Below are positions 1 to 64,000 of a DNA stretch of 64,000 nt, piece after piece; position 1 is the stretch's first letter; each line of letters starts with the position of its first letter. The DNA comes from Bacteroidota bacterium (GTDB taxonomy: Bacteria; Bacteroidota; Bacteroidia; Bacteroidales; SZUA-534): assembly GCA_003250355.1 (NCBI GenBank), contig QKGS01000089.1, positions 1 through 64,000 on the forward strand, in the 5' to 3' direction. The notes under the pieces are model-generated. The model saw only the letters and a list, made by a program, of their open reading frames with translations. It was not told where the DNA came from and searched no databases. Position numbers and translations under genes: made by a program.

Positions 1-95
1 CATTTGTTAAAATTTTATATGGTTTAAATAAATTGGAGACACATATTACTGCCCGACACACCTGACAAGGCATTTGCATTTGTATTTTTATAAAA

Positions 96-222
96 GATGC
101 GCCGGGGAATGAATAATAATTTATAAAATGCTTCCCCGATGCGTTGGTGAGCAAAAAACAATTTACAAAAAGGTTGCCCTACGCGTCGGAGAACGAAAAA
201 CAATTTACAAATTGCTTCACCT
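96..222. repeat. degenerate tandem repeat, about 42-bp unit, three copies
   Basis: Three head-to-tail units can be aligned at 96-137, 138-180 and 181-222. A decaying fourth seems to follow from 223. Each begins with a GCG(T/C)-rich stretch and a GG, then an A-rich block with an AATTTA(C/T)AAA core, and ends in GCTTC or GTTGC followed by pyrimidines. Units two and three share the 14-base run AAAAACAATTTACA. Function unknown. Confidence 0.6.
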
Positions 223-466
223 GCGTATAGGTAGATGAACTTATATTTATACGAAATACCTAACTTACTTACAAAAGGCTGAAATCCATGTGTGTGTGTT
301 TACACATAAATGCTACAATACCGGATATTAAAAATACTGAAAACAAGCCCGCCTGAACACAGGTTTCTGATATGTTTGTAAATTATAACAAAGGGTAACG
401 GCTAATTATTAATGGTGCAAGTTTAGCAAAAAATAAAAAAAAACGGAAACCGCAGGCTGAAAAACA

Positions 467-497
467 GGGAAATAGCTTTTAACTTATCTAGTATCCA
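467..497 (+). repeat. 31-base dispersed repeat, copy 1
   Basis: This sequence starts GGGAAATAGCTTTT and continues AACTTATCTAGTATCCA. It matches 62156-62186 at 30 of 31 positions, the difference being A versus C at the eighth base. The second copy has a complementary right arm that makes a hairpin; this copy has none. It lies in an intergenic region 81 bases upstream of the first gene. Confidence 0.7.
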
Positions 498-564
498 GAT
501 TTCTCCTTTCAGAAATAACATTGCTATTAATTTAATTATTGATGTAACTTTATTTTCCTTTCTG

Positions 565-572
565 TAATTTTG
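565..572 (+). promoter_or_regulatory. candidate Bacteroidota -7 box
   Basis: TAATTTTG matches the -7 consensus TAnnTTTG. It ends only five bases before the ATG at 578, so the transcript would be nearly leaderless. No well-spaced -33 TTG is seen. Confidence 0.35.
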
Positions 573-577
573 TATTA

Positions 578-1447
578 ATGAAGCTTATATACTCAATATT
601 ATCACTTTTACTAAGTACATCTTTGTGGGGTCAGTACTTATCGGTATTTGGCGATTCTATAAACAGTTGGCATATAATACCGGTTAGTAATTGTGAAACT
701 ATTTCAACTTATACTCTGTCGAACACAGCCGATACTGTAATTGATTCTGTAGCATATAAATGTTTCAACGAATATTTGCCCTACTACAATGCTAAAATAA
801 TAGTTAGGGAAGCTTTAAGTTCGGGAAGAATATATTTATACAACCCCGTGCTTAAACGAGAACTTATAATTACCGATATGACACTAAAAAAAGGTGATGA
901 ATTTAATATATACTCACATAACTTTACCGATTCAACACTTGTAAAAGTAGATTCGGTATACAGAAAAAATGAAGTAAAACATATACGATTTAACAAAACA
1001 TTTACCGAAAAGTGTAATATTACAAATGATACTATTATATGGTTTGAATTTATAGAAGGGACAGGCTCAAATGCAGGAATAATTTATGACATAAATAAAA
1101 ACGCAAACAGCATATTGCTCAGTCAGAATAAAGATAATAAAAAGACATACTCATATTTTGACAAAATAAGCAAATACGAACACCTCAACATTTATACAGA
1201 TGAACAAAACTTTTCATTTGTTAATGTGGTTCAAATACCAAAAACCCACAAGGCATCGGTTGAGTTTCCTTTTAAATACAGCCCTGTTGCTACTTTTGAA
1301 ATTATGGATACCAAAGGAAATATTCTGTATGAAATGAATCCGATTGATGAAAAAATAATAATATTCGATTTTAAATACAGCGGGGTATATTACCTGAATA
1401 TTACATTTAACAAAATTAAGTATTGCAAAATTATTGATATTGAATAA
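578..1447 (+). CDS. exported protein with probable T9SS C-terminal sorting domain
   Basis: A 289-residue protein of unknown function. Residues 1-19 look like a Sec signal peptide: K at position 3, a Leu/Ser hydrophobic core, and a probable cut after WGQ. The middle has no domain I recognise. The last 65 residues or so resemble a type IX secretion tail: a beta-rich segment with a DTKGNILYE turn, SGVYYLNI and a final KIIDI. This suggests export across the outer membrane and attachment to, or release from, the cell surface, which is inference from the family. The next gene, an AraC regulator, is in the same direction but has its own promoter. No partner gene is visible to the left. Confidence 0.7.
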   Translation: MKLIYSILSLLLSTSLWGQYLSVFGDSINSWHIIPVSNCETISTYTLSNTADTVIDSVAYKCFNEYLPYYNAKIIVREALSSGRIYLYNPVLKRELIITDMTLKKGDEFNIYSHNFTDSTLVKVDSVYRKNEVKHIRFNKTFTEKCNITNDTIIWFEFIEGTGSNAGIIYDINKNANSILLSQNKDNKKTYSYFDKISKYEHLNIYTDEQNFSFVNVVQIPKTHKASVEFPFKYSPVATFEIMDTKGNILYEMNPIDEKIIIFDFKYSGVYYLNITFNKIKYCKIIDIE

Positions 1448-1510
1448 GTGATTCTATTTAAAAAAAATCAAATAATTGAGCTTATTTAGTCAATCACACA
1501 AAATTAAACA

Positions 1511-1540
1511 TTGCATTATTTTTAAAACATACTACATTTG
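1511..1540 (+). promoter_or_regulatory. Bacteroidota-type promoter of the AraC gene
   Basis: A TTG at 1511-1513 and TACATTTG at 1533-1540 are separated by 19 bases. This fits the known Bacteroidota pattern of a -33 TTG and a -7 TAnnTTTG. Transcription would start about 15-20 bases upstream of the ATG at 1563. Confidence 0.6.
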
Positions 1541-1562
1541 TTGCAGTTAACCAGGTAACTCA

Positions 1563-2387
1563 ATGAAAGCGTATATAATAAAGCACCCGGTACAAAATTT
1601 GTATCTGAAAGATTTTATCGACGGATATTACGAAATAGGGTGGAAAGCCAATGATAATTCAGACAATACACTTGACACAGGCTTAATGCCTCCTATGGGT
1701 TTCCCGGTTATTTTTTTTAGTGTTGGAAATAAAATATTTAATCACAGCAAGCATCAGAGTGTTCAAATAGGTTTACAAGGCCAACAAACCCGGCATTTTG
1801 TTGTTCCTCCACAAAAAAACACACAGGTAGTGGGTGTTAATTTTACCCCGTTTGGTCTCTATAATTTATTAGGAATAGCCCAAGATAAGTTTGTCAACAC
1901 TTTTTCCCCGTCATCGTCCATTTTCAATAAAAATGAAAGTATTGAATTAACTCGTTTGCTGGAAAGTGTATATACCGTTGAAGACGGAATTGCCATACTG
2001 GAATCGTTTTTATGGAATCAGCGGGTTAAAAAGCGAAAATACCCGATATTATTCGACGATATAGCAAACAGAATAATTGACGATAAAGGACTATTGGATT
2101 CCGAATACTTTAAAACCAAATATTGCTCCGACCGTTACATTCAATATTATTTTAAAAACAACATAGGTTTTTCTCCCAAATTCTTTTCCAATCTGCAACG
2201 CCATAAGTATATTTTGAAATTAATGTTTAGCTGTCCCGGCATAAAAACAAGTGAACTGGTATCGGAAGGTAACTATTACGATTTATCGCATTTTAACAGA
2301 GATTTTAAATTATTTACAAACAGTAGTCCCACAAAATATCGCAAAAGTTACAACCACTTTGCAGAAAAACTTATTCTGACAGATTAG
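1563..2387 (+). CDS. AraC-family transcriptional regulator
   Basis: A 274-residue cytoplasmic DNA-binding regulator. Residues 1-150 resemble the N-terminal sensor part of AraC proteins with a DUF6597-like fold (YYEIGW near 22; GLQGQQTRHF and the VVGVNFTPFGLYNLLG segment further on). Residues 165-265 form the double helix-turn-helix: an RYIQYYFKNNIGFSPKFFS segment, then YDLSHFNRDFK, then the SPTKYRK end that closes AraC domains. The effector and targets are unknown. It stands alone between two exported-protein genes with its own promoter, so it may regulate the neighbouring genes, but nothing proves this. Confidence 0.85.
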   Translation: MKAYIIKHPVQNLYLKDFIDGYYEIGWKANDNSDNTLDTGLMPPMGFPVIFFSVGNKIFNHSKHQSVQIGLQGQQTRHFVVPPQKNTQVVGVNFTPFGLYNLLGIAQDKFVNTFSPSSSIFNKNESIELTRLLESVYTVEDGIAILESFLWNQRVKKRKYPILFDDIANRIIDDKGLLDSEYFKTKYCSDRYIQYYFKNNIGFSPKFFSNLQRHKYILKLMFSCPGIKTSELVSEGNYYDLSHFNRDFKLFTNSSPTKYRKSYNHFAEKLILTD

Positions 2388-2504
2388 TTTAGTTCGTTTT
2401 TTTACATACTTGAAAGTATATTTTTTTCTCTTTTTGCGCTTTTAACCTACTATGCAAAACCATTGATTTGCACATTAAGAACAAAATGAGAAATTAATAT
2501 ATTT

Positions 2505-3502
2505 ATGAAAAAACTACTGATTACCATAGGAGTAATTGCATTAGCTGCATCTAATATGTACAGCCAAACCTGCCAGAATATAACTGCTATTGGCGGTATA
2601 GGTAACCAAACAACCACACCTTACAATAGCCTTATAAAAGATGGCTATACTTACTTTTGGGGAGTATACGGAGCTATGGGTATTGGATACTCAACCACAT
2701 TTACAGTTGATGGGAAAACATTTAATCCCGGCCCTTGCGACAACCCCTCTAATGGCGATTATACCGCATATATATGTAAGCTGAACCCCGACAATAGTTT
2801 GGCATGGTTTATACAAACCTCAAAAAGTCATCATGTGTCGGAATGGTTAAATATAATTGACCTTGAAGCCGACAATGACGGAAATATCTATTTTACAACC
2901 AAATGGGGGCATAGAGACAATGTAAACTTTGGTAAGTTTATAATTCCCGGTGATGATTATTGTAAAAACGCTTTGGTAAAACTGTCTCCCGATGGCGATT
3001 TACTCTGGTATCAGAAATATAGTGATGATATTATAATGACCAATGCAACGGCAATGAATATTGACTCAAGTGGAAACCCCTATCTGTTAGTTCATTTCGA
3101 AAATTACAAGAAATTCCGGCTGTCGCAATGGGATAAAGATGTGGAATTTCTGGCAGCATTAGAGATAAAGCATTTTTATTTGAAAATGGTTTGTCAATTA
3201 ACCTTTCAAACAGCAAACCCGACTTTACCAATGCCAATTTTATAATTAACCGTATTATAAACTCCAACACAGAAACACTAACCGAAGAATTGAGCATATA
3301 CCCTAATCCGGCAACAAGTAAAATAAACTTTACAAGTGGTATCAAAATAGAGTATTACACTATTTATTCGCTATCGGGAAATATTATAAAATCAGGCAAG
3401 GGAGATTCCACTATTTATGTAAACGACTTAGCTAAAGGTATGTATATACTCTATTGTGAAACCGGCAACTATAATCAAATTGTTAAATTTATAAATGAAT
3501 AA
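2505..3502 (+). pseudogene. T9SS-exported protein gene, broken by a frameshift
   Basis: The first reading frame (2505-3245) starts with a 21-residue signal peptide ending YSQ and continues with propeller-like repeats (KLNPDNSLAWFIQ, VKLSPDGDLLWYQKY). About residue 210 it loses sense and stops at 3245. A second frame, open from 3137 to 3502, reads FENGLSINLSNSKPDF and then a classic T9SS sorting tail: SIYPNPATSKINF, YSLSGNIIKSG, KGMYILYC, IVKFINE. The two parts clearly belong to one protein, joined by a one-base loss (or two-base gain) between about 3137 and 3185. A sequencing error is possible. I see no canonical slippery heptamer. The next gene begins two bases after the end, suggesting co-transcription. 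Confidence 0.75.
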
Positions 3503-3504
3503 AA

Positions 3505-4806
3505 ATGAAAAGAAGAATTATTTCAGTACTAAATGTGCTGTTAGTTTGCGTTTGTATGTTATCAATAGCATCGTGCGAAAAAGAGAGTCCTAAACCGGAA
3601 CAACCAACCGGCACCAATCCGGTACAACAAATTACAGATGCACCCACGGTAACAACAACCGCTGCAACTGAGATTAGCAAAACAACAGCAAAAACAGGCG
3701 GAGTGGCAAGTACTGTCGACGGTGCTGATATTACCAGGCGAGGTGTATGTTATAGTGCAACAAACCAAAATCCGACAGTCGATAACGATTCGTGTATTGA
3801 ATATGGTACAGGAGCAGGTACATTTAATTGCACCATTACCGACCTTACAGCAGCTACAACATACTATGTCAGAGCTTTTGCAACAAATAAAAATGGAACG
3901 TCGTATGGTGAGTCACTTTCATTTACAACACTGTCTGATTCAGGTACAGGCTCGGGAACAGGCTCGGGTACGGCTGTAATATGGGACAATCCAACATTTT
4001 TACACAATTGTAACTCTATGTTTGAGGGAACTGCCATTAAAACTAAGAGTACAGTAACCGACAATAAGTGCATAGTAGTTCCTATCTCCAATAAAGAAGG
4101 TGTAGGTAGCGATATTTCATTTAGCGACAGCGCTTATGTATTCGGAAAAGCTATTTATCAGAACAACACTATTAATGGATATATGGTTCAGGTATTGTTT
4201 AAAGTAAAAAATGTATCTGACAAAGAGTATAAAACTGTGTATATTAAAAAAATATCAATGAATAATGGTTCAGGCAGCAAAATGTTTTCAATGCAAGATA
4301 CTTATGTGTCCGGGCCACAAATGGCTTTGGTTAATTCTACCACAAGCAGCAATAAGCTACTTAAAAAAACAGGTGAAACAGGTTCTGAAGCATGGGTTAT
4401 TACAGCCGGAAAACTTGTTAATAAAGCAGATTTTGATAATTTAAGCTCTATTGTTGCTGAAGTTTGGCTCGATGAGAACCCTGCAACAGGCGATAGCCGC
4501 GTGATAGATTTACCTTATGAACTTAAACCGGTATCGTTTAGCTTTAACCCGGGAACCGATGAGTCAAATATTATTGAAGTAAACTTTGAAAATACAAGCA
4601 ATAAACAGTTAAAGCTTGGTTCGCTTGGCACAACCGTGGTTTTATTTAACGGAGCAAAAGTTAGCCAGATAAAAGTATTAGATAATGACCCCTCAAATGG
4701 TTTGGTAAATGCCGGAGGAACAATAAAATCGAAATACAGCCTTGCCGGCGATAATTTTGAAGCAGATAAAGCTCTTGTAATATTTCGTTATGGAGCTATA
4801 GATTAA
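3505..4806 (+). CDS. lipoprotein with fibronectin-like domain
   Basis: A 433-residue surface or periplasmic lipoprotein. The signal peptide ends in the lipobox LSIASC, with Cys24 the probable lipidation site. After a Pro/Thr-rich spacer, residues of roughly 45-145 form a fibronectin-III-like beta domain often seen in Bacteroidota lipoproteins (RRGVCYSATNQNPT, TTYYVRAFATNKNGTSYGE). A Ser-Gly-Thr repeat linker (GSGTGSGT) then leads to a C-terminal domain of about 275 residues that I do not recognise. It lies two bases after the broken T9SS gene, so the two are probably one transcript. The terminator at 4831 follows it. Confidence 0.7.
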   Translation: MKRRIISVLNVLLVCVCMLSIASCEKESPKPEQPTGTNPVQQITDAPTVTTTAATEISKTTAKTGGVASTVDGADITRRGVCYSATNQNPTVDNDSCIEYGTGAGTFNCTITDLTAATTYYVRAFATNKNGTSYGESLSFTTLSDSGTGSGTGSGTAVIWDNPTFLHNCNSMFEGTAIKTKSTVTDNKCIVVPISNKEGVGSDISFSDSAYVFGKAIYQNNTINGYMVQVLFKVKNVSDKEYKTVYIKKISMNNGSGSKMFSMQDTYVSGPQMALVNSTTSSNKLLKKTGETGSEAWVITAGKLVNKADFDNLSSIVAEVWLDENPATGDSRVIDLPYELKPVSFSFNPGTDESNIIEVNFENTSNKQLKLGSLGTTVVLFNGAKVSQIKVLDNDPSNGLVNAGGTIKSKYSLAGDNFEADKALVIFRYGAID

Positions 4807-4830
4807 AAAAACAAACTAAATTAGTTGATA

Positions 4831-4867
4831 CACAAAAGGGCTGACTTATATAGTTAGCCTTTTTGTG
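4831..4867. terminator. bidirectional rho-independent terminator
   Basis: The inverted repeat CACAAAAgGGCTgAC / GTtAGCCtTTTTGTG has T-runs on one side and A-runs on the other. It lies between the convergent genes ending at 4806 (+) and 4901 (-), and probably serves both. Confidence 0.75.
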
Positions 4868-4900
4868 TTATCAAAAATTACAATACGAAAACGCAAATAT

Positions 4901-6058
4901 CTATTTAACTTTTTCTGCAACAGGCTGTACTTTAATGCCAGGCTGAATACCATATTTAAAATAACGCACCGACACAAACAGATAAAACAAAATTCCAATA
5001 ATCATAGATGCAAATATTACTGTTTGAATAAACAAATTAGGAACAGTAAACTTATAGAAAAATGTTCCAAGTACTGCGTATCCGATAAACGGACATATAA
5101 AAGCCCAAAGTGTTACATAATATTCCTTACGGAAAAAATCCTTCTTGAAATAATCTTTTAACATTACAAGTCCAAACGCAAAGTACCATGTTTGAAAGGC
5201 AAATGGTATTGCTATTGAAAGTTTCGAAAAAGCTACCGAATGTATACCAAACTGATGATCAAGATAATGCCCCATTCTGAACATAGCTATTGCATAAATA
5301 GTTGTAATAGGCACTACTATTAAAAAGCTAGGTAAAAACTGACGCTCCGGCATACCCTTCATTGCAAAGTGACTTTTAAATATTGAAAATAATTTTACGA
5401 AAAGTAAAAAGAAACCCATACTACCCGATATTAGCGACATAAACGCCGCAGCATTAGCAACATTTGCCTCATTTGCCATGGCTGCAATACCTGTTCCGGC
5501 AACTGTTACCATACCCAAAGCAAAAGGCTGCATAAGCCAGCCAAAGCTTATTTTATTAATATCGAAGTTGCGTTCAAAAGCCGATTTCAAAATTTTCATT
5601 TCAGTTTTCATAACCAATAGCCATAGTATACCCCATGCAATTAACGCAGGTAGCATTAATGCCTGAAAATTATTTTGCAGAGTAGGAACAAAAAAACGTA
5701 TAACTCCTATAAACACATTGAATGTCATAGCAATACTGGTAAATACAGCCATTATAGTTGTATTCCGTTGCGGGTCAACTATGAACGACCTGAAATCATC
5801 GGTTTGTCGCCAACTGAACAGGTCGCCAACAAGTTTGAACGTTAGTACTAAATGAAGTGTTGCAAACAGTATCATTACTCCTGCCATAAGCATAAATACA
5901 GTTTCTGTAACCCCCGACGAAACATTTGCCATAACCTGACTAAATGTAGTTAAACCCTTACCGTGAGGTGTTGCATACTGAAAGTAAACAAACGGTGCAA
6001 CTGAAATGCCACCTGCGCCAAGCGCTGCTAAAAATGTTAATGGATTAAACTTTTTCAT
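4901..6058 (-). CDS. multi-pass inner-membrane protein (TsoY-like, tentative)
   Basis: A 385-residue integral membrane protein with about ten hydrophobic segments, starting with a Gly-rich first helix (FLAALGAGGISVAPFVYF). The N-terminal pattern and length remind me of the TsoY family, and the ten-helix layout resembles the tellurite-resistance/SLAC1-type transporters. Both assignments come from memory of family appearance and are uncertain. No selenocysteine-like in-frame stop is visible. It is the second gene of a two-gene unit after the porin at 6083, with a 24-base gap, so the two may move or sense the same small anion across the two membranes. That link is inference. Confidence 0.5.
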   Translation of the reverse strand: MKKFNPLTFLAALGAGGISVAPFVYFQYATPHGKGLTTFSQVMANVSSGVTETVFMLMAGVMILFATLHLVLTFKLVGDLFSWRQTDDFRSFIVDPQRNTTIMAVFTSIAMTFNVFIGVIRFFVPTLQNNFQALMLPALIAWGILWLLVMKTEMKILKSAFERNFDINKISFGWLMQPFALGMVTVAGTGIAAMANEANVANAAAFMSLISGSMGFFLLFVKLFSIFKSHFAMKGMPERQFLPSFLIVVPITTIYAIAMFRMGHYLDHQFGIHSVAFSKLSIAIPFAFQTWYFAFGLVMLKDYFKKDFFRKEYYVTLWAFICPFIGYAVLGTFFYKFTVPNLFIQTVIFASMIIGILFYLFVSVRYFKYGIQPGIKVQPVAEKVK

Positions 6059-6082
6059 TGTTTTAAAAAATGTTATTTAAAA

Positions 6083-7510
6083 TTATTTATTGCTACTATC
6101 GAAGAATGTTGGCTTTACTACAAGCATAACCCAGCCAAGATAGTTAAGGTCGGCATTGTGTAATTTTTTTGCAGCCACATCATCATATCCAAAAGTCATT
6201 TGATTTTTTATGTCAGATATGGTTGCAACCGATACACCAGCTTTCATAACTACCGTTTTACTGAATTTATGGGTATACTCCATGTCGAAGTAGTTGCCAA
6301 GTGAGCCACTCCAATATATCTGATTGCCGGCATAATCTTTCTCAGCACCTATGGGCTTACTTGTAGCGGCATCAATTGAAGTATGCGCTTTTACCTTTGT
6401 TGTTAATTGAGGAAACCCGGCATTTACAACTACCCCATTTTTATCGTTTATTTTATATTTAACCTTCACACTCGGGTTAAAATACCCTCCCCCTTTAGTT
6501 CCAAGCAAGTAGCTCTCCTGATATACAAAATGATTCATATTTCCGCCATAGTAAGGAAAACGGCTACCATATAATAAATCGAACGAATGTCGGGTATTGT
6601 TATAGTCGGCACTAGTATTCTCGTGGTCATGCCCCGATATTAGCTCCACTCCTGCCGAAACTTCCATTTTCTTATCAAAAGCCCTGTACCCGGCTTCAGC
6701 AGCTATAAGATAAGCCTGTATACTTTTGTACTTACCGTTAGTACCCTTATTTATATCAGTACCGTGCTGATAGTAAACCGACGAACTTACAAATAAACCA
6801 TCCGATATATCTCTTGTATTATTATAGTTGAAAAATAAGCCATGTGTACCTGTGGCAAGCTGTAACCCTGAGCTTGTATCTACTTTTGTGGAAATATTCA
6901 GCATTGCAGCCAACGAAGCTTTATTGCCTATATTCTGCTCAATATTTACAAAACTCATCGACTTAATTTTGTACATATCCCAATCGGTATTATCGACTGC
7001 ACCCGTTACCTTGCCGTTATTGTTGTACGATATTCCCAAATCTATAAACAACCCATTTTCGCTATCGTCTCTTTTAAGTAAAATAGCATCATAACTTAAC
7101 CCCGATGCCCACCAGTTTTTCTGCGATATTATTCGCATATCGTTATAATTCCATTCCTGACGCCCAATTTTCAGGCTCGCTTTATTGTTTAACTTAAAGT
7201 CAACCCAGGCTTCATGTATACCAAGTGAGTATGAATTACCCTCGGTTCCGGTTTTACTAATCATATCATCACTACCCCAAACCCTGGCGTCTTGTATCGT
7301 AAAACGGGTCGAATATTTGTCGGTTCTATAATTTAATATAAGACGTGAACGTTGGTCGGCCGAGAATATCGGTTCACTATTTTTCAAAGCAGGTATTTTA
7401 TACCCATTATTAATAATACCTCTGGTTCTAAATTCACCTTCCATCTTGAATTGCGAAAACGAAGCAACTGAAAAAAGCAATAAAAATGCTGTAAGTGTTT
7501 TTCTGTACAT
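6083..7510 (-). CDS. outer-membrane beta-barrel porin, alginate-export-like
   Basis: A 475-residue outer-membrane protein with a signal peptide cut after ASFSQ (residue 20). The sequence alternates polar and hydrophobic residues throughout, as barrels do. It carries landmarks of the alginate-export porin family: DQRSRLILNYRTDKYSTRF near 52, QDARVWG, LGIHEAWVDF and LKIGRQEWNYNDMRII. Family members form diffusion channels for anionic or sugar substrates; the substrate here is unknown. It is the first gene of a unit with the membrane protein at 4901. Upstream are a -7 box (7569-7576) and a 9-bp inverted repeat (7541-7565) at the expected transcription start, suggesting repressor or activator control. 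Confidence 0.75.
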   Translation of the reverse strand: MYRKTLTAFLLLFSVASFSQFKMEGEFRTRGIINNGYKIPALKNSEPIFSADQRSRLILNYRTDKYSTRFTIQDARVWGSDDMISKTGTEGNSYSLGIHEAWVDFKLNNKASLKIGRQEWNYNDMRIISQKNWWASGLSYDAILLKRDDSENGLFIDLGISYNNNGKVTGAVDNTDWDMYKIKSMSFVNIEQNIGNKASLAAMLNISTKVDTSSGLQLATGTHGLFFNYNNTRDISDGLFVSSSVYYQHGTDINKGTNGKYKSIQAYLIAAEAGYRAFDKKMEVSAGVELISGHDHENTSADYNNTRHSFDLLYGSRFPYYGGNMNHFVYQESYLLGTKGGGYFNPSVKVKYKINDKNGVVVNAGFPQLTTKVKAHTSIDAATSKPIGAEKDYAGNQIYWSGSLGNYFDMEYTHKFSKTVVMKAGVSVATISDIKNQMTFGYDDVAAKKLHNADLNYLGWVMLVVKPTFFDSSNK

Positions 7511-7540
7511 TATAATTTTGTTTAAAAATGAATCTATCTA

Positions 7541-7565
7541 CGTTGATTACTTGCAATAATCAACG
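7541..7565 (-). promoter_or_regulatory. candidate operator palindrome in the porin promoter
   Basis: CGTTGATTA, a 7-base spacer and TAATCAACG form a perfect 9-bp inverted repeat. It sits just downstream, on the minus strand, of the -7 box TAATTTTG (7576-7569), where transcription should begin. It does not match the FNR spacing. The binding protein is unknown. Confidence 0.5.
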
Positions 7566-7568
7566 CAA

Positions 7569-7576
7569 CAAAATTA
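7569..7576 (-). promoter_or_regulatory. candidate -7 box for the porin operon
   Basis: On the minus strand this reads TAATTTTG and matches TAnnTTTG. No -33 element at the ideal distance was found; the nearest TTTG lies 24 bases upstream. Confidence 0.4.
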
Positions 7577-7716
7577 TATCGACACACTAAACCGGAGAAA
7601 CAAACAACACTCTGCTATTTGGGAGTTTATTATGAAATAATACAGAAAAATTCCTATGAAATAATATTCCTTTCGGAATTAAGGATCTAATGATATTATG
7701 AATATAAACTTTTAAG

Positions 7717-7724
7717 TATGTTTG
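7717..7724 (+). promoter_or_regulatory. candidate -7 box giving a leaderless transcript
   Basis: TATGTTTG matches TAnnTTTG and ends four bases before the ATG at 7729. If used, transcription would start at or next to the start codon. Confidence 0.4.
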
Positions 7725-7728
7725 CAGT

Positions 7729-8109
7729 ATGGATATAAAAAGCAAAATATTATTTATAGTTACTATAGTATTGGTATTTGCCTCTTGCGCAAAGGAGCCT
7801 GAGAATTTGCCATTCAAAACTGATGCATTAAGTTACGAGCTTATTGGAATATGGTATAGAACCGATACGGTTGACAATCAGATTTATGAAGAAAAACTAA
7901 TGTTTCAAAAAGGGGCAAAGGGCAATATGAATACAACTATTGATGGAGCTGAGTATTTTGACCTTCCTGTTGGCTGGTGGGCTATGGACGACTCGCTATG
8001 GATTTCGCTTAGTGGCAAATTTACTCTTTTCAATTACACCATAAGTAACGATTCACTTACACTCAAATTAAGTAGTGTATCAACTATTTACAAGCGCATT
8101 GAAGAATAG
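7729..8109 (+). CDS. small lipoprotein, lipocalin-like
   Basis: A 126-residue lipoprotein. The signal peptide ends in VFASC with Cys20 as lipidation site, followed by AKEPE, a spacer common in surface-exposed Bacteroidota lipoproteins. The mature part begins ELIGIWYRTD and alternates short strands with turns (MFQKGAKGNM, ISNDSLTLKL, TIYKRI). This is the pattern of small lipocalin-like proteins in this phylum. The ligand is unknown. It is divergent from the porin operon and upstream of yebC, which has its own promoter. Confidence 0.6.
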   Translation: MDIKSKILFIVTIVLVFASCAKEPENLPFKTDALSYELIGIWYRTDTVDNQIYEEKLMFQKGAKGNMNTTIDGAEYFDLPVGWWAMDDSLWISLSGKFTLFNYTISNDSLTLKLSSVSTIYKRIEE

Positions 8110-8164
8110 AAGCAAAAAAAACAGAAGAGCTCATTTTTTAATTTCAATATTATTATAAAAACTT

Positions 8165-8172
8165 TATTTTTG
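8165..8172 (+). promoter_or_regulatory. candidate -7 box of yebC
   Basis: TATTTTTG matches TAnnTTTG, 28 bases before the ATG at 8201. No clear -33 element is seen. Confidence 0.4.
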
Positions 8173-8200
8173 CGCCCATAATTTTACTAAAGAAAGTCAT

Positions 8201-8908
8201 ATGGGAAGAGCGTTTGAATATAGGAAAGCGGCAAAAATGAAGCGTTGGGATAAAATGTCCCGCATATTTCCAAAATTAGGCAGAGCAATTACTGTTGCAG
8301 CTAAAGAGGGTGGTGCTGACCCGGAAATGAACCCTAAGTTGCGTTTGGCAATACAAAATGCCAAGGCTCAGAATATGCCTAAAGACAATATTGACAATGC
8401 AATAAAAAGGGCTGCCGGTAAGGATTCGGCAAACTACACCGAAATGAATATGGAAGGCAAAGGGCCGTATGGAGTTTTAGTTTTTGTAGAGTGCATGACC
8501 GATAATGTTACCAGAACCACAGCTAATGTAAAATCGTATTTTAATAAGGCTGGCGGAGCTCAATCACCTAATGGCTCGTTGGAATTTATGTTTAGCCGTA
8601 AAACAGTTATCGAATTTGAAAAGCCCGAGAGCCTCGATGTTGAAGAGTTAGAACTTGAGCTAATTGATGCCGGACTTGAAGAGATTGATGTTCACGAAAA
8701 TACAGTATATGTATATGGTGATTATACCAATTTTGGAAACTTAACATCGGCTTTTGAAGAGAAAGGAATTGAAGTAAAAGCTACTTTGCAGCGTATACCT
8801 ACTACCCCGGTTGAGTTTACTGAAGAGCAACTTGAAGAGATAGAAAAAATGCTCGACAAAATGGAAGACGACGACGATGTACAACAGGTATTTACCAACA
8901 TAGCATAA
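8201..8908 (+). CDS. yebC: YebC/PmpR-family (TACO1-like) protein
   Basis: A 235-residue member of the YebC family, usually about 240 residues. Members act on translation at difficult motifs such as polyproline, and some bind DNA. The N-terminal part has the family landmarks: [20 protein letters not shown], then [20 protein letters not shown] and [14 protein letters not shown]. The middle has [14 protein letters not shown] and [16 protein letters not shown]; the C-terminal part ends with an acidic helix. The protein looks complete. A strong terminator begins at the stop codon, so yebC is monocistronic. Confidence 0.93.
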
Positions 8909-8946
8909 ACAAGAAACTCAGGTAAAAGCCTGAGTTTCTTGTTTAT
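8905..8946. terminator. strong bidirectional terminator between yebC and sfsA
   Basis: A perfect 18-bp stem, ATAAACAAGAAACTCAGG pairing with CCTGAGTTTCTTGTTTAT, closes a six-base loop. It overlaps the yebC stop codon and faces the end of sfsA at 8960, so it can stop transcription from both sides. Confidence 0.85.
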
Positions 8947-8959
8947 ATATCTTGCCACT

Positions 8960-9652
8960 TTATACTTCAACAGGGAGTTGTTTTTTTAATACAATTTTCC
9001 CAGGATTCACTTCAGCTTGCATAGCAATTATTTCAACTCCGTTGTATTTTGCCTCAATCAGTCCTTTTGCATAGTCGGGATCTATTGATTTAGCAGTTGA
9101 GAATATTTCAACATCGGTTCGTTGAACAATGTAAAGCATTACTACTCTAAATCCCTCTTTTTTTGCTTGTATCAAGGTATGCAAATGCTTTAATCCGCGT
9201 GTTGTTACAGCATCGGGAAATAAGGCATAACTACCTTCTTTCATTGTTACATTTTTTACTTCAATAAAGCATTTTTCAGTTTCGCTTTCGCAGTATATAT
9301 CAAAACGACTATCGTTAAATTTCACTTCCCGCTTAACAGTTGTATATCCTGTAAGCCCCTGTATTTTATTGTTTTTAAGAGCCTCATAAGCTAACACATT
9401 GGGCAATAATGTATTTATGCCCACCCAACTGTTATTAATCCGTATCATTTCCCATGTATAACGGGTTTTACGCTTTAAGTCGTCGACCGTAGAAATATAC
9501 ACTTCAGCTCCTATTTCTATGCAACTTTTCATAGAACCTGAATTTGTACAATGCGCTGTAACTATTTCGCCCGAATCGAGCTTTATATCGGTAAGAAATC
9601 GTTTATATCGTTTTATTAAAGTGCCGTGTATTAGAGGTTGCCTGAATATCAC
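8960..9652 (-). CDS. sfsA: SfsA family protein (DNA/RNA nuclease SfsA)
   Basis: A 230-residue SfsA-family protein of the normal family length (about 230-235). The family was named for stimulation of sugar fermentation in E. coli; it combines an OB-like N-terminal domain with a nuclease-like fold. Visible landmarks are FLTDIKLDSGEIVTAHCTNSG near 19, SRFDIYCESE, and CFIEVKNVTM, in which the D and the E-x-K form the nuclease-type metal-binding signature. FPDAVTTRGLKHL follows. It is 23 bases downstream of the pseudouridine synthase gene and is probably co-transcribed with it. Confidence 0.9.
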   Translation of the reverse strand: MIFRQPLIHGTLIKRYKRFLTDIKLDSGEIVTAHCTNSGSMKSCIEIGAEVYISTVDDLKRKTRYTWEMIRINNSWVGINTLLPNVLAYEALKNNKIQGLTGYTTVKREVKFNDSRFDIYCESETEKCFIEVKNVTMKEGSYALFPDAVTTRGLKHLHTLIQAKKEGFRVVMLYIVQRTDVEIFSTAKSIDPDYAKGLIEAKYNGVEIIAMQAEVNPGKIVLKKQLPVEV

Positions 9653-9675
9653 AATCTATGTGCTTTTTAAAATCT

Positions 9676-10575
9676 CTAAGAATAAAGCCCGCGTTTAAGC
9701 ATGGTTATCTCTTTTTCGCTAAGGAATCGACATTTACCGCGAGGTAAATCTTTTTTTGTTAAGCCGGCAAAATAAACACAATCGAGTTTCATTACGTTAT
9801 AGCCGATATGTTCAAACATTCTTCGAACAATGTGGTTTTTGCTTGAGTATAATTCAATACCCACTTCACGTAAATTTTCAGGGTCGGTATATGCAATTGT
9901 TGTTGCTTTTACTGCTCCATCCTCAAGTTCAATGCCGTTAAGAAGCTTTTGCAAATCATCTTCTTTCACTGTTTTATCAAGAGTAACCTGATATATTTTT
10001 TTCTTGTTATTTTTCTGATTAGTAAGTTTTTCAGTTAGCTCACCATCGTTAGTTAATAGCAATACTCCGGTAGTGTCAATATCGAGTTTGCCAACCGGGA
10101 ATATTCTTTCGCGACATTTGCTTTGTACCAGGTCAATAACTGTTTTACGCGACTTAGGGTCATCGAAAGTAGTAACATATCCTTTGGGTTTATTAAGCAG
10201 TACGTAAGTCTTTTTTTCGGGAGCAAGTGGTGCATCGTTAAATTTTACAATATCACCGTATTTCACTTTTGTACTCAGGTCGGTTGTTACTTTGCCATTG
10301 ATACTGATAACACCTGCAAGAATATAACTTTCAGCTTCACGGCGGCTGCAAATACCGGCATTGGCTATGTATCGGTTTATTCTTATTCCGTCTTCGAGAG
10401 TAGAAGCTTTTTGTTTGGGTGCACCCGATTTTGGTGCATATTTCTTTCCGGCAACCGAATCTGACGAAAAGCTGCGTTTACCTTTACTGTAATTGCTTTT
10501 ATCGGTTTCGCTACGTGTCTCTTTTTCGGGTTTCTGCTTGCCGTTTCTTGGTCCTGAATTTTTTCTCCTCTGCAT
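9676..10575 (-). CDS. RsuA/RluB-family pseudouridine synthase
   Basis: Converts a uridine in ribosomal RNA to pseudouridine. I place the start at 10575 (MQRRKN), not the in-frame ATG at 10596, because AAGGAGGA lies six bases before it; this gives 299 residues. Residues 1-60 are a basic, low-complexity tail common in Bacteroidota homologues. An S4 RNA-binding domain follows (INRYIANAGICSRREAE, ISINGKVTTD), then the catalytic domain with PVGKLDIDTTGVLLLTNDG, whose Asp in KLDIDT is the family's catalytic residue, and HIVRRMFEHIGYNVMKL. RluB (23S) is likelier than RsuA (16S), but the exact target cannot be fixed from sequence. Confidence 0.88.
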   Translation of the reverse strand: MQRRKNSGPRNGKQKPEKETRSETDKSNYSKGKRSFSSDSVAGKKYAPKSGAPKQKASTLEDGIRINRYIANAGICSRREAESYILAGVISINGKVTTDLSTKVKYGDIVKFNDAPLAPEKKTYVLLNKPKGYVTTFDDPKSRKTVIDLVQSKCRERIFPVGKLDIDTTGVLLLTNDGELTEKLTNQKNNKKKIYQVTLDKTVKEDDLQKLLNGIELEDGAVKATTIAYTDPENLREVGIELYSSKNHIVRRMFEHIGYNVMKLDCVYFAGLTKKDLPRGKCRFLSEKEITMLKRGLYS

Positions 10576-10581
10576 AATTAA

Positions 10582-10589
10582 TCCTCCTT
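10582..10589 (-). promoter_or_regulatory. unusually strong Shine-Dalgarno sequence
   Basis: AAGGAGGA on the minus strand, six bases upstream of the ATG at 10575. Such sites are uncommon in this phylum. It decides the start of the pseudouridine synthase gene. Confidence 0.75.
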
Positions 10590-10606
10590 CATTCAATTTC
10601 AGGTTG

Positions 10607-10614
10607 CAAAGTTA
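10607..10614 (-). promoter_or_regulatory. candidate -7 box of the pseudouridine synthase gene
   Basis: TAACTTTG on the minus strand matches TAnnTTTG, 31 bases upstream of the chosen start. A TTTG lies further upstream at 10633-10630, but the 15-base spacer is shorter than usual. Confidence 0.4.
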
Positions 10615-10806
10615 GTTTTAATTTGAATACAAAAACATAATATCTATAAAAATGTATTGAAAAGGCTTAGTGTGGGCTGTAACCGCAAGAACGAGAGAAT
10701 GCCGCTTTTTCCTGCTATTATCGGTTTGGTGGCGAGAGTTTATATGGGTATAATTACGATACACAAAGGATATATAGTAAGATTATAATTATAAAGTGCT
10801 TTTGAG

Positions 10807-10814
10807 TACATTTG
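10807..10814 (+). promoter_or_regulatory. candidate -7 box of rlmB
   Basis: TACATTTG matches TAnnTTTG, 16 bases before the ATG at 10831. No clear -33 element. Confidence 0.4.
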
Positions 10815-10830
10815 CAAAAAATATTGAACA

Positions 10831-11583
10831 ATGTATAAAAAGCAGATAACAAGCAGCGATGATTTTATTTTTGGGATAAGAGCTGTAATAGAGGCCGTAA
10901 GGGCAGGAAAAGAAGTGGATCGAATACTTATTCAGCGCGGCTTGAAGGGTGAGATTATAAAAGAGCTAATGGACGAATTAAAAGAGAACGGCCTAAGCTT
11001 TTCATATGTTCCGGTTGAGAAACTGAACCGATTAACCCGAAAAAATCATCAGGGAGTAATTGCTTTAGTTTCGCCCGTAAGCTTTTATAGCCTTGAAATG
11101 CTTGTGCCTCAAGTATATGAAAAGGGCGAAGTTCCATTTTTTTTAATACTCGACGGAGTATCCGACGTTCGTAACTTTGGTGCAATAGTAAGAACAGCAG
11201 AATGTGCCGGGGTGCATGGAATCATTATACCCGATAAGGGAAGTGCCCGAATAGGCCCCGATGCAGTAAAAACATCGGCAGGCGCAATATATAATATTCC
11301 TGTTTGCAGAGTTAGCAGCCTGAAAGAAGCTGTAAAATATATGCAACAGTCAGGCATATCAATATATGGTGCATCGGAGAAAGCGAGCGAATACTATTTT
11401 AAATCTGACTTTACAAAACCATCGTGCATAGTTATGGGAGCCGAAGATACAGGCATAAGCGATGAGCTAATTCGCATTATCGACAATTTAGTGAAAATAC
11501 CATTAAGCGGAAACATAGGCTCACTTAATGTTTCAACGGCTTGCGCAGTAGTTGCTTTTGAGGTGGTTAAACAACGTTTATAA
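10831..11583 (+). CDS. rlmB: TrmH-family 23S rRNA 2'-O-methyltransferase RlmB
   Basis: Methylates the ribose of a guanosine in 23S rRNA (G2251 in E. coli) using S-adenosylmethionine. The 250-residue protein has the L30e-like substrate domain at residues 10-85 (DDFIFGIRAVIEAV, NHQGVIALVSP). The SPOUT catalytic domain follows, with all three family motifs: DGVSDVRNFGAIVRTAE (Asn and Arg), IVMGAEDTGIS, and IPLSGNIGSLNVSTACAV. Length and motifs are normal. It has its own promoter. A weak hairpin follows before trxA. Confidence 0.92.
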   Translation: MYKKQITSSDDFIFGIRAVIEAVRAGKEVDRILIQRGLKGEIIKELMDELKENGLSFSYVPVEKLNRLTRKNHQGVIALVSPVSFYSLEMLVPQVYEKGEVPFFLILDGVSDVRNFGAIVRTAECAGVHGIIIPDKGSARIGPDAVKTSAGAIYNIPVCRVSSLKEAVKYMQQSGISIYGASEKASEYYFKSDFTKPSCIVMGAEDTGISDELIRIIDNLVKIPLSGNIGSLNVSTACAVVAFEVVKQRL

Positions 11584-11592
11584 CTTTATTCA

Positions 11593-11614
11593 ATAGAGTT
11601 ATTAACAACTCTAT
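11593..11614 (+). terminator. weak hairpin after rlmB
   Basis: ATAGAGTT and AACTCTAT form an 8-bp AT-rich stem around a six-base loop, ten bases after the stop codon. There is no clear T-run, so termination is uncertain. Confidence 0.35.
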
Positions 11615-11682
11615 ATAATATTTGTAGATTAAATGATAAACAAAAACTATTAAGCTGTTAGTATATTTAATTATTATTGGTA

Positions 11683-11690
11683 TATATTTG
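11683..11690 (+). promoter_or_regulatory. candidate -7 box of trxA
   Basis: TATATTTG matches TAnnTTTG and would give a 5' leader of about 35 bases before the ATG at 11730. Confidence 0.45.
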
Positions 11691-11729
11691 TGCAAAACGC
11701 AAAAATTAAAAACCTAAAAATATTAAGAT

Positions 11730-12047
11730 ATGGCAATTCATGTAACCGATGCAACTTTCGAAGAAGAAGTATTAAAATCAAATGTTCCGGTAATGGTCGA
11801 TTTCTGGGCAGAATGGTGCGGCCCTTGTAAAATGATTGGTCCAATTGTTGATGAATTATCAACTGAGTTTGAAGGCAAAGCCAAAATGGTAAAAGTTGAT
11901 GTTGACAACAATGGCGATACTGCTGCAAAATACGGCATTCGCAACATACCTACTTTACTGTTCTTTAAAAATGGCGAGCAGGTCGACAAACAAGTAGGAG
12001 TAGTAGCAAAAGCGGCTCTAGCTGAAAAAATAAATGCTTTGTTATAA
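11730..12047 (+). CDS. trxA: thioredoxin
   Basis: A 105-residue cytoplasmic thioredoxin that reduces protein disulfides, itself recycled by thioredoxin reductase. It carries the active site WAEWCGPCKMIGP, the buried Asp in VMVDFWAEW, and the cis-proline loop IRNIPTLLFFKNGE. There is no signal peptide, so it is not one of the exported TlpA-type proteins common in this phylum. The length is typical. It is monocistronic: own promoter, clear terminator at 12068. Confidence 0.96.
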   Translation: MAIHVTDATFEEEVLKSNVPVMVDFWAEWCGPCKMIGPIVDELSTEFEGKAKMVKVDVDNNGDTAAKYGIRNIPTLLFFKNGEQVDKQVGVVAKAALAEKINALL

Positions 12048-12067
12048 GGTGTTTTTATCATATAATT

Positions 12068-12100
12068 AAAATCCGACTTCTGAAAAGGGGTCGGATTTTT
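12068..12100 (+). terminator. rho-independent terminator of trxA
   Basis: AAAATCCGAC pairs with GTCGGATTTT around a 12-base loop, followed by further T residues. It begins 20 bases after the trxA stop. Confidence 0.85.
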
Positions 12101-12162
12101 TATTTTCTAATAAATTAAATTGCTAAATTGTATGTCATTGCAATTAATAGTCGTTTAAATAT

Positions 12163-13236
12163 ATGAAAATCAAAAGCATATTAAAAAAACTACAATTAGC
12201 CATGCTTGCATTTGGCATAGCCATGGGTATTATTTTTCCTGTATATGCAGGCTTCTTTGTTGAATGGAAAGCAGGAATGTTTGGTTTCTTTGTTGCCGGT
12301 TGTATGGCAGCAGGCATTACTGTTGGCCTTGTAAGTTTTTGGTTTGTTAAGGTTATACTTATCAAGCGCTTAAAAGAAGTATCGCAAGTAGCCTCCGATA
12401 TTGAAAAAAACATTCTGTTAAACACCTCCTCACTTGAAAGTGCCGACGAAATAGGAACTATTGTAAATGGCTTAAACAAAGCAATACTCAATATCCGCTA
12501 TTTATTTTCAGAAATGAATGAGGTATTTAAAATATCAGAAACAGCACTAATGTCGGTAAACAGTTCAAAACATGGCGATTCGTCCATAGAACAAATAAAT
12601 AAAGCTATTGCCGGTGTAACTCTAAACACAGAAAGCATTGACAGTTTCTGTAAAATGATTGATAATTCGGTAAAAAAAGGCAGCGCAATAGCATTATGCA
12701 CTCATGAACGTCAGGCAGGAACCATGAATAGCATTTCTGAACTCAACAACGTTGTAAAATCGTTAGCAAACCATTCTGAGAAAGTTGAGAGTATTGTTGA
12801 TATTATAGAACAAATTGCTTCGCAAACAAATATACTATCGCTTAATGCTTCAGTTGAAGCCGCTCGTGCAGGTGAATACGGCAAAGGCTTTGCTGTTGTT
12901 GCCGATGAGGTTCGCAAGTTGGCAAGCGAAACGAAAAACTCAGTACAAGGAATTTCATTAACTGTAAATTATATTAAAAACGATATTGAAAAGGCCACTA
13001 AAAAAGCTGCCGATATTACTAATGAAATAAAAGGTAATCGCAATGATGTAGACGATATTAATAAACAATTTATAAATATTACCGAAGTCATTAACAACAG
13101 CGTTGAACACAACAAACAACTGGCTGAATCTGTTACCAGACTCAATGTGCTATTTAACTCTATTCAGTCAGTATTTATATCACTTGGCACTAACCTAAAC
13201 CGCATTCAGAACAAAATAAAAACCTACAAATTTTAA
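12163..13236 (+). CDS. methyl-accepting chemotaxis protein-like receptor
   Basis: A 357-residue membrane signalling protein. Two hydrophobic segments (about 12-30 and 39-67) are separated by only a few residues, so there is no real extracellular sensor domain. A HAMP-like linker follows. The signalling hairpin tip is clear: [20 protein letters not shown] and [21 protein letters not shown]. In classical systems this tip binds CheW and CheA, neither of which is in this window. The CheR and CheB enzymes at 42.4-44.6 kb could methylate it, but they belong to a different operon. Cytoplasmic or membrane-state sensing is likely. It is monocistronic. Confidence 0.88.
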
Positions 13237-13261
13237 CCCCTTTATGCATTAGGGCTTAAAT

Positions 13262-14737
13262 CTATTTCCTGTTTAGCAACCTATTGCCAACAATATAAAG
13301 CAACCCTATTTGACACAAATGCACCGGAACTATATATCGTAAACAAAACGGTGCTGCATAAATATGGAAAGCGATAAACAGTATTAACAAAATGGAAATA
13401 AACGAAACTACCACAACCTCTATCCTCGACATTTGTTTTAGTAATTTATTGGTAAATAACATTACAATAGCAACCGCTGTTAACAAATAAATACCCAACC
13501 GAAATGCAGGAAAAAACGGGAATAGCTTATGAAAAAAAGCACTACGCGAATATACCGTCCCCTTATCTTCAATACCATACCATTTCAACTCTTTTTCTGT
13601 TAAAGCATCGGGTTTATACATATGGTAAATCTCATCGTTTGTCGGGTAAAATACTCCATATGAATTTGGTAACAAATAATATCTAAAATACTTAAAAGGA
13701 TAATTAATCATTATATATTTACCAAACTCATCGTATATTTTACTTACATATGTCCACGATTTTATATATGGCCAGTTATTCTTTTTCATAGTATAGTACA
13801 TATACTTCTTTGGTGCACAATCGTTGCTCCACATATACGCAACAGTTGTGTTATTCTTAACAAGCACTGTATCAATAGGTTTCATGAATTTATAAAATTC
13901 TGCAAACGACTTATTTTTAATTCTTCGCTGGTCAATATCAATATACGGAGTTGCATGCATAGCACTATTTACCGAAAGCCAACCCGAAAAACCACTAAAC
14001 ACTTTAACCTGAGTTGCCTTTTCCGATTTTTCAACCTGTTTTTTATAAAAACCGGTGTATATAATTATAAGTATGGCAGTTGCGGCAAATGAGAGTAGTT
14101 TTGAATCTTTAAACATAACAAATAGTATAAGCACCACTTCCATTCCAAAAAACAAAACCCCTGTATAACGAACATTTATAAGCAAATACAGCAAAATAAA
14201 TTTAGCGGCAAGCATAATAAGCCTCGGCATTGTTTTCTTACTTTTGGCAAACCAAAAACAAAGAGTTAACCATACTACCGAAATACTTGTAAACAAAGAA
14301 TCGCTCAGTATATTGTTTGCCAAACATATTGTAATAATTGAGCCTAAAGCCAATATTATAAAACTATAATACACAACCTTACTTGCAGGCTTAAAGAAAT
14401 ACTTAATAGTAAATACAAAAAATATTGACGAAATGGCATTCAAAATATATTGTATTACAACAACAAAATTTATGTTTTCTGAAATATTATGAAGTGCTAC
14501 CAAAAAGTTGGAATAGCCGTAAGGTCTGTAACCATCGTAAAAACCTCTCATGCCAGCAGCAACATAACTTCCAGAATCGGCCGTACCGCCCGGAAACGGA
14601 TACACATACTTTAAAACAAAATAAAAAACAATGTATAATGCTGCAATTATTCCTAATTCGAACATTTGTTCTTTCTGCTTTATAAACTGAATGAAGTTTA
14701 TACTGTCTGATATTTTATTTTTACTGATTGGCTTCAT
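13262..14737 (-). CDS. multi-pass membrane protein, glycosyltransferase-like (uncertain)
   Basis: A 491-residue integral membrane protein with roughly ten to eleven transmembrane helices. The first loop (GGTADSGSYVAAGMRGFYDG, then YRPYGYSNFL) has an acidic residue after helix one and a Pro-Tyr motif, as in membrane glycosyltransferases of the GT-C type that use lipid-linked sugars. A soluble loop of about 130 residues lies between helices in the second half. I cannot name a family. It is convergent with the chemotaxis receptor gene and is not in an operon. Its upstream region (14738-14980) shows no clear promoter. Confidence 0.5.
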   Translation of the reverse strand: MKPISKNKISDSINFIQFIKQKEQMFELGIIAALYIVFYFVLKYVYPFPGGTADSGSYVAAGMRGFYDGYRPYGYSNFLVALHNISENINFVVVIQYILNAISSIFFVFTIKYFFKPASKVVYYSFIILALGSIITICLANNILSDSLFTSISVVWLTLCFWFAKSKKTMPRLIMLAAKFILLYLLINVRYTGVLFFGMEVVLILFVMFKDSKLLSFAATAILIIIYTGFYKKQVEKSEKATQVKVFSGFSGWLSVNSAMHATPYIDIDQRRIKNKSFAEFYKFMKPIDTVLVKNNTTVAYMWSNDCAPKKYMYYTMKKNNWPYIKSWTYVSKIYDEFGKYIMINYPFKYFRYYLLPNSYGVFYPTNDEIYHMYKPDALTEKELKWYGIEDKGTVYSRSAFFHKLFPFFPAFRLGIYLLTAVAIVMLFTNKLLKQMSRIEVVVVSFISILLILFIAFHIYAAPFCLRYIVPVHLCQIGLLYIVGNRLLNRK

Positions 14738-14980
14738 AATTAACTCTATTTATATATTTTCAAACGCCATCAAAAAAAGTTCTTTTTTTTCAATTCGCCA
14801 ACATTTTCAACCGCAACATTATATTTTACTCATTATATCAAATGCAGCTACCTCACGAATCACGATAGGGTGAGTAAGGGCTTTACATTAAAAAGAAACT
14901 GATTACTAATTGGTTATTTCTGTTTTGAAAAACCTAATACATAAAGCGGGCTAAAACTTCCATCATTTATTACTATTATT

Positions 14981-15919
14981 GTGTCAGAAACATTTACTAT
15001 GAAGTCGTTACAAGAAGTTTTTAGTTTTGAACAATTCGATAATATTGAATGGGTTTCACATCAGGTAGTTGAAGGTTTTATTACCGGTATGCACCGCAGC
15101 CCGTATCATGGGTTTTCTGTCGAATTTGCAGAGCACCGGCTTTACAACACCGGCGAAAGCACAAAGCATATCGACTGGAAATTATACGCCCGCACCGATA
15201 AACTTTTTGTAAAACGCTACGAAGAAGAAACAAACCTGCGATGTATGGTTATGGTCGATGTTTCATCGTCAATGTTATTTCCGTTTAACGAAAAAAGTAA
15301 AACAAGCAAGTTAAGCTTTTCTGTTTATTCGGCTGCAGCATTAATTTACCTATTGCGCAAACAGCGCGATGCGGTAGGTTTGACCCTTTTCTCCGACGAA
15401 ATAGAATTAAAAACACAGGTTAAACTTTCTGAAAGTCATGCCAAAATGCTTTATGCAGAGCTTAATAAATGCCTTGCACGCAATAAGGACTACTTTAACA
15501 AAACAACCAACGTAGCTCAGGCATTACACAATGTTGCCGATGGTATTCATAAACGGTCGCTGGTAATACTGTTTACCGATATGTTCAGCAATGATATTGA
15601 CAGTATGTTTGAAGCTATTGAGCATTTGAGATACAACAATCACGATATTGTATTATTTCATGTAACCGACAAAAACCTTGAACAACAATTGGAATACAAT
15701 AATCGCCCGGTGAAATTTGTTGATATGGAAACCGGTATACACATGAAACTTAATCCTAATGAATTTAGGGAAGAATACAAAAAACGCTATGCTGCTTTTT
15801 TAGACAATGTGAAATCGCGCTGCCTTCAATATAGAGTCGATTTTACCGAAGCCGACATAAATAACGATTTCAGAGAGGTGCTTATGCCTTTCTTAGTAAA
15901 GCGGCAGGGGCTTTATTAG
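14981..15919 (+). CDS. DUF58 / von Willebrand A-like domain protein
   Basis: A DUF58 protein of 312 residues. Landmarks are HRSPYHGFSVEFAEHRLYNTGE (the DUF58 signature region), then STKHIDWKLYART, and VMVDVSSSML, which keeps the DxSxS metal site of von Willebrand A domains. Such proteins usually work with MoxR-type AAA ATPases in envelope or metal-insertion processes. No MoxR gene is adjacent here, which is unusual. The open frame starts with GTG at 14981, but an ATG at 14999 (MKSLQEVF) is equally plausible; no ribosome binding site decides. It is convergent with the folate gene, eight bases apart. Confidence 0.8.
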   Translation: MSETFTMKSLQEVFSFEQFDNIEWVSHQVVEGFITGMHRSPYHGFSVEFAEHRLYNTGESTKHIDWKLYARTDKLFVKRYEEETNLRCMVMVDVSSSMLFPFNEKSKTSKLSFSVYSAAALIYLLRKQRDAVGLTLFSDEIELKTQVKLSESHAKMLYAELNKCLARNKDYFNKTTNVAQALHNVADGIHKRSLVILFTDMFSNDIDSMFEAIEHLRYNNHDIVLFHVTDKNLEQQLEYNNRPVKFVDMETGIHMKLNPNEFREEYKKRYAAFLDNVKSRCLQYRVDFTEADINNDFREVLMPFLVKRQGLY

Positions 15920-15927
15920 TAGTTTTT

Positions 15928-16470
15928 CTAATCTGTTACTATTAAATCCATTTCAACATCATGCTCTTCTATGGGCACATACTCAATAAGTTGAAAATTA
16001 AACCCTACCCCTATTTTAAATACATTTACATCAGACAACAATCTGTCGTAGAAACCTTTCCCGCGACCTAAGCGTTTTCTGTTATTATCAAATGCAATAC
16101 CCGGAACTATAATTATACCTATCTTATTATTTTCTTTGAACTGTTCCCCAATAGGTTCACTTACTCCAAATTTATTGCTAGTTGTAAGATTATCCTTTCC
16201 CGAATATTTTTTCAGTATCAAATCATTACCAACCATTACCGGCAAAAGAATAGTTTTTGAATTGTACCATTTTTCAATAAAATTATGCGTAGGCAACTCA
16301 TCGGGCAATGAATAGTAGCACAATACTATTTCTGCACTTTTAAACTCCGGCAGTACTTCAATTTTTTTGAATATAATATCGGCTTTTTCCTGTTTTTCAT
16401 TTTGCGTAAGCTGTTTTTTTAGCTGTATTATATTTTGCCGTATGAGCTTTTTGGAGTCGTTTAAATTCAT
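15928..16470 (-). CDS. 5-formyltetrahydrofolate cyclo-ligase
   Basis: Uses ATP to convert 5-formyltetrahydrofolate to 5,10-methenyltetrahydrofolate, recovering folate for one-carbon metabolism in the cytoplasm. The 180-residue protein shows the family pattern: a basic N-terminal helix (KKLIRQNIIQLKKQL), CYYSLPDELPTHNFI, and the hallmark PGIAFDNNRKRLGRGKGFYDRLL near 120-142. It ends with EHDVEMDLIVTD. Length is typical. Its ATG shares one base with the stop codon of gldB (TAATG), so the two are translationally coupled. Confidence 0.92.
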   Translation of the reverse strand: MNLNDSKKLIRQNIIQLKKQLTQNEKQEKADIIFKKIEVLPEFKSAEIVLCYYSLPDELPTHNFIEKWYNSKTILLPVMVGNDLILKKYSGKDNLTTSNKFGVSEPIGEQFKENNKIGIIIVPGIAFDNNRKRLGRGKGFYDRLLSDVNVFKIGVGFNFQLIEYVPIEEHDVEMDLIVTD

Positions 16471-17474
16471 TAAGGCTTATATTTGCTTGTTTGTAATATA
16501 TCCTGAGCATTGTTATTTTCAAACAACTGCTGAATAGTAACCCCCTTGTTTTTTTGCATATAGCTGTTTACTATTCGATAGCCAAGCCATTGCCCGGTTC
16601 TGGCAGGCGACTCCTGCGAAAAACACGAAGTAAAAGGGCCATTGTCTATATATCGGATAATATCCTTATACTGCGAACTATAAAGCTGCTTATGCTCAAT
16701 AAGATACATCCACATATACTTTTCGTTTTTACTGCACCACTTGAGTTTTTCAGCCGGCATTCCCCACACTATACTGTCGGGAGTATCGGGAAACAACTCA
16801 TACATCAGATAATAAAGCTTACCGTAATATATCATCTCACTCAACAATGTTTTTTTGTTGTCTTGAGGCTGAAACTCAGTCGAAATCCATGCCCACATTA
16901 CATCGGTAGGTATTTTATCGGGATACATAGTTTGCTTCAAATAGTTTTGTGTTCTTAGCATATAATAATACTTCGAGTCTGAACCAAGATACTTATCAAG
17001 ACTGATACTTAGATATGCCGAATCAACTACTATTGACTGATTAAAACCCGATATATGTGTGTAAATATCAGGAATTAAAGCATCGGGGAAAAGGTATTTA
17101 TAACGCTTAAATGAGTTTGTAATTTCATTTTTGTAAGGGAACGGCTTAAAAAGCTTATTAACATCGCTATACGCACTAATAATGTCGGGATTGGTAATAA
17201 AGCGGGCAAGTTTACGATCGTAATCGAACTGATTTGTACCACCTATTGATATAACTGCATGGTTAAAAACATTGAAAAATACCGGATACTTTTCTTCAAG
17301 TTTATCAATATTATCCCATATTTGATCGGGTGATATTGCAAATAAGTCTTCGTGAAAGTATTTAAACTCTTGGTTTAAAATAACTGTATCTGTATCAATT
17401 TTACTTTTGCGTGAACACGAAATGTTTATAAAAACCAATAAGGCAAGCAACCAAAGTATTGAAAAATATCTCAT
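16470..17474 (-). CDS. gldB: gliding motility lipoprotein GldB
   Basis: A GldB-family lipoprotein; in Flavobacterium GldB is needed for gliding. I prefer the ATG at 17474, which starts a clean lipoprotein signal peptide (MRYFSILWLLALLVFINISC), over the ATG at 17501; the protein is then 334 residues. Recognisable parts are FHEDLFAI, LFPDALIPDIYTHISGFNQS, DKYLGSDSKYY, and the C-terminal GPFTSCFSQESPARTGQWLGYRIV. Together with T9SS cargo nearby, it supports a T9SS-bearing organism. The usual partner GldC is absent. It is divergent from a PorT-like barrel and nadE. Confidence 0.88.
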   Translation of the reverse strand: MRYFSILWLLALLVFINISCSRKSKIDTDTVILNQEFKYFHEDLFAISPDQIWDNIDKLEEKYPVFFNVFNHAVISIGGTNQFDYDRKLARFITNPDIISAYSDVNKLFKPFPYKNEITNSFKRYKYLFPDALIPDIYTHISGFNQSIVVDSAYLSISLDKYLGSDSKYYYMLRTQNYLKQTMYPDKIPTDVMWAWISTEFQPQDNKKTLLSEMIYYGKLYYLMYELFPDTPDSIVWGMPAEKLKWCSKNEKYMWMYLIEHKQLYSSQYKDIIRYIDNGPFTSCFSQESPARTGQWLGYRIVNSYMQKNKGVTIQQLFENNNAQDILQTSKYKP

Positions 17475-17519
17475 ACGTATAATTGTAGTTTTAGTACACA
17501 TTGTTGTTTAAGTTTTGAA

Positions 17520-17556
17520 CAAATATAAGTAAGGCTCTGTAATTTATTTATATTTG
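17520..17556. promoter_or_regulatory. divergent promoter region of gldB and the PorT-like gene
   Basis: TATATTTG occurs on the minus strand at 17527-17520, facing gldB, and on the plus strand at 17549-17556, facing the gene at 17594. Both match TAnnTTTG. Neither has a clear -33 element. Confidence 0.4.
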
Positions 17557-17593
17557 CCTCTTATTTAACTCTTGTTTTGTAAATATTATTATT

Positions 17594-18277
17594 ATGTCAG
17601 TAAGGAGAATGTTTTTATTGGGAGTGCTTATTTTAATTCAGCAATTAACCAACGCACAAGACAAAAAACTAAGAATGGGGTTAGGTTTTACTCCGCAAGT
17701 TAACTGGATTAAAACCGATGCTACCCATGCACAGGGAGCAGGCACAAATATGGGGTTCAATTTTGGTATTATCGCCGATTACTTTTTTGCAGAGCACTAC
17801 AGCCTTTCAACCGGAGTTGCCATAAACAATACAGGTGGTACTGTAAAATACAATAACCCTACGCCGTTAAACTTTAAAACCAGCCAAATGCCGGTTAGAA
17901 TTATTGCAGGCGATAAGGTTCGCTATAAACTCCAATATATTGATATACCGATAGCCTTTAAAATGGAAACAGGAAAAATAGGGTATTTCTCATACTATGG
18001 ATTATTTGGCGTAACTAATCATATACGTATTGGAGCCAAAGCCGACATAACTGCTGCTGCCGGCAATTACAGCGGAGTAGGATGTATGGATGAAACACGC
18101 TTTTTCAATATGGGCTACAATATTGGAGGTGGCGTTATTTGGTACTTTTCAAAAAGTGCCGGATTAACTGCCGGAGCTGTATACAACCATTGCTTTATTG
18201 ACGCCACTAAAAATGAAAACTTTAACGACAATGCATCATTGCGTAGTATTTTAATAAAACTTGGTATAATATTTTAG
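17594..18277 (+). CDS. outer-membrane beta-barrel protein, PorT-like family
   Basis: A 227-residue small outer-membrane barrel. The signal peptide ends at NAQ (residue 22). The rest shows barrel-like alternation with landmarks of the PorT/OMP_b-brl family: LGFTPQVNWIKTD, GIIADYFFAEHYSLSTGVAINN, LQYIDIPIAFKME, YYGLFGVTNHI and a closing SILIKLGIIF strand. PorT itself is a T9SS component in Porphyromonas, but this family is large and most members have unknown roles, so I do not call it porT. It starts 18 bases before nadE and probably shares its transcript. Confidence 0.78.
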   Translation: MSVRRMFLLGVLILIQQLTNAQDKKLRMGLGFTPQVNWIKTDATHAQGAGTNMGFNFGIIADYFFAEHYSLSTGVAINNTGGTVKYNNPTPLNFKTSQMPVRIIAGDKVRYKLQYIDIPIAFKMETGKIGYFSYYGLFGVTNHIRIGAKADITAAAGNYSGVGCMDETRFFNMGYNIGGGVIWYFSKSAGLTAGAVYNHCFIDATKNENFNDNASLRSILIKLGIIF

Positions 18278-18295
18278 AAAATTAGGTATTTAAAA

Positions 18296-19948
18296 ATGAA
18301 AATTGCTCTTGCTCAACTTAACTATATAGTTTCACATTTCGATTACAACAAGGGTCTCATAATTGATGCAATAAACAAAGCTAAGGCAAATAAAGCCGAC
18401 TTAATTGTATTCTCAGAAATGTCGGTTTGCGGCTATATGCCTCACGACCTTTTAGAACAACACGACTTTATAGTTCGTTGCCAAAATTACATAACCGAAA
18501 TAGCTCAACACTGTAACGGCATAGCTGCAATAGTTGGCGCACCTACAATAAATAAAAGTGCAAAGGGAAAAAAATTATTCAACTCTGCTTGTTTTATAAG
18601 CAATGGGAAGATTCAGGAAATAAGAAACAAAACACTTTTGCCTACCTACGATATTTTTGATGAATACAGATATTTTGAGCCTAACGATAAATTTGAAATA
18701 TTAGAGTACAATGGCACACGAATTGCGCTAACAATATGCGAAGACCTGTGGGATAAGCAGCCAATAGCCTATGTTCAGGCAAAAGGGCAGCTATACAAAA
18801 ACTCACCTATGGAGCAGCTCATAAAGCAAAAACCCGATATTATTATAAATATAGCAGCATCGCCGTTTTCATATAACCAAGGTAAAGTACGCAGGCAGGT
18901 ATTACGTGAAAATGCCATAAAATATAACCTTCCACTCATATATGTTAACCAAGTAGGGGGCAATACCGAGCTTATATTCGATGGCGATTCAAAAGCAATA
19001 AACAGTAAAGGTGAGGTTGTATGTCAATTACCGGTATTTGAATCCGATATACAAATAATAGATACTGCAAAACTTAACTCTACGACTCCAATACCGGCAG
19101 TAGATGAGGACAATTACATACCACGCATTCATAAAGCTCTAATAACAGGGATTAAAGATTATTTTACAAAAATGGGCTTCAAAACAGCTACACTCGGATT
19201 AAGCGGAGGTATAGACTCGGCTGTTGTGGTAGCTCTTGCTGCCGAGGCTTTAGGTGCTGAAAATGTACGGGTATTGCTTATGCCGTCGAAATATTCTTCA
19301 GACCATTCAGTGAACGACGCCGTTGAACTTGCCCAAAATTTAGGAATTAAGTACGATACTGTACCTATTCAACCCATTGTCGATAGTTTTGAATTATCGC
19401 TAACTAAGGTATTTGAAGGTATGGAACCCGATGTAACCGAAGAAAATATTCAGGCGCGAGTACGTGGAACTTTAATGATGGCTATGAGCAACAAATATAG
19501 AAACATACTTTTCAACACATCGAATAAGAGTGAAGCAGCAGTAGGTTACAGCACCATGTATGGCGACATGAACGGTGCTTTTTCTGTACTTGGCGATGTA
19601 TACAAAACCGATGTTTTTAAGCTTGCCAGGTATATAAACCGCAATGGTGAAATAATTCCTGAAAATTCAATTATAAAACCCCCATCGGCAGAGTTACGCC
19701 CCAACCAAAAAGACAGCGACTCACTACCCGATTACGATTTACTCGACGCTATACTATTTCAGTATATAGAACAAAAAATGAGCGAATCGGAAATAATTGA
19801 AATGGGGTACAATGAAGCTGTGGTTCGAAAAACACTGCGCTTGGTAAATATTAATGAATATAAACGTTTTCAAACTCCGCCAATATTACGAGTATCGTCA
19901 AAAGCATTTGGCTTTGGCCGGCGAATGCCTTTGGTTGCAAAATATTAA
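18296..19948 (+). CDS. nadE: glutamine-hydrolysing NAD+ synthase
   Basis: Last step of NAD synthesis: amidates nicotinic acid adenine dinucleotide with ATP and glutamine-derived ammonia. The 550-residue protein has two domains. Residues 1-260 are a nitrilase-like glutaminase with the triad in FSEMSVCGYMPHDLL (Glu), RNKTLLPTYDIFDEYRYF (Lys) and ALTICEDLWD (Cys). Residues 270-550 are the synthetase, with the ATP-binding loop LGLSGGIDSAVV and later NTSNKSEAAVGYSTMYGDM. Length is normal for the two-domain type. Proximity to gldB recalls the arrangement in other Bacteroidota. A clear terminator follows. Confidence 0.95.
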   Translation: MKIALAQLNYIVSHFDYNKGLIIDAINKAKANKADLIVFSEMSVCGYMPHDLLEQHDFIVRCQNYITEIAQHCNGIAAIVGAPTINKSAKGKKLFNSACFISNGKIQEIRNKTLLPTYDIFDEYRYFEPNDKFEILEYNGTRIALTICEDLWDKQPIAYVQAKGQLYKNSPMEQLIKQKPDIIINIAASPFSYNQGKVRRQVLRENAIKYNLPLIYVNQVGGNTELIFDGDSKAINSKGEVVCQLPVFESDIQIIDTAKLNSTTPIPAVDEDNYIPRIHKALITGIKDYFTKMGFKTATLGLSGGIDSAVVVALAAEALGAENVRVLLMPSKYSSDHSVNDAVELAQNLGIKYDTVPIQPIVDSFELSLTKVFEGMEPDVTEENIQARVRGTLMMAMSNKYRNILFNTSNKSEAAVGYSTMYGDMNGAFSVLGDVYKTDVFKLARYINRNGEIIPENSIIKPPSAELRPNQKDSDSLPDYDLLDAILFQYIEQKMSESEIIEMGYNEAVVRKTLRLVNINEYKRFQTPPILRVSSKAFGFGRRMPLVAKY

Positions 19949-19949
19949 A

Positions 19950-19979
19950 AAAAGGGTTGAGCCGCAGCTCAACCCTTTT
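19950..19979 (+). terminator. rho-independent terminator of nadE
   Basis: AAAAGGGTTGAGC pairs perfectly with GCTCAACCCTTTT around a four-base loop. It begins two bases after the nadE stop. With A-runs on the other side it may also serve the minus-strand lipoprotein gene ending at 20008. Confidence 0.88.
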
Positions 19980-20007
19980 CTCTGACATAAAAATATATTT
20001 ACCTCAA

Positions 20008-20493
20008 CTAATAAATCACATTTTCAAACACTCCGTGTTCTATTTGTATTATATCTAAAGGGTTATTTACAGAATGAACTGTTGCTCTGAAAGTCCCAAA
20101 AACCATCCCCTTATCTACTTTAGTAATTACAATAGTAGCCAACGAAGAAACATAATAATCATCACTATCTTCGAGTACAGTTTCGGCTTTCTTGTATACT
20201 ACCCCGCTAATATCACTCAAATCATATGTGCCCACAGTAGCACTCTCAACAGTAACAATAATCTGGCCTATTGCATCACTCTTCAAACCTGCTGTACCGA
20301 ATACAGAAAGCCTCCCATCTTTAACATTCCCAACCGGTAATTTAGCATCCCATTTTTTACCTGAAACTGTACATGTCATTGAAGGTATTCCAAGTGTATC
20401 CTCTATTTTCTCGGCAACTTTTTTGCATGATGTTGATAATAAAATTGCACCAACAGCTACAAATAAAACAGATAATCTTTTAAGTGTTTTCAT
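20008..20493 (-). CDS. small lipoprotein, DUF6252-like
   Basis: A 161-residue lipoprotein of unknown function. The signal peptide ends in LLSTSC with Cys23 as lipidation site, followed by KKVAEKIED. The mature part starts with a strand resembling the phylum's DUF6252-type proteins (MTCTVSGKKWDAKLP) and continues as short beta strands (IGQIIVTVES, VGTYDLSD, DKGMVFGTFRATVHS). Family assignment is tentative. It is the last gene of the minus-strand run and lies 47 bases after the FAH gene. Confidence 0.55.
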   Translation of the reverse strand: MKTLKRLSVLFVAVGAILLSTSCKKVAEKIEDTLGIPSMTCTVSGKKWDAKLPVGNVKDGRLSVFGTAGLKSDAIGQIIVTVESATVGTYDLSDISGVVYKKAETVLEDSDDYYVSSLATIVITKVDKGMVFGTFRATVHSVNNPLDIIQIEHGVFENVIY

Positions 20494-20540
20494 GATTAAA
20501 TATTTTTAGTTTATAATTTGATTCTTTTAAATATACTAAT

Positions 20541-21152
20541 TTATTTTATATCGACACTTAACAGCTCTTGGTCGCCAATATATGCCTTCAGGGCATCACC
20601 AATTTGAATATCGCCAACACCAACAGGAGTTCCGGTAAATATAATATCACCAATTTTTAAAGTAAAGAATTGCGACACATATGAAATTATCTTGTCTATT
20701 GAAAATATCATACTTCCCGAATTACCGGCTTGCACTATTTTACCATTTTGTTCCAAATGAAATACAATATTGTTTACCGGCGGCAAGTTCTCTTTTTTTA
20801 TAAATTTCCCAACAGGGGCAGAACCATCGAAAGCTTTCGATTTTTCCCAGGGCAACCCCTTTTTCATTAAATCATTTTGAATATCACGAGCTGTAAAATC
20901 AATACCTACACCTATTTCATCGTAATAGCGATGAGCAAATTTTTCTTCAATATATTTACCCAAACGGTTTATTTTCACAACCAGTTCTACTTCGTATTGT
21001 ACTTTCTTTGAAAACTCAGGGTAATAAAACGGTTGCTTTTTAGGTAATATTGAAGTCTCGGGCATAAGAAAAAATACAGGCTCTTCAGGAACAGCCAATC
21101 CCATTTCTACAACGTGCTCTTTATAATTAAGTCCAACAGCAATTATTTTCAC
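20541..21152 (-). CDS. fumarylacetoacetate hydrolase-family protein
   Basis: A 203-residue enzyme of the FAH superfamily, in the short group that includes acylpyruvate hydrolases and oxaloacetate tautomerases. These cleave or isomerise beta-keto acids with a divalent metal. The metal ligands are visible in VQYEVELVVKINRLGK (E-x-E) and in GIDFTARDIQ (Asp). FTGTPVGVGDIQIGD is the family's C-terminal signature. The exact substrate cannot be told. It is 21 bases after the exonuclease gene and probably in one transcript with it. Confidence 0.85.
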   Translation of the reverse strand: MKIIAVGLNYKEHVVEMGLAVPEEPVFFLMPETSILPKKQPFYYPEFSKKVQYEVELVVKINRLGKYIEEKFAHRYYDEIGVGIDFTARDIQNDLMKKGLPWEKSKAFDGSAPVGKFIKKENLPPVNNIVFHLEQNGKIVQAGNSGSMIFSIDKIISYVSQFFTLKIGDIIFTGTPVGVGDIQIGDALKAYIGDQELLSVDIK

Positions 21153-21173
21153 TTTAGTAGCATTTTGTTATAG

Positions 21174-21980
21174 TTATCCTTGCATAGCTCGGAGTTTAAT
21201 CTGCGTAAGCACCTTCTTTGTATAAAGCGGGAAATCGTTATTAAGCATCCACCCATAGTATCCGGGATCTTTTTCAAATACATCGGCAACCGCTCTCCCT
21301 TTGTATTTACCAAAATTGAACACCTCAACGTTTTTTTCATTCAAAACTATTCTACCTGCAAAATCAACATTCTTGGTATGCGATGAAAATTCAGACAAAG
21401 CCTCAATGCTATTCTCAATAGGCGTTGACTTATTGCCTTGCATATCTTCGTATTCGGCACCAATATAACGGTCGAGCTGAGCCTTAAGCACTTCATAAGT
21501 GGCACGGGTATCCACTTCGGCACTATGAGCCCCGTCAAGCTCTTTATCGCAATAAAATTTATAAGCCGCACTTAAAGTACGCTTCTCCATTTTATGAAAT
21601 ATTACCTGAACATCAATAAACTTTCGCTTTTTAAAATCAAAATCTATTCCTACACGCAACAGTTCTTCTGCCAGTAACGGAATATCGAATTTATTGGAAT
21701 TAAACCCTCCCAAATCGGCTCCTTCAATAACCTTAACAAACGATTTAGCATACTCTTTGAATGTAGGCATATCTTTTACATCGTCATCGGTGATTCCGTG
21801 TATTGCCTGTGCTTCGGCAGGTATAGGCATTTCAGGATTAATCCGCTGCGTTTTAACCTCTTCGCTGCCATCGGGTTTTACTTTTATATACGATATTTCT
21901 ACAATACGGTCTTTTACTATATCAATACCTGTAGTTTCCAAATCGAAAAACACAACAGGGTTCTTTAATTTTAAATCCAT
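21174..21980 (-). CDS. DnaQ-like 3'-5' exonuclease
   Basis: A 268-residue DEDDh exonuclease of the DNA polymerase III epsilon family. The catalytic acids and histidine are in VFFDLETTGI (D, E near 14-16), a middle SNKFDIPLLAEELL (Asp), and DGAHSAEVDTRATYEVL (His and Asp). Residues of about 215-268 (VFNFGKYKGRAVADVF, DPGYYGWMLNNDFPLYTKK) form a small DUF3820-type module, which I believe is normal in Bacteroidota versions. This is probably a repair or nucleic-acid-turnover exonuclease, not the replicative proofreading subunit. It follows the propeller gene at 22006 by 25 bases. Confidence 0.88.
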   Translation of the reverse strand: MDLKLKNPVVFFDLETTGIDIVKDRIVEISYIKVKPDGSEEVKTQRINPEMPIPAEAQAIHGITDDDVKDMPTFKEYAKSFVKVIEGADLGGFNSNKFDIPLLAEELLRVGIDFDFKKRKFIDVQVIFHKMEKRTLSAAYKFYCDKELDGAHSAEVDTRATYEVLKAQLDRYIGAEYEDMQGNKSTPIENSIEALSEFSSHTKNVDFAGRIVLNEKNVEVFNFGKYKGRAVADVFEKDPGYYGWMLNNDFPLYTKKVLTQIKLRAMQG

Positions 21981-22005
21981 TTATTTATAAATAAGTTTGC
22001 CAAAA

Positions 22006-23613
22006 TTATTGCTTAGGTGTAGTTATGTTCATTGTACTATCCGTAGTTGCCTGTTTTACAGGAGCAGGAGCCGGCTTTGGTTTAGTTTTTAAGAAAATAT
22101 TAAGATACTCCATTCTGTTTTCATCCGGAATATCGGGAACACTTATCTTCGAATCGTAAGATTCAATGTATTTCCCTGTAATTTTCAATTTGTAATTGCC
22201 GGGTTTTAATACAATATTCGATTTGCTCTTATCTTTCAAATAAGCATATGTACCGTAAAGGTCATCGTTTTTATATATCTCTATTAACAGCGATGGATCA
22301 TAATCTCCAAAATTGGCAGGAGCCTCTGCTGTACCTGTCTTAAAATTCAATACAAATACTTTGTCAAATGCTTCTTCTTTATTAAACACTATACGGTACA
22401 AATCATACCCTCCAAATCCTTCTTCTCGTATTGCAGCAACATAAGCATAGCGCTTATTGGCAGCAAAAGCAATGGTCTTATCATCGAAAACAGTATTAAT
22501 AGGATACTGCAAGTGTTCGGGTTGTGCAAACGATCTGTCGGGAGCTATAATTTTACTGCTGAATATATCAAATCCACCCATCGACTTTGGGCCATTTGAA
22601 CAGAAATAGAGCGTTTTACCATCGTGCGAGAGAACCGGATAGTCTTCATCATATTCAGTATTTACCGGAGCTCCTATATTCTGAGCTTCGCTCCACGAAC
22701 CATCGGGCAGTTTTTTACTGAAATATATATCCATTCCACCCATACCGCCATCGCGATAGCTCGAAAAGAAAAGTGTATCTCCATTAACTGTCTCTGTTGC
22801 TCCGTATTCTGCTTTAGGCGAGTTAATGTTTGGCCCTAAAAGATATTTGCCCTGAAAAGCTTTTCCTACCATTTCGGTATATATCAAATCTTCAAAACCG
22901 TCGTATCCCTGCAACTGTGCATATACTCTTTCGCCATCGAGCGAAATACCCGCAGAAAACTCATCTTCATATGAATTTGTTTGGGTTAGTGCCCGCCCCT
23001 TTTTGTGTTCCTCGTTTCTTTTCTGTGAGTAATACACATTATTATAATAGTAAAAATATGTTCTATCGTATTTCTGATTAGATGTATAAACTAACAAATC
23101 GCCATCTGTTGAACCAAACGGCAAATACTCATCCATATTGGTATTAATGTATTTATCTAAATTATGAAAGCTAATATCAATTGGCGACGCTGTATATTTT
23201 TTTGCATTATTTATATGTGCAAGCATAAGGTCACTTTCTGTCTTTTCTTCATCAATTTTAGTTTCCGATTTAAATTTTTCAATATGTTTTTTAGCTTCAT
23301 CAAACTTATGGTGATACAGGTATGCCTTAGCAATATCTTTATCGAAATAAGGCTCTGAAGAATGGGTTTCTTTAACTTTTTCAAGATGATAAAGCGCCTT
23401 AAACGGATTAACATTACAGTTTGCATAGCATACCCCCAAATGATAATGATACCCATAATTGCTGGTATCTTTACTCAGCAAATATTCAAAAATATCGGCT
23501 GCAACAATATAATTTTCCTGCTTAAAATGAAAATTTGCATCTTTCTCGGTTTTTTGAGCTGAAAGATTTACAATTACTGCAATAGTTGCAATTGTTGTTA
23601 AAAGTTTTTTCAT
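22006..23613 (-). CDS. TPR / PD40-propeller envelope protein (PorE-like, no OmpA domain)
   Basis: A 535-residue exported protein. The signal peptide ends near LSAQ. Residues 25-130 are TPR helices (ADIFEYLLSKDTSNYGYHYH, YHLGVCYANCNVNPFKALYHLE). Residues 170-410 are a propeller built of PD40 repeats (FSSYRDGGMGGMDIYFSKK, SHDGKTLYFCSNGPKSMGG, MGGFDIFSSK). Residues 430-510 form a small beta domain of the carboxypeptidase-regulatory type. The T9SS component PorE has this order plus a C-terminal OmpA peptidoglycan-binding domain; here the chain ends in a short Pro/Thr tail, so it cannot anchor that way. The gene at 23657 is a paralogue in tandem. Confidence 0.75.
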   Translation of the reverse strand: MKKLLTTIATIAVIVNLSAQKTEKDANFHFKQENYIVAADIFEYLLSKDTSNYGYHYHLGVCYANCNVNPFKALYHLEKVKETHSSEPYFDKDIAKAYLYHHKFDEAKKHIEKFKSETKIDEEKTESDLMLAHINNAKKYTASPIDISFHNLDKYINTNMDEYLPFGSTDGDLLVYTSNQKYDRTYFYYYNNVYYSQKRNEEHKKGRALTQTNSYEDEFSAGISLDGERVYAQLQGYDGFEDLIYTEMVGKAFQGKYLLGPNINSPKAEYGATETVNGDTLFFSSYRDGGMGGMDIYFSKKLPDGSWSEAQNIGAPVNTEYDEDYPVLSHDGKTLYFCSNGPKSMGGFDIFSSKIIAPDRSFAQPEHLQYPINTVFDDKTIAFAANKRYAYVAAIREEGFGGYDLYRIVFNKEEAFDKVFVLNFKTGTAEAPANFGDYDPSLLIEIYKNDDLYGTYAYLKDKSKSNIVLKPGNYKLKITGKYIESYDSKISVPDIPDENRMEYLNIFLKTKPKPAPAPVKQATTDSTMNITTPKQ

Positions 23614-23656
23614 TGGTGTTTGTTTTAAAATAGTTAATACCCGCTAATGTAGTGTA

Positions 23657-25228
23657 TTATTCTAAGTTGTTGAGCACAACCGTTTCGGTAAGAAATTCAT
23701 CCTCATTACTTACAGTAATTGATTTACTGAAACCTCCCGACTTGCCACTGAAGTTTACCTCAAGTTTATATGTTCCGGGGTAAATAGTGGCAAAGAATTG
23801 TCCTCCGTCCGACTGAACTTCGTATTGCGCATAAATATTACCATGCATATCGTATATAGTGGCATAAGCCATAAGAAAATCTTCGGAATATGGCACTTCT
23901 CCCCTGTTGGTTTTAACCAGTACTGTACCCATAAGAATTTTTGGTTGAATCTCTTCTGCTCCAAATTTAAGTTTATAAATATCGAGATTACCAATACCCT
24001 CTTTGCGATTATCGGCAATATAAGCCGTTTTGCCATCGGCCTCAAACGATATAGTTGTATTATCAAGAGGTGTATTTATAGGAAAACCAAGGTTACGCGG
24101 TGTAGACCAAACAGCCATATCGGTACTGTAATTTGAAACAAAAAAATCGTATCCTCCTATACCTGAGTGCCCTTGCGACGCAAAATACAATTTCTTGCTA
24201 TCGTCGCTTATATTCGGGAAATTTTCGTCGTATTCCGAATTTATTGTAGTTCCCATATTTTCAGGCTCGCTCCATAAACCCGATATTATATCTTTTTTCA
24301 TTATATACAAATCAAGACCACCACGACCACCCTTGCGGTCGCTTGAAAATATAAACGTATTACCATCGGCAGTAAAGCACCCTGCAGGTTCAAGACCTTC
24401 GGTATTTATATTTGGAATAGCTTCTGATGTTATATCTGTAAATTTTGTTTTATTTTTTGATATTATTTTTATATCGTGAGTTGAATAATCGCCATCTGCG
24501 TATATGGTTATTTTATCAGCCAATGGTGTTATGCCTGTTATTTCTTCATTATCGTAGGTATTTGTCGGCAATGAAATAGTCGACTCCCATTTGCCATCCT
24601 TTTTATTTATTGAAGAATAGAATACATTCGATATATAATCTTCAAAATCTTTCACATATGTCTTTCTCGAAGTAAAATACATACTTAATCCATCGGGCGA
24701 AATAAAAGGATTAAAGTCGTCGTAAGGGGTATTAATTGTGGTATCCAATAATTCAAAAGTAACATTTACCGGTTGGTTAATATACTCTAATGCATTATAA
24801 CACTTCGATATCAAACGGTCGGCTTCTAACAAGTATGCTTCATCAATCCCTATCATTTTAAATTCATACAAAGCTTCAACCGCTTCTGTAAAACGGTAAT
24901 TGTACATATAGGCTCGACCCAAATAATAAAAAGCCCTTACCGGAAAATTATTGTGACTTACTACGTATTCCAAATATGGTATCGCCTTAGCCTTATCAAC
25001 ATTAGTTTCTGTATAGCAAATACCTATTCTGTAATTTATATCAACATTTTGCTTGTCGGTTCGGTACATTATAAGATAGTTTTCAAGAGCAAACTCAAAA
25101 TCGTTATCCTGAAAACTGTTTTCCGCATATTTTTTAACAAGAATTGACGAAACATTATCGTCTTGCGAATACGATAACGTAGATATAATTAATAGTGCAA
25201 TACTTAAGATTTTCTTTGTAAAAGGCAT
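23657..25228 (-). CDS. TPR / PD40-propeller envelope protein, tandem paralogue
   Basis: A paralogue of the gene at 22006 with the same order of domains: signal peptide, TPR helices (DINYRIGICYTETNVDKA, FYYLGRAYMYNYRFTEAVEA), PD40 propeller (FSSDRKGGRGGLDLYIMKK, SDDSKKLYFASQGHSGIGG, IGGYDFFVSN) and a C-terminal beta module. It too lacks the OmpA domain of PorE. I start it at 25228 (MPFTKKILSIALLIISTLSYSQ), which gives a good signal peptide and 523 residues; an upstream in-frame ATG at 25393 would add 55 residues that do not look exported. The 43-base gap to the next gene suggests one transcript. Confidence 0.75.
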   Translation of the reverse strand: MPFTKKILSIALLIISTLSYSQDDNVSSILVKKYAENSFQDNDFEFALENYLIMYRTDKQNVDINYRIGICYTETNVDKAKAIPYLEYVVSHNNFPVRAFYYLGRAYMYNYRFTEAVEALYEFKMIGIDEAYLLEADRLISKCYNALEYINQPVNVTFELLDTTINTPYDDFNPFISPDGLSMYFTSRKTYVKDFEDYISNVFYSSINKKDGKWESTISLPTNTYDNEEITGITPLADKITIYADGDYSTHDIKIISKNKTKFTDITSEAIPNINTEGLEPAGCFTADGNTFIFSSDRKGGRGGLDLYIMKKDIISGLWSEPENMGTTINSEYDENFPNISDDSKKLYFASQGHSGIGGYDFFVSNYSTDMAVWSTPRNLGFPINTPLDNTTISFEADGKTAYIADNRKEGIGNLDIYKLKFGAEEIQPKILMGTVLVKTNRGEVPYSEDFLMAYATIYDMHGNIYAQYEVQSDGGQFFATIYPGTYKLEVNFSGKSGGFSKSITVSNEDEFLTETVVLNNLE

Positions 25229-25351
25229 TTGTAGATTCTTCGATAAAGTTTTTATGACCATAAATATAAGCAAATCATTGAAATATAAACAAATCAATTG
25301 GGCTGCGATTTGGTTTTGTGGGTAAAAACTCGTTACATAGAGAACATAAAA

Positions 25352-25391
25352 GCGCACGAGGGGTAAAAATGCAATACATACCCCCGTGCGC
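25352..25391 (-). terminator. rho-independent terminator of gltX
   Basis: On the minus strand GCGCACGGGGGTA pairs with TACCCCTCGTGCGC with a one-base bulge, followed by TTTT. It begins seven bases after the gltX stop, so gltX is separate from the propeller genes downstream. Confidence 0.72.
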
Positions 25392-25397
25392 AAAATA

Positions 25398-26921
25398 TTA
25401 TTTCAGCTTCAGCAAAGCTGTTTCTATTCTTTGCAAAGTTTCTTCTTTGCCAAGTAGTTCAATTATTTGAAAAAGGTCGGGTCCGGAGCCTCCTCCAACC
25501 AAACAAAGTCGGAGCGGATTCATAACTACACCAAAACCCAACTCATTTGCTTCTATGTATTTTGAAATGTCGGCTTTGGCATTTTCGGCATTAAAAGGTT
25601 CAACTTCTGCAAGTATATCCTTTATTTTGTTTATTAGTTCAGGAGTTTCTTCCTTCCAGCGTTTCTTTGCAATTTTATCGTCATATTCAGCAGGTGCTTC
25701 ATAAAAGAACCACGCCTGTTCCCAAATATCTTTAACAAATGAAGCTCTCTCTTTCACCAACTCTATTATTGTTTCTGTTTTTTCAGCATTGTACTTAATT
25801 CCTTTTGCATTTAGTATATCAGCAAAAGCAGGTAAAAGTTCATTTGCTGTTTTTTTAGCCAAATATTGTTGATTAAACCATTCTGCCTTTTTAGGGTCAA
25901 ACTTTGCTCCCGATTTTGTAACACGCTCAAGGCTAAATGCCTTTATAAGCTCTTCCATTGTGAATAGTTCCTGTTCTGTTCCCGGATTCCATCCCAATAG
26001 TGCAAGTAAATTCACAAAAGCCTCTGCAAAATATCCCTCCTCTCTGTATCCCGATGCAGTTTCGCCTTCGGGACTTTGCCAAAACAAAGGAAATACCGGA
26101 AATCCCATCTTATCGCCGTCACGCTTACTAAGTTTACCATTTCCTGTTGGCTTAAGCAACAATGACAAATGGGCAAATTGGGGCATTGTATCTTGCCAGC
26201 CAAATGCTCTGTAAATCAAAACATGAAGAGGCATAGAAGGCAACCACTCTTCGCCTCGTATTACGTGTGTTATTTCCATTAAATGGTCATCAACTACGTT
26301 AGCCAAATGGTAAGTTGGTAATCCGTCCGACTTAAACAAAACTTTATCGTCAAGGGTGTTTGTATTAACCTTCACAACACCTCTTACTATATCGGTCATT
26401 TCAATAATTTCATTAGCAGGCATTTTGAAACGAATAACATACGGTTCTCCCGATTGTATTTTATTCTGCGTTACTTCATCCGATAAAACTAATGAATTAT
26501 TGAGCGAGTTGCGACTGGCTGCATTGTATATAAAAGGTTCCTTATTTGCTTCGGCTTCTTTTCTAAGCTCGTCGAGCTCTTCGGGGGTATCAAAAGCATA
26601 ATACGCATTGCCACTATCTAACAACTGCTGCGCATACTTAATGTAAGTATCTTTTCGTTCCGACTGTTTATAAGGGCCATACTTACCCCCTTCAGCAACC
26701 CCTTCGTCAATTTTTATTCCACACCACGCAAGGCTTTCATTAATATATTTTTCCGCACCTTCAACAAAGCGGGTTTGGTCAGTATCTTCTATTCTAAGCA
26801 AAAAATCACCACCATGTTGCTTTGCAAACAAATAATTGTATAAAGCTGTTCTAACTCCACCCATATGTAAAGGCCCGGTAGGGCTTGGAGCAAAACGCGT
26901 ACGCACTTTTCTGTTGTTCAT
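25398..26921 (-). CDS. gltX: glutamate--tRNA ligase
   Basis: Charges tRNA with glutamate in the cytoplasm. It is a class I synthetase: the HIGH-type motif is in FAPSPTGPLHMGGVRTALYN and the KMSKS-type motif is KLSKRDGDK. A HxxEE-like IRGEEWLPSMPLH lies between them. I start at the ATG 26921 (MNNRKVRTRF, 507 residues): the longer open frame begins with TTG inside the -7 promoter box. Its length fits bacterial GluRS. A discriminating GluRS is implied by the presence of glnS at 31715. Own promoter and terminator. Confidence 0.95.
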   Translation of the reverse strand: MNNRKVRTRFAPSPTGPLHMGGVRTALYNYLFAKQHGGDFLLRIEDTDQTRFVEGAEKYINESLAWCGIKIDEGVAEGGKYGPYKQSERKDTYIKYAQQLLDSGNAYYAFDTPEELDELRKEAEANKEPFIYNAASRNSLNNSLVLSDEVTQNKIQSGEPYVIRFKMPANEIIEMTDIVRGVVKVNTNTLDDKVLFKSDGLPTYHLANVVDDHLMEITHVIRGEEWLPSMPLHVLIYRAFGWQDTMPQFAHLSLLLKPTGNGKLSKRDGDKMGFPVFPLFWQSPEGETASGYREEGYFAEAFVNLLALLGWNPGTEQELFTMEELIKAFSLERVTKSGAKFDPKKAEWFNQQYLAKKTANELLPAFADILNAKGIKYNAEKTETIIELVKERASFVKDIWEQAWFFYEAPAEYDDKIAKKRWKEETPELINKIKDILAEVEPFNAENAKADISKYIEANELGFGVVMNPLRLCLVGGGSGPDLFQIIELLGKEETLQRIETALLKLK

Positions 26922-26936
26922 TTTTATTTTTTTTTG

Positions 26937-26967
26937 CAAAGATAATTTTTAGCATACAAGGTGCAAA
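26937..26967 (-). promoter_or_regulatory. near-ideal promoter of gltX
   Basis: On the minus strand TTTG (26967-26964), 19 bases, then TATCTTTG (26944-26937). This is an excellent fit to the Bacteroidota pattern. The leader would be about ten bases. Confidence 0.7.
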
Positions 26968-26993
26968 ACTTTGCAACAAAGCTCTTTTTCAAA

Positions 26994-28172
26994 CTACTTT
27001 CTGTACTTCAATAAATAAGCCACCAATCTTACGGAAGAAATAATCATAAACGGAACTATTAAAGGATGAAACACCTGAATAGTTCCCCAACCAAGCAACA
27101 CTACAACATTTCCGGCAATAAGAATAAGCGACAATATTAACTTTAACTTAGTTTGTTTTAACGAAACCAATACAGCAAGCCAAATATAGAGAGGGTTTGC
27201 CCAAAGCACATTAAAATTGTGTTGCGTTGCAAAATGGTCAGTAAAAAGTGTTTCTAAAAATATAACAGAACCAACAATCCCTATTACATAAAAAATTGTT
27301 TTATCGACAATAATCCAATCTGCTTTACGCTTGTATATTTGAAAAAATACAAATACCAAAAATATCAATAATATTATAAATAGCGGACTTATAAAGAAAG
27401 GGGTTAATGGCACTTCTGCCCCTCCGGGTATTAAAAGAGTTTCTTCTTTAATCAATGGCTTGCCACTTAGCTCAAGCCGTCTGCAATATTCCATCAGATA
27501 ATTGGGCATAAAAGTCCTCTCCTTTTCACCTGCCTGAACATCAACAACATTGCCCAACATAATTTTTATTCCAAAATCACTCCATTTACTATTTACCAAA
27601 TACTCATGTAAAATATCACGAAATGTTTTATCGTCAATACTGTCAACCGGGTAATATACCAATGACTCTTTAAATGTTTTTTCAAATAAATCAACTATCC
27701 GCGTTGCACAATTATCGTATATAAAATCGTATTTATAGTATCGGTTCTCCGGCTCATAATTATTAACTATAAAGTCATACATCTGTTGTTTCTGATAATA
27801 GCTCAAATCGAGTTTTTGCTCAACTACCGTTAAATTCTCAGTAACATACTTTACCATAAATCTGCTTCGCGATTCTACACTAAGTGTATATAACAAACGC
27901 CCCGAAGCAAACTTTCCGTAAAAATTCGGAGTATTAAAATCGAACGTTCCATAATTAAAAACCAAATCAACATTTCTAACCGGGTCGTACAAACGCAATG
28001 CACTATGTCCAAATGTTGCATACAACTGATTACCCTGATCGCAGGTCAATAACGAAAATTCAGCATCAATGCTCAAAGGTTTTAAAGTTTCCAAAGGATT
28101 AACAAACTCCTTCGACGACAATACAAAACTTACTGCAAATATTAATACCGATAATACACTACTCCTTTTCAT
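26994..28172 (-). CDS. DUF4105 membrane protein
   Basis: A 392-residue protein with an N-terminal signal or anchor segment, a periplasmic DUF4105 domain and about five C-terminal transmembrane helices. DUF4105 landmarks are EFSLLTCDQGNQLYATFGHSA (residues about 38-58), VFNYGTFDFNTPNFYGKFASG, and YYKYDFIYDNCATRIVDL, whose conserved Asn-Cys pair and upstream His suggest a papain-like (NlpC/CHAP-type) fold. Catalytic activity is inference. The start overlaps the end of the LolE-like gene by 14 bases, so it is in that operon. Confidence 0.8.
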   Translation of the reverse strand: MKRSSVLSVLIFAVSFVLSSKEFVNPLETLKPLSIDAEFSLLTCDQGNQLYATFGHSALRLYDPVRNVDLVFNYGTFDFNTPNFYGKFASGRLLYTLSVESRSRFMVKYVTENLTVVEQKLDLSYYQKQQMYDFIVNNYEPENRYYKYDFIYDNCATRIVDLFEKTFKESLVYYPVDSIDDKTFRDILHEYLVNSKWSDFGIKIMLGNVVDVQAGEKERTFMPNYLMEYCRRLELSGKPLIKEETLLIPGGAEVPLTPFFISPLFIILLIFLVFVFFQIYKRKADWIIVDKTIFYVIGIVGSVIFLETLFTDHFATQHNFNVLWANPLYIWLAVLVSLKQTKLKLILSLILIAGNVVVLLGWGTIQVFHPLIVPFMIISSVRLVAYLLKYRK

Positions 28173-29382
28173 TCAAATACCGTTTAGTAAAGTACTGCAC
28201 CGGATACCACGACGCCAACACCCCAATAAGCACCACTGTTCCAAATACTCCAATAAAATCTACAACTTCCATCTTTACAGGATAGTTGTCTACCAAAAAC
28301 GAACCCGACGAGTTCAGTTTCAACAATCCGAATTTAATTTGCAATAAACAAACCAATGCTCCCAAAACAATTCCCACTAAAGCCCCGCCAATACTTATCA
28401 TCCAACCCTCATACAAGAATACCTTCTTTATCTGCTCTGCCCGCATTCCCATACTTTTATATGTTGGCAAATCATTCTTTTTATCAATTATTAGCATTGA
28501 AAGCGACCCTATAATATTGAAACTTGCAACAATAAGAATAAATGTGAGTATCATATATATAGCCCACTTTTCCGATTTCATAACACGGTACAATAATTCA
28601 TGCTGCTGATACCTGTTTTTCACAACATAATTACTCCCAATAGCAGTAGCAATCATATCCTGCACTTCATCAGAATCGGCTCCCGGTTTAAGCTTTATTT
28701 CCAATGCACTAACATCAACCGGATAATTCAATAACCTGCGCACAAAATCGAGCGATGTAATTACATATTTTGAATCTATATCCTGTTGAACCGAAAATAT
28801 CCCTGACGGGAAAATACGCTCTGTATTAAATGCCCTTCGCGGATTCATCGACACCTTACCCGACCTTTTGGGAACATATACTTTTACCGGACTCAAAAAA
28901 TGCAACCCTACCGAAAGATAATATGAAACACCCATTCCCATTACCAGCTTATCTCTATGCCCGTCATTAACAACAAATTTACCGTCGCGCATCATAGTAT
29001 CAATTCCGGTCATCTCTGAAAAATTCAACGGAACACCCTTTATTACAGCCGGATACATACGCTCCTCATACTCAAGCAAAACATTTTCCTCAAGAGTATG
29101 GCACACCATCTCCACGGCTTCAAAATACCGTATGCTATCTAACACTGACAATGTCGGATCAAAAACTTTTCCTTCAGCAGCTGTTATTTTCAAATCGGGG
29201 TCAAACGAACTGTATACCGACTTTATTAAACTATCAAAACCATTATAAACCGACAATACAATAATTAATGCCATAGTTCCAACTGCAACCCCAAATACTG
29301 AAATTCCCGATATAATATTTATAACCGTATGCGATTTCTTCGCAAACAAATATCGCCTTGCTACAAAAAATGGAAAATTCAT
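28159..29382 (-). CDS. FtsX/LolE-like ABC transporter permease
   Basis: A 407-residue inner-membrane permease. One N-terminal helix (ISGISVFGVAVGTMALIIVLS) is followed by a periplasmic domain of about 230 residues and three C-terminal helices (the IYMILTFILIVASFNIIGSL segment, ISIGGALVGIVLGALVCL, VVDFIGVFGTVVLIGVLAS). This is the layout of LolC/LolE, which release lipoproteins from the inner membrane for transport to the outer membrane. The FFVARRYLFAKKSHTVINIIS start is typical of LolE. The ATPase partner LolD is not adjacent, which is common in this phylum. It lies between a methyltransferase gene and DUF4105. Confidence 0.82.
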   Translation of the reverse strand: MNFPFFVARRYLFAKKSHTVINIISGISVFGVAVGTMALIIVLSVYNGFDSLIKSVYSSFDPDLKITAAEGKVFDPTLSVLDSIRYFEAVEMVCHTLEENVLLEYEERMYPAVIKGVPLNFSEMTGIDTMMRDGKFVVNDGHRDKLVMGMGVSYYLSVGLHFLSPVKVYVPKRSGKVSMNPRRAFNTERIFPSGIFSVQQDIDSKYVITSLDFVRRLLNYPVDVSALEIKLKPGADSDEVQDMIATAIGSNYVVKNRYQQHELLYRVMKSEKWAIYMILTFILIVASFNIIGSLSMLIIDKKNDLPTYKSMGMRAEQIKKVFLYEGWMISIGGALVGIVLGALVCLLQIKFGLLKLNSSGSFLVDNYPVKMEVVDFIGVFGTVVLIGVLASWYPVQYFTKRYLNEKE

Positions 29383-29391
29383 TTCTTAAAT

Positions 29392-30165
29392 CTATTCAGG
29401 TTTCTTACATACAAAAACAGTTTCACCTATTGGCAATGCATAACGTTTTGCCAACTCATCTCCTATTTCACTTATATAATCATATTCTGTTACTACAAAA
29501 CCGGCATTTTCAAGTCGCTTACCATAATCCTTACCGTATAACCTAACATGATCATGCTGCCAAAAATGCTTTTCCCTTTCGGTCGGCGATGTTATTGAAA
29601 AATCTTCATAAGTTACTTCTCGGGTTACATCTAATGGAACTTGAAATATAGCCCATCCACCCGGCTTAAGAACCCTGTAAAACTCACTCATTGCCTTGTA
29701 GTCTTCTATCACGTGCTCAAACACATGATTACACATTGCAGCATCAAACGAGTTATCATTAAAAGGTAAATCTCTAACATCAAGTTTCACATCAGCCCAC
29801 GGCGAAATTAAGTCGCCTGTTACATAATCAAGATTTTTTTGCTTTTTGAATTTTCTAATAAAACAGTACTCCGGTGCTACATGTAAAAAGCGAAGCTTAT
29901 TGGCACTGAAAAAATCCATTTTATCTTTCAATAAAAGCCATATTAACCTATGACGCTCCAACGACATACTTAAAGGAGCCAATGCATTTTCCCGCTTATT
30001 TAATTGCCCGTATGGAAGAAGCTTCCTGTATTTTTTCCCATCTATTGGGTCTTCATACCTTTGCCCTCTGAAAAAAGGCGATAGTATTATTAATATAAAA
30101 TGAGCTATTCGTTGCTGTATATGCCGTGGTATATATCTACTAAAAAAACCAATAATATTCTTCAT
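29392..30165 (-). CDS. class I SAM-dependent methyltransferase
   Basis: A 257-residue methyltransferase of the Methyltransf_11 type. The SAM-binding region begins LRFLHVAPEYCFIRKF, continues with LDYVTGDLISPWADVKLDVRD (acidic loop), and has LPFNDNSFDAAMCNHVFEHV and YRVLKPGGWAIFQVP (motif post-III). The usual GxGxG loop is replaced by HVAPE, as in a subgroup of this family. The substrate is unknown. It follows rbfA by 11 bases in one transcript. Confidence 0.8.
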   Translation of the reverse strand: MKNIIGFFSRYIPRHIQQRIAHFILIILSPFFRGQRYEDPIDGKKYRKLLPYGQLNKRENALAPLSMSLERHRLIWLLLKDKMDFFSANKLRFLHVAPEYCFIRKFKKQKNLDYVTGDLISPWADVKLDVRDLPFNDNSFDAAMCNHVFEHVIEDYKAMSEFYRVLKPGGWAIFQVPLDVTREVTYEDFSITSPTEREKHFWQHDHVRLYGKDYGKRLENAGFVVTEYDYISEIGDELAKRYALPIGETVFVCKKPE

Positions 30166-30176
30166 CCGCTTTTCTA

Positions 30177-30518
30177 CTATTCAAGTAAACCTTCAATCTT
30201 ATCAATATAATCTAATGAGTCATCTAAAAAGAAAGCCAATTCGGGCACTATGCGTAATTGCTTCCCCACTTTGGAACCAAGCTTAAATCGAATCTCTTTC
30301 ATCTTTGTATTTAAACTATCTAACACCTCTTGCCCTTTTCCCGATGGAAACACACTTATATAACACTTTGCCAATGAAAAATCGGGACTTACCCTTACAA
30401 CAGAAACACTAATTAAAGTGCCCCTAAAATTATTTCTCGCATATTCAACAAATAACTCACCTAAATCTCTCTGTATTAATCTGGCCACCTTACTTTGCCT
30501 TTCACTCGGAACTTGCAT
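30177..30518 (-). CDS. rbfA: ribosome-binding factor A
   Basis: Helps mature the 30S subunit by acting on the 5' end of 16S rRNA. The 113-residue protein starts with the typical SERQSKVARLIQRDLGELF helix and has the KH-like core ISVVRVSPDFSLAKCYISVF, then FKLGSKVGKQLRIVPELAFFLDDS, the family's C-terminal signature. Length is normal. It heads an operon with the methyltransferase, LolE-like and DUF4105 genes. A -7 box is at 30552-30559. Confidence 0.93.
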   Translation of the reverse strand: MQVPSERQSKVARLIQRDLGELFVEYARNNFRGTLISVSVVRVSPDFSLAKCYISVFPSGKGQEVLDSLNTKMKEIRFKLGSKVGKQLRIVPELAFFLDDSLDYIDKIEGLLE

Positions 30519-30551
30519 AATTTATATTTTAACAATATTTAAAAAGTTGTA

Positions 30552-30559
30552 CAAAGGTA
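30552..30559 (-). promoter_or_regulatory. candidate -7 box of the rbfA operon
   Basis: TACCTTTG on the minus strand matches TAnnTTTG and would give a leader of about 30 bases before rbfA. Confidence 0.45.
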
Positions 30560-30710
30560 ATAAAGTACATGAAACAAGCAGTATTTTGTTATTTCAATGC
30601 TAATAATAATTAAGCTCATTCTCTTATTATAACCAACTTGCATGAACCAAATATTACCATTAGTAGTTAATAATTAATATCATTTACTACATTTACGCAA
30701 AATAACTGAA

Positions 30711-31685
30711 ATGTCTGTATTGAACGAAATAAAGAACCCGGTATATGAGGAAATGGCAAATTTTCAGCCTTTCTTCAAATCATATATGAAAAGCAACGCC
30801 CGCATTTTAAACCTCATAATAAACTATATTCTCAAACAAAAAGGAAAGCAAATAAGACCTTTATTGGTATTCCTTACAGCTAAGCTAAACGGTTCGGTTA
30901 CCGAAAGCACATACAGAGCTGCAGCACTTATTGAACTTATGCATACTGCAACATTAGTTCACGACGACGTTGTAGATGACTCAAATATGCGCCGAGGATT
31001 TCTTTCAATAAATGCTATTTGGAAAAATAAAATCGCTGTACTCTTAGGTGATTATTTTTTATCGAAAGGATTATTACTAGCAATAAAAGAGAATGAATTT
31101 GAACTACTAAAAATAGTATCCATAGCTGTTGAAGAAATGATTGAAGGTGAGCTCATTCAAATAGAGAAAGCCAAAAGGCTAAATATTGACGAAGATACCT
31201 ACTTCAAAATAATAAAGAAAAAAACAGCTGCTCTAATGATTGCCTGTGCCGCTGCCGGCACTCACTCCGCATCAGTTAATGGTGAGGCTCTCAATAAAAT
31301 GAAAATATTTGGAGAACATCTAGGTATAGCTTTTCAAATTCGCGACGACCTATTCGATTTTGATAAAAAAGAAATAACCGGAAAACCTTCCGGCAATGAC
31401 ATTAAAGAGAGAAAAGTAACCCTTCCTCTAATTCATGCTTTTAATGTTTGTACAAAAGAAGAAAAAATACACATTATTAAACTACTTAAGAAAAAGAAAA
31501 AAAGCGATGCTCTTATTGAAGAAGTTAGAAACTTCATAAAAAAGCACAATGGCATTGAATATGCTACTGAAACCATGAAAAAACATCAATCAGAAGCATT
31601 AAATATCCTTTCTTCATTCCCTCAAAACGAGGCAAATAATTCATTAGTTAAACTTGTAAACTATACTGTTTCAAGAAAAAAATAA
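30711..31685 (+). CDS. polyprenyl diphosphate synthase
   Basis: Chain-lengthening trans-prenyltransferase that adds isopentenyl diphosphate units to make the long tail of quinones. The 324-residue protein has the first Asp-rich motif in ATLVHDDVVDDSNMRRG, the second in FQIRDDLFDF, and the GKQIRPLLVFLTA and GEHLG segments around them. Bulky residues before the first motif and length point to a long product (octaprenyl-type), but the exact chain length cannot be given. It is monocistronic. TACATTTA upstream is a near match to a -7 box. Confidence 0.9.
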   Translation: MSVLNEIKNPVYEEMANFQPFFKSYMKSNARILNLIINYILKQKGKQIRPLLVFLTAKLNGSVTESTYRAAALIELMHTATLVHDDVVDDSNMRRGFLSINAIWKNKIAVLLGDYFLSKGLLLAIKENEFELLKIVSIAVEEMIEGELIQIEKAKRLNIDEDTYFKIIKKKTAALMIACAAAGTHSASVNGEALNKMKIFGEHLGIAFQIRDDLFDFDKKEITGKPSGNDIKERKVTLPLIHAFNVCTKEEKIHIIKLLKKKKKSDALIEEVRNFIKKHNGIEYATETMKKHQSEALNILSSFPQNEANNSLVKLVNYTVSRKK

Positions 31686-31714
31686 TACAACAAACAAGAT
31701 ATTTCTAATCCTCA

Positions 31715-33382
31715 TTATTTTGCCCAACCATCTTTAAGGGTAACAGTTCTGTTCATAATTATTTCGCCTTTAGTAGAATCTTTATCCATACAGAAATACC
31801 CCTGACGCTGAAATTGAACAGTATCCAAAGGTTTAAGTAAATTTATTGCAGGCTCTGCCATACAATTATCCAATACTTTTAAAGAATCGGGATTTAAATA
31901 TGTTTTATAATCATCGAATGCAGCAGGATCGTCATTGTTGAACAAACGGTCGTACTGACGCACTTTAACTGCAACTGCATGCCTTGCCGACACCCAATGC
32001 AAAGTCCCTTTAACTTTTCTCTCACTAGCTTCTGTTCCACTGCCACTTTTTGATTCTTTGTCGTAAGTACAATGTATTTCAGTAATATTGCCATCAGAAT
32101 CTTTTACAACACTTTCTGCCTTTACTATATAAGCCCCTTTCAAACGCACCTCTTTCCCTATCGATAAACGGAAAAACTTCCTTGGAGCATCCTCCATAAA
32201 ATCGTCTCTCTCTATAAATATTTCCTTTGAAAATGGAATATCACGAAATCCACTTTCACTATCTTCAGGGTTATTTTCAACTGAAACTATCTCTTCTACC
32301 CCTTCATAATTATCAATAATAAGCTTTACAGGATCAAGAACAGCCATAAGCCGGTCAGCTCTCTTATTTAAATCCTCTCTAACACAAAATTCCAAAAGCG
32401 AAACATCAATAACATTTTCACGCTTTGCTACACCTATTTTTTCAGCAAAATTCCTAATCGACTCCGGCGTATATCCTCTTCTTCTCATTCCCGAAATAGT
32501 AGGCATTCGAGGATCGTCCCACCCGCTAACATATTTTTCTTTCACCAGCTCTAACAATTTGCGCTTACTCATTACTGTATAGCTCAAATTAAGTCTGGCA
32601 AATTCAATCTGACGCGGTCTGTATTCTGTATCAATAATCTGATTCAAATACCAATCATATAAAGGTCTGTGATTCTCAAATTCAAGCGTACAAACCGAAT
32701 GCGTTATCCCCTCAATATAATCTGACTGTCCATGAGTAAAATCGTACATTGGATAAATACACCACTTATTACCTGTTCTATGATGCTCCTTATGAATAAT
32801 TCTATACATAATAGGGTCGCGCATATGCATATTTGGAGAAGCCATATCAATTTTTGCCCTAAGAATCTTTTCGCCATCTTTAAATTCCCCGGCTTTCATT
32901 CTTCTGAACAAATCAATATTTTCATCAACAGTTCTATTTCTATATGGACTCTCCTGCCCTGGTTTTGTAGGAGTCCCTTTTTGTGAAGCTATTTCCTCTG
33001 AAGACTGATCATCAACATAAGCCTTACCTTCCATTATTAATTTCTCAGCCCAGTCATACAACTGGTCAAAATAGTCCGATGCATATCGTTCTTCACCTTC
33101 CCACTCAAAACCTAACCATTTTACATCTTCTTTTATAGAATCAACATACTCTACCTCTTCTTTTACAGGATTAGTATCGTCAAATCGAAGATTACACTTA
33201 CCATTAAACCTTTTTGCCAAACCAAAATTTAAACATATTGATTTAGCATGACCTATATGTAAATATCCGTTAGGTTCAGGAGGGAAACGTGTGTACACAT
33301 TTGTTTTCCCTTCTTTAATTTCCTTATCAATTATTGATTCTATAAAATTCAATGACTCTTTTTCCTGTAAGTTGTCGCTCAT
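31715..33382 (-). CDS. glnS: glutamine--tRNA ligase
   Basis: Charges tRNA with glutamine. The 555-residue class I synthetase has [19 protein letters not shown] (HIGH) near 35, [13 protein letters not shown], and VMSKRKL (KMSKS-type), followed by the two beta-barrel anticodon-binding domains. Length fits bacterial GlnRS. With a separate gltX present, tRNA-Gln is charged directly; no GatCAB genes are in this window. It is convergent with the prenyl synthase gene and has a -7 box TAATTTTG at 33420-33413. Confidence 0.95.
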
Positions 33383-33451
33383 TGTAAATTCGATTTGTAT
33401 TTATAAGTGCTGCAAAATTAATTATTTTGCAATATTATTTTAAGCAGATAC

Positions 33452-33486
33452 AAAAAAAAGAGGCATCAAAAAAATTGACACCTCTT
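33452..33486 (-). terminator. terminator at the end of the signalling operon
   Basis: On the minus strand AAGAGG(TG)TCAA pairs with TTGA(TG)CCTCTT, with G-U wobbles closing the two inner positions only in the minus-strand RNA, followed by a run of T. It lies 20 bases after the stop of the gene at 33507. Confidence 0.75.
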
Positions 33487-33506
33487 CTTAAACAATATTT
33501 TTATAT

Positions 33507-33938
33507 CTAATTTGCATTAATATAGGAAAGAATAGCTACCGCTTTTCCTTCTAAACCTCCCTTAAATGATATTTCAATTGTATACATCCCAGTTTTCTGA
33601 CACTGAAAACCCACAGCACTCAAAAAACTACCATCTGGCTTCATATTTGTGCCCAACATACTCGCTCCTTCAAGTAACTTCACTACAGCTTGCCCCGGTG
33701 ATGATTCTGCATTACAAACAGTAATTTTATACATTGTCCCCTTATTCATGATAACATTATACTTAGCTGAAGGTGGAGAAACACTACTGCCAGAAAGTCC
33801 AACTTTATAATCTTTTAAATATGTTGCATTTCCTATACTCAATGCACACACATTAACTAACTCATCACTCTGACCTAAAATAAAAGTAGCCTGTAGTGTA
33901 AAGAGTAAGCTAATTAAAATTTTAACAATATTCTTCAT
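33507..33938 (-). CDS. exported protein of unknown function, last gene of signalling operon
   Basis: A 143-residue protein with a signal peptide ending FILGQ (residue 23). The mature part looks like a single beta-sandwich (YNVIMNKGTMYKITVC, GQAVVKLLEG, VGFQCQKTGMYTIEISFKGG), with three cysteines. There is no lipobox and no T9SS tail, so it is probably periplasmic. I do not recognise the family. It starts one base after the lipoprotein gene, so the two are a pair. A terminator follows. Confidence 0.65.
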   Translation of the reverse strand: MKNIVKILISLLFTLQATFILGQSDELVNVCALSIGNATYLKDYKVGLSGSSVSPPSAKYNVIMNKGTMYKITVCNAESSPGQAVVKLLEGASMLGTNMKPDGSFLSAVGFQCQKTGMYTIEISFKGGLEGKAVAILSYINAN

Positions 33939-33939
33939 A

Positions 33940-34857
33940 CTACATATTTATTATTTTGTTACGAACTTCTTCAATAATATTAATGATATTAGCTAGTGTT
34001 TCATCTGAAATATCAATATGCTGTTTATCATTTTGAACTATTATTAGCATCCCATCAATCTCTTTTGCTTCCGGCTCTCCCATTTCGTATGTAATTTTTA
34101 CATTATCATACTCTTTTTTAATCTTCTCTACTTCTTTAACCAAGTTCTCATAATTAGGATCACCCTTGTAGTTTTTCAATATTAATAATAAATCATTTAA
34201 TACCAACTTTTGATCTGCCACACGCTCTACAACCTCTTCCGATGGTGCTTTACTTGCTACCTGAGTTGCCAAATACATTCCTTCAACCCACATACCGGTA
34301 ACTATTAACGAACTAATATTACTCCTGTTTGATTGACGCAAATATTGATCCATATTATTGAAACTTGATACAGATATATACATCAATGAATCAAGATTCT
34401 CATTATTTGTTGCCAAACGCTTAATAGTGCTAAAATCAAAAAACTGACCTATTCTTAATTCATTAGCCAATGTTTTTATTGCCTGCATATTTGAAAGTAC
34501 AGAACCTGTTTTCTCATACATATTCAAATACCCAAGATCACACCCATATATTCCAAGATTTAATGCTTGCTTAAAATTTGTATTAAGCTTATCAATCCTG
34601 TCGGTTGATGCCAAATATTTTTGATTGAAAGGAACTCCGGTCGACTTCAATAAAGCTGCCATCTCTACTGGCGATGATATGTTATCAATAATATCTTCCA
34701 TTGCCTCCTGAGATATCATTAAAGGCTTATCGCTAAAAATTGAATCAGGTATTTCAAAACCACTTGTTTTGTTTTTGTTGCTATTGCCACTACAACCTAC
34801 TATTAGCAATGATGCTACTATTGCAATAGTTCCAATTTTAATAGTTCTTAATTTCAT
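33940..34857 (-). CDS. lipoprotein of unknown function in signalling operon
   Basis: A 305-residue lipoprotein; the signal peptide ends in LLIVGC with Cys22 as lipidation site. The mature chain appears almost wholly alpha-helical (INSV-type patterns such as SSPVEMAALLKSTGVPFN, YGCDLGYLNMYEKTGSVLSN, ITYEMGEPEAKEIDGMLIIV). It has no enzyme motif that I see. Position after the TerB-ABC transporter suggests an envelope partner, but that is inference. It is 47 bases after that gene. Confidence 0.65.
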   Translation of the reverse strand: MKLRTIKIGTIAIVASLLIVGCSGNSNKNKTSGFEIPDSIFSDKPLMISQEAMEDIIDNISSPVEMAALLKSTGVPFNQKYLASTDRIDKLNTNFKQALNLGIYGCDLGYLNMYEKTGSVLSNMQAIKTLANELRIGQFFDFSTIKRLATNNENLDSLMYISVSSFNNMDQYLRQSNRSNISSLIVTGMWVEGMYLATQVASKAPSEEVVERVADQKLVLNDLLLILKNYKGDPNYENLVKEVEKIKKEYDNVKITYEMGEPEAKEIDGMLIIVQNDKQHIDISDETLANIINIIEEVRNKIINM

Positions 34858-34904
34858 TTCTTCTTATTTTTTATAAAAATAAAGCTTTTTTTTTATTCGT
34901 TATA

Positions 34905-37900
34905 TTATTTCTGAAACAAGTCTAATAATTTCTTAAGCCAATCGAAATACAATGCTATATAACAAACTATTGTCATAAACCATACCACCCACATATTAAA
35001 CCAAAAAGTATCAATATTTTTCCCAAAAAAATGCTTGATTGGAGAGAAAAAATGGGCTCTAAAATCAAATGGATGATCTATCCATGGCATTTCAAATATC
35101 GGATCTGTTTGTTGTATTAATCGATCTTTATAAGCTATTATCTTATTCTTCTCATATATTTTCTTAACAATATCTTGTACTGCTTCATTATGATACTTTT
35201 GTCGGGTACTCATATACTGCCCCGGATAGTTAGCATCCAAATAGTTTATAATCTTCTCCTTTTTACTACTTGCCTGCGAAAACATTGCATCATAATACAT
35301 TTGAAGTTTATCTAAATGAATATGTATTAACTCTCCAATTTGCTCGCTATATTTCCCCTTCTCTATATAATTCAACCCTTCAAAATCAGCCTGAGGTACA
35401 CGCTGCGACTCTTTATAAAGTTCGTTTTTAATTAACGCTAAATTTTGATCTACTTCGTCCAAAACTGATTCATCATCAGAGGTGTAATTATTTGAGCAAA
35501 AATCAACCTTATCTCTTAATTCAGGTAAATAATATACATTTTTAAAATCAGCAACACTAACAAGCCTTTCTATTTCATAAAATTCCTTTTCAAACTTATT
35601 ATCCTTAAACTGGCGAACCATTAATCCTTCATATACCCACCGTGTTGCCATTAATTCACACACAGGCGGAACACCTTCTACACTACCAATAGCTCTGTTA
35701 AGTTTGTCAAAACTAAACATAGCACCACCTAATGCCATTTGAGGAATCATTACAAGCGGTATCATTATGTAAATAGTAACAGCAGAACTAAATGCCGAAG
35801 AAAGATTTAAACCCAACATATTTGAAAAAGTAGCAATAGTAAAAAGAGCCCACCAATACTCAAACCAAAGACCATGAATCCCTAGAATAATATTCCCTAC
35901 AAGAACAAACAAAACTGACTGTATTGCTGATATAAGAAAGAGAATTGATATTTTTGAAATAAGGTAACTAGAACGGCTTAAATTTAAAAAAGACTCCCGC
36001 TTAAGTATTTTTCTATCTTTAAATATTTCCTCTCCACTCACCATTAAACCCAAAAACATTGCAACAATTGCACTCATGAAAATATACACAGGTATGTTTG
36101 CATTTTCCCTGAATATATATATTCTTGAGTTTGGATCTGCAATATATCTAATTAGAAATGCTAAAATAAAACCCAACAAAGGAGCCTCTAGCAAGTTTAA
36201 TAAAAGATACTGCCTGTCGCTTATTTTTGATAAAAAGTCTCGTTTAAAATAAATCATTACCTGAATAAACCACGAAGGTATATTCAATGACTTTGGTGGT
36301 TCCTCATGTAAATCGTCGTGCTTTTCTAACTTAGGCTGTCTCTTATATTTAGTTTCCCATTCTGTAGGCGAAACTTTTCTCTTATTTGTATAACGCCCAA
36401 ATTCATCAACAACCTGAGCATCGATGATATTGAATATCAATTCGGGGTTTACATTACCACAAGTCTGGCATTCACCAACATCGGAATTAATTTGAGCATC
36501 TTCACGTTTAAAATAAGTTACAGCTTCAACCGGATTACCATAATATATAAGATAGCCTCCGGTATCTAGTATAACCATCTTATCGAACATCTTATATATT
36601 TCAGATGACGGTTGGTGTATTACTACATATATAAGCTTACCTTTCATTGCAAGCTCACGGAGTAAGTCCATTACATTTTCAGAATCGCGAGACGACAACC
36701 CTGAAGTTGGCTCATCAACAAAAAGAATAGGAGGCTCTCTAATTAGCTCTAATGCAATATTAAGACGTTTTCTTTGTCCGCCACTAATAGTTTTATTAAG
36801 CGGCGATCCGACTTTAAGATCTTTTCGATCAAATAGTCCGAGGTTTGAGAGTGTTTTTTCAACCCTTCCATGAATTTCCTCATCGCTTAAATCTTTAAAA
36901 CACAGTTTTGCATTAAAAAACAGGTTTTCATACACTGTAAGTTCTTCTATTAAAAGATCATCCTGAGGTATATAACCAATAACCCCATCCATTTTTTCTT
37001 TTTCGGTATGTAAATTTATACCATTAATAAGAACTTCTCCCTTTGAAGGAGATTCAATACCTGTTAATACATTTAGCAGAGTTGTTTTTCCGGCACCACT
37101 AGCGCCCATAATTCCAATTAATCGACCTTGCTCTTCGGATATATTAATATCACGCAAACCAATAGCTCCATTTGGAAACTTAAACTCTACATCGTTTACA
37201 TTATATGTAATTTTAGCCGAAGTAAAATCGGCTAAAAATTTTGACACAACATCACTATAATACACAGGCTTTCCTTTAGGAAAACGAATAGCACTACCAT
37301 TGGCAAATAAATAAACACTATTCCCCTTTATTGGCAAGCCATTTAGCAATAAATCAGAAGAGCCTGTATATCTTATAAAATAAAGCTCAACACTTTTTAT
37401 ATGCAATATAAAAAGATCATTATCGAGCTCCTCGATTTCAATATGCTTTGCATTATTTAATTTTGTTTCCTTATCGCTAATTACAAGAACTGTTGGAATA
37501 TCAAGATCTTCCTGAGTATCTTTTGTTATAAATGTCTGAGTGAATTTAAATTCATCTTCTGAAATATTAAATACTTCGGCAACAGTATTAATAATAGCCA
37601 TTCGTTGTTCGCTAAATTTCTTATCAGCAGCAATTAACTCAAACAACCTTACTAAAACTACAACTTTCTGTTCCTGAGTAAGAGTTTTATTAATTTTTTT
37701 ACAAATTCCTAATATTCTTACAGAATCCTTAACTGATGTCAATTGAGGCTCTTCACTCCCTTTATTAGCTCTATACTCTTCAATATCTTTTATATCTGCA
37801 TGTTTATAAAACAATGCCATATACTCCGATACAAAATCAGAACTTAATTGCGATGTAAGAAATTTTTCAACAAACTCAATTTCATTATCTTCAATGCCAC

Positions 37901-37961
37901 CATCTTGTTTTGCAATGATGGCAAAAAGTTGCATTAAAGCTTTTAATATTTCTTCACTCAT
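34905..37961 (-). CDS. TerB-like domain fused to ABCG-type ABC transporter
   Basis: A 1018-residue inner-membrane protein. Residues 1-150 are a helical TerB-like domain (LMQLFAIIAKQDGGIEDNEI, VRLFELIAADKKFSEQR) that may sense or bind metal. Residues 155-245 are a beta-rich segment. The ABC ATPase (about 250-475) is complete: Walker A GASGAGKTT, Q-loop IGYIPQDDLL, signature ISGGQRKRLNIA, Walker B ILFVDEPTSGLSS, switch VVIHQPSSE. The rest has an ABCG-type membrane domain with about six helices and a long helical insert before the last one. ATPase-first order matches eukaryotic White/ABCG half-transporters. Substrate unknown. Likely output of the Sia-type switch upstream. Confidence 0.85.
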   Translation of the reverse strand: MSEEILKALMQLFAIIAKQDGGIEDNEIEFVEKFLTSQLSSDFVSEYMALFYKHADIKDIEEYRANKGSEEPQLTSVKDSVRILGICKKINKTLTQEQKVVVLVRLFELIAADKKFSEQRMAIINTVAEVFNISEDEFKFTQTFITKDTQEDLDIPTVLVISDKETKLNNAKHIEIEELDNDLFILHIKSVELYFIRYTGSSDLLLNGLPIKGNSVYLFANGSAIRFPKGKPVYYSDVVSKFLADFTSAKITYNVNDVEFKFPNGAIGLRDINISEEQGRLIGIMGASGAGKTTLLNVLTGIESPSKGEVLINGINLHTEKEKMDGVIGYIPQDDLLIEELTVYENLFFNAKLCFKDLSDEEIHGRVEKTLSNLGLFDRKDLKVGSPLNKTISGGQRKRLNIALELIREPPILFVDEPTSGLSSRDSENVMDLLRELAMKGKLIYVVIHQPSSEIYKMFDKMVILDTGGYLIYYGNPVEAVTYFKREDAQINSDVGECQTCGNVNPELIFNIIDAQVVDEFGRYTNKRKVSPTEWETKYKRQPKLEKHDDLHEEPPKSLNIPSWFIQVMIYFKRDFLSKISDRQYLLLNLLEAPLLGFILAFLIRYIADPNSRIYIFRENANIPVYIFMSAIVAMFLGLMVSGEEIFKDRKILKRESFLNLSRSSYLISKISILFLISAIQSVLFVLVGNIILGIHGLWFEYWWALFTIATFSNMLGLNLSSAFSSAVTIYIMIPLVMIPQMALGGAMFSFDKLNRAIGSVEGVPPVCELMATRWVYEGLMVRQFKDNKFEKEFYEIERLVSVADFKNVYYLPELRDKVDFCSNNYTSDDESVLDEVDQNLALIKNELYKESQRVPQADFEGLNYIEKGKYSEQIGELIHIHLDKLQMYYDAMFSQASSKKEKIINYLDANYPGQYMSTRQKYHNEAVQDIVKKIYEKNKIIAYKDRLIQQTDPIFEMPWIDHPFDFRAHFFSPIKHFFGKNIDTFWFNMWVVWFMTIVCYIALYFDWLKKLLDLFQK

Positions 37962-37996
37962 CCTATTGGATTAAATTAAATGCTAAAACCGACAAA

Positions 37997-38380
37997 TTAA
38001 TCCAACGGATAACTAATTTGCTCAAACGGAACTTCAACAATATCCGAATATTCTTCTCCTGCCTCTTCCATATCTTCATCATCTTCAGGATAATGCCAAC
38101 GTATCATTACATCTTTACCTGATTCATACATCTCCTCTAATTTCAAAAGGATATCCAATATCATTTTTGATGACGCTGTATTAAAATAAACCAATTTGAA
38201 ATTAAATACAGTTTTACCTGATGCTTCTTCTGAGTATCTTTCAATCCAATCCAAAATTGGCTCATAAAAAGCTGCTACATCTTCCGGCAATGAACGACCT
38301 GAAATTTCAAATATTTCATTTGCAACATCTAATGTTACACTAGGCGTATCATCTGTTCCAACTATTTTTATTACTTCCAT
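37997..38380 (-). CDS. SiaC-family regulatory phosphoprotein (DUF1987)
   Basis: A 127-residue cytoplasmic switch protein. In Pseudomonas aeruginosa SiaC is phosphorylated on Thr68 by SiaB and dephosphorylated by SiaA; the unphosphorylated form activates the diguanylate cyclase SiaD. Here the motif LVYFNTASSKMILDIL puts a threonine exactly at residue 68. PSVTLDVANEIFEISGRSLPED and the acidic end DEDMEEAGEE are also typical. It sits between the kinase gene and the TerB-ABC transporter, and no diguanylate cyclase is present, so the target must differ. I infer the transporter or its TerB domain. Confidence 0.87.
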   Translation of the reverse strand: MEVIKIVGTDDTPSVTLDVANEIFEISGRSLPEDVAAFYEPILDWIERYSEEASGKTVFNFKLVYFNTASSKMILDILLKLEEMYESGKDVMIRWHYPEDDEDMEEAGEEYSDIVEVPFEQISYPLD

Positions 38381-38400
38381 AAAGCTATATGTTTTTAAAA

Positions 38401-38976
38401 TTATCTTGTTATTGTACTTGTTAAAACCATAAATGAAAAATCATCATTAATAGGTGCAAAATGAAAATGTATCTTGTTTCCGGTCTTTTTAGCAATATCA
38501 ATAAATCCGAGACCTGCTCCTCCTTTATTTGAAAGGCGTCCCTCCTTTATTTGATGTTTGTATAATTGTTTTAAACCTTCTTTATCAAGACTATTTATAT
38601 TATCTAACGAACTCCCTATTTCGTCAACCTTATGCTTTTGTATAATATTCCCTGTTGTAATAGTATACTCTGTCTCATTTTTACATAAAACAAAAACACC
38701 TCTCCCGTCTTTATTGAAATCTTCAGGATTCATAGGATCTGCATGTTTGCCAATATTTTGCAGACACTCAATCATAACATGGAATACTTTCTTTTGCGTA
38801 TTATTCGATTCCTCTGTTAATTGCATATTTGTTTCTGTAAGCGAAGTAAATGCTTTTGTAATTTGGTGCGTTATTTCACCTTCGTAAACCAACTCAACTT
38901 TTGCATCTTTCATTGATTTATAAAAGGTGTAAACAAACTCCAAAAATTCTTTTATTTCGACATTATTCTCATCCAT
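38401..38976 (-). CDS. SiaB-family protein kinase (DUF6272)
   Basis: A 191-residue GHKL-fold kinase expected to phosphorylate the SiaC-type protein on threonine. The ATP-binding N-box is in VMIECLQNIGKHAD (Glu70, Asn74) and the glycine-rich lid in NKGGAGLGFIDIAKKTGN (residues 150-167), with GRGVFVLC between. It lacks the histidine of two-component kinases and has no sensor domain, as in known SiaB. It is 19 bases after the phosphatase gene and 20 before the SiaC gene, the same order as in siaABC. Confidence 0.87.
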   Translation of the reverse strand: MDENNVEIKEFLEFVYTFYKSMKDAKVELVYEGEITHQITKAFTSLTETNMQLTEESNNTQKKVFHVMIECLQNIGKHADPMNPEDFNKDGRGVFVLCKNETEYTITTGNIIQKHKVDEIGSSLDNINSLDKEGLKQLYKHQIKEGRLSNKGGAGLGFIDIAKKTGNKIHFHFAPINDDFSFMVLTSTITR

Positions 38977-38995
38977 AATACTGATGATTTAATAA

Positions 38996-41620
38996 TTAAA
39001 ACTCTATTCCTATCAATAATACGTCATCAATTTGTTTAAAGTCACCTTTATACTCTTTGAAGTCTTTATCAAAAAAAACCTCATATTGAGACATCGTAAA
39101 ATTTGGATTCTCCACAATATGATCTCTTATTCTCTTAGCCTGATATTTTTTTCCTGAATCACCACCTATTTGATCAGGCAATCCATCTGAAAAGAAGAAC
39201 ACCTTATCGCCTTGTTGAATATCAAGGACATGGTTTACGAAATCTTTTTCAGGTTTCTTACCATATGGAATTCCTCCAATTGCTTTTCTGTTTCCTTTAA
39301 ACTCTTCAAGTTCACCATTCCTCACCCGGTATAAAGGCCGATGCGCTCCGGCATACTCAAGCTTTTTATTCTTAAGATTAATCTTACACAATGCTATATC
39401 CATACCATCACGAGCTTCAGAATCTATTCTATCCTGCTTTAAAGTTGTTCTTACTCCTTCGTGAAGCTTATCAAGAACCTGCCCTGCATTTATATCGTCG
39501 TAATGGTCAACAACATTATTCAAAATAAAATATCCAATAAACGATAGCAGTGCTCCAGGTACACCATGACCGGTACAATCTACTGCCGATATAAAAAGAT
39601 CATCTCCTTTTTTAAAGAACCATGGAAAATCACCACTAACTAAATCGCGTGGTTTGTACAAAATAAATGATTTTTCTAGAAATTCCTGTATATATTTTGT
39701 ATTTGGTAAAATTGAAGTTTGAATTCTTTGGGCATAATTAATACTTTCCTGCACAGCCCTGTTCTTTTCTTTAATCTCTTCTTCTATCTTTTTTTGCTCT
39801 GTTATATCATGAGCAACAAACAAAATTGTTTCCAAATCATTATCCTCACTAAATTCAGGAATAGCATTTACCTGCATTATTCTGTCGCCAAAATTAGTAG
39901 GAAACGTTGTCTCTGTATTAGTTTTTTGCTGAGTAGACTTTACCTTTTGTATTGATTCAAGAAAGAAATCTTTTATTTGCTTATTAAAATTAACATCAAC
40001 TAATTTCTTTTGTACTATCTCATTATTATTAACTCCGGTAAATATTTTTACAATGGGGTTAGCATAAAAAAACTGACCATTTGGACTTAATCTTATAATC
40101 ATATCAGGAGAGTTCTCTGAAAGAGACTGCATTTTACTCTTCATTCGCTCTTCCTTTTCAGCTCTCTTTCGTTCGGTAATATCCTGCGAATTTACAATAA
40201 TACCATTTATTGCCTGATCTTGAAGCAAATTACGCCCTGTCGATTCAATATATATTTTCTGCCCATCTTTACGCATATATGTATATTGAATAATCTCTGA
40301 AGCATCGGGCCTGCTATTAAGACGAACAAACATATCAGAAAATTCCTTAACTCCCTTTGCTGTTAATCTGTCCATATCCTTACCTTCGATCATTTCTTCG
40401 GTCGAATAACCATAAATTTTTGATACAGAAGGACTAATATACTTTAGTTTCATATCCTCATCATAGATAGAAATTATTTCAGAAGCGTTTTCTAACAGTG
40501 AATGCATACGCTTTTGAGCATTCTCTACTTCACGAATTTGGGTTTCTAAATTAGAGTTGGTTTTTTCCAGCTCTTCGTGAGTTGCACGCATTTCTTCGGC
40601 ATTCTGCCTAAGTTCTTCTTCATTTTCCTGCAACTCATTGGTCATTTCCTGAGCATCTCTCAGTAGTTTTTCAGTTCTAGTATTAACTTTTAGGTTAAAA
40701 ATAGTACGAGCTATAATATCACTTAGCTCCTCTAAGAAAGTAATCGACAACTTATCAATATCATTATCAAGAGAGGCAAACTCCATTACTCCCTGAAGCT
40801 TTTCGTCGGTAATTAAAGGTACAAGCAGTAATGAAGTAGGCTTTTTATCACCTAGAATACCTGACTTTACAGTTGTATAACCTTCAGGTATTTCCCTTCG
40901 GTATATTGTATCCATTTCATAAGCACACTGACCAACCAAACCCTCACCAATATGAAATTCCTGTTCTTGATACTTTTGCCTGTTATAGGCATAGGTTGCT
41001 GTATTTTTTAACACTTTAGTTTCTTCATTATAAATGTACAATGCTCCTTGCAATACATTTATATATTTTATAAGCTCAACCAGTGTTTTTATTGACAATT
41101 CGTCCAAATCATTTTGCATTCGCAGAATATCTGATATAATATCCTTACCTTGTGCAATCCAATTCTGCTGTCTCTCTTTTTCATTTGATTCAGCTAAGTT
41201 TTCACGCATTCTTAACAATGATTGCCCAAGGATATCATTATCGTCAATTGCTTCATGTTTGGCAGAAAGTTCTCCATCACCAATTTTTTTAGCAAAACGG
41301 GCATTCTTATTTATTATATCATCCTTTTCCTTGATAACATCAATTAATTTCCCATTATCATTTTGATATTGCTTTGAAATTGCAGAACCTATAAATGCAA
41401 ACAAAAGAGGTAAAGCATCAATTGCAAAATAAACAGGACTAACTTTATGTAACTCCCATATGCCTTTAAGCGACAATGTGGCAACACCAAACATGAATCC
41501 GATAATCCATGCCAATATTACAAAAACTACACCTAAAACAGTAAAACCAACCATATAGTTGACTTTTTCATCTGTTTTAAATGCCAGAATTTCTGATATT
41601 TTTGAATACAATGAATTCAT
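38996..41620 (-). CDS. membrane GAF/PAS sensor PP2C phosphatase (SiaA-like)
   Basis: An 874-residue sensor phosphatase. Two helices (about 22-46, 60-80) and a HAMP-like linker come first. A GAF domain (165-315) follows, then a coiled coil rich in EEL/EEM (318-375), two PAS domains (376-490 and 495-615; the first ends DITERKRAEKEE), and a SpoIIE-type PP2C domain (640-874). Metal motifs SGDFPWFF, VDCTGHGVPGALLS, ARDGMDIALC, FSDGLPDQIGG and IDDVLLIGI are intact. Compared with P. aeruginosa SiaA, the input is cytoplasmic (GAF, PAS) and not periplasmic. It should dephosphorylate the SiaC-type protein. Confidence 0.88.
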   Translation of the reverse strand: MNSLYSKISEILAFKTDEKVNYMVGFTVLGVVFVILAWIIGFMFGVATLSLKGIWELHKVSPVYFAIDALPLLFAFIGSAISKQYQNDNGKLIDVIKEKDDIINKNARFAKKIGDGELSAKHEAIDDNDILGQSLLRMRENLAESNEKERQQNWIAQGKDIISDILRMQNDLDELSIKTLVELIKYINVLQGALYIYNEETKVLKNTATYAYNRQKYQEQEFHIGEGLVGQCAYEMDTIYRREIPEGYTTVKSGILGDKKPTSLLLVPLITDEKLQGVMEFASLDNDIDKLSITFLEELSDIIARTIFNLKVNTRTEKLLRDAQEMTNELQENEEELRQNAEEMRATHEELEKTNSNLETQIREVENAQKRMHSLLENASEIISIYDEDMKLKYISPSVSKIYGYSTEEMIEGKDMDRLTAKGVKEFSDMFVRLNSRPDASEIIQYTYMRKDGQKIYIESTGRNLLQDQAINGIIVNSQDITERKRAEKEERMKSKMQSLSENSPDMIIRLSPNGQFFYANPIVKIFTGVNNNEIVQKKLVDVNFNKQIKDFFLESIQKVKSTQQKTNTETTFPTNFGDRIMQVNAIPEFSEDNDLETILFVAHDITEQKKIEEEIKEKNRAVQESINYAQRIQTSILPNTKYIQEFLEKSFILYKPRDLVSGDFPWFFKKGDDLFISAVDCTGHGVPGALLSFIGYFILNNVVDHYDDINAGQVLDKLHEGVRTTLKQDRIDSEARDGMDIALCKINLKNKKLEYAGAHRPLYRVRNGELEEFKGNRKAIGGIPYGKKPEKDFVNHVLDIQQGDKVFFFSDGLPDQIGGDSGKKYQAKRIRDHIVENPNFTMSQYEVFFDKDFKEYKGDFKQIDDVLLIGIEF

Positions 41621-41629
41621 ATTGTTATT

Positions 41630-42397
41630 TTATATTTCCGGAGTTAAATTGCCAATAAAATTTGAAATTTCATCGGCCCCCATTATAATACCTTTGCCAA
41701 CTTTTTTAAATGTAGCTATTTCTATTACACCTACAGCAATATCATTTTTAATTAATGGTAATAACATTAAATTTGATGGTTTTTCATTTCCTAAACCTGA
41801 AATAACCTGAACATACCCTTTGGGCACATCAGATAAAAAAATTGCTTTTTTATCTTTTACTACCTGTCCGTTTATACCCTCGCCCTCTTTAAATGATGGT
41901 GGAGTTTTATCTGCAAAATAGCTATAAGTTGCTACCGAATTATATTCTGTTCCATTAAACTTATATACTATTCCTATTACCATTTCCATTTGTTTACTTA
42001 CCGCAGTTAATAATGACTGCCCGAATCGTTCCCAATCGGTAATGCCACTCAATGCATCTTTCAACTTACTCAAACTTAACGATATTTCATCGGCTTCCTT
42101 TGCTTTTTTCTCTACCTCTTTGTCCATTTGCTCAATTTCTGTATCGTGTAAAACAGACATTTTCCTTTCACCAAATAATATTTCATTTATAACTTTTACT
42201 CCTGTAACAGCCATTGATATATTTAATGGTATTAACAATACGAATAATAACAGAAGAATTAAAACACTAGCCTCACCTTTAAAAATAGGCGCAAAAGAAA
42301 ACAGTAATACTATCGACACTAAAATTGTTAATATCGCAGCAAAACCGGTTGCTATAAGCTTCTTTTTATTTTTAATTAATTCTTCCATATGGTACAA
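41630..42397 (-). CDS. membrane-anchored GAF protein
   Basis: A 255-residue protein with two transmembrane helices (about 15-37 and 43-65), a coiled-coil linker, and a GAF domain at about 110-245. The GAF domain has KEGEGINGQVVKDKKAIFL, VPKGYVQVISGLGNEKPSNL and LLPLIKNDIAVGVIEIATF, and is a close paralogue of the GAF domains in the phosphatase at 38996 and the hydrogenase-linked sensor at 60771. It has no output domain, so it probably works by pairing with the phosphatase through the coiled coil (inference). It lies one base after cheB and nine before the phosphatase. Confidence 0.8.
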   Translation of the reverse strand: MYHMEELIKNKKKLIATGFAAILTILVSIVLLFSFAPIFKGEASVLILLLLFVLLIPLNISMAVTGVKVINEILFGERKMSVLHDTEIEQMDKEVEKKAKEADEISLSLSKLKDALSGITDWERFGQSLLTAVSKQMEMVIGIVYKFNGTEYNSVATYSYFADKTPPSFKEGEGINGQVVKDKKAIFLSDVPKGYVQVISGLGNEKPSNLMLLPLIKNDIAVGVIEIATFKKVGKGIIMGADEISNFIGNLTPEI

Positions 42398-42398
42398 T

Positions 42399-42962
42399 TC
42401 ACGCTAAATTTAATAAAAAATTGATTATTTTCTGTGTAGAAAATACATGATCAACGTTTGTTGCATTCATTGAAGCCAATGTCATAGTAGGAACCTGACA
42501 CTCATTGGGGTCTTGAACAATGGTTAATCCACCGGCATCTTTTACACTTTTCAAGCCTAAAGCGCCATCTTTATTTGCCCCACTTAATATAATACCTACT
42601 AACTTGTTCTTATAATTATATGCAGCAGTAAAAAAAGATAGATCTATTGCCGGTCTGGAATGATTAACTACATCTTCTGTAGATAATGCAAATTTATTAC
42701 CCAATTCAACATACATATGATAATTTGCAGGAGCCAAATATATTCTGCCTGACTTAATTGGATCTTTGTCGTCGGGTTCAATTATAGGCATTTGCGATTT
42801 GATAGATAAAGCTTCGACAAAACCTGAACGCACGTGCTTAAGCCTATGCAAACAAAGCATTACCGGTAAGGGATAATCCTTAGGTAAGGAAGCAACAATT
42901 TTTGTTACCACCTGAAAACTACCGGCAGAGCCTCCTATCATTATGGCTTTGTAATTACTCAT
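42399..42962 (-). CDS. stand-alone CheB-type methylesterase
   Basis: A 187-residue protein consisting only of the catalytic domain of CheB, without the receiver domain of classical chemotaxis CheB. It removes methyl groups from glutamates of receptors. The triad is visible: Ser in IMIGGSAGSFQVV, His in LCLHRLKHVRSGF, Asp in GIILSGANKDGALGLKSV. VQDPNECQVPTMTLASM is also a family hallmark. With no CheA, CheW or receptor in the operon, the target may be the GAF/PAS coiled-coil proteins next to it. The ATG overlaps the previous stop (TAATG). Confidence 0.88.
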   Translation of the reverse strand: MSNYKAIMIGGSAGSFQVVTKIVASLPKDYPLPVMLCLHRLKHVRSGFVEALSIKSQMPIIEPDDKDPIKSGRIYLAPANYHMYVELGNKFALSTEDVVNHSRPAIDLSFFTAAYNYKNKLVGIILSGANKDGALGLKSVKDAGGLTIVQDPNECQVPTMTLASMNATNVDHVFSTQKIINFLLNLA

Positions 42963-43786
42963 TAACTCCTCTTTCTATATATTTTTTCAATACTATCAAA
43001 TGTATATAGTCGCTTTGAGACTTCCGAATGATTTATGGTCTCTTTGTTTCCCAATATTAAATAAGCTCCTACTGTTAAATTATCCATCAAATTTTGCAGA
43101 ACCCGCTCATATAATGGCATATTATATTGTATCATTAAATTACGACAAAAGATCATTCTATATGATTTATCGCTTTTGTCTTGTGATATATTAAAATTAT
43201 TAAACTCAACATTTTCAATTAGCGATGTATCCATATATGCAAAATTATCGGATACTGTATAATATTTAGTAAACTCAAACTTTCCCGAAAAACGCGTATA
43301 ATTAGCTTCACCTAATTCCATACGCTTCATAGGGAAAATACCACCTTTTTTAATGCGGTCTATTCTAATATTTGAAGGACATGAAGCAACAACTCTTACA
43401 TCTTTCTGTAAGCCCATTTCATGTAAAACAACCATTAAAGAATATAGTTCTTCGCCCGAAGACACCCCTGACATCCATATTTTTGAACCTGGAGAGCTAC
43501 ATATTTCAGGCAATAATTTTTCTCTTACTTCTCGCCAAAGGGATGGATCTCTAAACAATTCTGTTGTGTCGATCATTAACTTGTCAACAAAATCATCAAA
43601 ATCAATATTATTGCGATGAATTTGTTCCACAAGAATATCGGCACTTAAAATATTTAAACACCCCATAACATACAAAAACCTACGCCTTAATGTTGTAAGG
43701 GTATAATTTGAATAGTCAACGCCATACATATCATTAATGGCTGCTATTATTTTTTTTGTATCTACTATACCGAGTGTTGTGCTCAT
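42962..43786 (-). CDS. CheR-like methyltransferase, divergent copy
   Basis: A 274-residue CheR family protein, paralogue of the next one. The N-terminal helical domain (TLTTLRRRFLYVMGC) and IDTTELFRDPSLWREVREKLLPEI are normal, and the SAM region starts GVSSGEELYSLMV. But the next strand reads VVASCPSNIRI where CheR has ATDI or ASDI, so the acidic residue that holds SAM is lost, and CRNLMIQYN replaces CRNVLIYF. It may be a poor or non-catalytic enzyme that regulates its partner. It lies seven bases after the canonical CheR gene. Confidence 0.8.
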   Translation of the reverse strand: MSTTLGIVDTKKIIAAINDMYGVDYSNYTLTTLRRRFLYVMGCLNILSADILVEQIHRNNIDFDDFVDKLMIDTTELFRDPSLWREVREKLLPEICSSPGSKIWMSGVSSGEELYSLMVVLHEMGLQKDVRVVASCPSNIRIDRIKKGGIFPMKRMELGEANYTRFSGKFEFTKYYTVSDNFAYMDTSLIENVEFNNFNISQDKSDKSYRMIFCRNLMIQYNMPLYERVLQNLMDNLTVGAYLILGNKETINHSEVSKRLYTFDSIEKIYRKRS

Positions 43787-43793
43787 TTAAAAA

Positions 43794-44636
43794 CTAAAAT
43801 TGTTTCTTTTTATAAAAACCTTTTGTTCTATCAAAACTATTTGACGCTTGTCCTAAAATACTCTCATGTGCTCCTAAAATAAGAAATCCATCGCGATATA
43901 AACTATTCCCAAAGAGGTCTATAACTCTATTTTGCAAATTGTTATTAAAGTAAATAATTACATTTCTGCATAAGATAAGGTCAAATTTGGAGTAAAAAAT
44001 ATTCCCGTCTTTTACAAGGTCATGCTTTCTAAAAACTGCTTTTTCTCTCAAAAATTGTTTCATGGTGATAGTATCTTTAACCTTATCAATATCGAAATAT
44101 TTTTCGTATGGGACATCAAATTTTTCTTCGAAATTATATGGATTTTCCCTTATCACCTTGTCAAAATTATCGAGATAGCCAAGATTAAAACGATACTTAT
44201 AAACACCTGCTTTTGATTTTTCAAGCATCTCAGAATTAATATCCGTAGCAAAAACTTTTGCCTGATCTAACATTCCCATTTCATTTAACAATATGAGCAT
44301 GGAATATATTTCCTGTCCGCTGGAACAGCCGGCATGCCAAATAAATATTGATTTATTTTTCTTTAGTTTTGGAAGAATCTGATATCGTAAAGTGATCCAC
44401 ATTTCCGGGTCACGAAATAGTTCGGTAGTGTTTACAGTAATATCACGAACAACTTTCTCAAGAAAAACTTTATCTTTTGATAGTTTGTAAGTCAATTGAT
44501 TTAAATCTATTCCATTGTCGACCAACAGTTTTTCAACTCTACGCTTAAATGATCGTTCGGAATAATCAGTAAAGTCGTAAGTAGATGCGGCCTGAATTGA
44601 ATTTATAAATCTTTGAACATCTTCGTTAGTTACCAT
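43794..44636 (-). CDS. CheR-type protein-glutamate methyltransferase
   Basis: A 280-residue SAM-dependent enzyme that methylates glutamates of signalling proteins. Motifs are intact: RRVEKLL in the N-terminal domain, VNTTELFRDPEMWITLRYQI, WHAGCSSGQEIYSMLILLNE, VFATDINSEMLEKSKAGVY (acidic SAM residue) and FDLILCRNVIIYFNNN. It is the first gene of the ten-gene operon that runs to 33507. The region upstream (44637-44925) holds a GAGCA...TGCTC inverted repeat near 44663, but no clear -7 box. Confidence 0.9.
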   Translation of the reverse strand: MVTNEDVQRFINSIQAASTYDFTDYSERSFKRRVEKLLVDNGIDLNQLTYKLSKDKVFLEKVVRDITVNTTELFRDPEMWITLRYQILPKLKKNKSIFIWHAGCSSGQEIYSMLILLNEMGMLDQAKVFATDINSEMLEKSKAGVYKYRFNLGYLDNFDKVIRENPYNFEEKFDVPYEKYFDIDKVKDTITMKQFLREKAVFRKHDLVKDGNIFYSKFDLILCRNVIIYFNNNLQNRVIDLFGNSLYRDGFLILGAHESILGQASNSFDRTKGFYKKKQF

Positions 44637-44925
44637 ATATACTTTTTAGGTATTTATTTTGTGAGCAAAATTGATGCTCAAGCGTAAAAATAGTAATTTT
44701 TATTAAAAATCAGTTTCTCTTCAAATTTATCTCAATATACAATTTCCTTTCATTCTCAGGTCAAAAATAATCTAAGATAAAATGTTATCAATTGTAAACT
44801 TTGATTAGATAATTCAATATTAACAAGATAGTAAAAAAAGAGTATTTATAAGCGAAATTCCAATATGAAAATTTTAAAAAAATACTGCTCTTAAATATAT
44901 TTCACTCCTTATAAATAGTTCTAAT
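44637..44925. other. intergenic region upstream of the signalling operon
   Basis: AT-rich, no gene. It should hold the promoter of the operon starting at 44636, but I find no TAnnTTTG at a normal distance. A short inverted repeat, GAGCA-n7-TGCTC (44664-44680), lies about 28 bases upstream of the first ATG. A terminator-like hairpin for folA is at 44838-44892. Confidence 0.4.
44838..44892 (-). terminator. possible terminator of folA
   Basis: On the minus strand AAGAGcaGTATTT pairs with AAATACTCTT around a long loop, with a two-base bulge, and is followed by TTTTTT. The long loop makes it uncertain. Confidence 0.4.
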
Positions 44926-45420
44926 TTATTTTCGTTTCAAATCGATAAAAGAATAAGAAACTCCTGCTTTTTCATCGTCGGAAATTAATTCTTCTGACTC
45001 TATTTGCCAATTCACATCATTAATGAGTGGAAAAAAAGCATCGGCATCGTATGTGTTGTGAATTTTGGTAAGGTATATTTTATCGGCTATTTTAAAAAAC
45101 TGACTATATATTTGAGCTCCTCCAATAACAAACACTTCGTTGTTCTGAGGGCACTGTTCTAAGGCTGCATCAATAGAATTTGCTGTGAGTGCACCTTCAA
45201 TTTCGACATCTGCATTTCTTGTAAGAACAATATTTATGCGGTTAGGAAGAGGCTTGTTGGGTAATGATTCCCATGTACTTCTGCCCATAATAACAGGATG
45301 ACCAGAGGTTAAAGACTTAAAACGCTTAAGGTCGTTTGAAATAGGTTTCAATAATTGATTTTGTCTCCCTATCCCATTTTTCTCATCGACGGCAACAATA
45401 ATAGATATAGTTTGGGGCAT
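44926..45420 (-). CDS. folA: dihydrofolate reductase
   Basis: Reduces dihydrofolate to tetrahydrofolate with NADPH, replacing the folate oxidised by ThyA. The 164-residue protein has ISIIVAVDEKNGIGRQNQL, the catalytic Asp in PISNDLKRFKSLT, HPVIMGRSTWESLPNKPLPNR split over the NADPH loop, and FVIGGAQIYSQF. Length is normal. It lies 18 bases after thyA in the same direction, the usual pairing. Confidence 0.95.
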   Translation of the reverse strand: MPQTISIIVAVDEKNGIGRQNQLLKPISNDLKRFKSLTSGHPVIMGRSTWESLPNKPLPNRINIVLTRNADVEIEGALTANSIDAALEQCPQNNEVFVIGGAQIYSQFFKIADKIYLTKIHNTYDADAFFPLINDVNWQIESEELISDDEKAGVSYSFIDLKRK

Positions 45421-45438
45421 AAATATTTAAGTTCGAAA

Positions 45439-46233
45439 TTATACAGCTACAACACCTTTAATATGTGGATGAGGGTTATAATTTTCCAGTTCAAAATCGT
45501 TGTAATTAAAGCTAAAAATATCTTTAATATCGGGATTGATTTTCATTAAAGGCAAATCCTTAGGTTCTCTCGACAATTGCAAATCTACTTGTTCAAGGTG
45601 ATTATTGTAAATGTGCAAATCGCCAAATGTATGGATAAAGTCGCCTGGTTTGAGATTTGTTACTTGAGCTACCATTAAAGTAAGCAAGGCATATGATGCA
45701 ATATTAAATGGCACACCAAGAAATGCATCGGCGCTTCGTTGATAAAGCTGACAAGATAATTTTCCATTGTTCACATAGAACTGAAAAAAAGCATGACATG
45801 GTGGCAATGCCATATTTTCAATATCACCTGCATTCCAAGCACTTACAATAAGTCTTCTGCTATCAGGATTGCTTTTAATATCGTTAATAACTTGTGATAT
45901 TTGATCGAGGTGTGTTCCATCGGGTTTTGGCCATGACCGCCACTGATAGCCGTATACATGACCAAGTTCTCCGTTTTCATCGGCCCACTCATTCCATATC
46001 CGCACACCATTATCCTGAAGGTATTTTACATTAGTATCACCTTTTAAAAACCACAACAACTCATAAACGATTGATTTTAAATGGAGCTTCTTTGTTGTTA
46101 AACAAGGGAATCCTTTGCTTAAATCGAAACGCATTTGGTATCCAAAAGTACTGATAGTTCCGGTTCCGGTTCTGTCACCTTTCTGAGTTCCATTATCTTT
46201 AATATGTTGTAATAAGTTTAGATACTGTTGCAT
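45439..46233 (-). CDS. thyA: thymidylate synthase
   Basis: Makes dTMP from dUMP using 5,10-methylenetetrahydrofolate. The 264-residue protein is of the short bacterial length. Landmarks: [38 protein letters not shown], the catalytic Cys in [13 protein letters not shown], the dUMP-binding [20 protein letters not shown], and [15 protein letters not shown]. All are intact. First gene of the thyA-folA unit, with a promoter at 46282-46310. Confidence 0.97.
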
Positions 46234-46281
46234 ACAATAAAAAGATTGTGATGTATAAACACCTGATTAAAAATAGAATCT

Positions 46282-46310
46282 CAAAAGTACATTAATAAGG
46301 TGTTTGCAAA
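46282..46310 (-). promoter_or_regulatory. candidate promoter of thyA-folA
   Basis: On the minus strand TTTG (46310-46307) and TACTTTTG (46289-46282), 17 bases apart, two less than ideal. The leader would be about 45 bases. Confidence 0.45.
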
Positions 46311-46337
46311 AAGCAATGTTTATTGTTTGTTAAAAAG

Positions 46338-47354
46338 TTACGGATTTTCAAAAAAAGCAGCTTCAAGTTTTTTAATTTGTTCGGTAGTTCCCATTACAAA
46401 TAATTTATTGTCGGCATTAAACTTCATTTCGGGTGGTGGATTAAACTCATAAGCTCCTTCGCTGTTTTTTATACCAACTAAACTTACTCCCGAAATTTTT
46501 CTGATTTTCATATCACCAATAGGTTTATCGAAATACTGACTTGCAAAATTACAACAGTCGATTTCTTTCAATTGAGCTTCGCCAATATGTTTTTGTTGCA
46601 TATATTTTAAAAAACCGACAATATCGGGTGTGGCAATAAGCTTTGCCATTCTACGCCCTCCAACCATATCGGGCATAATAACGTTATCGGCACCTGCCTT
46701 TTTGAGTTTCATATCGGTCCATTCAAAAGAGGCACGGCTAATTATTTGAATATTTTTGCTTATACCTCGTGCAGACAAGACAATCAAGAGGTTATCGGCA
46801 TCTTTAGGCAATGTTGTAATTAAGGCTCTTGCATTTGAAATATTTGCAGCATTAAGAGTATCTTCATCAGACGCATCGCCTTTAACATACAGATAGTGAT
46901 ATTCGGTTCTGAGTGTCTCAATAATGTCATCATCATTTTCAATAATAAGGAAACGTTCGCCTTTTTCTCTTAAAACCCTTGCAGCTTCTGAACCATTTCG
47001 CCCAAATCCACAAATAATGGTATGGTCGTACATAGTGTTTATGGCTCGCTGAACACGTTTATTGATAAAATAATTACGAAAACCGCCATCGAGAATAAAA
47101 CCCGTGATAGATGTAACTGCGTATGCATAAACCCCAAATGACAATATTATCAGAATAATTGTGAATACTTCGCCATATGTTGACAATGGGCGAATTTCAC
47201 CAAAGCCTACTGTAGAAACAGTTATCATGGTCATATAAAGAGCATCGAGAAATGTATACTCTTCAATTAGAGAAAACCCTGTTAATCCTAACAGGACAAT
47301 GCCTACCAAAGCTACAATTGAAAAAGTGATAGATGAAAATCTTATTTTAACCAT
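46338..47354 (-). CDS. potassium channel with TrkA-N (RCK) domain
   Basis: A 338-residue two-helix K+ channel. Helix one (the IVALVGIVLLGLTGFSLIE segment) and helix two (GEVFTIILIILSFGVYAYAV) flank the pore loop with filter STVGFGE, a variant of TVGYG. Residues of about 108-240 are a Rossmann RCK domain (IICGFGRNGSEAARVL, IIENDDDII, VKGDASDEDTL), and the end is an RCK-C domain. The family passes K+ under control of NAD(H) or other ligands. Its ATG overlaps the stop of the DUF2851 gene (TAATG). Confidence 0.88.
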   Translation of the reverse strand: MVKIRFSSITFSIVALVGIVLLGLTGFSLIEEYTFLDALYMTMITVSTVGFGEIRPLSTYGEVFTIILIILSFGVYAYAVTSITGFILDGGFRNYFINKRVQRAINTMYDHTIICGFGRNGSEAARVLREKGERFLIIENDDDIIETLRTEYHYLYVKGDASDEDTLNAANISNARALITTLPKDADNLLIVLSARGISKNIQIISRASFEWTDMKLKKAGADNVIMPDMVGGRRMAKLIATPDIVGFLKYMQQKHIGEAQLKEIDCCNFASQYFDKPIGDMKIRKISGVSLVGIKNSEGAYEFNPPPEMKFNADNKLFVMGTTEQIKKLEAAFFENP

Positions 47355-48640
47355 TACTGCTTTATTACCTTATTTCCTATTCTGCAAAGTAAACATTTTC
47401 GGTCTTTGCAGTAAATATTTTTTAACTGTATTAATGCCTGAGAATCGAAAGAGTTACAACAAGTAATGCCGAGTTGATTCCACGACCTTGTAACTTTATT
47501 ATTTTCGGCAGGAATTTGTTCTAACAAAGATATTGCCCTTTCTGCCAAAAGGGGTTGCGATTTTACATTTGAATAAAAAAACAAAACAGGTGCAATAGTA
47601 TTAACTACAATATTGTAAAATGAATCAATTCCTAAATATTTAACTTTTATATCGGATTGTTTATTAAAGCTATAATGGGTTTCCCAATATTCTGAAACTT
47701 TAATATTAAATAGTTTTTTCAATTCTTCGGCATTGTCTATTTCAAGTATTTTTGAAAACAATGAAGATGAGTTGTAAATAAGATTAGCAAACTGAGAGAT
47801 ACGAATAGTTGGAAAATTTTGTGGTCGCATTCGCATAAATTTCCACATTGAAGCAGAACCTGTTTGTAAATTGTACTTTGCCTTTAAATGGTTATAATCT
47901 TTTTGCAATTGTTTTACGTAACTACTGCCGTCTGTATTGGGGAGTAATCCTGACTGTCCAAACAACAAGGCTTCGAGTAATTGTACTTGGTCTTTATGTT
48001 TTGCAAGTACTAAAAGGGGCAAGCTTTTTGCCAATAACTCAAATGGGAGTGCATTGGTTCTAAAACCAAAATTTGATGCCAGAGTTTCATAAAATGTTTG
48101 TTCAAAGTTATTGCCATTATTACAATATCGTTGATGTATAATCTGTGATTTTTGCTGCAAACGCTCAACAAGCAATGCCTCTTTCCAACTAAGCATGGTG
48201 AAGTTATCGACCTTACCTATAAATGTTTCGCATGGCACCCAATTATTGCTTTGCATTAAATAAATATACTGATTATACATATTTTCGGGACTACGAATCT
48301 CTACGGTTGGAATTGGTTCACCATTGCTCCGAAGTATTTGTTCGTCATTATTTCCAACAACATGGAGAATTACATTATCGTAACAATTATTGGTATGATG
48401 ATTGTGCAATTTCCAATCGGACGATTTTAAGTGTATTTCAACATTTCCCGCCCAAAGGGTGTTTCCAAGTTTTATTTTTGAGTTAAAAAAGTCGGGGCCG
48501 GAGTCGGTATTATGGTCACCGGGCTCTAATACATGAATCGATTCGGAGTTATAAGAGAGGCTTTCTCGGTTGGAATATAATTGATATTTCCATAAATAGT
48601 GGAGGAATTCTTCATGCATGGGCATATATTTTAAGGACAA
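47354..48640 (-). CDS. DUF2851 family protein
   Basis: A 428-residue cytoplasmic protein of DUF2851, almost confined to Bacteroidota. Family landmarks: EEFLHYLWKYQLYS at the start, LEPGDHNTDSGPDFFNSKIKL with WAGNVEIHLKSSDWKLHNHH (a nuclease-like arrangement of D, E-x-H and K), and a C-terminal LKNIYCKDRKCLLCRIGNKV with clustered cysteines that may bind metal. The function is unknown. It is coupled to the K+ channel gene. Confidence 0.85.
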   Translation of the reverse strand: MSLKYMPMHEEFLHYLWKYQLYSNRESLSYNSESIHVLEPGDHNTDSGPDFFNSKIKLGNTLWAGNVEIHLKSSDWKLHNHHTNNCYDNVILHVVGNNDEQILRSNGEPIPTVEIRSPENMYNQYIYLMQSNNWVPCETFIGKVDNFTMLSWKEALLVERLQQKSQIIHQRYCNNGNNFEQTFYETLASNFGFRTNALPFELLAKSLPLLVLAKHKDQVQLLEALLFGQSGLLPNTDGSSYVKQLQKDYNHLKAKYNLQTGSASMWKFMRMRPQNFPTIRISQFANLIYNSSSLFSKILEIDNAEELKKLFNIKVSEYWETHYSFNKQSDIKVKYLGIDSFYNIVVNTIAPVLFFYSNVKSQPLLAERAISLLEQIPAENNKVTRSWNQLGITCCNSFDSQALIQLKNIYCKDRKCLLCRIGNKVIKQ

Positions 48641-48681
48641 TTAAATATATGAACATTCATATAAATAAAAAACGGTTCTAC

Positions 48682-48697
48682 TACCATTTTAATGGTA
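48682..48697. promoter_or_regulatory. perfect 16-bp palindrome
   Basis: TACCATT-TT-AATGGTA between the LuxE-like gene (stop at 48705) and the DUF2851 gene (start 48640). The loop is too small for a terminator, so a protein-binding site is likelier. Unproven. Confidence 0.3.
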
Positions 48698-48704
48698 ATA
48701 TTGC

Positions 48705-49691
48705 TTAACCTGCAACCATAAGATTGCAACCTCTTATATCGCTATTGTCGAACCTGCCTAGTATTGAGAATGAGTTGTCGGGATTGATTTTACCTAAATC
48801 AGATGTTTCGATAAAACTGCACGAATTAATATTTGCCAGGTCAATAATATTAATGGCTCCACTCCTACCATTATTAACTAATGAAAAAGGGTCGTAACTA
48901 TCTCGAATTATTATTTTCATCCATGGTGGAGTGTTAAAAACACCATTACCTTTTGAATATGCTTGCGATAGCAACTCTGTCATTCCATATTCGGAATGGA
49001 TATGCTTAACACCTAATCCTTTTTTTAAAATATCATGCAATTCGTTGCGGATTATCTCTTTTCTTCGCCCTTTCATTCCTCCGGTTTCCATTACAATACA
49101 ATTATTTAATGGAACCGGAAATTTTTCTGCAAGCTCAAGCAGTGCATAAGTAACACCAAGCAGTATTATCTTCACTCCTCTTTGTTCAAGAGTAACTAAA
49201 ATATCTCTTAACTCTTCATAATTATTTAAGTAGAAACCACTTTCTGAATACTTGCTCTGTTTAATTAAATGCTCTGCCATATACACAAGCGACGACCCTG
49301 TACGCTCTAAATATGATGGCAATAAGGCAAGTATGCAATAGTTTTCAGGATTACCATAGAACTGTTTAAAAGCTGTTGTAAAACTTTGCTGATAAATACT
49401 TACATCTGATACCGGATGTTTACTAGTAACTGTTCCGGTAGTACCACTGCTGGTAAAAACAATCTCCGGTTCAGAATTATTTATAATAATATTGTGTGTT
49501 TTAAAAAACGACACGGGCAAAAAAGGAATTTGGGTATAATGCTCTACTTTGGATAAAGCGACTCCTAAATATCGGCAATAATCGGCATATACTTCTACAT
49601 TATTATACTGACAGTTAAATGCCTGAAGTGCAAGTTCATTGAACTGCTCAACTGTTTTTATTGAAAATATCTCACTTACAAAATCATTCAT
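48705..49691 (-). CDS. LuxE-like acyl-activating enzyme (acyl-protein synthetase)
   Basis: A 328-residue ANL-superfamily member resembling LuxE, which activates fatty acids as acyl-AMP for the luciferase fatty-acid reductase. It has the phosphate loop IVFTSSGTTGTVTSKHPVSD (around 80-100), then GVTYALLELAEKF, ETGGMKGRRKEIIRNEL and HSEYGMTELLSQAY (the adenylate YGxTE motif). The C-terminal lid is short, as in LuxE. LuxC and LuxD are absent, so it is an orphan; the acyl acceptor is unknown. It is divergent from an alpha/beta hydrolase gene. Confidence 0.82.
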   Translation of the reverse strand: MNDFVSEIFSIKTVEQFNELALQAFNCQYNNVEVYADYCRYLGVALSKVEHYTQIPFLPVSFFKTHNIIINNSEPEIVFTSSGTTGTVTSKHPVSDVSIYQQSFTTAFKQFYGNPENYCILALLPSYLERTGSSLVYMAEHLIKQSKYSESGFYLNNYEELRDILVTLEQRGVKIILLGVTYALLELAEKFPVPLNNCIVMETGGMKGRRKEIIRNELHDILKKGLGVKHIHSEYGMTELLSQAYSKGNGVFNTPPWMKIIIRDSYDPFSLVNNGRSGAINIIDLANINSCSFIETSDLGKINPDNSFSILGRFDNSDIRGCNLMVAG

Positions 49692-49713
49692 TCTAACATC
49701 AATATATAAATGA

Positions 49714-49741
49714 TTGCAAGTTAGTAATTTTTATAATTTTG
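49714..49741 (+). promoter_or_regulatory. candidate promoter of the hydrolase-GSCFA operon
   Basis: TTG at 49714-49716 and TAATTTTG at 49734-49741, 17 bases apart. It is 25 bases upstream of the ATG at 49767. Confidence 0.45.
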
Positions 49742-49766
49742 CTTTTCAATAGCTTTTTCATATTAA

Positions 49767-50597
49767 ATGATAAAAAAAGAATATAAACTAAAATCGGTAT
49801 CAGATAAAAGTCTGTTTGCACAATTGTGGCAATCGGACAATAATACTGAAGCTGTTATAATATTAATACACGGCTTTGGTGAACATAGTTCAAGATACAA
49901 TGATTATGTTTCATTATTTGTGAATGAGAATATATCGGTTTTCTCATTTGACCTATACGGACATGGAAAGTCGGAAGGTAAGAAAGGTTGCATCCAATCA
50001 TACGAACAAATGCTGGAAGATATTGAAGTTGCTGTATTAAAAGCCGATGAACTATTCCCTTATACCCCTAAGTATATTTACGGACATAGTATGGGAGGAA
50101 ATATTTCTTTGAATTATTTGATTAACAAAACAAATAACATTGCCGGAGCTATAATAACATCGCCATGGCTAAAGCTTTACAATGAACCTAATGCTATTAC
50201 AAAAAAGGTGGTTTCAATACTAAAAAATATTGTGCCCAATGTTACAGTTGACAGTGGTCTTAACCCAGCCTACATAAGCACTATAGCTACAGAAGTTGAA
50301 AATTACAAAACTGATTCACTTAACCATAGCCGAATATCGTTCAGACTATTCGATTCTATTGTTAAAAATGGAATGAATGCATATAAAAATGCTAAAGAAA
50401 TAAATATTCCTACCCTAATGTTTCATGGTTCAGGAGATATGATAACATTACATGAAGCTAGCAGGAAAGCTGCTGAAGCCAATAAAGAATATATTTTCTA
50501 CAAGGAATATCCCCAAATGTATCATGAATTGCACAATGACATAGTTGGCTCAGAAATGGCTCAATATATTATAGACTGGATAAAAAAAATGAACTAA
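49767..50597 (+). CDS. alpha/beta hydrolase, monoacylglycerol-lipase-like
   Basis: A 276-residue serine hydrolase of the Hydrolase_4 group. The oxyanion loop is in ILIHGFGEHSSRYNDYV, the LYGHGKSEGKKG segment is typical of monoacylglycerol lipases, and the nucleophile is in YIYGHSMGGNISLNYL. The acid is in LMFHGSGDMITLH, and the His in YPQMYHELHND. No signal peptide, so it acts inside the cell. It starts an operon with the GSCFA and esterase genes (8- and 3-base gaps). Confidence 0.88.
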   Translation: MIKKEYKLKSVSDKSLFAQLWQSDNNTEAVIILIHGFGEHSSRYNDYVSLFVNENISVFSFDLYGHGKSEGKKGCIQSYEQMLEDIEVAVLKADELFPYTPKYIYGHSMGGNISLNYLINKTNNIAGAIITSPWLKLYNEPNAITKKVVSILKNIVPNVTVDSGLNPAYISTIATEVENYKTDSLNHSRISFRLFDSIVKNGMNAYKNAKEINIPTLMFHGSGDMITLHEASRKAAEANKEYIFYKEYPQMYHELHNDIVGSEMAQYIIDWIKKMN

Positions 50598-50605
50598 TAA
50601 TACAA

Positions 50606-51592
50606 ATGCAAAATTTCAGAACAACCTTAGAATTAAAAAAAGAACAACACAGCATTAACTTCAATGATAGAATAATGTTGATGGGGTCGTGTTTTACGGA
50701 AAACATTGGGGCTAAACTGGGATATGTTAAAATGCAAACCGAAATAAATCCTTTTGGAATTTTATATAACCCGGTTTCTATTGCTAACTCATTCAACTTT
50801 ATTCTTAATGATATTAATTTTACAGAAAAAGAGTTATTTAACGAAAGTGGTATTTGGCATAGTTTTTATCACCACAGCCGTTTTTCGGGCTTAAATAAGG
50901 ATACTGTATTGCAAAATATAAATAACAGGATAAGTAAAGCTTCACTATTTTTAAACAGCACCAATTACCTGATATTGACATTTGGCACTGCGTGGATTTA
51001 TGAGCATATAAGTAGTAACAAAATTGTAAGCAACTGCCATAAAATACCTGCTCGTGAATTTTCAAGAAGAAGACTTACTGTATTGGAAATATGTAAAATA
51101 TACAATGAACTAATAGAAAAAATAACTGCAACAAACCACGACATAAAAATAATATTTACCGTTAGTCCGGTACGACACATGAAAGATGGCAGCATTGAAA
51201 ACCAACTGAGCAAATCGACACTACTATTGGCTGTAAATGAAATAATTAGAAACAATGATAACTGCTTTTATTTTCCGTCTTATGAAATAATGATGGACGA
51301 CTTACGCGATTACAGGTTTTACGAAGCCGACATGATTCATCCATCGGCACAGGCTGTTGAATATATTTGGCGTATTTTTACCGATACGTGGTTTAACGAT
51401 AATACAGAGAGCATTTTCAACGAAATAGATAAATTAAAAAAGGCTGCATTACACAAACCGTTTCAGCCACAAGCACCTGCTCACCAGCAGTTTATAAAAA
51501 AGCAGCTTGAAAAAGTAAATGCACTACAAAACAGATACTCTTTTATTAATCTTACAGAAGAAGAAGAAATATTTACCTCGCAAATAATTTAA
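50606..51592 (+). CDS. GSCFA domain protein
   Basis: A 328-residue protein with the GSCFA domain, a family related to SGNH hydrolases. It carries the name motif as MLMGSCFTENIGAKLG, followed by NPFGILYNPVSIANSF, LILTFGTAWIY and FTVSPVRHMKDG. Near the end, DMIHPSAQAVEYIW contains the D-x-x-H pair of SGNH enzymes. This suggests a hydrolase or acyl-esterase for a surface polysaccharide or lipid, but activity is unknown. Located between two alpha/beta hydrolase genes. Confidence 0.85.
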   Translation: MQNFRTTLELKKEQHSINFNDRIMLMGSCFTENIGAKLGYVKMQTEINPFGILYNPVSIANSFNFILNDINFTEKELFNESGIWHSFYHHSRFSGLNKDTVLQNINNRISKASLFLNSTNYLILTFGTAWIYEHISSNKIVSNCHKIPAREFSRRRLTVLEICKIYNELIEKITATNHDIKIIFTVSPVRHMKDGSIENQLSKSTLLLAVNEIIRNNDNCFYFPSYEIMMDDLRDYRFYEADMIHPSAQAVEYIWRIFTDTWFNDNTESIFNEIDKLKKAALHKPFQPQAPAHQQFIKKQLEKVNALQNRYSFINLTEEEEIFTSQII

Positions 51593-51595
51593 CCG

Positions 51596-52552
51596 ATGTA
51601 CAAACACTTAATAACTCTAATTATTTTGGCAACAGTAACAAATACATTAACATCACAACACGAATACGATTATCTGAAAGAAAAAGAGTGTACTATTATT
51701 AAAAATGTAAAATACGGAGAGCATGAGCGAAATGTATTCGATATAGTATTGCCAAAGTCTGATAATCCAACAGCCTTGGTAATATATTTTCATGGTGGTG
51801 GTTTTGTTGCAGGCGATAAAACTACTGCATTTCAATATAGAGCCGATGACATTGAATATTTCATGGATAATAATATTGCATTTGCTACAGCTAACTATCG
51901 TTTTCTGAACGGACACGATTCTATTGGAGTAAAAGCCTGTATTAACGATGCTGTAAATGCACTTAAATATATTAGATACAATGCTGAGAAATATAATATA
52001 AATAAAGATAGGATAGGTTGCTACGGACATTCGGCCGGTGCCGGAATAAGCTTATATATAGCCTTTAACGATGATTTAGCAATAATAAACGACAACACAC
52101 ATTTGGGAGAATCGACATTGATTAAGTGTGCAGGAGCCTTAGACACCCAAGCAACATACGATGTGTTCCGTTGGAAAGAATTTATTCCTTGTTTCCGATT
52201 TTTGGTATTTATTGCAAGGCGATACTTTTTCAATTCAGCTGCTAACTTCTATGGATACCCTTCATACAAGGCATTTAAGCCACACAAAGAGGAAATATTA
52301 AAAAGTGTAGACTTACTTAATATGATAACTCCTAATTCGCCCCCGATTTATGTAATGAATATGGTAAAAGGGAGATTTCCAAGAAATGCCAATATAGTTC
52401 AGCACCATGTTGCTCATGCAAAAATACTAAGCAAAGAGCTGACTAAGCATAATGTTGAAAACCACATATTTACATACAGTATAAAATATAAAAACGGCAG
52501 AAAACCGGAATATTCAATAAGCAAATTCATGGTTGAGAAACTGACGGAATAA
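51596..52552 (+). CDS. exported alpha/beta hydrolase (esterase/lipase)
   Basis: A 318-residue esterase with a hydrophobic N-terminus (MYKHLITLIILATVTNTLTS), probably a signal peptide. The oxyanion motif is YFHGGGFVAGDKT and the nucleophile is in GCYGHSAGAGISLYIAF, both typical of the BD-FAE / hormone-sensitive-lipase group that removes acetyl or other esters from sugars or lipids. The Asp and His are less clear near the C-terminus. Third gene of the operon, three bases after the GSCFA gene. Confidence 0.82.
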   Translation: MYKHLITLIILATVTNTLTSQHEYDYLKEKECTIIKNVKYGEHERNVFDIVLPKSDNPTALVIYFHGGGFVAGDKTTAFQYRADDIEYFMDNNIAFATANYRFLNGHDSIGVKACINDAVNALKYIRYNAEKYNINKDRIGCYGHSAGAGISLYIAFNDDLAIINDNTHLGESTLIKCAGALDTQATYDVFRWKEFIPCFRFLVFIARRYFFNSAANFYGYPSYKAFKPHKEEILKSVDLLNMITPNSPPIYVMNMVKGRFPRNANIVQHHVAHAKILSKELTKHNVENHIFTYSIKYKNGRKPEYSISKFMVEKLTE

Positions 52553-52708
52553 TTTATAGTATTTATATCCTATCTGAACTTGTTTTTATTTTATAAGTGT
52601 AAATATTAAAAAAACACTTATGCCGCAAAACATAAAAGCAGAAACACTTTTGTGATATTTAAAAACACTACGATACAAGAATTACAACTTTTCGCAAATG
52701 CTTAACAG

Positions 52709-52721
52709 CAGATAATATCTG
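52709..52721. promoter_or_regulatory. 13-bp palindrome upstream of the desulfurase cluster
   Basis: CAGATA-A-TATCTG, about 105 bases upstream of the ATG at 52826. A possible operator. In the same 258-base gap an AT-rich inverted repeat (52593-52621) may be a weak terminator of the esterase operon. Confidence 0.3.
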
Positions 52722-52792
52722 TTGACACATATAGATATACTTCATTAATTTCAATTGCTTTTTACATAAAAACACAAGCCAAATTATTAATT

Positions 52793-52807
52793 CAGCCTCT
52801 CAGGCTG
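52793..52807 (+). promoter_or_regulatory. small hairpin in the leader of the desulfurase gene
   Basis: CAGCCT-CTC-AGGCTG, 18 bases before the ATG at 52826. It could influence translation start. Uncertain. Confidence 0.3.
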
Positions 52808-52825
52808 TGATTGAAGTATAAGCCT

Positions 52826-53965
52826 ATGGTGTACCTAAATAACTGTGCAACAAGTTATCCGAAACCTATTTCCGTTTATGAAAACATTGAGAAATATATA
52901 CGGAACATTCCCAGCGATTACTCTCGCTCAGGAGGGATAAACGGTAGTATTGATTACATAGCGAAAACAAGAGAAATTATTGCAGAAATGTTTTCAGTTA
53001 AAAAGGCTGAACAAGTAATATTTACCTCCGGAGCCACCGAAGCTCTAAACCTTGTTATAAAAGGCGTATTATACAAAGGAGACCATGTAATTACAACAGA
53101 AACAGAACACAACTCAGTATTACGACCATTAAAAACACTTGAACAAAAAGGGACAATAGAGATATCGATTGTAGAATGTGATGAATATGGCTTTATAGAA
53201 CCTTCAAATATTATAAACCAAATAAAAGGGAATACCCGCCTTATAGTTATTAATCACGCATCGAACGTTACAGGTACTGTACAAAACATAGAAGCAATAA
53301 CCAACAACTTACCAAACAGAGAGATAAAAATTCTATTAGATGCCTCGCAAACAGCCGGCAATATACCTATAAACTTTAGTAACCTTAATATAGATTATAT
53401 GGCCTTTACGGGGCATAAGTATATGTACAGCCTACAAGGAACAGGCTGCCTAATAATAAAAGAAGGGAATCGCCCCCTTCCACTTAAAACAGGTGGCACA
53501 GGGGTAAAAAGCAATTTATTGTATCAACCGGAAGAAATGCCACTATACTACGAAGCAGGCACACCAAATATTACCGGAATAGTTTCACTGTATTACGGGG
53601 CTAAATATATTATTGACTCAGGGATAAAGAATATGCTTAGAATAAAAAAAGAACATATCAAGAATATAATTAAACTAACCCAAAGTAACCCTCTAATTCA
53701 ACCAGTAGGTATAAATACAAATATAGAACAGCTCGCTGTTTTTAACTTTACTGTTAAAAATGTTTCGGTTAACGATGTAAGCTACATACTTGAAAATAGC
53801 TACAAAATAGTTGCACGTTCAGGATTACACTGTGCACCACTCATTCATAGTAAATTAGGGACTCAAGAAGAAGGGACAATACGAATTAGTCCATCGGTAT
53901 TTACTACTAATGAAGAGATTACATATTTCTGCAAAGCAGTTAATGAAATTGCAAATGCTTTATAA
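52826..53965 (+). CDS. class V aminotransferase, cysteine-desulfurase-like
   Basis: A PLP enzyme expected to take sulfur (or selenium) from cysteine. I start at the ATG 52826 (MVYLNNCATSYPKP, 379 residues), as relatives start MIYLDNAATS; the longer frame starts with TTG at 52811. Landmarks: FTSGATEALNLVIKG, the PLP Asp in LLDASQTAGNIPIN, the lysine in AFTGHKYMYSLQGTG, and RSGLHCAPLIH, which holds the catalytic Cys as in SufS-type (group II) enzymes. It heads a cluster of five genes with two small proteins and two V4R-like proteins; no suf genes are adjacent. Confidence 0.87.
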   Translation: MVYLNNCATSYPKPISVYENIEKYIRNIPSDYSRSGGINGSIDYIAKTREIIAEMFSVKKAEQVIFTSGATEALNLVIKGVLYKGDHVITTETEHNSVLRPLKTLEQKGTIEISIVECDEYGFIEPSNIINQIKGNTRLIVINHASNVTGTVQNIEAITNNLPNREIKILLDASQTAGNIPINFSNLNIDYMAFTGHKYMYSLQGTGCLIIKEGNRPLPLKTGGTGVKSNLLYQPEEMPLYYEAGTPNITGIVSLYYGAKYIIDSGIKNMLRIKKEHIKNIIKLTQSNPLIQPVGINTNIEQLAVFNFTVKNVSVNDVSYILENSYKIVARSGLHCAPLIHSKLGTQEEGTIRISPSVFTTNEEITYFCKAVNEIANAL

Positions 53966-53967
53966 AT

Positions 53968-54240
53968 ATGAGAATTACAAATATTATAAATATCGACGAT
54001 TGTTTTGACGGCTCAGGCATAAAGGAGCTATGTTTCGATTGTGAGATTACAAAAGATTTTATCTTCTCACTGACTAACCATGGAACACTAAAGTACTTTG
54101 GTGATTTTGCCCGCCCTTTTTACAAACTAACCGTAAACGACAAATACTACATAAAAGGGGTTGAAGGGAATAATACTATGAGAATATTCCTTCAAAATCA
54201 GAAGTATCTGAATGATTTTATTCAATCTGTTATACAATGA
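53968..54240 (+). CDS. small protein of unknown function with CxxC
   Basis: A 90-residue cytoplasmic protein, two bases after the desulfurase-like gene, so clearly co-transcribed. It has a CFDC motif near residue 22-25 and an earlier Cys at 12, which could bind metal or accept sulfur. The middle is YFGDFARPFYKLTVNDKYYI. I do not recognise the family. A sulfur-carrier role would fit the position, but there is no ThiS- or TusA-like signature. Confidence 0.7.
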   Translation: MRITNIINIDDCFDGSGIKELCFDCEITKDFIFSLTNHGTLKYFGDFARPFYKLTVNDKYYIKGVEGNNTMRIFLQNQKYLNDFIQSVIQ

Positions 54241-54274
54241 AAAATTACACTTATTAATTAAAAATCTACAAAGT

Positions 54275-54454
54275 ATGGGACAAAAACTCAAAGACTTTTT
54301 TGATGAAGCAAAACAAATTGGTGGTATAAAAGCCCAAATGCGACTGGCTATGATAACTAAAACATCATCGGCAAAGGCAGTAGGAGAACCTGACTCTCCG
54401 GATAATATTGCAAAGTTTCAGGCTGCAATAAAGGAGATTAAAAAAGAATTTTAA
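54275..54454 (+). CDS. small basic protein of unknown function
   Basis: A 59-residue protein (start MGQKLKDFFDEAKQ at 54275; an upstream in-frame ATG at 54212 lies inside the previous gene). It is helical and charged, with TKTSSAKAVGEPDSPDNI in the middle and KEIKKEF at the end. No known family. It is 34 bases after the previous gene and 17 before the next, within the same cluster. Confidence 0.65.
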   Translation: MGQKLKDFFDEAKQIGGIKAQMRLAMITKTSSAKAVGEPDSPDNIAKFQAAIKEIKKEF

Positions 54455-54471
54455 CCTAAACACTTAACACT

Positions 54472-54999
54472 ATGGCAGAATTTAAAAAAATTACGTTAGA
54501 ACTTGATCATAAGTTTTCACCAAAAGAGAGCAGACATTTTATAAATGGCACACAATCGGTTTTTCACTGTCACCACTATACTGCTCTATATACCCAATTG
54601 GCAATGGATGCCGGCGAAACAAAATTACTTCAAGCCAGCGCTGAAGAAAGTTTCTACAACTTGCTTGTTTCGTATTATAACAACAAGTGCATAGAGCACA
54701 TAGAAGACAAAATAAGTATTGCCTGCCAATATTACTCAGCAATGGGATTGGGCCTAATTGATGTAAAATACCTTGGCGATAATTCGGGTAAGGTAATATC
54801 AACAAACTCGCACCTTGAAGAAGGATGGATAAAAAAATGGGGCAAGTTCGATAAACCCGTAAACTTTATTGGCAGGGGTTATGTTGCAGCAATGTTCGCT
54901 GCTATTCTTAAATTACCAACAGGAACATTCTTTGTTGATGAGAACAAAAGTATTGTAACAGGCGATAATGAAACAGTATTCAGAATATTTAAAAAATAA
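54472..54999 (+). CDS. V4R-like domain protein 1
   Basis: A 175-residue protein. The C-terminal half follows the pattern of V4R domains: YSAMGLGLIDVKYLGDNSG, then PVNFIGRGYVAAMFAAILKLP and an end TGDNETVFRIFKK. V4R domains bind small hydrophobic or phenolic ligands and often metal. The usual Cys near the end (GDxxCxF) is replaced by Val. The N-terminal half has FHCHHYTALYTQLA, a His/Cys cluster that could bind metal. It is a distant paralogue of the next gene. Function unknown. Confidence 0.6.
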   Translation: MAEFKKITLELDHKFSPKESRHFINGTQSVFHCHHYTALYTQLAMDAGETKLLQASAEESFYNLLVSYYNNKCIEHIEDKISIACQYYSAMGLGLIDVKYLGDNSGKVISTNSHLEEGWIKKWGKFDKPVNFIGRGYVAAMFAAILKLPTGTFFVDENKSIVTGDNETVFRIFKK

Positions 55000-55004
55000 A
55001 AATT

Positions 55005-55604
55005 ATGGCAATAGATAGAAGAAAAGTTATAGAAGATATGTCGAAAATAGAGGTTCTTGGAGGTAACAACGGCCTAATTGAAGCTTTTGGCGTATATGTT
55101 AATCAACTACCCACATCATTCTGGAATAGCTTTGCCGATAAGCTTACCCGCAAAGTAGACCCTGAGTTATACGAATCGACAGAGTATTTGCTCGTAAACT
55201 GTGGTGCTGAATGTGGCTACCATACCGGATACGGCATAATAAACTGCGAAGAATGGAATGCAATAGTTAAACCAATGGTTGAATCAACCGAAGATGTTCT
55301 TCATGGTGCATTTGCTGTTTTTACGGCATGGGGTTGGGCAAATATTGAAATAACCGAATTAGTTCCAGGCGAAAAAATGGTAGTACGCGCATACGATTAT
55401 TATGAAGCCGATATCGTAAAATATGGTGCTACTGAAATGATGAGTGCTTATATGATTCGGGGAGTTAGTGCCGCTTTTATGGCTTTAGCTTATGCCGGCA
55501 AATACGATGCCAGTGGCGATAAATTCAATACATTCAAATGCAACCAAATAAAAGGAATTGAATGTGGCGATGCTTATGGTGAGTTCATAGTTACAAAAGC
55601 ATAG
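55005..55604 (+). CDS. V4R-like domain protein 2
   Basis: A 199-residue protein. NCGAECGYHTGYGIINCEEW has three Cys and a His that may bind metal. The C-terminal half resembles V4R: FTAWGWANIEITELVPGEKMV, MIRGVSAAFMALAYAGK, then CNQIKGIECGDAYGEFIV, close to the V4R ending CxxxGDxxCxF. It lies five bases after the previous gene, so the two are co-expressed and may form a hetero-oligomer with it. What the ligand is, and how it connects to sulfur from the desulfurase-like enzyme, is unknown. Confidence 0.6.
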   Translation: MAIDRRKVIEDMSKIEVLGGNNGLIEAFGVYVNQLPTSFWNSFADKLTRKVDPELYESTEYLLVNCGAECGYHTGYGIINCEEWNAIVKPMVESTEDVLHGAFAVFTAWGWANIEITELVPGEKMVVRAYDYYEADIVKYGATEMMSAYMIRGVSAAFMALAYAGKYDASGDKFNTFKCNQIKGIECGDAYGEFIVTKA

Positions 55605-55624
55605 CTTTTTTGTAGCTAGTAAAG

Positions 55625-55687
55625 AGTATCAAGTATCAAGATTTACACAATGCTATATCTTGATACTTGATACTTGATACTTGATAC
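55625..55687. repeat. heptamer repeat forming a long hairpin
   Basis: TTGATAC is repeated four times in tandem (55660-55687). Two inverted copies lie at 55626-55639. The result is a perfect 18-bp stem (55625-55642 with 55657-55674) around a 14-base loop, plus two extra heptamers. It sits after the V4R cluster and before the convergent kinase gene, so it may end transcription or bind a protein. Confidence 0.75.
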
Positions 55688-55759
55688 TAAAACCCCAATT
55701 AAGATGTAAACAACAAACAATCAGTAGAATACAATACTTCTTATATCGAACTAAGGTTA

Positions 55760-58700
55760 CTATTCTGATATTGTAAAATAAAATACAGACCCTTTTTCTA
55801 CTTCTGATTCTGCCCATATTTTACCCCCAAGTATTTCGGCAAGCTTTTTACTTATAGAAAGTCCCAGGCCGCCACCTCGATAGACATGGCTATTCATATT
55901 TTCAATTTTTATAAACCGGTCAAATATTAGTTCAAGTTTTTCGTTTTCTATACCTATACCGGTATCACTTACACAAAATTGCAAAGTAGAACCTTGCCTT
56001 GTATAGCTAATATTAATGTTACCCACCTTAGTAAATTTTATAGCATTTGCCACAAGATTATTCAAAATTTGTTTTAAACGGTTCGGGTCGGTATAAAATA
56101 TCTCTGAATCGGTAGTATATGAAACCGACACATTATTATTTGTAAGGCATATGCCATTTTTACTATAAACAGAAACTACCTGCTCTATTATTTTATCAAT
56201 ATCAACACGACTCCTATTCACTACAAGCTCACCCGATTCTATTATAGATATATCAATAATATCGTTCAAAAGGCTAAGGAGGCTTTCTGCATTATTATGG
56301 ATTATTTTAGAAAATTCTGTTAACTCATCTTTACTTACATCGGCATTATTTATAAGGCCTGCAAACCCGAGTATTGCATTCATTGGGGTTCGTATTTCAT
56401 GCGACATATTTGCCAGAAATGCCGATTTAAGCTGGTCTGATTCTTCTGCCTTTTTCAATGCCTTAATTAGGTCGGCTGTTTTTTCATCAACAAGGTCTTG
56501 CAAGTGATTCTTATGCTTTTCTAATTCATACTTTTGTTGTGTTATTTCTTCACGATTTTCTTCTAGCAACATATTCTGCGCCTTTAGTTCTCGTGTTCTA
56601 AGGCGAACTTGTTTTTCCAGTTTTATGTTTTGGTTTCTTATAGCTCTAACTCTAATACGATGTAATACAAATATTGCCACCAACACAAATAATATTGCCA
56701 ACACCCTGAAATACCATGTTTTATAGTATGGGGGTAATATCTCAATATGCAATACAACTTCGTGTTCCGGCAGACAATATACTCCATCGCTGTTTGATGC
56801 TCTTAGCCTAAAAATATATTTTCCATATTTCAGACCGGTAAAGTTTGCCCAGCGACGGTTTGCAGTAGTCTGTATCCATTGGTCACTAAACCCATCCAAC
56901 CGGTACTCGTATATATTTTTCTCGGGGGCAGCAAAATGCATTGATGAAAACTCAAGAGTAAAATCGTTGATATAATGTGGAAGCGTTATTTTTTTAGTCT
57001 TTGATATATCGTTGTTCAGTACAACAAACCCATTAACCGAATCGTAAGGTGCAACATTTTTATTAAATATTTTTAATGATGTCAATAAAGGTTTTGCTCC
57101 AAAGGGGTCGTTAGTAATATTTTCGGGATAAAATGAAACCAACCCGTTCGATGTTCCCAAAAATATTTTACCGTCATGTGCCTGAAAACCGGCGGTAGTA
57201 TTAAACTGGTTAGTAGGCAAACCATCGGATACTGTATAAGTTATAAAATCATATGTGCTAAGATTAAACTTTTTAAGCCCACTATCGCCACTTAACCACA
57301 GATTATTATCGCCATCGGAGTATATGCGATATATACTAAACTTATTATCGCTTTCACTATCGTAAATACGGGTAAACTTCTTATTCTCACGGTTAAATTT
57401 ATTCAATCCTTTATCGGTTCCAATCCAAAGTATAGAATCATTTTGTTCATATACATAATAAACCGTATTGCTAATAATTGAACTATTATCGTCAGGAATA
57501 TTTTTATAACGCACAAAGTTGTGATTAACAGGGTTGTAACAACTCAGCCCTCCATTTTGCGTTCCTGTCCAAATGTTACTGTCATTAGTAATGACTAAAA
57601 AGCGGTAGTGGCTATTTTGATCATAGTTATTTTCGTACAGAACTGAATGATAAGTATAAGTATTGGTTCGTGTATTATACTCTGTTATTCCGGTAGAATT
57701 CGATGCAAACCACAATTTTTCATTATCGGCAACTATTCGCCTAATACTCTGCATACGATTATATTCGTTGAAAGTAATAGTTGAATTGACAAAAGTTTTA
57801 ACTGTTTGTGTTACAGGATTTATACACACGGCATTGCCTTCATAAAAACCAACCCAAACGTTACCATTATTATCTTCACATATACCGGCCGGCCCTTTGT
57901 ACTTTATATATTTTGGCTCAGTGGCAATTGGGTCATGCTTGTAATTTATAAATACACCGGTACTTTGATTAAAACAGGTAATCCCTCTACTGTAACTTCC
58001 TGCCCATATATTATTATGTTTATCGACATAAACCATACTAATATTTTTATCGGTAATTATGTCGTTATCGAGATATGTATATGTTTCAAATTCCTTTTGA
58101 TTAAGGTTTATTGCTACAACCCCGTTTCTAAATGTTCGAAGCCACAGATTATCCATTTTATCAATATAAGCTGTTGTAATATTTTCATCGAAAACATTGT
58201 AGCCCGATGTATTTTTATTTTTAACAATACTTAATGAATAATCGGGGTATATTTTATACAATTTACCACCTGCCGATATCCAAATATTATTTTTTGAATC
58301 TTCACAATATCTTCCCGGCGGATATATATAACTGTCGGGTAATTCGGCTATTGTTTTATATTCAAGTGAACCTAAACTAAATTGTGGTATTACATTTAAA
58401 AATGCAGTTTGGGTATATGATATAAAAAACAAATCGCCATTTTCAGAAATATATAAATTGTTGGCTGAAAAAACATCTTCGATATGCTTAACTATATTGT
58501 TTGATGTTATATCATATAAAATTATTCCTTTATTTGCTGTTCCTATTATTAATTGTCCATTTTCTGCAACCAATATATCGGTTATAATAATATCTTTAAA
58601 TATTGAGAAGCCTGAAATATCGAAAATTGATTCAACTGTAAGCAACGAAGTATTGAAACAGAGCAATCCCTTATCGGCAATAATCCATAGGTTTTTATTT

Positions 58701-59248
58701 TTATCTTCGGTTATTTTCCAAACAAATATGTTTTCATTACTTATAGTATAGTTCCTTATATTATTTGTTTTGTAATTATAAGAGCTTAAACCTTTATTGG
58801 TACCTATCCAGATTAACGAATCGCAACTTTGATAATACGAATTTGCATTATTGCCAGTAATTAAATTGCGGTTATTATATTCAGGCTTAAAGTGTTTAAA
58901 TGTATAATCGCCCAAATTCATTACATTCACACCCATTCCATTTATGGAAATCCACAAATTATTTTTGTTATCGTTGTACAATAAACTTGTCGATTTATTA
59001 CTTAACCCTTTGTAAGCTATATTTTCGGGCAAAAAGGTTTTAAAGTTATATCCGTCGTAACGGCCAAGACCATTGTTAGTTGCCATCCATATAAAGCCGT
59101 CGTGAGACTGGGTTATGTCAAAAACCAAATTATGCGGCAGTCCGTTTTTTGAGGTAATATGCTTAATAGTATAATATTCATAAGGAATATTAGCCGACAA
59201 TATATAACATAAAAAAAATAATATGCCTGTTAGGTATGCTTTGAGCAT
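55760..59248 (-). CDS. two-component sensor kinase with propeller sensor and Y_Y_Y domain
   Basis: A 1162-residue sensor histidine kinase. After a signal/anchor segment comes a long periplasmic propeller (residues about 25-720, with repeats such as IWMATNNGLGRYDGYNF, LWIGTDKGLNKFN), then a Y_Y_Y domain (YEYRLDGFSDQWIQTTANR), one helix (the FRVLAILFVLVAIFVLH segment), a coiled coil, HisKA with His in ANMSHEIRTPMNAILGF, and HATPase (NNLVANAIKFT, DTGIGI, GGGLGLSI). Unlike hybrid two-component systems of the phylum it has no receiver or AraC domain. No response regulator gene is adjacent. Confidence 0.92.
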   Translation of the reverse strand: MLKAYLTGILFFLCYILSANIPYEYYTIKHITSKNGLPHNLVFDITQSHDGFIWMATNNGLGRYDGYNFKTFLPENIAYKGLSNKSTSLLYNDNKNNLWISINGMGVNVMNLGDYTFKHFKPEYNNRNLITGNNANSYYQSCDSLIWIGTNKGLSSYNYKTNNIRNYTISNENIFVWKITEDKNKNLWIIADKGLLCFNTSLLTVESIFDISGFSIFKDIIITDILVAENGQLIIGTANKGIILYDITSNNIVKHIEDVFSANNLYISENGDLFFISYTQTAFLNVIPQFSLGSLEYKTIAELPDSYIYPPGRYCEDSKNNIWISAGGKLYKIYPDYSLSIVKNKNTSGYNVFDENITTAYIDKMDNLWLRTFRNGVVAINLNQKEFETYTYLDNDIITDKNISMVYVDKHNNIWAGSYSRGITCFNQSTGVFINYKHDPIATEPKYIKYKGPAGICEDNNGNVWVGFYEGNAVCINPVTQTVKTFVNSTITFNEYNRMQSIRRIVADNEKLWFASNSTGITEYNTRTNTYTYHSVLYENNYDQNSHYRFLVITNDSNIWTGTQNGGLSCYNPVNHNFVRYKNIPDDNSSIISNTVYYVYEQNDSILWIGTDKGLNKFNRENKKFTRIYDSESDNKFSIYRIYSDGDNNLWLSGDSGLKKFNLSTYDFITYTVSDGLPTNQFNTTAGFQAHDGKIFLGTSNGLVSFYPENITNDPFGAKPLLTSLKIFNKNVAPYDSVNGFVVLNNDISKTKKITLPHYINDFTLEFSSMHFAAPEKNIYEYRLDGFSDQWIQTTANRRWANFTGLKYGKYIFRLRASNSDGVYCLPEHEVVLHIEILPPYYKTWYFRVLAILFVLVAIFVLHRIRVRAIRNQNIKLEKQVRLRTRELKAQNMLLEENREEITQQKYELEKHKNHLQDLVDEKTADLIKALKKAEESDQLKSAFLANMSHEIRTPMNAILGFAGLINNADVSKDELTEFSKIIHNNAESLLSLLNDIIDISIIESGELVVNRSRVDIDKIIEQVVSVYSKNGICLTNNNVSVSYTTDSEIFYTDPNRLKQILNNLVANAIKFTKVGNINISYTRQGSTLQFCVSDTGIGIENEKLELIFDRFIKIENMNSHVYRGGGLGLSISKKLAEILGGKIWAESEVEKGSVFYFTISE

Positions 59249-59355
59249 AGTTTAGCTTGAGTGTTATTATTTGTTGAAAATACTAAAAACAAACAACGGA
59301 AAATACTAAATACACAAAAAAACAATCAAGAAGTGCTCAATACTATTATTATTGC

Positions 59356-60771
59356 TTAGTTTATCAATGTTTTAATATCAGACAAGAAATTGAGCAACTG
59401 TTCCGATTGGGTAATTAATTCACTTTTGGTATTTGTAAGCTTTTCCTCACTCTCTATTATTTTTATGTCGAGTTTCTGATTTTCAGCCTCTACCACCTTT
59501 TGCTTATAATGAAAGCAATTCTCTCGTTTATTCAGGTTGTTATATATGGCTATTGCCATACCTTCGCACGTATTGTATCCACAACTCGAACAATTATAAA
59601 TATCTTTTTTAGAAAGTTTATGCATCGACTTTAAAATAGAGTCGAGAGTAGAGTTGTCGGGTATTTTTACATTATTTTTTAAGTTTTCACTCAAATTGAG
59701 GTACGACCTGTTGTAGATAATCGGCTTCCAGTATTTGTCTATATTTTGGCTTATATCGTTACTCTTAGCTGCATTGTAAGCATTAATATACTCTTGGGCA
59801 CGTTGGTTAATATGGTGTTCTATTTCATCGTGCGAAGCTTTAGTAAGCTTTGTTCCCGAACCACCGTTACACCCGGCATCGCAGTTAAGACAGTCAACAA
59901 CCACCGGAGCTATCCCTTTTAAAATAGAGCTATGCAAATGGTCGAGATAGTTATATATTAAAGTTGGTCCTTCAATTTTTCTTATTTTCTTTCTTATTCC
60001 GGGCACTTCTCTTTCAGCGGTTTCCATAAGTCCGCCAGGAGTAGAAAAAAGGGTTGCTCTTTCGGCAGGAGCATTTGTAAATTCCACTTTCTCGTATTCG
60101 GTAATATTAATTTTACGTTCTTTAAAAAAGTTCAGAATACTTGAAAACGTAACATTATAATGCGCCTCGCCTGTTTCATCGAACTCTCTGCGTTTTGCCA
60201 TACATGGCGATATTACCATAACCTTGTGTTTTTTGTACTCAGGGTAAAATACCTTAGCCATAATAGCAGTGTGCAACATAGGACTGTGAGCCGGAGCCAG
60301 AAATTCGAGCAGTTCAGGTCGGTGTATTTGTACATAAGTAACTATTGCCGGGCAAGGCTGAGCAATTACAGTTTTTCCGGGGTTTTCCTTTATATGTTCC
60401 AAATACGATTTTATGGTTAACTCTGCACCAAAACTTACGTCAAATATTGCTTCAACCCCAATATGCTTTAGCCACCCGTTCAAATTCAAATAAGTATCGG
60501 GAAAGCTTGCCGCAACAGCAGGTGCTACTATTGCAATTACTTTTTCATTGCGATTAAGAGCAGCCAGCGATGTTGAAAAGTCGTCGACAGGAACACGGGC
60601 ATCGTGAGTGCAAGCTTTTATACATTGCCCACAACCAATGCATAAATCGTGGTTTACATGAATTACGTTATCGGAACCGTCATTTGCAAATTTCGACGGA
60701 CATACACTTATACACTGATGACAATTAACACATTTGTCTTCAATTACTTCAATAATTTTAGCTAATTCCAT
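59356..60771 (-). CDS. [FeFe]-hydrogenase-like iron-sulfur protein, regulatory type
   Basis: A 471-residue cytoplasmic protein. Residues 1-60 are a 2[4Fe-4S] ferredoxin domain (CVNCHQCISVCP, CIGCGQCIKAC). Residues of about 75-330 are the hydrogenase core. H-cluster motifs are present in variant form: AQPCPAI, ISPCMAKRREF and CLNCDAGCNGGSG, with all four Cys ligands. A C-terminal Fe-S module (CSSCGYNTCEGMA, with a later Cys) and a coiled coil follow. This resembles the sensory (group C/D) hydrogenases more than catalytic ones, and no maturase or electron-transfer partner is adjacent. Its start is coupled to the GAF sensor gene (TAATG). Confidence 0.85.
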   Translation of the reverse strand: MELAKIIEVIEDKCVNCHQCISVCPSKFANDGSDNVIHVNHDLCIGCGQCIKACTHDARVPVDDFSTSLAALNRNEKVIAIVAPAVAASFPDTYLNLNGWLKHIGVEAIFDVSFGAELTIKSYLEHIKENPGKTVIAQPCPAIVTYVQIHRPELLEFLAPAHSPMLHTAIMAKVFYPEYKKHKVMVISPCMAKRREFDETGEAHYNVTFSSILNFFKERKINITEYEKVEFTNAPAERATLFSTPGGLMETAEREVPGIRKKIRKIEGPTLIYNYLDHLHSSILKGIAPVVVDCLNCDAGCNGGSGTKLTKASHDEIEHHINQRAQEYINAYNAAKSNDISQNIDKYWKPIIYNRSYLNLSENLKNNVKIPDNSTLDSILKSMHKLSKKDIYNCSSCGYNTCEGMAIAIYNNLNKRENCFHYKQKVVEAENQKLDIKIIESEEKLTNTKSELITQSEQLLNFLSDIKTLIN

Positions 60772-62039
60772 TAGTTTGCAAATTTGAGTTGTGTAATTTT
60801 TTCTTTTATTAGTAACTCCTGATTGTCGAGTTGTTGCGATATTGCTCTCAACTGCTCCTCTTTTCGTTTCATCTCTTCCTGTGTAGCTTCAAGCTCTTCA
60901 ATATTTTGGCGAAGTTCTTCTTCCTGTGCGGCCATCTCTTCGCTGTATTTTTTCGATTCTTCGAGCAGCATAAGTGTGTGCCGATTATTTTTTGAAGCAT
61001 TAAATGTAGATGCTATATTTTCACTTATTTTTTCAATAAGCTGTATCATCTGCTCCTCGATAGCATAAAACGACGACAGCTCTATTACTGCTATAACTTT
61101 CCCTTCGATTATTGCCGGAACAAGTAATAGATTTCGAGGGTTAGCTGTTCCTAGTCCCGAAGTTATTTTTATATAATTATCGGGTATATCTGTCATGTAT
61201 ATCGACTTTTTCTCAAATGCACATCTACCAACAAGGCTGTCGCCTATTTTAAAATTTGCATCAATCTTTTTATGTCGGTCATAAGCTACTGCACTCATTA
61301 GCTCCAAACAATTCTCATCGGTATGGTCATTGCATTTAAGCATATATATTGCTCCCTGGCAGGCATTAACATAGTCTACCATTTCGCTTATAAGTTTATC
61401 GCCCATAGCCTGGGTATCGACATTGGTTAGCTGTAGTGTTTCGCTAAATTTGGCTATACCGGTGGTAATATAATTGCGGTTGTGTTCTTCTTTTTTTCGT
61501 ACTGCCTCTTGCTTTTCATTCTCTATAAGATTATTTCGCATTTCAACCAAGAGGTTACCTATTTCATCGTCGGTACTTAATGGTTGAAAACTATTATTAT
61601 CGAAATTCCTGTCCGATATTGATTTTGCAAACTCAGCTGTTTTATGTAATTCAATTTGAGTAACGTTTATGGAATTAGCAAGTATGCCTATTTCGTCTTT
61701 TCTGTTTAGTAATAACTCTTCTATTTCGTTACTTAATTTACCTTTGGCAATATTCCGAATATTTTTATTAATGTACTTTAGCGGCGATTGTATAAAATAT
61801 ATTCCAATAGCAATATAAGCTATTGAAAGCATTATACATAAAGGCATAGCAATATATATTGCAGCTATCCCCTTACTACTTAGTGAATATGTAATAAGTA
61901 TACATAATGAACCAACCGCAAAGGTCGATAATGACATAAATGTTATAAGTGATTTTTTAAATATAAAAAATACAGATACAACAAACATAGCACATACAAG
62001 AGTGATTGCAGCTAATGCAATTAGCGTATTTAAGTTCAT
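60771..62039 (-). CDS. membrane sensor with HAMP, GAF and coiled coil
   Basis: A 422-residue membrane protein. Three N-terminal hydrophobic segments (residues about 5-85) are followed by a HAMP-like linker, a GAF domain (about 200-345; IGDSLVGRCAFEKKSIYM, SGLGTANPRNLLLVPAII) and a long coiled coil (EEELRQNIEELEATQEEM). There is no kinase or phosphatase domain. The GAF and coiled coil are close paralogues of those in the phosphatase at 38996. Being coupled to the hydrogenase-like gene, it probably forms a complex with it through the coiled coils, so that redox or H2 status is passed to a membrane sensor (inference). Confidence 0.8.
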   Translation of the reverse strand: MNLNTLIALAAITLVCAMFVVSVFFIFKKSLITFMSLSTFAVGSLCILITYSLSSKGIAAIYIAMPLCIMLSIAYIAIGIYFIQSPLKYINKNIRNIAKGKLSNEIEELLLNRKDEIGILANSINVTQIELHKTAEFAKSISDRNFDNNSFQPLSTDDEIGNLLVEMRNNLIENEKQEAVRKKEEHNRNYITTGIAKFSETLQLTNVDTQAMGDKLISEMVDYVNACQGAIYMLKCNDHTDENCLELMSAVAYDRHKKIDANFKIGDSLVGRCAFEKKSIYMTDIPDNYIKITSGLGTANPRNLLLVPAIIEGKVIAVIELSSFYAIEEQMIQLIEKISENIASTFNASKNNRHTLMLLEESKKYSEEMAAQEEELRQNIEELEATQEEMKRKEEQLRAISQQLDNQELLIKEKITQLKFAN

Positions 62040-62155
62040 GACCAGTTAAATATTTATTGAATATAACGGTTGCAATTATATTGCAAATAAACATTATATG
62101 CAAATAATAATATACCCTAAAATAAACTACACTTAATGATTAACTATTTCATACT

Positions 62156-62212
62156 GGGAAATCGCTTTTAACTTATCTAGTATCCACACTTTTTTTTTAA
62201 AAGCGATTTCCC
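62156..62212. repeat. dispersed repeat copy 2, with perfect 14-bp hairpin
   Basis: GGGAAATCGCTTTT (62156-62169) and AAAAGCGATTTCCC (62199-62212) are perfect inverted arms around a 29-base loop that contains the repeat core AACTTATCTAGTATCCA and a run of T. The left 31 bases match 467-497. The stem ends two bases before the stop codon of the hydrolase gene at 62215. There is no T-run after the stem for the minus strand, so it is not a classical terminator. Confidence 0.75.
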
Positions 62213-62214
62213 TG

Positions 62215-62976
62215 CTATTTCATAAATCCCACAATTGCTTCTGCTGTTATCTCTTTTTCTTCAACAAAACCCATATGTCCGGAATTTTCGAGCCATATAA
62301 CTCGGGCATTTTTATTTATATTACCCATTTTATTGGCTGCCTCCACTGCTATATAGTTATCTTTCATGCCAAATATAAACAATAGCGGTTTTGAAAACTG
62401 TTCAATAAATTGCTGCTTATCGCTTCGCTCAATCATGCCGCGCAAAAGGGCACATATTCCATTTTCACTGTGAGTAAGAGCCTTACTTGTAATATTCCCT
62501 ATTACCTCGCCGTATTTTACAACATTGGAATCGGCAAACATACGAGGCAGGTTGCTTTTAAAAATCAGCTCTTTTTTACCTTCCTGAATCAAGCTTATTT
62601 CTCGCAATCGGTTTTCTGCTTTCTCATGAGTATCGGCATAAACAGAGCTATGTAATAATACAAGACCACTTATTTTATTGCAATACATTTCAGCGTAAGC
62701 TAATGCAACATACCCACCCATTGAATGACCCACAATAACAAAATTGTTCAAATTCAGTTCAATAAAAAGGGTGTCGAGTAGTTCTGCAATACTCTCCATA
62801 GTATGAGCCTCAGCATAATTTGAGCTTTCGCCATGCCCCGGTATATCAATGCAAAGAACTCTGTTTGTTTGTGCAAGCAAGGCTGCAAAATCGGCCCACA
62901 CCTCTTTTGTTTCCAAATAACCGTGCAATAACACAATTGGCTTGCCTGAGCCCGTATCGGTATATGAAATATTCAT
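62215..62976 (-). CDS. alpha/beta hydrolase
   Basis: A 253-residue serine hydrolase of the Abhydrolase_1 type. Motifs: oxyanion IVLLHGYLETKEVW, LCIDIPGHGESSN, nucleophile in FVIVGHSMGGYVALAYAE, acid in LLFIFGMKDNYIAVE and His in WLENSGHMGFVEEKE. The triad is complete. There is no signal peptide. The substrate is unknown. It is 29 bases after the membrane protein at the right edge and may be in one transcript with it. Confidence 0.9.
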   Translation of the reverse strand: MNISYTDTGSGKPIVLLHGYLETKEVWADFAALLAQTNRVLCIDIPGHGESSNYAEAHTMESIAELLDTLFIELNLNNFVIVGHSMGGYVALAYAEMYCNKISGLVLLHSSVYADTHEKAENRLREISLIQEGKKELIFKSNLPRMFADSNVVKYGEVIGNITSKALTHSENGICALLRGMIERSDKQQFIEQFSKPLLFIFGMKDNYIAVEAANKMGNINKNARVIWLENSGHMGFVEEKEITAEAIVGFMK

Positions 62977-63005
62977 GTTAAAATTAATTTAGCGTAAAAT
63001 ACAAT

Positions 63006-64000
63006 TTATTCGCTATTGAAACAAGAATCGCTTTGAATCAAATTGTCTACATTTAATTCTAAAATTGAAAATTTATCATTCCAAAAAACAGTGTCTGAAG
63101 TACAGCTTAAAGCATTTGCTTCCTGAGTATTAAGAAATTCATTGGTGTAAGCTGCCAATAATCGCTTACCCGAATATGTATCAATAACCTGTTTGTCGCA
63201 AACGGAATCGAGCAAGTTGGTTACTATCATTCCCCTGCTAACCGAAGGGCGCGACAAATAAACCGAAGCCAATGGCAACCCGGTTCGCATAGATGTAGCC
63301 ATCGACAACTCTTCCGAAGATACTGTTCCCTCGTACATTTTGGGCAAAAAATATACTATGTACCGTGGAAGCGGCAATATGGCATCGTAATTTTTAACAT
63401 CAATATCCCATTGAGGGTAATTATAATAATCGTCGAATAATTTTTCGTTGAACATATTCAACTTTGCAGGCATAACGCGACTTAAATGCATATGCATTCC
63501 ATATGCCTCAACAATAAACAGCGCCGACAACAACACCGGAACAACTACTACATATAACCTTTTATTAAAAACACGACTAAAAAATATTACTGCCATAAAT
63601 GTTGCGACATAATAGAACACGAAAGCAAAACGTCCGTTGGCTGCCACCTGCCAAATAAATGGAATATAATTAAAGGTAAACCCGTTATCGAACCGTGTAG
63701 GATAACCCGAAGCAAACAACAGTAGTATTATTGACGATATAAAAAATGCCACATTCGTGAATCCGAACATTCGAGATAGTTCATATACTTGCTTTCGGAA
63801 TAGTTTAAATATAAAAACAGGGATAAATGCTAGTATAAATATTATTGTTGCCAATCCTACATAAGTTCCTATTCTATGCCACGAAAGGCTGTTTGGTATA
63901 TTAACACTTAAAAAATAATCATAAACAGAGTTAAGAATTGAATACTTAGGTAGTACAACTGTTTGCCAACCACTCCGAAAATATGTTGTTGCTGATAACA
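63006..64000 (-). CDS. multi-pass membrane protein, N-terminus beyond the right edge
   Basis: The frame is open up to the edge of the window: translation upstream of residue L (TTG at 63854) continues NIPNSLSWHRIGTYVG and further back to ATTYFRSGWQTVVLPKYS, without a stop. So the visible 331 residues or so are the C-terminal part of a larger membrane protein. It has about five helices (the IIFILAFIPVFIFKLF, VAFFISSIILLLFASGY and VFYYVATFMAVIFFS segments among them) and a C-terminal soluble part of about 130 residues. No known family recognised; the architecture recalls membrane glycosyltransferases. Confidence 0.6.
   Translation of the reverse strand, partial: LSATTYFRSGWQTVVLPKYSILNSVYDYFLSVNIPNSLSWHRIGTYVGLATIIFILAFIPVFIFKLFRKQVYELSRMFGFTNVAFFISSIILLLFASGYPTRFDNGFTFNYIPFIWQVAANGRFAFVFYYVATFMAVIFFSRVFNKRLYVVVVPVLLSALFIVEAYGMHMHLSRVMPAKLNMFNEKLFDDYYNYPQWDIDVKNYDAILPLPRYIVYFLPKMYEGTVSSEELSMATSMRTGLPLASVYLSRPSVSRGMIVTNLLDSVCDKQVIDTYSGKRLLAAYTNEFLNTQEANALSCTSDTVFWNDKFSILELNVDNLIQSDSCFNSE

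Follow-up and report, generated by a model that had tools for sequence, protein, structure and literature searches.

A conserved Bacteroidota operon that may couple CheR/CheB methylation and a SiaABC switch to an ABCG exporter

Gene content of the operon

Ten ORFs lie on the minus strand at 33507–44636 of the window (the whole 64,000-nucleotide stretch analysed here), at the positions given in the original prediction, which had read them as a single ten-gene operon. Profile matches in Pfam and NCBIfam support the domain assignments of all but the last two proteins. In the direction of the genes the features are:

43794–44636, minus strand: CheR1, glutamate methyltransferase (Pfam CheR, 133.3 bits)
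42962–43786, minus strand: CheR2, second CheR (Pfam CheR, 77.4 bits)
42399–42962, minus strand: CheB methylesterase domain alone (Pfam CheB_methylest, 162.3 bits)
41630–42397, minus strand: GAFm, membrane protein with two helices and a GAF domain
38996–41620, minus strand: SiaA-like membrane phosphatase, TM-GAF-coiled coil-PAS-PAS-PP2C(SpoIIE)
40580–40597, minus strand: methylation consensus EEMRAT in the SiaA coil, with E343 the predicted methylated residue
38401–38976, minus strand: SiaB family protein kinase (NF038262, 166.9 bits against a cut-off of 85; DUF6272, 142.2 bits)
37997–38380, minus strand: SiaC regulatory phosphoprotein (PF09345, 145.4 bits; 6kko, E 1.1e-18)
38177–38179, minus strand: codon of SiaC Thr68, predicted phosphosite (Thr in 73/73 aligned SiaCs)
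34905–37961, minus strand: TerB-FHA-like-ABCG exporter, 1018 aa (TerB, ABC_tran and ABC2_membrane)
37521–37961, minus strand: TerB domain, exporter residues 1–147 (Pfam TerB, 33.9 bits; model against 2h5n and 2ou3)
37224–37502, minus strand: predicted FHA-like domain, exporter residues about 154–246 (structure model, profile match)
33940–34857, minus strand: 305-aa probable lipoprotein, mostly helical, conserved 3' of the exporter
33507–33938, minus strand: 143-aa exported protein with a signal-like N-terminus
33455–33489, minus strand: terminator-like hairpin with T-run

The genes are packed as tightly as had been claimed, with gaps from 33507 upward of 1, 47, 35, 20, 19, 9, 1, -1 and 7 bases, the negative value being one base common to CheB and CheR2. 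The terminator that had been proposed for the operon's end is matched by a stem of 15 pairs (4 of them G-C) followed by a T-run at 33489–33455, 3' of the last gene, in a region with 9 terminator-like sites against 5.2 expected in shuffles. Promoters were not established, since the region holds 65 promoter-like sites against 70.3 expected.

A SiaABC set and the lack of GGDEF matches

The phosphatase domain of SiaA matches SpoIIE (Pfam, 55 bits), and the motifs GD, DxTGHG, SDG and DD, which we take to be the marks of a PP2C phosphatase, are conserved across 67 SiaA sequences. The 127-aa SiaC and the P. aeruginosa SiaC structure 6kko align over their full lengths, and the Thr68 that the original prediction had singled out is borne out by the alignment; the same residue is a known phosphosite in P. 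aeruginosa SiaC, according to the cited part of PMC7647112. The set as a whole resembles P. aeruginosa SiaABCD as presented in the cited parts of PMC7647112 and PMC8457831: a PP2C phosphatase, a SiaB kinase and a SiaC whose Thr68 lies where helix 2 begins, with precedent there for SiaA and SiaB acting on that threonine. Set against the same passages, the operon differs in lacking a diguanylate cyclase (SiaD), in having a TerB-FHA-like-ABCG exporter as its effector gene, in a SiaA with GAF/PAS domains and a methylation consensus, and in encoding CheR and CheB. Moreover, the proteins fall short of the equivalog models for Pseudomonas SiaA (178.9, cut-off 700), SiaB (82.3, cut-off 225) and SiaC (91.7, cut-off 150).

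The resemblance raises the possibility that these proteins work in c-di-GMP signalling of the SiaABCD type, with a diguanylate cyclase encoded elsewhere, a reading that we consider highly improbable. GGDEF has no match in this genome, which is rated 99.98% complete, whereas 8 of 14 control genomes were positive; it is likewise found in none of the 36 related genomes that carry SiaC and in 1 of 60 related genomes overall. There is therefore no diguanylate cyclase for SiaC to act on, and a c-di-GMP output is rejected. The cyclase elsewhere that the original prediction had named as contrary evidence thus did not turn up in the genome or its 36 SiaC-bearing relatives. SiaC is common: 36 of the 60 relatives carry it, each with 2 to 20 copies, yet its best-studied effector is one diguanylate cyclase; as no such cyclase was found in these bacteria, SiaC must do something else.

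Conservation of the operon

All 8 loci sampled from the same family keep the gene order, as do, in altered form, all 11 operon loci from the same taxonomic order. We extended the survey to 80 loci in other Bacteroidota, the best 80 of 578 relatives, and set 28 aside for short flanks. Among the 52 well-flanked loci, SiaC lies upstream of the exporter in 43 and a core of SiaA, SiaB, SiaC, exporter and lipoprotein is present in 40, joined by CheR, CheB and GAFm in 32. The complete operon is found, for example, in the culturable Flexithrix dorotheae, Persicobacter sp. CCB-QB2 and Nafulsella turpanensis. The recurrence of this order in distant Bacteroidota is not compatible with chance and rules out a lineage-local accident of gene placement. 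Where the original prediction had looked to unconserved neighbours as evidence against it, the opposite is found.

The exporter as a candidate effector of SiaC

SiaC and the exporter are present in the same 36 of 60 related genomes and both absent from the other 24. In 40 same-order genomes drawn from 40 families the counts for the pair are 16/0/0/24 (Fisher 1.6e-11), and the control, CheR, matches more poorly (15/8/1/16). A second layout, in which the exporter is convergent with SiaC-SiaB, occurs in 9 genomes, so that the link of SiaB-SiaC with the exporter exists in two arrangements. On this evidence the exporter is the best-supported candidate for the SiaC effector.

An alternative is that SiaC controls another target, such as a sigma factor or another enzyme, and that the exporter is merely co-regulated with it. 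We regard this as unlikely, but several observations speak for it. This genome encodes 17 SiaC copies, 15 of which are not beside a TerB-ABC gene, and one paralogue adjoins SiaB and an ECF sigma factor gene; two of the genome's four exporters have no SiaC beside them, and 13 of 20 paralogue loci fetched show none. At phylum scale, SiaC is missing from one (G406) of the 6 genomes that have a near-full-length exporter, the full-length exporter is absent in 17 of 22 SiaC genomes (2 candidates per genome scored), and outside the class most sampled SiaC genomes are without it. The shared layouts and the matched presence in 36 of 60 genomes argue against this alternative, as does a poorly resolved SiaC tree in which exporter-linked SiaCs sit on short branches and most other paralogues on long ones. 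That tree, with 7 of 36 inner branches starred, is too short to show or deny a sister relationship between the two exporter-linked kinds.

If the exporter is indeed the effector, its cytoplasmic N-terminus is where SiaC might bind. The ABC motifs (Walker A at 286, signature at 393, Walker B at 413, H-loop at 448) are followed by the ABC2 membrane domain, and structure models predict that the N-terminus consists of a TerB domain (Z 8.9 against 2h5n and 8.1 against 2ou3) and a degenerate FHA fold (residues 133–246 against 1g6g, Z 7.7, rmsd 3.4 over 87; residues 156–236 against 5yyx, Z 7.4, rmsd 1.8 over 76). Foldseek gives a best E of 0.01 for the FHA-like region and nothing at 0.001, and the profile match is to the FHA domain of MEK1 (E 0.36). 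In this weak alignment there is no Asn at the SLNG position and only the following LNG is kept; the phosphothreonine contacts look lost, so canonical recognition of SiaC by this domain is not supported, though SiaC may bind in a non-canonical way. There is a partial parallel in M. tuberculosis Rv1747, described in the cited part of PMC5549992 as an FHA-ABC exporter regulated by its partner Rv2623: there an N-terminal FHA domain is combined with regulation by a small phosphothreonine protein, as may be the case here. Compared with that account, the FHA-like domain in this exporter is without recognisable phosphothreonine contacts and follows a TerB domain, with SiaC as the candidate regulator.

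A methylation consensus in SiaA

The chemoreceptor methylation consensus, taken from E. coli Tsr in the cited part of PMC1079850, occurs as EEMRAT at residues 342–347 of SiaA, in the coiled coil that links GAF to PAS. It was noticed on inspection of the coil, so the test that follows was not blind: the consensus is present in SiaA or a co-encoded receptor at 43 of 48 CheB-linked loci versus 5 of 13 without CheB, with 3 duplicate SiaA rows dropped beforehand along with two loci at contig edges (L143 and L167), and with the window's own locus outside the 48. At some loci the carrier is a HAMP-GAF-PAS protein without an output domain. Among distinct SiaA coils 38 of 64 have the consensus, against 1.17 expected when each coil is shuffled, and it is found in 3 of 168 control ORFs, a set that includes redundant operon genes, and in 2 of 114 other ORFs of this genome. 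The five CheB-linked loci that lack it are L061, L070, L158, L163 and L173. The association with CheB is not independent of descent, since 7 of the 8 counted loci without CheB and without the consensus fall in one SiaA clade. Comparison of the SiaA coil with the PDB gave 10 weak matches, no MCP among them. Judged from the sequences, the likely methylation site is the single EEMRAT in the SiaA coil rather than coils in general.

Of the two methyltransferases, CheR1 has canonical-looking motifs (ITVNTTELFRDP, HAGCSSGQE, ATDIN and CRNVIIYF). In an alignment of 54 sequences, the Bacteroidales CheR2 copies have lost the CRN motif and the SAM-site Asp, which we presume to matter for the cofactor site, and CheR2 is probably altered or inactive. 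Pfam finds no receiver (REC) domain in the operon's CheB. GAFm tracks CheB closely in the 40 core loci (32/0/0/8), present with it in 32 and absent with it in 8; exceptions from another set of loci are L071, with CheB but no GAFm and no SiaA, and L072, with GAFm but no CheB.

Chemotaxis parts elsewhere in the genome must also be weighed. The original prediction had stated that a chemoreceptor, CheA, CheW and a diguanylate cyclase are missing; Pfam finds none of them among the ten operon proteins, but genome-wide the statement stands only for GGDEF. The genome encodes 10 MCP frames, one of them in the window at 12163–13236. CheW domains match 6 times, two of these matches falling in frames of 686 and 705 aa, and contig C83 carries another CheR and CheB, which belong with the chemotaxis CheW-domain proteins. 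Because of these MCPs, CheW-domain proteins and additional CheR/CheB, the operon is not the sole methylation system of the genome. The proposal that this could be a self-contained pathway, in which methylation tunes the sensor phosphatase and SiaC controls the transporter, is otherwise supported by inference.

The Che genes and the SiaABC-exporter genes could thus be neighbours with separate jobs, the operon's CheR and CheB serving MCPs elsewhere while SiaABC alone controls the exporter. The MCPs, as possible alternative substrates, count against the pathway that we propose; in addition, 8 of the 40 core loci have no linked CheB, and 8 of 60 genomes have a CheR (a weak one in one case) but no SiaC. 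We nevertheless think a division of this kind rather improbable: contig C83 already supplies the chemotaxis CheW-domain proteins with a CheR and a CheB of their own, GAFm follows CheB, the consensus sits in SiaA or in the co-encoded receptor lacking an output domain, and, whichever side of the deepest split in SiaA is considered, the Che genes are part of the operon.

A model for adaptive control of export

The operon seems to couple a methylation memory to a phosphorylation switch that probably turns a membrane exporter on or off. We envision SiaA as a membrane phosphatase that would sense signals through its GAF/PAS domains and whose Glu343 would be methylated by CheR and demethylated by CheB, with GAFm as a partner of CheR/CheB or a second input. 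The methylation state would set the phosphatase output of SiaA, which together with the kinase SiaB would fix the phosphorylation of SiaC Thr68; SiaC in one of its two forms, presumably unphosphorylated as in P. aeruginosa, would bind the TerB/FHA-like N-terminus and gate the exporter. SiaA methylation, SiaC-exporter binding, the direction of gating and the cargo are the parts that we infer. For an adaptive signalling operon that runs from methylation through SiaC-Thr68 to exporter gating we see about even chances; the fuller version, in which a methyl-accepting PP2C phosphatase gives the SiaC switch its memory and SiaC gates the exporter directly through the TerB/FHA-like N-terminus, is more tentative and falls somewhat below that.

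The individual parts are known; their wiring was not found described, and searches of open-licence PMC literature turned up neither an account that combines CheR/CheB with SiaABC nor one that pairs SiaC and a TerB-ABC exporter. The CheR and CheB genes recall chemoreceptor adaptation as in E. coli Tsr (cited part of PMC1079850), from which the operon differs in that the enzymes would presumably modify a phosphatase or GAF-PAS receptor rather than an MCP, CheB is without a receiver, and neither CheA nor CheW is encoded in the operon. HptB-HptR-HsbA and other partner switches that end in a cyclase, as covered in the cited part of PMC8457831, similarly place a phosphatase/kinase pair on a STAS-like protein, with an effector and an input that both differ from those here. 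If SiaA is methylated, the chemotaxis adaptation enzymes would gain a second kind of substrate, and, if the whole model is true, methylation-based adaptation would control transport across much of Bacteroidota without an intervening histidine kinase, receiver domain or second messenger.

The two genes 3' of the exporter encode proteins without a Pfam match. The 305-aa protein is probably a lipoprotein, since an invariant Cys22 follows its signal-like segment; its model (pLDDT 82.4) has no close structural match (best Foldseek E 0.67, best VIA-align Z 5.9). Both proteins may serve the exporter in the periplasm, and the 143-aa exported protein lies 3' of the exporter in 42 of the 52 well-flanked loci.

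A conserved ten-gene unit

The operon that underlies the analysis reads as follows.

33507-44636, minus strand: ten genes, 5' to 3', encoding CheR1, CheR2, CheB (without a receiver domain), a two-helix GAF membrane protein (GAFm), a SiaA-like phosphatase (SiaA), SiaB, SiaC, a TerB-ABCG exporter, a probable lipoprotein and an exported protein

The original prediction had joined SiaABC, CheR/CheB and exporter genes in one set, and this composition was borne out: family assignments were verified in Pfam and NCBIfam, the intergenic gaps are -1 to 47 bases, and a terminator-like stem lies 3' of the last gene. Its neighbours, as also required by that proposal, are kept in relatives. Close relatives are Salinivirgaceae, and the ten-gene order is intact in 8/8 same-family loci taken. 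Among 11 same-order operon loci, SiaB-SiaC-exporter-lipoprotein-exported protein is kept in all and SiaA in 10, with CheB nearby in 7, GAFm in 7 and both in 6 (L071 has CheB without GAFm, L072 GAFm without CheB, and L063, L067 and L068 neither). SiaC is the best-kept protein of the compared loci: within the family the values are 87-93% for SiaC, 61-74% for SiaB and 36-44% for GAFm.

A wider survey took the best 80 loci of 578 relatives, all from other genomes; 52 had 8.5 kb of upstream and 1.5 kb of downstream flank. In these, SiaC lies upstream in 43, and SiaB, SiaA, the lipoprotein and the exported protein were found in 43, 42, 43 and 42, respectively. SiaA, SiaB, SiaC and lipoprotein occur together in 40; CheR, CheB and GAFm join them in 32, and the remaining 8 have neither CheB nor GAFm. 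The other 12 loci differ in kind from the SiaABC-exporter set. Complete operons occur in named Cytophagales isolates, including Persicobacter, Nafulsella, Cesiribacter and Flexithrix. We are close to certain that the ten genes form one conserved functional unit.

Variants include two SiaC genes (L127), two SiaB genes (L138, L173), a 380-aa SiaB (L163) and an exporter gene that is either broken or split, reading as separate frames of 134 aa and 883 aa (L139). Cytophagales-type loci have a single, canonical CheR; in Bacteroidales loci CheR1 is canonical and nearly all aligned CheR2 copies have lost the acidic residue of the SAM site.

SiaC and the exporter

In Pseudomonas aeruginosa, unphosphorylated SiaC binds and activates the diguanylate cyclase SiaD, and phosphorylation of Thr68 blocks this activation (PMC7647112). 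A search for a cyclase elsewhere that could serve the operon's SiaC, which would have counted against the original prediction, found no GGDEF domain in the host genome, and the single GGDEF-bearing genome among 60 (G057) is without SiaC. We therefore rejected a c-di-GMP output; the SiaC switch must have a different target in these bacteria.

The 60 genomes comprise the host, 19 of its family and 40 of its order (40 families). The exporter is present in 36 and SiaC in the identical 36. Across the 40 same-order genomes the SiaC-by-exporter table is 16/0/0/24, that for CheR, the control, 15/8/1/16. In nine genomes, the host's among them, a second layout has lipoprotein-exporter facing SiaC-SiaB. 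Exporters without an adjoining SiaC account for 2 of 4 in the host and 13 of the 20 exporter-paralogue loci fetched. Of 395 genomes of the phylum, 22 have SiaC, 6 have a near-full-length exporter (two candidates scored per genome) and 5 have both. SiaC and exporter thus co-occur within the class Bacteroidia, and elsewhere SiaC has other partners. We consider it probable that SiaC acts on the exporter.

The 1018-aa exporter has intact ABC motifs (Walker A, signature, Walker B, H-loop) and five hydrophobic peaks at 586-750, followed by a soluble stretch of ~235 residues and a final helix at 986-1004. In an AlphaFold2 model of its N-terminus (39 sequences, pLDDT 86.6), residues 1-147 adopt a TerB fold (against 2h5n, Z 8.9, rmsd 3.5, 115 aligned) and ~154-246 an FHA-like sandwich (against 1g6g, Z 7.7, rmsd 3.4, 87 aligned). 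Many FHA domains were among the best Foldseek matches, none at E 0.001, and structural Z scores below 8 are common; we therefore grade the modelled FHA fold as likely rather than proven. The one PDB family matched in a profile search of this region was an FHA domain (E 0.36), weakly, in an alignment that covers the LNG turn and misses the phosphothreonine-binding Asn. Control of an FHA-ABC exporter by a partner protein has a precedent in Rv1747 (PMC5549992).

Proposed methylation of SiaA or a co-encoded receptor

In SiaA, two predicted transmembrane helices are followed by GAF, and a coiled coil connects GAF with a PAS pair and PP2C. The coil carries E342-E343-M-R-A-T, which matches the methylation consensus of E. 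coli chemoreceptors (PMC1079850). The strict pattern occurs in 38/64 distinct SiaA coils, against 1.17 expected from shuffling each coil, and in 2/114 unrelated host ORFs; it is absent from the three other SiaA-like proteins identified near SiaC genes in the host. At 48 distinct CheB-linked loci the motif is in SiaA only (29), in SiaA and a co-encoded receptor (3), in the receptor only (11) or in neither (5), versus 4 in SiaA, 1 in a receptor and 8 in neither at 13 loci without CheB (Fisher 0.00036, uncorrected for descent). None of the receptors has an output domain; their architecture is GAF-coil-PAS, with HAMP in some cases. In the SiaA tree the motif is common to Cytophagales-type and Bacteroidales-type branches; one clade holds 9/11 receptor-only loci, and 7/8 motif-less loci without CheB fall in a single clade. 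CheR/CheB probably act on SiaA or on the co-encoded receptor.

Marinilabiliaceae-type operons (L105, L107, L114, L119, L126, L128, L069) have an extra, long CheB-like protein of 327-385 aa, a receiver-CheB in L069; their motif is on an added GAF-PAS receptor and lost from SiaA.

We envision a pathway in which SiaA, through GAF/PAS, and GAFm would receive the input, CheR/CheB would provide adaptation at E343 of SiaA or on the co-encoded receptor, and SiaC would deliver the output to the exporter. That the conserved unit and both proposed actions hold together is, in our estimate, about an even bet.

Other signalling genes of the host

The host genome (3.70 Mb, 106 contigs, 99.98% complete) encodes 3 CheR and 2 CheB, of which 2 and 1, respectively, are in the operon, together with 10 MCP frames and 6 CheW-domain matches; a standard chemotaxis system, equipped with a separate CheR and CheB, therefore coexists with the operon. 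One MCP-like protein lies 20 kb from it.

12163-13236, plus strand: 357-aa MCP-like protein with two helices

At L075 (11882-14473; G000:C101:19882-22473, in the host), an 863-aa frame next to a TerB-ABC paralogue is a fusion of carbonic anhydrase (Pro_CA) and an MCP signalling domain, which score 141.5 and 111.9 bits, respectively. The host has 17 SiaC genes (loci L010-L024; contigs of C1, C10 and C14 type), several of which adjoin metabolic genes: SiaC stands beside an Fe-only hydrogenase operon (L014), a 2-oxoacid:ferredoxin oxidoreductase (L017) and a metallo-beta-lactamase/flavodoxin protein (L015), and L019 has the set SiaB-SiaC-ECF sigma factor.
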